DNA of 10,959 nt from Porticoccus sp. (GTDB lineage: Bacteria > Pseudomonadota > Gammaproteobacteria > Pseudomonadales > Porticoccaceae). The number at the start of each line of letters is the position of its first letter. Within the stretch, counting starts at the first letter, position 1. A program made the position numbers and the translations under genes. Shown here piece by piece: positions 1 to 10,959 of this stretch. Under the pieces are notes generated by a model, which was not told where the DNA came from, searched no databases, and saw only the letters and a list, made by a program, of their open reading frames with translations. The stretch lies in assembly GCA_011049795.1 (NCBI GenBank), contig DRHD01000276.1, forward strand, positions 1 through 10,959. Direction: 5' to 3'.

Positions 1-7
1 GACGAGC

Positions 8-856
8 ATGGGCAAGCTGGTAAAACCGGAAAACAGACAAATCGAAGGCGCCTGGTTCAAAGACCGCTGGAAAGAAGGCGAAGAGAACTGGGAAGATGTT
101 CGTGTAAAGCAGGACCATCCAGAAGATGTACTTGCTGGGCTGCATCGTCTCCGTCCTGCTCCGAAGAAAAATGCTCCTATTCCGATGGAGCTGTTGGGAA
201 GACAGAGTAATATTGGTCGTTCAGTAACCCTCCTTGGAGCAAGTGATTTTCTAGATGTTTTGAATCTTGAATCCGATGACCAGAAATCTAGAGCTGTTAC
301 ATTTCACACGGTCGCTTCACAAGAATTTGGGATTATCGGGGCTGCGGAAAACATAGAGGGGCGCATTATCTGGGGAGCTGGCGGTGTCCAGGCTGTAGTT
401 GACTTTGACTGGCTTTTAGGAGTTACATTCTCTGTTGTATGTAGCTTTGCGCGTTTACAGGTAAGGTCTACCGCCGCATTCCCGGTAGGTACTTCAGTAA
501 AATTAGGAGCATTTGCCGGATATGGTGACCTGGGAGCTGGTTCAAGACAAACCCTCCAACAAAGTATCGATATAGGCAATATTAACCCCGCTGCGTTTGG
601 TGCAGTTCAAATCCCTCTTTACGCAAAAGATGTATTCATCGCCCGGGCTGTAGATAATGCTTTTCTTGCTCCTCCTGCAATGAGAGTTTTTCAGATGTTA
701 CCAAACAATGTTATAATAATTGCTAGCGAACAATATGCTCTAGGCGTTCCCATGGAACGACCAATGCCTATCTCCCGGCGGGCAATTTCACTCAGAATAG
801 AGAATATTAGTCCTGCTGCTTTTAGAGCAGCTGCGATTTTCGGTCTTGCTATCTAG
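8..856 (+). CDS. Putative virion structural protein (282 aa), may extend upstream
   Basis: I do not recognise a named family. The first ~60 residues are charged and rich in Lys, Glu, Trp and Pro. The rest is beta-rich and poor in charge, with many Gly, Ala, Val and Phe, as in capsid or spike shells. A short motif recurs as NINPAAFGA (about 193-201) and NISPAAFRA (about 268-276), which may mark two related halves. No signal peptide or clear membrane segment is seen. The first ATG in the window is used, but there is no in-frame stop in the seven bases before it, so the gene could start upstream and the ribosome site cannot be judged. It ends two bases before the first 16-bp palindrome. A structural role is inferred from composition and from the neighbouring virion-type genes; a single-jelly-roll coat protein is one possibility. 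Confidence 0.6.
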   Translation: MGKLVKPENRQIEGAWFKDRWKEGEENWEDVRVKQDHPEDVLAGLHRLRPAPKKNAPIPMELLGRQSNIGRSVTLLGASDFLDVLNLESDDQKSRAVTFHTVASQEFGIIGAAENIEGRIIWGAGGVQAVVDFDWLLGVTFSVVCSFARLQVRSTAAFPVGTSVKLGAFAGYGDLGAGSRQTLQQSIDIGNINPAAFGAVQIPLYAKDVFIARAVDNAFLAPPAMRVFQMLPNNVIIIASEQYALGVPMERPMPISRRAISLRIENISPAAFRAAAIFGLAI

Positions 857-858
857 AG

Positions 859-874
859 TGTCGGTTAACCGACA
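859..874. repeat. 16-bp palindrome TGTCGGTTAACCGACA, copy 1
   Basis: Perfect inverted repeat, two bases after the stop of the 282-aa gene and 13 bases before the ATG of the zinc-ribbon gene. In RNA it can form a 6-bp stem with a UUAA loop. No U-tract follows, so it is not a typical terminator. Confidence 0.95.
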
Positions 875-887
875 GTAGGACATAACC

Positions 888-1031
888 ATGAGTCTGCTCA
901 CAGAAACGGTTAAGTGCAAGAAGTGCAAAGCCTTCATAGGCGATGTCACTGGCACGGACAAGAATCAGGTCAAGGCTGCTGTTAAGGGTCTTCCTAAAGA
1001 ATGTCCTGGCGGCTGCAAGGAGACTGAATAA
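888..1031 (+). CDS. Small zinc-ribbon-like protein (47 aa)
   Basis: The predicted protein has four cysteines at residues 10, 13, 39 and 43, arranged as KCKKCK and CPGGC. This is a CxxC...CxxxC layout that could bind one zinc ion. The remainder is Lys-rich and soluble. An AGGA ribosome site lies about eight bases before the ATG. The stop overlaps the next start by one base (TAATG), so the next gene is probably translationally coupled. Cys-pair proteins this small often bind nucleic acid or act as folding or assembly partners, but the function here is unknown. Coding status rests on the ribosome site, the exact coupling and the Cys pattern. Confidence 0.7.
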   Translation: MSLLTETVKCKKCKAFIGDVTGTDKNQVKAAVKGLPKECPGGCKETE

Positions 1032-1414
1032 TGGCCGGTGGAGATGTCGGTGTCACCCATGTTGCTGCTACTTCTCTAAAACAGGCGGTTGAGGTTTCTG
1101 GGGGAGTTGCTCCTGGACCGGGCAATGCTAGTACAAGCGCTATAGCGAGGGTTGCGACAAATGTCGCCAATGTTCTCTTGCTAGCTCTTAATGTAGGTCG
1201 CATTGGGGCGACGTTTCAGAACAACTCGACGACAAATCTGTTTCTCAAGCTCGGTGCGGTGGCTGCAATTGGTGCTGGGGTCGAGAGTTTCACTGTGAGG
1301 ATGGTTCCTAATGCTTACTATGAGGTCCCGTTTGGGTATACGGGTATCATAGATGGTATCTGGGATGGGGCTGATGCTACGGGTGAAGTATTGGTTACGG
1401 AGCTTACGGTATGA
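1031..1414 (+). CDS. Phage virion-associated beta-sandwich protein (127 aa)
   Basis: Residues about 45-125 match a pattern I recall from many phage genomes: hydrophobic strands, then a sequence like RIGATFQNNSTTNLFLKLGA (57-76), then YYEVPFGYTGIIDGIW (96-111) and a Thr/Glu end. Proteins of this kind usually lie among head, decoration or fibre genes and have no assigned enzymatic role. The N-terminal 40 residues are Gly/Ala/Val-rich and may attach to another virion component. The start is supported by AAGGAG upstream and a one-base overlap with the zinc-ribbon gene. The stop overlaps the next ATG (ATGA). The family resemblance is from memory, not from a search. Confidence 0.75.
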   Translation: MAGGDVGVTHVAATSLKQAVEVSGGVAPGPGNASTSAIARVATNVANVLLLALNVGRIGATFQNNSTTNLFLKLGAVAAIGAGVESFTVRMVPNAYYEVPFGYTGIIDGIWDGADATGEVLVTELTV

Positions 1415-1938
1415 GTCCGCCGCTGTTTAATCCTGCTGGTGGTGGGGGCAGTCTGCAATTCATAGAGCGTATTACCGTCGCTGGTGCTGCTGTGAATTCG
1501 GTGCTATTCAATACAGGGATTAACGGTGACCTTGACCGTTTCTACAAGCTAATTTTCCGTGTATTCAAGGCTGCTACGCTGACTGAATTACTTATTCAGC
1601 CTAATAGCATCGCTACCAATCAAGTGTCTCGGCGAGTAACCCAACAAAGCAGCACAACTACTTTTGCTTTCTCCGCTGTTGAGCAGCCAGTTGCTGCCGG
1701 CTTTGCAGGAGGGGAATTGTTCTATGATGCTCTAACCGGACGGGTTAGGTCCTATCGGGTAGCTAGCTACCTCCAAACACAAGCCGTGCCTACTCAAGCT
1801 GGCCAGTTCAATCGTTCTTTTTCAGGTTCTTGGAATGATACTATCACCAACATCACTAGCTTTCTCCTTAAAGCACAGGATGCTTCGCTTGGTATCGGTA
1901 TCGGTTCAGAGTTTAGTCTCTTTAGGCTCCTCACGTAG
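1411..1938 (+). CDS. Phage structural or fibre-type protein (175 aa)
   Basis: Begins with a flexible Pro/Gly stretch (NPAGGGGS), then SLQFIERITVAGA and a beta-rich body. It contains YKLIFRV near 46-52, SWNDTITNITSF near 140-151, and ends GSEFSLFRL. This start-to-end layout resembles a domain seen in small phage tail-fibre or head-decoration proteins, where a Gly-rich linker precedes a beta sandwich ending in LYRL-like residues. That comparison is from memory. The ATG overlaps the preceding stop as ATGA, with a CGGAG ribosome site upstream, so it is coupled to the 127-aa gene. The stop is followed after one base by palindrome copy 2. Confidence 0.7.
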   Translation: MSPPLFNPAGGGGSLQFIERITVAGAAVNSVLFNTGINGDLDRFYKLIFRVFKAATLTELLIQPNSIATNQVSRRVTQQSSTTTFAFSAVEQPVAAGFAGGELFYDALTGRVRSYRVASYLQTQAVPTQAGQFNRSFSGSWNDTITNITSFLLKAQDASLGIGIGSEFSLFRLLT

Positions 1939-1939
1939 G

Positions 1940-1955
1940 TGTCGGTTAACCGACA
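1940..1955. repeat. 16-bp palindrome TGTCGGTTAACCGACA, copy 2
   Basis: Fills almost the whole gap between the 175-aa and 254-aa genes. It starts two bases after the TAG and ends directly against the next ATG. Its second half would therefore occupy the region where a ribosome site is expected. Confidence 0.95.
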
Positions 1956-2720
1956 ATGCTTGCTAATCCTACCATATCTCCATCGTTTCCTGAGTTAGAA
2001 ATAGCTCGCGGAAAAGTTGCGCATGTTACTGTTGTTCGCAAGTTTGGTCGTAATCCGGCAGTCGGCGGTACTGAAGATGTCTGGACAGTGGGAGGTCTTT
2101 ATCCTTTTCCTACAGCAGCTTTACAGCTTCGTATTCAGGCAGGGGGAAATGCGGCTGATGCGTCGAGCGGCGCAAACGCGCGTGAAATTACTCTCCAAGG
2201 AGAAGATACTAACTTCAATTTAATTGAAGAAACCCTGGCGACAAATGGCATCGCTGTTAGTGCTCCTACAGTGCTTAGCTTTCGCAGACTTCATCGGGCA
2301 TTCGTTAGCGACGTTGGCGTATACGGCAATACGAATTTAGGCGATATCAATATTGAAACAACGGCTGCGACTGTATTGGCTAGAATTGGAGCAGTACTCG
2401 GTCAAACCCAGATGGCTATTTACACAATACCTAATGGGTTTACAGGTTTTCTTAGGCAATTTCGTGCTCAAGTCGAAAGCCCTCGCGCTGTTGATGTTAC
2501 CTTCTTTCAGCGTCTGAGAGCTGATGATATTGTAGCACCAATGGGAGCTACAAGAATCATCAGTGGATTTAATCAGGTTACAGGCGACTTAGTTCGACAG
2601 TACAATGCTATGGAAGTTGACTTTCCAGAGTTTACAGACATTTGGGCACAAGCTAGCAATCCCACGGCAGGTACCGCTCTGTCTGTTGAATTCTGCTTGT
2701 GGCTGGTAGCTAATGTTTAA
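1956..2720 (+). CDS. Phage capsid-region structural protein (254 aa)
   Basis: Shows the layout of a structural protein I recall from uncultured and marine phages: VVRKFGRNP (26-34), EDVWTVGGLYPFPTA (40-54), ANAREITLQGEDTNF (73-87) and QMAIYTIPNGFTGFLRQF (152-169), followed by a beta-rich C-terminal half. No enzyme motif is present. These proteins are normally found with head or fibre genes; the exact virion position is unknown. The start is forced: the frame has a TAA inside the palindrome at 1947 and the next codon that can start is this ATG. There is no Shine-Dalgarno sequence between palindrome and start, which is unusual here. Its stop overlaps the alternative upstream ATG of the transglycosylase gene. 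Confidence 0.75.
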   Translation: MLANPTISPSFPELEIARGKVAHVTVVRKFGRNPAVGGTEDVWTVGGLYPFPTAALQLRIQAGGNAADASSGANAREITLQGEDTNFNLIEETLATNGIAVSAPTVLSFRRLHRAFVSDVGVYGNTNLGDINIETTAATVLARIGAVLGQTQMAIYTIPNGFTGFLRQFRAQVESPRAVDVTFFQRLRADDIVAPMGATRIISGFNQVTGDLVRQYNAMEVDFPEFTDIWAQASNPTAGTALSVEFCLWLVANV

Positions 2721-2742
2721 TTGGTTCAGGAGGATAGTTGCC

Positions 2743-3651
2743 ATGTTTGCGGCATACTGGCGAGGTATAGGGTCGGGGACTGGCCTACGGCTAGCTGACC
2801 GACAACTAGGGGAATTGCCTCCGACTCCCGCGGTAGGTAAGGCCAGGGATATGACGAGGCGGTATGACCACCTTTTCCACAGCTTCGGATTGGGCCTACC
2901 TGTTCCCTTTCTGCGCTCGCTCGCCTATAAGGAAAGCGGCTTTAAACCTGACTCTGAGATAAGAAAAGGCATTGACCTGAGAACCCGGCTACTTCCTTTC
3001 CCCAGATATTACCGGCGAAATAAGAAAGGGGAGAAAAAGCCTAAACGCGATAGCTATTGGGGTCTTTTCCAGGTTGGTGTCACAAAAGTGCTTGAGAGTT
3101 ACAACAAGAAGCATCGTTCCAGAGTCACGCCCGCACAGCTTTTCAATGCTAGCATCAACACACAAATAGCCTCCTGGCAAATCAAGAGACGAATCATCGA
3201 TGCTTATGATAAGTTTGCTGAAAAGCACAATATCCCCGAGCTACGTCAGAACTGGAATAGTATCGAGTGGGTTCGTCTTGTTGTAGCTGGCTGGAATAGC
3301 GGACATTCCAGGTCTAGCGGTACCCAGGGAGCCGCCCGGTATCTCAAGAACATTGGCGTTCCTGTCACTCTTGACAATATGTACAAACACGGTAAGACCC
3401 TGTGGAAGGGCAAGGTTCGGAATGCTCCCTATCTCAATCGAAGATTCACCCTTACCAGGAAACAAAGGGACCCTTTGACTGGTAAAAAAGGAGAAGGTGA
3501 CAAGCGTGGTTGGCAGAAAGAGGTAGCTACTCACTATTTCCAGCAGCGAGCTCTGGATAGTCTTATGCCTCCTTCAGTGCCAGGGTCAAGCGGGCCCGCT
3601 GTTGCGGCTCTTGTGATTGCTACCGCGCTGGCTCTTGCTGTGGTTGCATAG
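2743..3651 (+). CDS. Lytic transglycosylase (SLT/lysozyme-like fold) with C-terminal membrane segment
   Basis: Predicted to cleave the peptidoglycan glycan strand. Lysozyme-superfamily motifs appear in order: LAYKESGF with the likely catalytic Glu at residue 64, YWGLFQVG (about 105-112) matching the G-L-M/F-Q motif, an LFNASINTQIA helix (about 133-143), and AGWNSG (182-187) in place of AYNAG. The last ~18 residues are hydrophobic (AVAALVIATALALAVVA), suggesting a membrane anchor. I chose the ATG at 2743 because AGGAGG lies nine bases upstream. An in-frame ATG at 2713 would add ten residues and overlap the previous stop but lacks a good ribosome site. It lies directly before a holin-like gene, so either a lysis enzyme or a virion-borne entry enzyme (as P7 of PRD1) is possible. 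The Lys/Arg-rich insertion at about 90-102 is unusual. Confidence 0.8.
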   Translation: MFAAYWRGIGSGTGLRLADRQLGELPPTPAVGKARDMTRRYDHLFHSFGLGLPVPFLRSLAYKESGFKPDSEIRKGIDLRTRLLPFPRYYRRNKKGEKKPKRDSYWGLFQVGVTKVLESYNKKHRSRVTPAQLFNASINTQIASWQIKRRIIDAYDKFAEKHNIPELRQNWNSIEWVRLVVAGWNSGHSRSSGTQGAARYLKNIGVPVTLDNMYKHGKTLWKGKVRNAPYLNRRFTLTRKQRDPLTGKKGEGDKRGWQKEVATHYFQQRALDSLMPPSVPGSSGPAVAALVIATALALAVVA

Positions 3652-3668
3652 TGTTGAACAAGCTTGAA

Positions 3669-3684
3669 TGTCGGTTAACCGACA
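3669..3684. repeat. 16-bp palindrome TGTCGGTTAACCGACA, copy 3
   Basis: Lies 17 bases after the transglycosylase stop and 25 bases before the holin-like ATG. It is the only exact copy preceded by A instead of G. Together with that A it creates an in-frame ATG at 3668, but the start at 3710 has the better ribosome site. Confidence 0.95.
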
Positions 3685-3709
3685 TAAGGCAATACAGAAG
3701 GGAATCATC

Positions 3710-4012
3710 ATGGATAAAAGTGGAATCAAAACAAGTGAATTCTGGATTTCTGTGGCCCTGTTTCTGCTGGGGATTGCTGTGTTTATCGTTGATTCTCTTA
3801 ATGCTGGCAGTTCAATAGTCGGTCAGATTGTTGGTGGTCTCGTGAGTCTCGCAGGGGTGCTCGGGTACACGATACCGAGAGCGGGAGTCAAGAAGCGAGC
3901 GCTAGAGGCGGAAGCTCTCAAGCTCCTCAGTGGTCTAGAAGTCAAAGGTCTAGAGGTCAAAACAAATCCATTAACAGGTCTTAATAAGGGTTCGACTCTA
4001 AACCCTTCCTAA
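3710..4012 (+). CDS. Two-TM holin-like membrane protein (100 aa)
   Basis: Two hydrophobic segments at about residues 11-29 and 35-55 are joined by a short NAGSS turn. They are followed by LGYTIPRAGVKKR and an Ala/Glu/Lys-rich helical tail. Short two-TM proteins with a Gly-Tyr-Thr then basic motif after TM2 are common next to phage endolysins and are usually called holins. Here the gene directly follows a transglycosylase, which supports a lysis role by inference. The ATG has AGAAGGGA seven bases upstream and is preferred over an in-frame ATG at 3668 that starts inside the palindrome. The end is odd: a heptamer A AAC CCT at 4000-4006, just before the TAA, would allow a -1 slip into a downstream frame that continues to 4254. 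Confidence 0.65.
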   Translation: MDKSGIKTSEFWISVALFLLGIAVFIVDSLNAGSSIVGQIVGGLVSLAGVLGYTIPRAGVKKRALEAEALKLLSGLEVKGLEVKTNPLTGLNKGSTLNPS

Positions 4013-4254
4013 GCCTGCCGGCCAAGCTCGATGATGTCGAAAAGAGACTCAAACCCGGAGAAGGAAAGCTCGATTTGTTTGGATTCCTTCGCGGCGATGA
4101 GATTTCAGGCAAGGCAGGCGTTGGAGTCGATTACGAGCATCGCATCAGACAAGACATCGCTGGATTCCTTTACGGCTCTTTATGGAAGGGTTGGGGAATA
4201 CAACCGGCAATGGGTTACAACGCAGTTGGCGGATTGCGAATGAGGTTCCGATGA
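4006..4254 (+). CDS. Downstream -1 frame of the holin-like gene: probable frameshift extension or separate small protein
   Basis: This frame is open from 3988 to the TGA at 4252-4254 but has no ATG or GTG until near its end. It reads as real protein: LPAKLDDVEKRLKPGEGK, then a Gly/aromatic alternating section (AGVGVDYEHRI, FLYGSLWKGW, MGYNAVGGLRMRF) resembling membrane beta-strands. A -1 slip on A AAC CCT (4000-4006) would join it to the holin-like protein as a 181-aa product. Other options are a TTG start at 4075 with GGAGAAGGA upstream, a recent disabling frameshift, or a sequencing error. The next gene has an ATG at 4251 that overlaps this frame's TGA as ATGA, the junction type used elsewhere in the window, which argues that ribosomes reach this stop. 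The competing +1 frame (ATG at 4031) looks random. Confidence 0.5.
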   Translation, partial: FLSLPAKLDDVEKRLKPGEGKLDLFGFLRGDEISGKAGVGVDYEHRIRQDIAGFLYGSLWKGWGIQPAMGYNAVGGLRMRFR

Positions 4255-5021
4255 GTCTATCAGCAGCATATATGGCGGGGTGTCGGTTAACCGACATTAA
4301 CCGGCATTACACGATGGTTCGCGGGGCTCAGAAACTAAAGCATTGGGTCGGGGCTCAAGGTGCTTTGCCACGACAGTTGGACTTGAAAGCCCCAAACCCG
4401 CTCAAGGGAATCATCATCGAGCCAAGCCTTGACCCAAAATCTCGGTTTACCGATTACAATCAGGTGTTAAAGAAAAAGACGTTCAGGGAATACGGGCTTT
4501 ATATTATCCCGGAAGGGAAGTTAGAACGTCCTATTCCGCTCACAACTCCAGCCATCGTATTAGACTATACTCAATGGCTTGGAGAAAATAATGCTCTAAC
4601 TCGACGTGGAGCAGACCCAAGGCAGGAAGAAAAACTCCTCGCGCAATTGCGAGCAAACAGAGCAGGTGTAATGTCGTGGTTCGATGCTGAATTGGCAAAA
4701 GCCGGAATTGCAGCTGGAACTCCTCGACATACTCAACTTCTCCGTACTACCGTTATCCCAAAACATTTAGCTCTAAATTTCTGGACCACTGCGGGTAAAC
4801 AAGCAATCCGTCTCGATTCGGCAAAGATGGTTCCAGGTTTGCTTGACAATCTCAAGATGCTCGGGGGAGCGTTTTGGGAAGCAACAAAGGACCTACTCAA
4901 AAAGGGTAAGGATACTCTCGGGTGGTTGCTTACTCTGCTCAAGTGGATGGCAATCGCGTTTGGGATTGGTCTTGGCGGGTTGATTATTCTGAATATTGTG
5001 CAAGCATTTGGGGATGAGTAG
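4251..5021 (+). CDS. Protein with C-terminal membrane anchor (256 aa), function unknown
   Basis: No family recognised. A soluble N-terminal part of about 220 residues, with basic patches (KHW, LKKKTFREY, KQAIRLDSAK), is followed by an amphipathic stretch. A long hydrophobic segment near residues 230-250 (LLTLLKWMAIAFGIGLGGLIIL) comes close to the C terminus, giving a tail-anchored layout. Start choice matters. ATG 4251 overlaps the preceding TGA (ATGA) and has TGAGG five bases upstream, but it places palindrome copy 4 inside codons 11-16. ATG 4314 would leave the palindrome as a leader and give 235 aa, but it has no clear ribosome site. The gene stands between lysis-type and spike-type genes, so a virion membrane or envelope-spanning role is possible but unproven. 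Confidence 0.65.
   Translation: MSLSAAYMAGCRLTDINRHYTMVRGAQKLKHWVGAQGALPRQLDLKAPNPLKGIIIEPSLDPKSRFTDYNQVLKKKTFREYGLYIIPEGKLERPIPLTTPAIVLDYTQWLGENNALTRRGADPRQEEKLLAQLRANRAGVMSWFDAELAKAGIAAGTPRHTQLLRTTVIPKHLALNFWTTAGKQAIRLDSAKMVPGLLDNLKMLGGAFWEATKDLLKKGKDTLGWLLTLLKWMAIAFGIGLGGLIILNIVQAFGDE
4281..4296. repeat. 16-bp palindrome TGTCGGTTAACCGACA, copy 4
   Basis: Exact copy, followed immediately by TTAACCGGCAT, which resembles a second degraded right half. It is either the leader of a gene starting at 4314 or is translated as CRLTD if the gene starts at 4251. Confidence 0.95.
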
Positions 5022-5024
5022 GAC

Positions 5025-5053
5025 TGTCGGTAAGCTACTGAGTGTCGGTTAAC
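5025..5053 (+). repeat. 29-bp exact repeat, copy A (degraded palindrome plus palindrome left part)
   Basis: The 29 bases here recur exactly at 9197-9225. The unit starts TGTCGGTAAGCTACTGAG and ends in the left part of the 16-bp palindrome. Here it continues into an intact palindrome; at the other site the palindrome breaks off after TGTCGGTTAAC. Confidence 0.9.
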
Positions 5054-5058
5054 CGACA
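5043..5058. repeat. 16-bp palindrome TGTCGGTTAACCGACA, copy 5
   Basis: Lies 21 bases after the stop of the membrane-anchored protein and 13 bases before the ATG at 5072. The GGAG ribosome site follows the palindrome within a few bases. Confidence 0.95.
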
Positions 5059-5071
5059 CACGGAGAAAACA

Positions 5072-5386
5072 ATGTCTGAACCTAATATTCCTGGAAGTCT
5101 CCTGGTTCATGCTGCGGGTAGTGTAACAAGCGCTGGGCTCAACTTTTTCCTGGTCAATGCTACTGTAACGCGGACAGGACTTGGAATTTATACTATTGCT
5201 CTGGGTACAGAAATCGCTCGCGATGAACGAGTAATCTTTTGTCAGGTAAATGCGTCAGTTGCTCGCGATGCTTCGGTAAATGGAGCCGCTTCGTTACCTG
5301 GAAGTTTTGAGGTACGTGTGCTTACCGAGTTGGGTGGGTTAGCAGATACGAATTTCATGTTTGTTGTATTGAGAGTAATCGTATAA
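5072..5386 (+). CDS. Small beta-rich protein (104 aa), spike/fibre-type family member 1
   Basis: Shares the pattern of four other proteins in this window: an N-terminal LLVHAAGS, a central VTRTGLGIYTIALGT, and a hydrophobic end (FMFVVLRVIV). The R-x-G-x-G-x-Y-x-I-x-L strand motif is typical of small beta-sandwich domains at the ends of phage fibres and spikes; this comes from memory of such sequences. A GGAG site upstream supports ATG 5072 over an in-frame GTG at 5042 that starts in the palindrome. It is the most divergent family member. No signal peptide or membrane segment is seen. A receptor-binding or decoration role is inferred. Confidence 0.65.
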   Translation: MSEPNIPGSLLVHAAGSVTSAGLNFFLVNATVTRTGLGIYTIALGTEIARDERVIFCQVNASVARDASVNGAASLPGSFEVRVLTELGGLADTNFMFVVLRVIV

Positions 5387-5414
5387 ATCGGAAAGCTCCA
5401 GGGCAGGAGAGGAT

Positions 5415-6290
5415 ATGAACAAAGAGAAGCTAACAGACTGGCTAGGCAGACAGTTTTACAAAACAGATGACCAGCTCGGTGTCTGTTGTAAACTGGTCTG
5501 CAAGCATGTAGGTTCCAGTAAGGGGGATGTCTTTCAAATCATGGTCCCAAATAACGAGAAGGTCGTTAAGGTGGACGATGACGAGTTAGCCATCATGGCG
5601 AATCAAATCGAGGGGCAAGTCTTAGAGGATGCTGAAGGGCTTGGCGGGGTTTGTAAGTACCAGCTTCTCGCCTACTTCAGCAAGGCTTCTCGTCCTGTCT
5701 CTCGTCTCACGTTTCGCGTAACAGGCTCGGAATTCGACGAGGATGAAGACGGGTTCTCAGAAGGACCCAATCAAAAGGGCCATATGGGGCAGATGATGCG
5801 CCATAACGAAGCTCTTACACGTATCGCTGTTATGGGCTCGAATCAAGCGCTAGGACTACAAAATCGAACCATCGCCAGACAGCAAGAGCTTATCGAAAAC
5901 ATGATGGATAAGCATCTTCAGAATATCGAGCTTACCGAAACCCTTCTATCGAATCAACATGTAAGGGACCTGGAGACAAAGGCAGCAGCGGCAAAAGAAG
6001 AACGGTATGAACAATTGTACCAAAAGGGCAAGGTCTTAATCCCCGTTATCGCCAACCGTATCGCCGGTCGCAAAGTCCTGCCGGAAGAATCAGACCCGAT
6101 GGTAGAAACTCTCAAAGCGTTTGCTGAGAGTCTTAGCCCGGGTCAGGCTAGCGACTTGATGAGTAAGCTCAATCCTGAGCAGAAAATTGCTTTCGCCGAG
6201 TTCTTTGACGCGATGCACGCTAAAGAGGATGAGGAAGAAGCTAAGAAGAAACAACTCATTGAGGGAAAAGGAGGCGCTAACGGAGCATGA
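5415..6290 (+). CDS. Coiled-coil protein (291 aa), possible assembly or scaffold protein
   Basis: Three parts are visible. Residues 1-105 form a mixed alpha/beta region with Cys at 24, 25, 29 and 80. A short acidic run follows (EFDEDED, 106-112). From about 120 to 205 there is a long Gln/Glu/Met-rich helix (MGQMMRHNEALTRI, RTIARQQELIENMMDKHL), likely a coiled coil. A second helical region (LIPVIANRIAGRKVLPEE, 208-225, then SLSPGQASDLMSKLNPEQKIAF) ends in an acidic, then Gly-rich tail. No enzyme motif or membrane segment is seen. A strong site (AGGAGAGG) precedes the ATG. The layout would suit a scaffold or internal assembly protein, but I do not recognise a named family. Confidence 0.65.
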   Translation: MNKEKLTDWLGRQFYKTDDQLGVCCKLVCKHVGSSKGDVFQIMVPNNEKVVKVDDDELAIMANQIEGQVLEDAEGLGGVCKYQLLAYFSKASRPVSRLTFRVTGSEFDEDEDGFSEGPNQKGHMGQMMRHNEALTRIAVMGSNQALGLQNRTIARQQELIENMMDKHLQNIELTETLLSNQHVRDLETKAAAAKEERYEQLYQKGKVLIPVIANRIAGRKVLPEESDPMVETLKAFAESLSPGQASDLMSKLNPEQKIAFAEFFDAMHAKEDEEEAKKKQLIEGKGGANGA

Positions 6291-6481
6291 ATTGGACAAA
6301 GGTTATGGTGCTCTTCCTCTACATCGGAGGAGCGTTAATTTCCCTCGCCATTGCTCAAGGAGATTCTTCCGGCGAAGCTATAGCATATATGTTTGCTGGC
6401 GCGGCTGCGAACCAGGGAGCAAGTCTGAAAAACGGTCAAACCTCGCGCAGCAAACGTAACACGGATTCACCAATCCACTGA
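6287..6481 (+). CDS. Small single-TM protein (64 aa)
   Basis: A hydrophobic segment at about residues 5-24 (KVMVLFLYIGGALISLAIAQ) is preceded by one Lys and followed by an Ala/Gly-rich stretch and a polar, basic tail. It could be a membrane peptide, or a signal peptide cleaved near AIAQG. The ATG overlaps the previous stop (ATGA) with GGAG about ten bases upstream, so the gene is probably coupled to the 291-aa gene. No function can be assigned; small membrane peptides occur both in phage lysis sets and in the inner membranes of membrane-containing virions. Confidence 0.6.
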   Translation: MNWTKVMVLFLYIGGALISLAIAQGDSSGEAIAYMFAGAAANQGASLKNGQTSRSKRNTDSPIH

Positions 6482-6496
6482 AAAGGAAATCGAGAT

Positions 6497-6820
6497 ATGC
6501 CTAATCCAAACATTGGTACTGCTAACGTTCTGGTTGGTGCTGCAAAGGTATCAGCTGCTACTCCGCCTATCGTAACCAATGCGGTGGGTATCAGCGGCGT
6601 TACTCGGACAGGTGCTGGAATCTGGGTCGTAACTATTGTCGAGCCCGCGGATTTCACCAATCGTTTTGTGACTCTTACGTCATTCTTCGCGACGCACGGG
6701 GTTCTGGAGCTTGACCCGGCGGTCCAGACGGATGTCACTATTGGTGTTCTGGGATTCCTGCTCGCCGTGGCTTCCGACCTCGCGTGGGAAATCAAGGTGG
6801 AGCGCGTAAGCCTTCCCTAG
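6497..6820 (+). CDS. Small beta-rich protein (107 aa), spike/fibre-type family member 2
   Basis: Contains the family strand motif as VTRTGAGIWVVTIVEP (35-50) and a family-like N terminus (NVLVGAAKVSAA). It ends in AWEIKVERVSLP. AAGGAAATCGAG precedes the ATG. The next gene is a near copy: the two proteins differ at 8 of 107 positions, while 22 further codons differ silently, so both copies have been kept under protein-level selection since duplication. The role is inferred as a virion surface subunit; two close variants might form hetero-oligomers or provide alternative specificities. No catalytic motif is seen. Confidence 0.7.
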   Translation: MPNPNIGTANVLVGAAKVSAATPPIVTNAVGISGVTRTGAGIWVVTIVEPADFTNRFVTLTSFFATHGVLELDPAVQTDVTIGVLGFLLAVASDLAWEIKVERVSLP

Positions 6821-6834
6821 AAAGAAATCGAGAA

Positions 6835-7158
6835 ATGCCTAATCCAAACATTGGTACTGCTAATGTTCTGGTCGGTGCTGCAAAGGTATCGGCTGCCACT
6901 CCCCCCGTCGTGACCAACGCGGTAGGTATCAGTGGTGTTACTCGGACAGGCGCTGGAATCTGGGTCGTAACCATTGTGGAGCCCACAGATTTCACCAGTC
7001 GTTTCGTAACTCTTACATCGTTCTTCGCGACGCACGGGGCTCTGGAGCTTGACCCGGCGGTCCAAACGGATGTCACTATTGGTGTCCTGGGCTTCCTGCT
7101 TAACGCGGCTGCCGACCTCGCGTGGGAAATCAAGGTGGAGCGCGTAAGCGTTCCCTAG
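6835..7158 (+). CDS. Small beta-rich protein (107 aa), spike/fibre-type family member 3
   Basis: Tandem duplicate of the preceding gene with exactly the same length. The start is set at 6835, where the first 9 codons match the sister gene base for base and a GAAAGAAATCGAG leader also matches. An in-frame ATG at 6784 lies inside the sister gene and is not used. Amino-acid differences from the sister are at residues 25, 51, 55, 69, 90, 91, 93 and 106; the cluster at 90-93 (LLAVAS against LLNAAA) may mark an exposed loop. The gene is followed by about 115 non-coding bases with two palindromes. Confidence 0.7.
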   Translation: MPNPNIGTANVLVGAAKVSAATPPVVTNAVGISGVTRTGAGIWVVTIVEPTDFTSRFVTLTSFFATHGALELDPAVQTDVTIGVLGFLLNAAADLAWEIKVERVSVP

Positions 7159-7180
7159 ATAGTAATCTGGTAGTACGGCG

Positions 7181-7193
7181 CCCCAGTTTGGGG
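7181..7193 (+). other. Short GC hairpin CCCCAgttTGGGG
   Basis: A 5-bp GC-rich stem with a three-base loop lies directly before palindrome copy 6, in the gap after the tandem 107-aa genes. There is no following T-run, so terminator activity is unlikely without other factors. Confidence 0.4.
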
Positions 7194-7209
7194 TGTCGGT
7201 TAACCGACA
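7194..7209. repeat. 16-bp palindrome TGTCGGTTAACCGACA, copy 6
   Basis: First of two exact copies in the gap before the 220-aa gene. The copies start 37 bases apart, with 21 bases between them, and a further GTTAAC core lies in the spacer at 7218-7223. Confidence 0.95.
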
Positions 7210-7230
7210 CGGGGCTAGTTAACAAGCGCG

Positions 7231-7246
7231 TGTCGGTTAACCGACA
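7231..7246. repeat. 16-bp palindrome TGTCGGTTAACCGACA, copy 7
   Basis: Second copy of the pair, ending 27 bases before the ATG at 7274. A six-codon reading frame at 7257-7277 overlaps that ATG as ATGA but is too short to call a gene. Confidence 0.95.
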
Positions 7247-7273
7247 ACCTGAAACAATGAAAGAAGGCAGACA

Positions 7274-7936
7274 ATGAGTAAACAAGAACGAATGATGGCT
7301 CAACTCGCTTACATCAAAAGGCGCCTGGAAACCTGGAGCCCTGCCAGTCACGAATCGAGAATGCTCGGGGACCTTCTTATGCTACTGACTCAAACGGTGG
7401 GCGGGGAAGAGGCGAGCGTGGGGTCAGCGGCTGCGGGTATCTTGCAGGAGGGGGCAAATGTTCCGGTTCATCTGCAAGAGCAACAGAGGCGGGGAGGTAT
7501 TCAGCTCGCTCCGGGGGTGGTGCAATATCCTGCGGCTCCGCAGGTTGTGTTGCCCCCGGGTGGTATGAACCAACCGGGCGGGATGCAAAGTCAGGCGGCT
7601 TTGCAGCCGGCGCCTATTGATGTTGCGGCGGGGATAGCCGCAATGGGGGCGCCGCCGTTGGGGGTTGCGGCTCCTGCTGTTCCGATGCCGACGCCTGTTC
7701 CGGGTTCGCTTGCGGACCAGGCGTTAGGCGGGCAAGCTGTAGTGGGACCGCCCCCATCGGCTCCGGGGTATGCTCCGGGTATCGTAGCGACTGCTGAGGC
7801 TGTCGGTCAACCGACACCAGAAGAAGCTCAAGCGTCTGCTGAAATGGAAAAATTGCTTGGTGGGGATAATGGAATTCCCGATGGGGTCCCATCTCCAGCG
7901 GCTACTGAAACTGTAGTTACACCTGCTAAGGAGTAG
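7274..7936 (+). CDS. Pro/Ala/Gly-rich low-complexity protein (220 aa)
   Basis: The first ~50 residues look folded and helical (QERMMAQLAYIKRRLETW, MLGDLLMLLTQTVGG). From about 60 to 200 the chain is dominated by Pro, Ala, Gly, Val and Gln with PxP and PGG runs, suggesting an extended or disordered linker. No catalytic motif, signal peptide or membrane segment is seen. GAAGG lies eight to twelve bases before the ATG. The low-complexity part is much richer in G and C than neighbouring genes and contains a one-mismatch copy of the palindrome (7801-7816, encoding VGQPT). A linker, scaffold or membrane-bridging virion part is possible. The function is unknown. Confidence 0.6.
   Translation: MSKQERMMAQLAYIKRRLETWSPASHESRMLGDLLMLLTQTVGGEEASVGSAAAGILQEGANVPVHLQEQQRRGGIQLAPGVVQYPAAPQVVLPPGGMNQPGGMQSQAALQPAPIDVAAGIAAMGAPPLGVAAPAVPMPTPVPGSLADQALGGQAVVGPPPSAPGYAPGIVATAEAVGQPTPEEAQASAEMEKLLGGDNGIPDGVPSPAATETVVTPAKE
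7801..7816. repeat. Palindrome variant TGTCGGTCAACCGACA inside a gene
   Basis: Matches the 16-bp palindrome at 15 of 16 positions; the central TT is TC. It lies in the coding sequence of the Pro/Ala/Gly-rich protein and is the only near copy clearly within a gene body. Confidence 0.8.
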
Positions 7937-7938
7937 TC

Positions 7939-8025
7939 ATGTACGCCGAGTTCCTTTCTCTGTCACTGGTTTTCTATGCTGGAGTCTCTGTATTGCGGTT
8001 TGGGGCTTACTGGCTAGAGAAATAG
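7939..8025 (+). CDS. Tiny single-TM peptide (28 aa)
   Basis: The peptide is one hydrophobic helix (FLSLSLVFYAGVSVL) with an aromatic and basic end (RFGAYWLEK). AAGGAG lies six bases before the ATG, and the start is two bases after the previous stop, which supports real translation. Membrane peptides of this size are common in phage lysis and virion-membrane gene sets. Function unknown. Confidence 0.5.
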   Translation: MYAEFLSLSLVFYAGVSVLRFGAYWLEK

Positions 8026-8028
8026 ACT

Positions 8029-8190
8029 ATGCCACTTATCTATCTCTTCGGAGCTGCCATCTCGACCATGCTCATTCAAAGCGTGGTCAGGCGGTTGTAT
8101 GACAATGCTCACCGTCATTACGTGAAGACGCTCAATCCTGCGGAGATGAGTGGAGAAAGATTGAGTTTCTACAAGAGAGGGGCTCGGTAA
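8029..8190 (+). CDS. Small membrane-associated protein (53 aa)
   Basis: A hydrophobic N-terminal helix at about residues 2-20 (LIYLFGAAISTMLIQSVV) is followed by a basic, polar tail (RRLYDNAHRHYVK ... FYKRGAR). The ribosome site is weak (AGAGAAA), but the gene starts three bases after the 28-aa peptide and its TAA overlaps the next ATG (TAATG), so it fits an unbroken coupled string. Positive charges after the helix suggest that the C terminus faces the cytoplasm. Function unknown. Confidence 0.5.
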   Translation: MPLIYLFGAAISTMLIQSVVRRLYDNAHRHYVKTLNPAEMSGERLSFYKRGAR

Positions 8191-8912
8191 TGTTAGATGC
8201 GTATAGACGAGGGTGTCGGGTCGGGGTAGTCCCGAAGAAAACTCACTGGACGAGGGATTGGCAGATTGCTGGGGTGAATTCCCAGGTCGGGCTGTTGAAG
8301 ATTGGGAGCAGAGAGGGGATTACTCTCGATAGAATTTCTCCTGGCCAATACATGTATAAGGATTGGTGGGTACGGGGCTCAGCATCAGGAAATGTTTGGC
8401 TTGTAGGTAAGCGGGGCGAAAGAGCTATCTTTCATTCTTCTACCCTAAAAGGGATAAGAGAAATGCTAGCTAATATAGAACCCAGCGAAATCGGTTCCCG
8501 GGAGGGGATTACTCTCGACCGAGTCGGAACTGGTCATTACCTATGGAAAAACTATCATATCCTTAGGACAAAAAACCGTTGGATGGTTTGGGACTCGCTT
8601 AACCCTGGACCGACACACCGATATCGTACTCTCAGGAATGTAAGAAAGCGGTTAGCGCTAGGGATTCCGTTTCCCGAAGTAGGGAGCAGAGAGGGGATTA
8701 CTCTCAAGCCAATTAGGTCTGGTAGATACGAATACGAAGGAGATAAAGATTTCTACTTTATCTCACAATGGGAATGGGGACCAACTTATAGAAAATGGGA
8801 TGTAAAAGGAAAAAATATTTCAGCAGGCGGATTCAGAACGCTTAGAGATGTACGTAAATGGATTGCAGCTCGCGAAGCAAGACAGGCGATTGCGAGGGCA
8901 GAAAGCAGTTAA
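8190..8912 (+). CDS. Triple-repeat protein with GSREGITL units (240 aa)
   Basis: After 38 residues there are three tandem units starting with the identical octapeptide GSREGITL at residues 39, 102 and 165, exactly 63 residues (189 bases) apart. Each unit continues as G-x-Y, two or more Trp/Tyr-rich strands and a helix ending T-L-K/R-x-V/I-R. This suggests a small beta-beta-beta-alpha domain of about 60 residues. Units 1 and 3 share the same 24 bases for the octapeptide, whereas unit 2 uses different codons for the first three residues, so the peptide itself is selected. The protein is strongly basic, which would suit nucleic-acid binding; repeated binding domains or a cleavable polyprotein are alternatives. 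GAGAGGGG precedes the start, which overlaps the previous stop. No named family is recognised. Confidence 0.65.
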   Translation: MLDAYRRGCRVGVVPKKTHWTRDWQIAGVNSQVGLLKIGSREGITLDRISPGQYMYKDWWVRGSASGNVWLVGKRGERAIFHSSTLKGIREMLANIEPSEIGSREGITLDRVGTGHYLWKNYHILRTKNRWMVWDSLNPGPTHRYRTLRNVRKRLALGIPFPEVGSREGITLKPIRSGRYEYEGDKDFYFISQWEWGPTYRKWDVKGKNISAGGFRTLRDVRKWIAAREARQAIARAESS

Positions 8913-8922
8913 GTAAACCGCC

Positions 8923-8975
8923 GCCCTGGGTAGCTAGCTAGGTTTCACTGCCTTGGCCGGCTAGCTGCCCGGGGC
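8923..8975 (+). terminator. Strong RNA hairpin, possible terminator or regulatory structure
   Basis: The arms 8923-8939 and 8959-8975 pair along 17 positions without a bulge, three of them G-U, around a 19-base loop. The structure begins ten bases after the stop of the triple-repeat gene and is followed by AACTTTTAGG. The T-run is short and displaced, so termination may be weak or partial. A transcript-stabilising or attenuating hairpin is equally possible, because the next gene's ribosome site starts only a few bases later. Confidence 0.55.
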
Positions 8976-8997
8976 AACTTTTAGGAAAGGCAGAACT

Positions 8998-9192
8998 ATG
9001 TTGATTTGTGAAAGGGATGGTAAGTTTCATATTGTTCGCAAGATTACTAAGTCAGGTATGAGTCTGAAAGTAAACACGTATTGCGGACAAGACGGTTTCA
9101 GCGAAATCGACCAGTTGCCTATTGAGTTTCTTGGCAAGCTCTGTGCAGGGTGTCAGGGGTCATGGGACGAAACGAAAAAGGCTGCTGGGTAG
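8998..9192 (+). CDS. Small Cys-containing protein (64 aa), possible zinc binding
   Basis: Cysteines at residues 4, 29, 49 and 52 include one clear CAGC pair (LCAGCQG), so a single metal site formed with the other two is possible. The N-terminal half looks like beta strands (MLICERDGKFHIVRKI, LKVNTYCG). GGAAAGG precedes the ATG by about seven bases. It follows the strong hairpin and is the last gene before the palindrome cluster at 9197-9250. Function unknown. Confidence 0.6.
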   Translation: MLICERDGKFHIVRKITKSGMSLKVNTYCGQDGFSEIDQLPIEFLGKLCAGCQGSWDETKKAAG

Positions 9193-9196
9193 TGAG

Positions 9197-9225
9197 TGTC
9201 GGTAAGCTACTGAGTGTCGGTTAAC
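9197..9225 (+). repeat. 29-bp exact repeat, copy B, with truncated palindrome at 9215
   Basis: Exact match to 5025-5053. Its last 11 bases are the left part of the palindrome, which here breaks into GGCTGG instead of CGACA. An intact palindrome follows at 9235. Confidence 0.9.
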
Positions 9226-9234
9226 GGCTGGTCG

Positions 9235-9250
9235 TGTCGGTTAACCGACA
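9235..9250. repeat. 16-bp palindrome TGTCGGTTAACCGACA, copy 8
   Basis: Intact copy in the 123-base gap before the three tandem beta-rich genes, 65 bases upstream of the ATG at 9316. This is the largest palindrome-to-start distance in the window. Confidence 0.95.
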
Positions 9251-9263
9251 TCACCAGCTTACA

Positions 9264-9298
9264 CGAAGTAGCCCCCGACAAACGAGGTAGCCACCGAC
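9264..9298 (+). repeat. Two short direct repeats, CGARGTAGCCMCCGAC
   Basis: Copies at 9264-9279 and 9283-9298 match at 14 of 16 bases and start 19 bases apart, directly before the GGAGG ribosome site of the next gene. Such spacing could suit a regulator binding on one face of the helix over nearly two turns. No regulator is identified. Confidence 0.5.
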
Positions 9299-9315
9299 GC
9301 ATGGAGGAATAAGCG

Positions 9316-9648
9316 ATGAGTGTTCCATATCTTGACCCTGCCTGGCGGTTACATGCTGCGGGGTTTCAGACGTCGGCTGCTGGCGCAGCGGTTCTGGGTA
9401 ATTCGGTCAATGTTACGCAGATTAATAGGATTGGAGCTGGGGTATACCATATCATCCTAGATGAGCCCTTGGACCCCGCTGATGGGATTCTGATACTCCG
9501 CACACTGAGGGTAGCAGCTCTTAGAATCATATCAGAAGATGCGGGGCCAGCAAACGATATTACTCGGGGCGTACGTATTCTTAATGGGGTAGCAGCACCT
9601 ACCGATGATACATTTCGTTTCCTCTTGTTCCGATACAACGCACCGTAG
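9316..9648 (+). CDS. Small beta-rich protein (110 aa), spike/fibre-type family member 4
   Basis: First of three tandem paralogues. The N terminus is LDPAWRLHAAGFQTS, the centre has the family strand motif as INRIGAGVYHIILDEP, and the end is FRFLLFRYNAP. The shared N and C termini with varied middles suggest a common attachment and fold with variable exposed loops. GGAGG lies eight bases before the ATG. There is no signal peptide or membrane segment. It is inferred to be a virion surface subunit; the sequence shows no enzyme motif. Confidence 0.7.
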   Translation: MSVPYLDPAWRLHAAGFQTSAAGAAVLGNSVNVTQINRIGAGVYHIILDEPLDPADGILILRTLRVAALRIISEDAGPANDITRGVRILNGVAAPTDDTFRFLLFRYNAP

Positions 9649-9665
9649 AAAGAGATAGCATAAGA

Positions 9666-10004
9666 ATGTTACCAAATCTCAATCCTGCATGGTCTGTACA
9701 TGCCGCTGGTGAACAAACTTCGGTTGGTGCTGTTGCTGCTCTAGCGCCAAGGTCTAAAAATATCGTTAGTATTATCCGAGATGGGGCAGGGGAATATATT
9801 ATCACCATGGATACTCCATTGGGTATGAATGATGGGGTTATGATAGTTACTCCTGTATTCGTAGCAGGCGTGGTTATCGCACAGCCAATCCTGGAAACCC
9901 CCGTTATTGACCTTACTAGACGATTTATAGTTATTGTCGATGGGGTATTGGGTGGTCTTGACGCTGCTTTCAAATTTGTATTGTTTCGATACAATGCTCC
10001 ATAG
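9666..10004 (+). CDS. Small beta-rich protein (112 aa), spike/fibre-type family member 5
   Basis: Second of the tandem trio. It begins LPNLNPAWSVHAAGEQTS, shares this block almost exactly with the next gene, and ends FKFVLFRYNAP like the previous one. This mosaic similarity would fit recombination or gene conversion among the copies. The central motif is IIRDGAGEYIITMDTP. The ribosome site (AAAGAG) is weaker than that of its neighbours. It lies 17 bases after the previous stop with no palindrome between, so the trio is probably one transcript. Confidence 0.7.
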   Translation: MLPNLNPAWSVHAAGEQTSVGAVAALAPRSKNIVSIIRDGAGEYIITMDTPLGMNDGVMIVTPVFVAGVVIAQPILETPVIDLTRRFIVIVDGVLGGLDAAFKFVLFRYNAP

Positions 10005-10016
10005 AAGGGATGATAA

Positions 10017-10346
10017 ATGCTCCCAAATCTCAATCCAGCCTGGTCTGTTCATGCAGCAGGATTTCAATCATCAGATGGTATTGTAGCAGTATTAGACCCG
10101 GCCTCGGCAAATGTTGTTAGTATCACGAGAACAGGCGCTGGCGTTTATGATATCCTGCTCGGAAGCGCTATAGACCCCAATGATGGTATTTTTATACCTT
10201 CTCCTTTTTCTGAAAGCGGTACTGTCATCTTCTTTAGTCTGATAGCCATTACTGATACACTGGTAACTCTCAATATTACAAATGGTGCAGTGGCTCAAAC
10301 AGATGAGATATTCAAGTTTATCTATTTCCGTTTCCGTGTTCCGTAG
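10017..10346 (+). CDS. Small beta-rich protein (109 aa), spike/fibre-type family member 6 (last of trio)
   Basis: Begins LPNLNPAWSVHAAGFQSS. The central motif is ITRTGAGVYDILLGS, followed by a Phe/Ser-rich loop (PSPFSESGTVIFF) not found in the sisters, and the end is FKFIYFRFRVP. GAAGGGA lies upstream of the ATG. The stop TAG is directly followed by palindrome copy 9. Codon use is more A/T-rich in the middle section than at the ends. A virion-surface role is inferred from family membership. Counting 5072, 6497, 6835, 9316 and 9666, it is the sixth member in the window. Confidence 0.7.
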   Translation: MLPNLNPAWSVHAAGFQSSDGIVAVLDPASANVVSITRTGAGVYDILLGSAIDPNDGIFIPSPFSESGTVIFFSLIAITDTLVTLNITNGAVAQTDEIFKFIYFRFRVP

Positions 10347-10362
10347 TGTCGGTTAACCGACA
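10347..10362. repeat. 16-bp palindrome TGTCGGTTAACCGACA, copy 9
   Basis: Begins on the base right after the stop codon of the third tandem beta-rich gene and ends 19 bases before the GTG at 10382. It separates the spike-type block from the 81-aa block. Confidence 0.95.
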
Positions 10363-10381
10363 CAGAAAGGCAGAAAAGGCA

Positions 10382-10627
10382 GTGCCGTGTCAAACAGAAG
10401 TAAAAGCAGGTCCAACTGCTCGACCGGAAGATGAAGCAGTCGAAAGACTAATCATGTTCCTGAATGGCCAGACATCGAATTCACGTTCGCTCGTGATTCA
10501 GCTTGAACAGATGAGAAAGTGGATGGGAGATACCCTCACAAAGCACCCATCCGTAGCGGTGGCAATGGCTGGAAACGAATCAATCCAACGCTTTGTCCTT
10601 GCCTGGAAAGGCAAAAACGATGGGTAA
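10382..10627 (+). CDS. Helical 81-aa protein, paralogue 1 (GTG start)
   Basis: First of three tandem paralogues. The GTG is chosen because GAAAAGG lies just upstream and it gives exactly the same length (81 aa) as the next gene with an ungapped alignment; an in-frame GTG at 10346 inside the palindrome is less likely. Conserved core with paralogue 2: IQxEQxxxW-x-G-x-TL-x2-HP-x-VAVAMA-x-N (residues about 39-65), probably two or three helices. About 40% of positions are identical between the two by my count. No membrane segment or enzyme motif is seen. Function unknown. Confidence 0.6.
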   Translation: MPCQTEVKAGPTARPEDEAVERLIMFLNGQTSNSRSLVIQLEQMRKWMGDTLTKHPSVAVAMAGNESIQRFVLAWKGKNDG

Positions 10628-10865
10628 TCAAGTTAAGATGCAGGCGGCTCCTACAATTAGAACTGAGACAATGGCCATTGACGAATTAGTCAGATTCCTC
10701 GACGGTCTCTATGTTTCTGCTCACTCTACTTTCATCCAAATGGAGCAGTTCAAAAGGTGGTTAGGTCAAACGCTCGCTGAACATCCAGCTGTAGCCGTAG
10801 CAATGGCTGAGAATAAAAAAGTCCAGCAGTTTATTAACAGTGTCAATGAAGAGGCTGTTGGATAG
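10620..10865 (+). CDS. Helical 81-aa protein, paralogue 2
   Basis: Overlaps the first paralogue by eight bases. GGAAAGG lies about seven bases before the ATG at 10620; an in-frame ATG at 10593 would start inside the previous gene. Contains AAPTIRTETMAIDELVRFL, then IQMEQFKRWLGQTL and HPAVAVAMAEN. It is soluble and predicted largely helical. The conserved VAVAMA helix and the Trp before Gly-x-Thr-Leu mark the family. The tandem arrangement suggests stepwise duplication. Function unknown. Confidence 0.65.
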   Translation: MGNQVKMQAAPTIRTETMAIDELVRFLDGLYVSAHSTFIQMEQFKRWLGQTLAEHPAVAVAMAENKKVQQFINSVNEEAVG

Positions 10866-10878
10866 ACAGAAAGGCAAA

Positions 10879-10959
10879 ATGGCTAACGAGGTTAAGATAA
10901 GGCAGTCCCCCGTAATCGCTTCTGCGTTCGAGGAACTGAAAAACATGAGTACATTTCTA
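10879..10959 (+). CDS. Helical 81-aa family, paralogue 3, cut by window end
   Basis: Only the first 27 codons are present. MANEVKIRQSPVIASAFEEL aligns with the first 20 residues or so of paralogue 2 (MGNQVKMQAAPTIRTETMAI). GAAAGGCA precedes the ATG, as in the other copies. The frame is still open at the last base, so the gene continues past the window. Confidence 0.55.
   Translation, partial: MANEVKIRQSPVIASAFEELKNMSTFL

Follow-up and report, generated by a model that had tools for sequence, protein, structure and literature searches.

Palindromic elements of the REP/RPE type are found in many copies in host genomes and are mobilised in trans, the inverted repeats of N15 are dispersed over the N15 genome, and the SPbeta prophage is far larger than the 11-kb stretch of DNA considered here. 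Among sites dispersed in phage genomes, the L5-type stoperators of cluster A mycobacteriophages are described in passages of PMC9283540 as short fixed sites, more than 20 per genome, some of which lie in small gaps between genes, and which favour one strand with respect to transcription. The SPBRE of Bacillus phage SPbeta is presented in parts of PMC10516654 as an element repeated in intergenic regions and recognised by the master repressor MrpR, and the centromere inverted repeats (IRs) of N15, the SopB sites, read GTGCGACC-NN-GGTCGCAC in three of the IR oligonucleotides in Table 4 of PMC7205306. Two further families are the SAS/ESAS of cluster K mycobacteriophages, many copies of which are tied to gene starts (excerpts of PMC3203893), and the PeSLs of T4-type phages, stem-loops implicated in gene shuffling (excerpts of PMC4503421).

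The DNA analysed here, a window of 10,959 nt, looks like a stretch of an uncultured phage and contains nine exact copies of a 16-bp perfect palindrome, TGTCGGTTAACCGACA, whose two-fold symmetry runs exactly through the centre. A tenth copy, TGTCGGTCAACCGACA, carries a single mismatch at the centre (TCAA). The mismatch spectrum of the 16-mer comprises nine copies at zero mismatches, one at one, none at two or three, two at four and one at five. Dinucleotide shuffles gave on average 0.01 matches at up to three mismatches, with 0 of 200 attaining ten, and shuffling the window after removal of the ten copies gave means of 0.03, 0.33 and 2.0 at three, four and five mismatches, respectively. The nine coordinates reported in the initial annotation are all correct and all nine copies are exact; its chance figure of about three per million for a given 16-mer has the correct order of magnitude (10959/4^16 = 2.6e-6), with support from the shuffles.

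All genes in the map lie on the plus strand, minus-strand ORFs (up to 144 aa) being taken as chance, and the palindromes themselves are assigned no strand. The first copy (859–874) lies 2 nt past the stop of gene 8–856 and 13 nt upstream of ATG 888; the second (1940–1955) lies 1 nt past the stop of 1411–1938 and abuts ATG 1956; the third (3669–3684) lies 17 nt past the stop of 2713–3651 and 25 nt upstream of ATG 3710. The copy at 4281–4296 is ambiguous, falling within ORF 4251–5021 near its 5' end if start 4251 is used, or 17 nt upstream of the gene if it starts at ATG 4314. The next (5043–5058) lies 21 nt past the stop of 4251–5021 and 13 nt upstream of ATG 5072, and two copies 37 bp apart (7194–7209 and 7231–7246) share the gap 7159–7273. 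The remaining exact copies lie in gap 9193–9315 (9235–9250) and immediately past the stop of 10017–10346, 19 nt upstream of GTG 10382 (10347–10362), while the one-mismatch copy (7801–7816) is within ORF 7274–7936. Eight of the nine exact copies are thus wholly inside gene gaps, which make up 7.9% of the window (binomial P 1.3e-8), a count that is conservative but barely altered by scoring as a gap 4013–4250, which is open in another frame, and negligibly affected by three small ORF starts taken one base off (8030, 10383 and 10880 for 8029, 10382 and 10879). Seven of the 15 gaps of at least 5 nt contain these eight copies, and eight are empty (4013–4250, 5387–5414, 8913–8997 and five of 12–17 nt). 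Gene gaps do not account for every site, as copy 7801 shows.

Most ORFs of the window are unassigned. The gene at 1956–2720 (plus strand) encodes a phrog_8198 protein, a distant relative of a cyanophage protein called "virion protein" in one record pair; its matches in phage records numbered 45, of which 42 carry the names Synechococcus, Cyanophage or Prochlorococcus, with identities of 30.0–36.4% among the 20 matches listed. No phage record matched the window DNA or its transglycosylase-like (SLT) protein (gene 2713–3651, plus strand), and of the 21 window proteins (out of 22) queried against the collected loci only the phrog_8198 protein found a match. The predicted model of protein 8–856 is weak (mean pLDDT 67.7), and query-normalised TM-scores among its 50 listed fold matches are 0.16–0.31, so that no conclusion is drawn from its fold. 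A tRNA search of the window returned none. Consistent with the earlier remark that the window holds no regulator gene, the scanned ORFs (19 with PHROGs and 12 with Pfam, a set that leaves out three other paralogues and ORFs 7939 and 10879) included none recognised as a regulator, par/KorB or transposase gene, though most of them match no family.

The reading we favour, to which we give an even chance, is that a dimeric protein recognises the 16-mer as a two-fold symmetric DNA site and, once bound, silences or punctuates transcription, in the manner of stoperators or the SPBRE. The gene for such a protein would lie elsewhere in the phage genome, be one of the unassigned ORFs, or belong to the host. 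On copies that border small blocks of genes, all on one strand of a probably late region, the protein would act as a roadblock or an operator. The 16-mer, as a candidate site for two-fold binding, is supported by nine exact copies with none at two or three mismatches, amid flanks that are otherwise unrelated, and by the placement of eight of the nine in gene gaps. The description of the flanks as unrelated is nearly right, save for a 32-nt stretch common to two sites and a G immediately 5' of eight of the nine exact copies (A in the ninth), at a position chosen after looking at the data. The mirrored 3' C is present in only 3 of 9, which is unexpected for a purely symmetric site and counts against this reading. 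A window scan using the sigma-70 consensus alone found no promoter-like match overlapping the nine exact copies (six matches against 10.7 expected by chance, one of which, on the minus strand, overlaps copy 7801), so that a classical promoter operator is unsupported. Likewise, no copy is among the 11 terminator-like sites of the window, and the bases 3' of the copies lack a T run; intrinsic terminators and sigma-70 operators find no support at the nine exact copies.

By analogy, a precedent for a protein site may be seen in two Aenigmatarchaeota genomes, where the exact 16-mer and an adjacent second TGTCGG-N6-CCGACA lie upstream of a winged-helix regulator gene. An Aenigmatarchaeota host, suggested by the 16-mer in those two genomes, was considered and set aside; 3 of 156 genomes of that phylum carry it at up to one mismatch, and the sharing is taken as coincidence. 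A search of those two genomes with the phrog_8198 protein gave no match, an empty answer that by the search's own terms is uninformative.

Further evidence comes from relatives of the transglycosylase gene. Seven homologues were compared, that of the window and six encoded on other contigs, drawn from a search that scored the best 7996 candidates by word sharing. Three of the six outside homologues (P0020, P0023 and P0024) carry, within their first 25 residues and in a variable linker, peptides encodable by the palindrome in two reading frames, at a cost of 0, 1 and 1 base changes. The window's own protein is among the four without; no such peptide was reached in P0019, P0021 and P0022, and P0025 lacks the region. 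At up to one change in the first 40 residues, the null rate was 5 of 14000 shuffles and 1 of 521 real ORFs. An initial real-ORF null (11 of 738, up to one change over the whole protein) included loci selected for holding the motif, and was therefore repeated on loci not so chosen, giving 1 of 521 both over up to 280 residues and in the first 40. The relatives' transglycosylases are 42–57% identical, yet appear to retain the palindrome, and its occurrence in two frames suggests conservation at the nucleic-acid level, within genes too, as read from peptides whose codon choice may differ from the palindrome. Searches for the relatives' DNA returned 43 loci at no more than 35% identity and one at 28%, and further searches none. 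Free variation in related viruses, named in the initial annotation as a result that would speak against a binding site, is not what these presumed relatives show at the peptide level. The protein-site proposal itself gains from symmetry, fixed sequence, absence of flank pairing and apparent peptide-level conservation. It loses from the lack of a recognised regulator gene in the window, where most ORFs match no family, from the lack of sigma-70-like promoters at the exact copies and from the in-gene copies (7801 and the relatives of the transglycosylase gene), which are odd for an operator. A broader proposal, which we regard as unlikely, is that a lineage of uncultured phages uses an invariant 16-bp palindrome, spaced about one per kb over a probably late region in gaps and tolerant coding linkers. 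A protein would recognise it, either as a site for oriented punctuation or coating or as a mobile palindrome of unusually small size, and its sequence would outlive the genes around it. If the 16-mer truly persists, in different frames, within the coding linkers of diverged relatives, a nucleic-acid signal would override coding sequence there. If the copies are operators, one regulator would govern many small gene blocks simultaneously, an arrangement that to our knowledge is known in few phage groups only, and the exact 16-mer can be used as bait for that regulator.

The foremost alternative, which we consider rather unlikely, is an RNA hairpin, UGUCGG-UUAA-CCGACA, that would act at the cistron borders of a polycistronic mRNA on its processing, stability or translation, perhaps with a loop-reading protein. 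The 16-mer folds at -7.4 kcal/mol, its copies are close to stop and start codons, the G on the 5' side only would give the element a strand, and variant 7801 keeps the stem intact with an altered loop. Compensatory changes, however, are found in no copy, and the loop is invariant in nine copies and self-complementary, as 1 in 16 random tetraloops would be. When the hairpin was imposed and flanks of 25 nt were compared with 200 shuffled flanks, pairing beyond the 16-mer was gained at none of the nine copies (z -0.78 to +0.98); an extended hairpin is thus unsupported around each copy and supported only for the whole gap 9193–9315. There, 9190–9318 folds as three nested TGTCGG/CCGAC stems (z -4.7), and 0 of 300 shuffles were equally stable with the 16-mer held; this extra pairing could be RNA and to that extent weighs against a DNA site. 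A strong hairpin (z -2.9) is also present in gap 8913–8997, which holds no copy. On the other side, the two-copy gap 7159–7273 is unexceptional, its stability being matched by 81 of 300 shuffles retaining both copies, one of the three most structured 80-nt tiles (10801) is without any copy, no U tract accompanies the copies, and the window has no Rfam match at the gathering score.

Less probable still, and in our judgement quite unlikely, is a mobile or recombinogenic palindrome, REP-/RPE-like or a PeSL-type module-shuffling border, inserting into intergenic gaps and, with the frame kept, into tolerant linkers. Copy 7801 and the linker peptides of the three homologues count in its favour, as do two features of the gaps. 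The stretch 5022–5053 (plus strand), which includes part of a palindrome site, is 97% common with 9194–9225; this 32-nt repeat starts 0 nt (5022) and 1 nt (9194) past a stop codon and terminates inside a full copy (5043) and inside a partial copy (9215). Partial copies are moreover concentrated at 9197–9299, within a composite boundary (9194–9299, plus strand) in which partial copies at 9197 and 9215, CCGACA at 9275 and CCGACG at 9294 are nested round the full copy at 9235. Against mobility, the element is only 16 bp long, a gradient of decayed copies is absent, and no transposase was recognised among the scanned window ORFs. Nor was a second exact copy found in any other stretch: the genome contig collection yielded 24 stretches and the viral collection one contig, with one copy each. 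Looser palindrome patterns gave 53 stretches in one search, of which a single one (L088) held two copies, with a different centre (TATA), and 22 in the other, where no stretch held two; L001 is part of both counts. A host-genome or general repeat, a possibility raised at the outset, was rejected as far as the sampled collections go. That dispersed palindromes characterise the wider group was likewise rejected, on scans of loci L001–L044, where no palindrome of at least 10 bases was repeated more than three times (among the top two listed per length), and of L142, from which the 16-mer is absent at up to four mismatches.

The weakest candidate, which we consider very unlikely, is a distributed centromere or nucleoprotein-organising site (N15 IR, parS or KorB type) of a plasmid-like prophage. 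In its favour, identical short arms flank a central few bases, as in the N15 IRs of PMC7205306 (Table 4). Against it, the ten copies in 11 kb are packed much more densely than the IRs of N15, of which the genome has four, together with sop genes; no par gene was recognised in the scanned window ORFs; and a search of 72,556 plasmid records gave no near match to the window.

Set beside REP/RPE elements, the 16-mer had at most one exact copy per stretch in the 24 genome stretches found, and no transposase was recognised in the window. PeSLs, in the excerpts cited, join an early promoter to a terminator stem-loop, neither of which coincides with the nine exact copies (on the sigma-70 consensus alone for promoters), and SAS are there described as 13-bp asymmetric sites located where translation starts, roughly half of them preceded by imperfect 17-bp inverted repeats, whereas the window has one perfect palindrome. 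Stoperators are 13-bp, asymmetric and bound by a monomer, unlike the perfect 16-bp dyad seen here, and the phage repressor that binds them and halts elongation has no recognised counterpart in the window; the SPBRE, as far as the cited parts of its description go, is a 15-bp motif in the promoter regions of ten named genes, in a genome with a recombinase-like repressor, MrpR, as opposed to ten copies in 11 kb, with no sigma-70-like promoter seen at the exact ones, in a window that covers 11 kb only. Like the 16-mer, the SPBRE is nonetheless, in that description, an element repeated between the genes of a phage, and with the stoperators of cluster A mycobacteriophages the window shares a short intergenic location, in which eight of its nine exact copies are found.

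The palindrome TGTCGGTTAACCGACA recurs in the window in nine exact copies (859, 1940, 3669, 4281, 5043, 7194, 7231, 9235 and 10347), as the initial annotation had reported, with a tenth copy at 7801 changed at a single central base. Dinucleotide-preserving shuffles of the window gave 0.01 matches to the 16-mer at three or fewer mismatches. Decayed copies form no gradient: none carries two or three mismatches, two carry four (0.33 expected) and one carries five (2.0 expected). In a gene map assigning every gene to the plus strand, gaps comprise 866 of 10,959 bases, yet contain eight of the nine exact copies (binomial P 1.3e-8), 0–72 nt past a stop codon and 0–65 nt ahead of a start codon. The ninth, at 4281, falls just within ORF 4251–5021, or 17 nt upstream of an alternative start at 4314. 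The proposed location at gene-block boundaries holds for these eight and is ambiguous for 4281; the tenth copy, at 7801, lies in a gene. The map has 15 gaps of 5 nt or longer, and seven of them hold the palindrome; the eight lacking it are 4013–4250 (open in another frame), 5387–5414, 8913–8997 and five of 12–17 nt, including those separating tandem paralogues.

These paralogues form a group of six in one region (5072–5386, 6497–6820, 6835–7158, 9316–9648, 9666–10004 and 10017–10346; 104–112 residues), one of which matches a tail-fibre PHROG weakly (E 0.003), and no palindrome stands between directly tandem members. Elsewhere, an open frame at 3988–4253 overlaps the end of ORF 3710–4012 in the -1 frame and reflects a small gene in its own right, a frameshift or some error, and ORF 8190–8912 contains three repeats (8304–8729, GSREGITL motif) at 189-nt spacing.

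The 16-mer is perhaps best regarded as a duplex DNA site for a putative dimeric protein, a reading with an even chance of being correct and favoured because the dyad spans all 16 bases, including four central ones that a hairpin loop can spare, and because the copies are invariant, with no compensatory change. None of the nine exact copies overlaps a sigma-70-like promoter or a terminator in a scan of the window, one minus-strand promoter-like match overlaps the 7801 copy, and promoter matches number 6 vs 10.7 by chance in a scan that other promoter types would escape. A bound protein would then block or punctuate transcription in the manner of a stoperator, which fits better than a promoter operator, since the exact copies lack sigma-70-like promoters and matches fall below chance.

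That the copies act instead as RNA hairpins is unlikely, although two observations point that way. Flanks were described as unrelated, which is generally so outside the 16-mer except at the preceding base, G in eight of nine copies and A in one, with a following C in just three; this strand bias was spotted post hoc (P 2e-4, uncorrected). In addition, partial copies are nested about the full copy in gap 9193–9315, and the fold of 9190–9318 (z -4.7) was equalled by none of 300 shuffles keeping the full copy. Considered one at a time, the nine sites drew no extra pairing from their 25-nt flanks (z from -0.78 to 0.98, against 200 shuffles per site), and the two-copy gap 7159–7273 folds unremarkably with copies held (81 of 300 shuffles reach it). 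The three most structured 80-nt tiles of the window start at 9201, 10801 and 7121, that at 10801 containing no copy. The palindrome-free gap 8913–8997 holds a long stable hairpin (z -2.9) containing TAGCTAGCTA, found again at 1760.

A mobile or recombinogenic element, rather improbable, would account for copies within genes and for a duplicated border, in which 5022–5053 (32 nt) is repeated at 9194–9225 (97% alike), the duplicates beginning 0 and 1 nt past a stop codon and ending within a full and a partial palindrome copy. A distributed centromere is less plausible still, given the high copy density.

Further insight into the proposed duplex site came from relatives, the closest found being metagenome proteins (families, with the window's own members, of 12 for the phrog_8198 protein at 1956–2720, 6 for the first ORF, 8–856, and 7 for the transglycosylase at 2713–3651). 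Homologues P0004, P0018 and P0025 each come from a 25,957-base contig of the same source, presumably one contig and therefore a real lineage. For 25 proteins, we computed the minimum base changes between the 16-mer and any DNA able to encode each stretch. Three transglycosylases stood out: P0023 (CRLTDK, residue 19, no changes), P0020 (VSVDRQ, residue 9, one) and P0024 (ASVNRQ, residue 15, one), the first in a different reading frame from the others. All three peptides lie in a variable-length linker that follows a conserved MFAAYWRG-like stretch at the N terminus and precedes the catalytic domain; P0025 lacks this part. The window's own transglycosylase comes no closer than three changes (residue 15), P0021, P0022 and P0025 no closer than four anywhere, and among the remaining 18 proteins the best case is two changes (P0007). 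Within the first 40 residues, shuffled proteins reached one change or fewer in 5 of 14,000 cases and zero never (19 of 7,000 at one or fewer over the whole length), and real ORFs from loci not picked for the motif did so in 1 of 521. The two-frame trace, as judged from peptides, appears best explained by nucleic-acid conservation.

Among the viral contigs searched, the exact 16-mer occurs in one (L001), unrelated to the window, whose ORFs we take to resemble terminase and portal genes; it lies at 2994–3009, and a 17-base version, TGTCGGTTCAACCGACA, lies within an ORF at 10254–10270. The species genomes searched held it in 24 stretches, one copy in each, and so it is not a host repeat there, a possibility that would have undercut the original proposal. 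Two of these are orthologous places in Aenigmatarchaeota (L059:572–612 and L064:647–688), where a second palindrome sharing its arms (TGTCGG/CCGACA) accompanies the 16-mer between one gene's 3' end and the ATG of a TrmB/ArsR-like winged-helix gene (TrmB family above the Pfam cut-off in one of the two). The pair are likely operators, which we read, by analogy, as an independent precedent for such a sequence as a DNA operator rather than as kinship with the window. In another locus, 14 kb of a 150-kb contig, two TGTCGGTATACCGACA palindromes lie 72 bp apart (L088:13742–13829) alongside five TAGGATCCTA palindromes. Neither the 16-mer nor its 14-base core turned up in the literature searched, in which a 10- or 12-base inner piece occurred in three papers, all with unrelated titles.

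The initial annotation saw no regulator gene in the window, and none was recognised with PHROGs (19 ORFs) and Pfam (12 ORFs), the sole strong match being phrog_8198. Since most ORFs have no family match, one of these could still be the palindrome-binding protein.

Known systems offering a comparison include KorB, REP, RPE and parS. Others are stoperators (PMC9283540), SPBRE and MrpR (PMC10516654), SAS/ESAS (PMC3203893), the N15 repeats (PMC7205306) and PeSLs (PMC4503421). The perfect palindrome departs from stoperators in their defining feature on symmetry, and the copies differ from intrinsic terminators and from PeSLs in the defining features tested. The set appears by analogy to work like a dispersed operator, and is a candidate for one.
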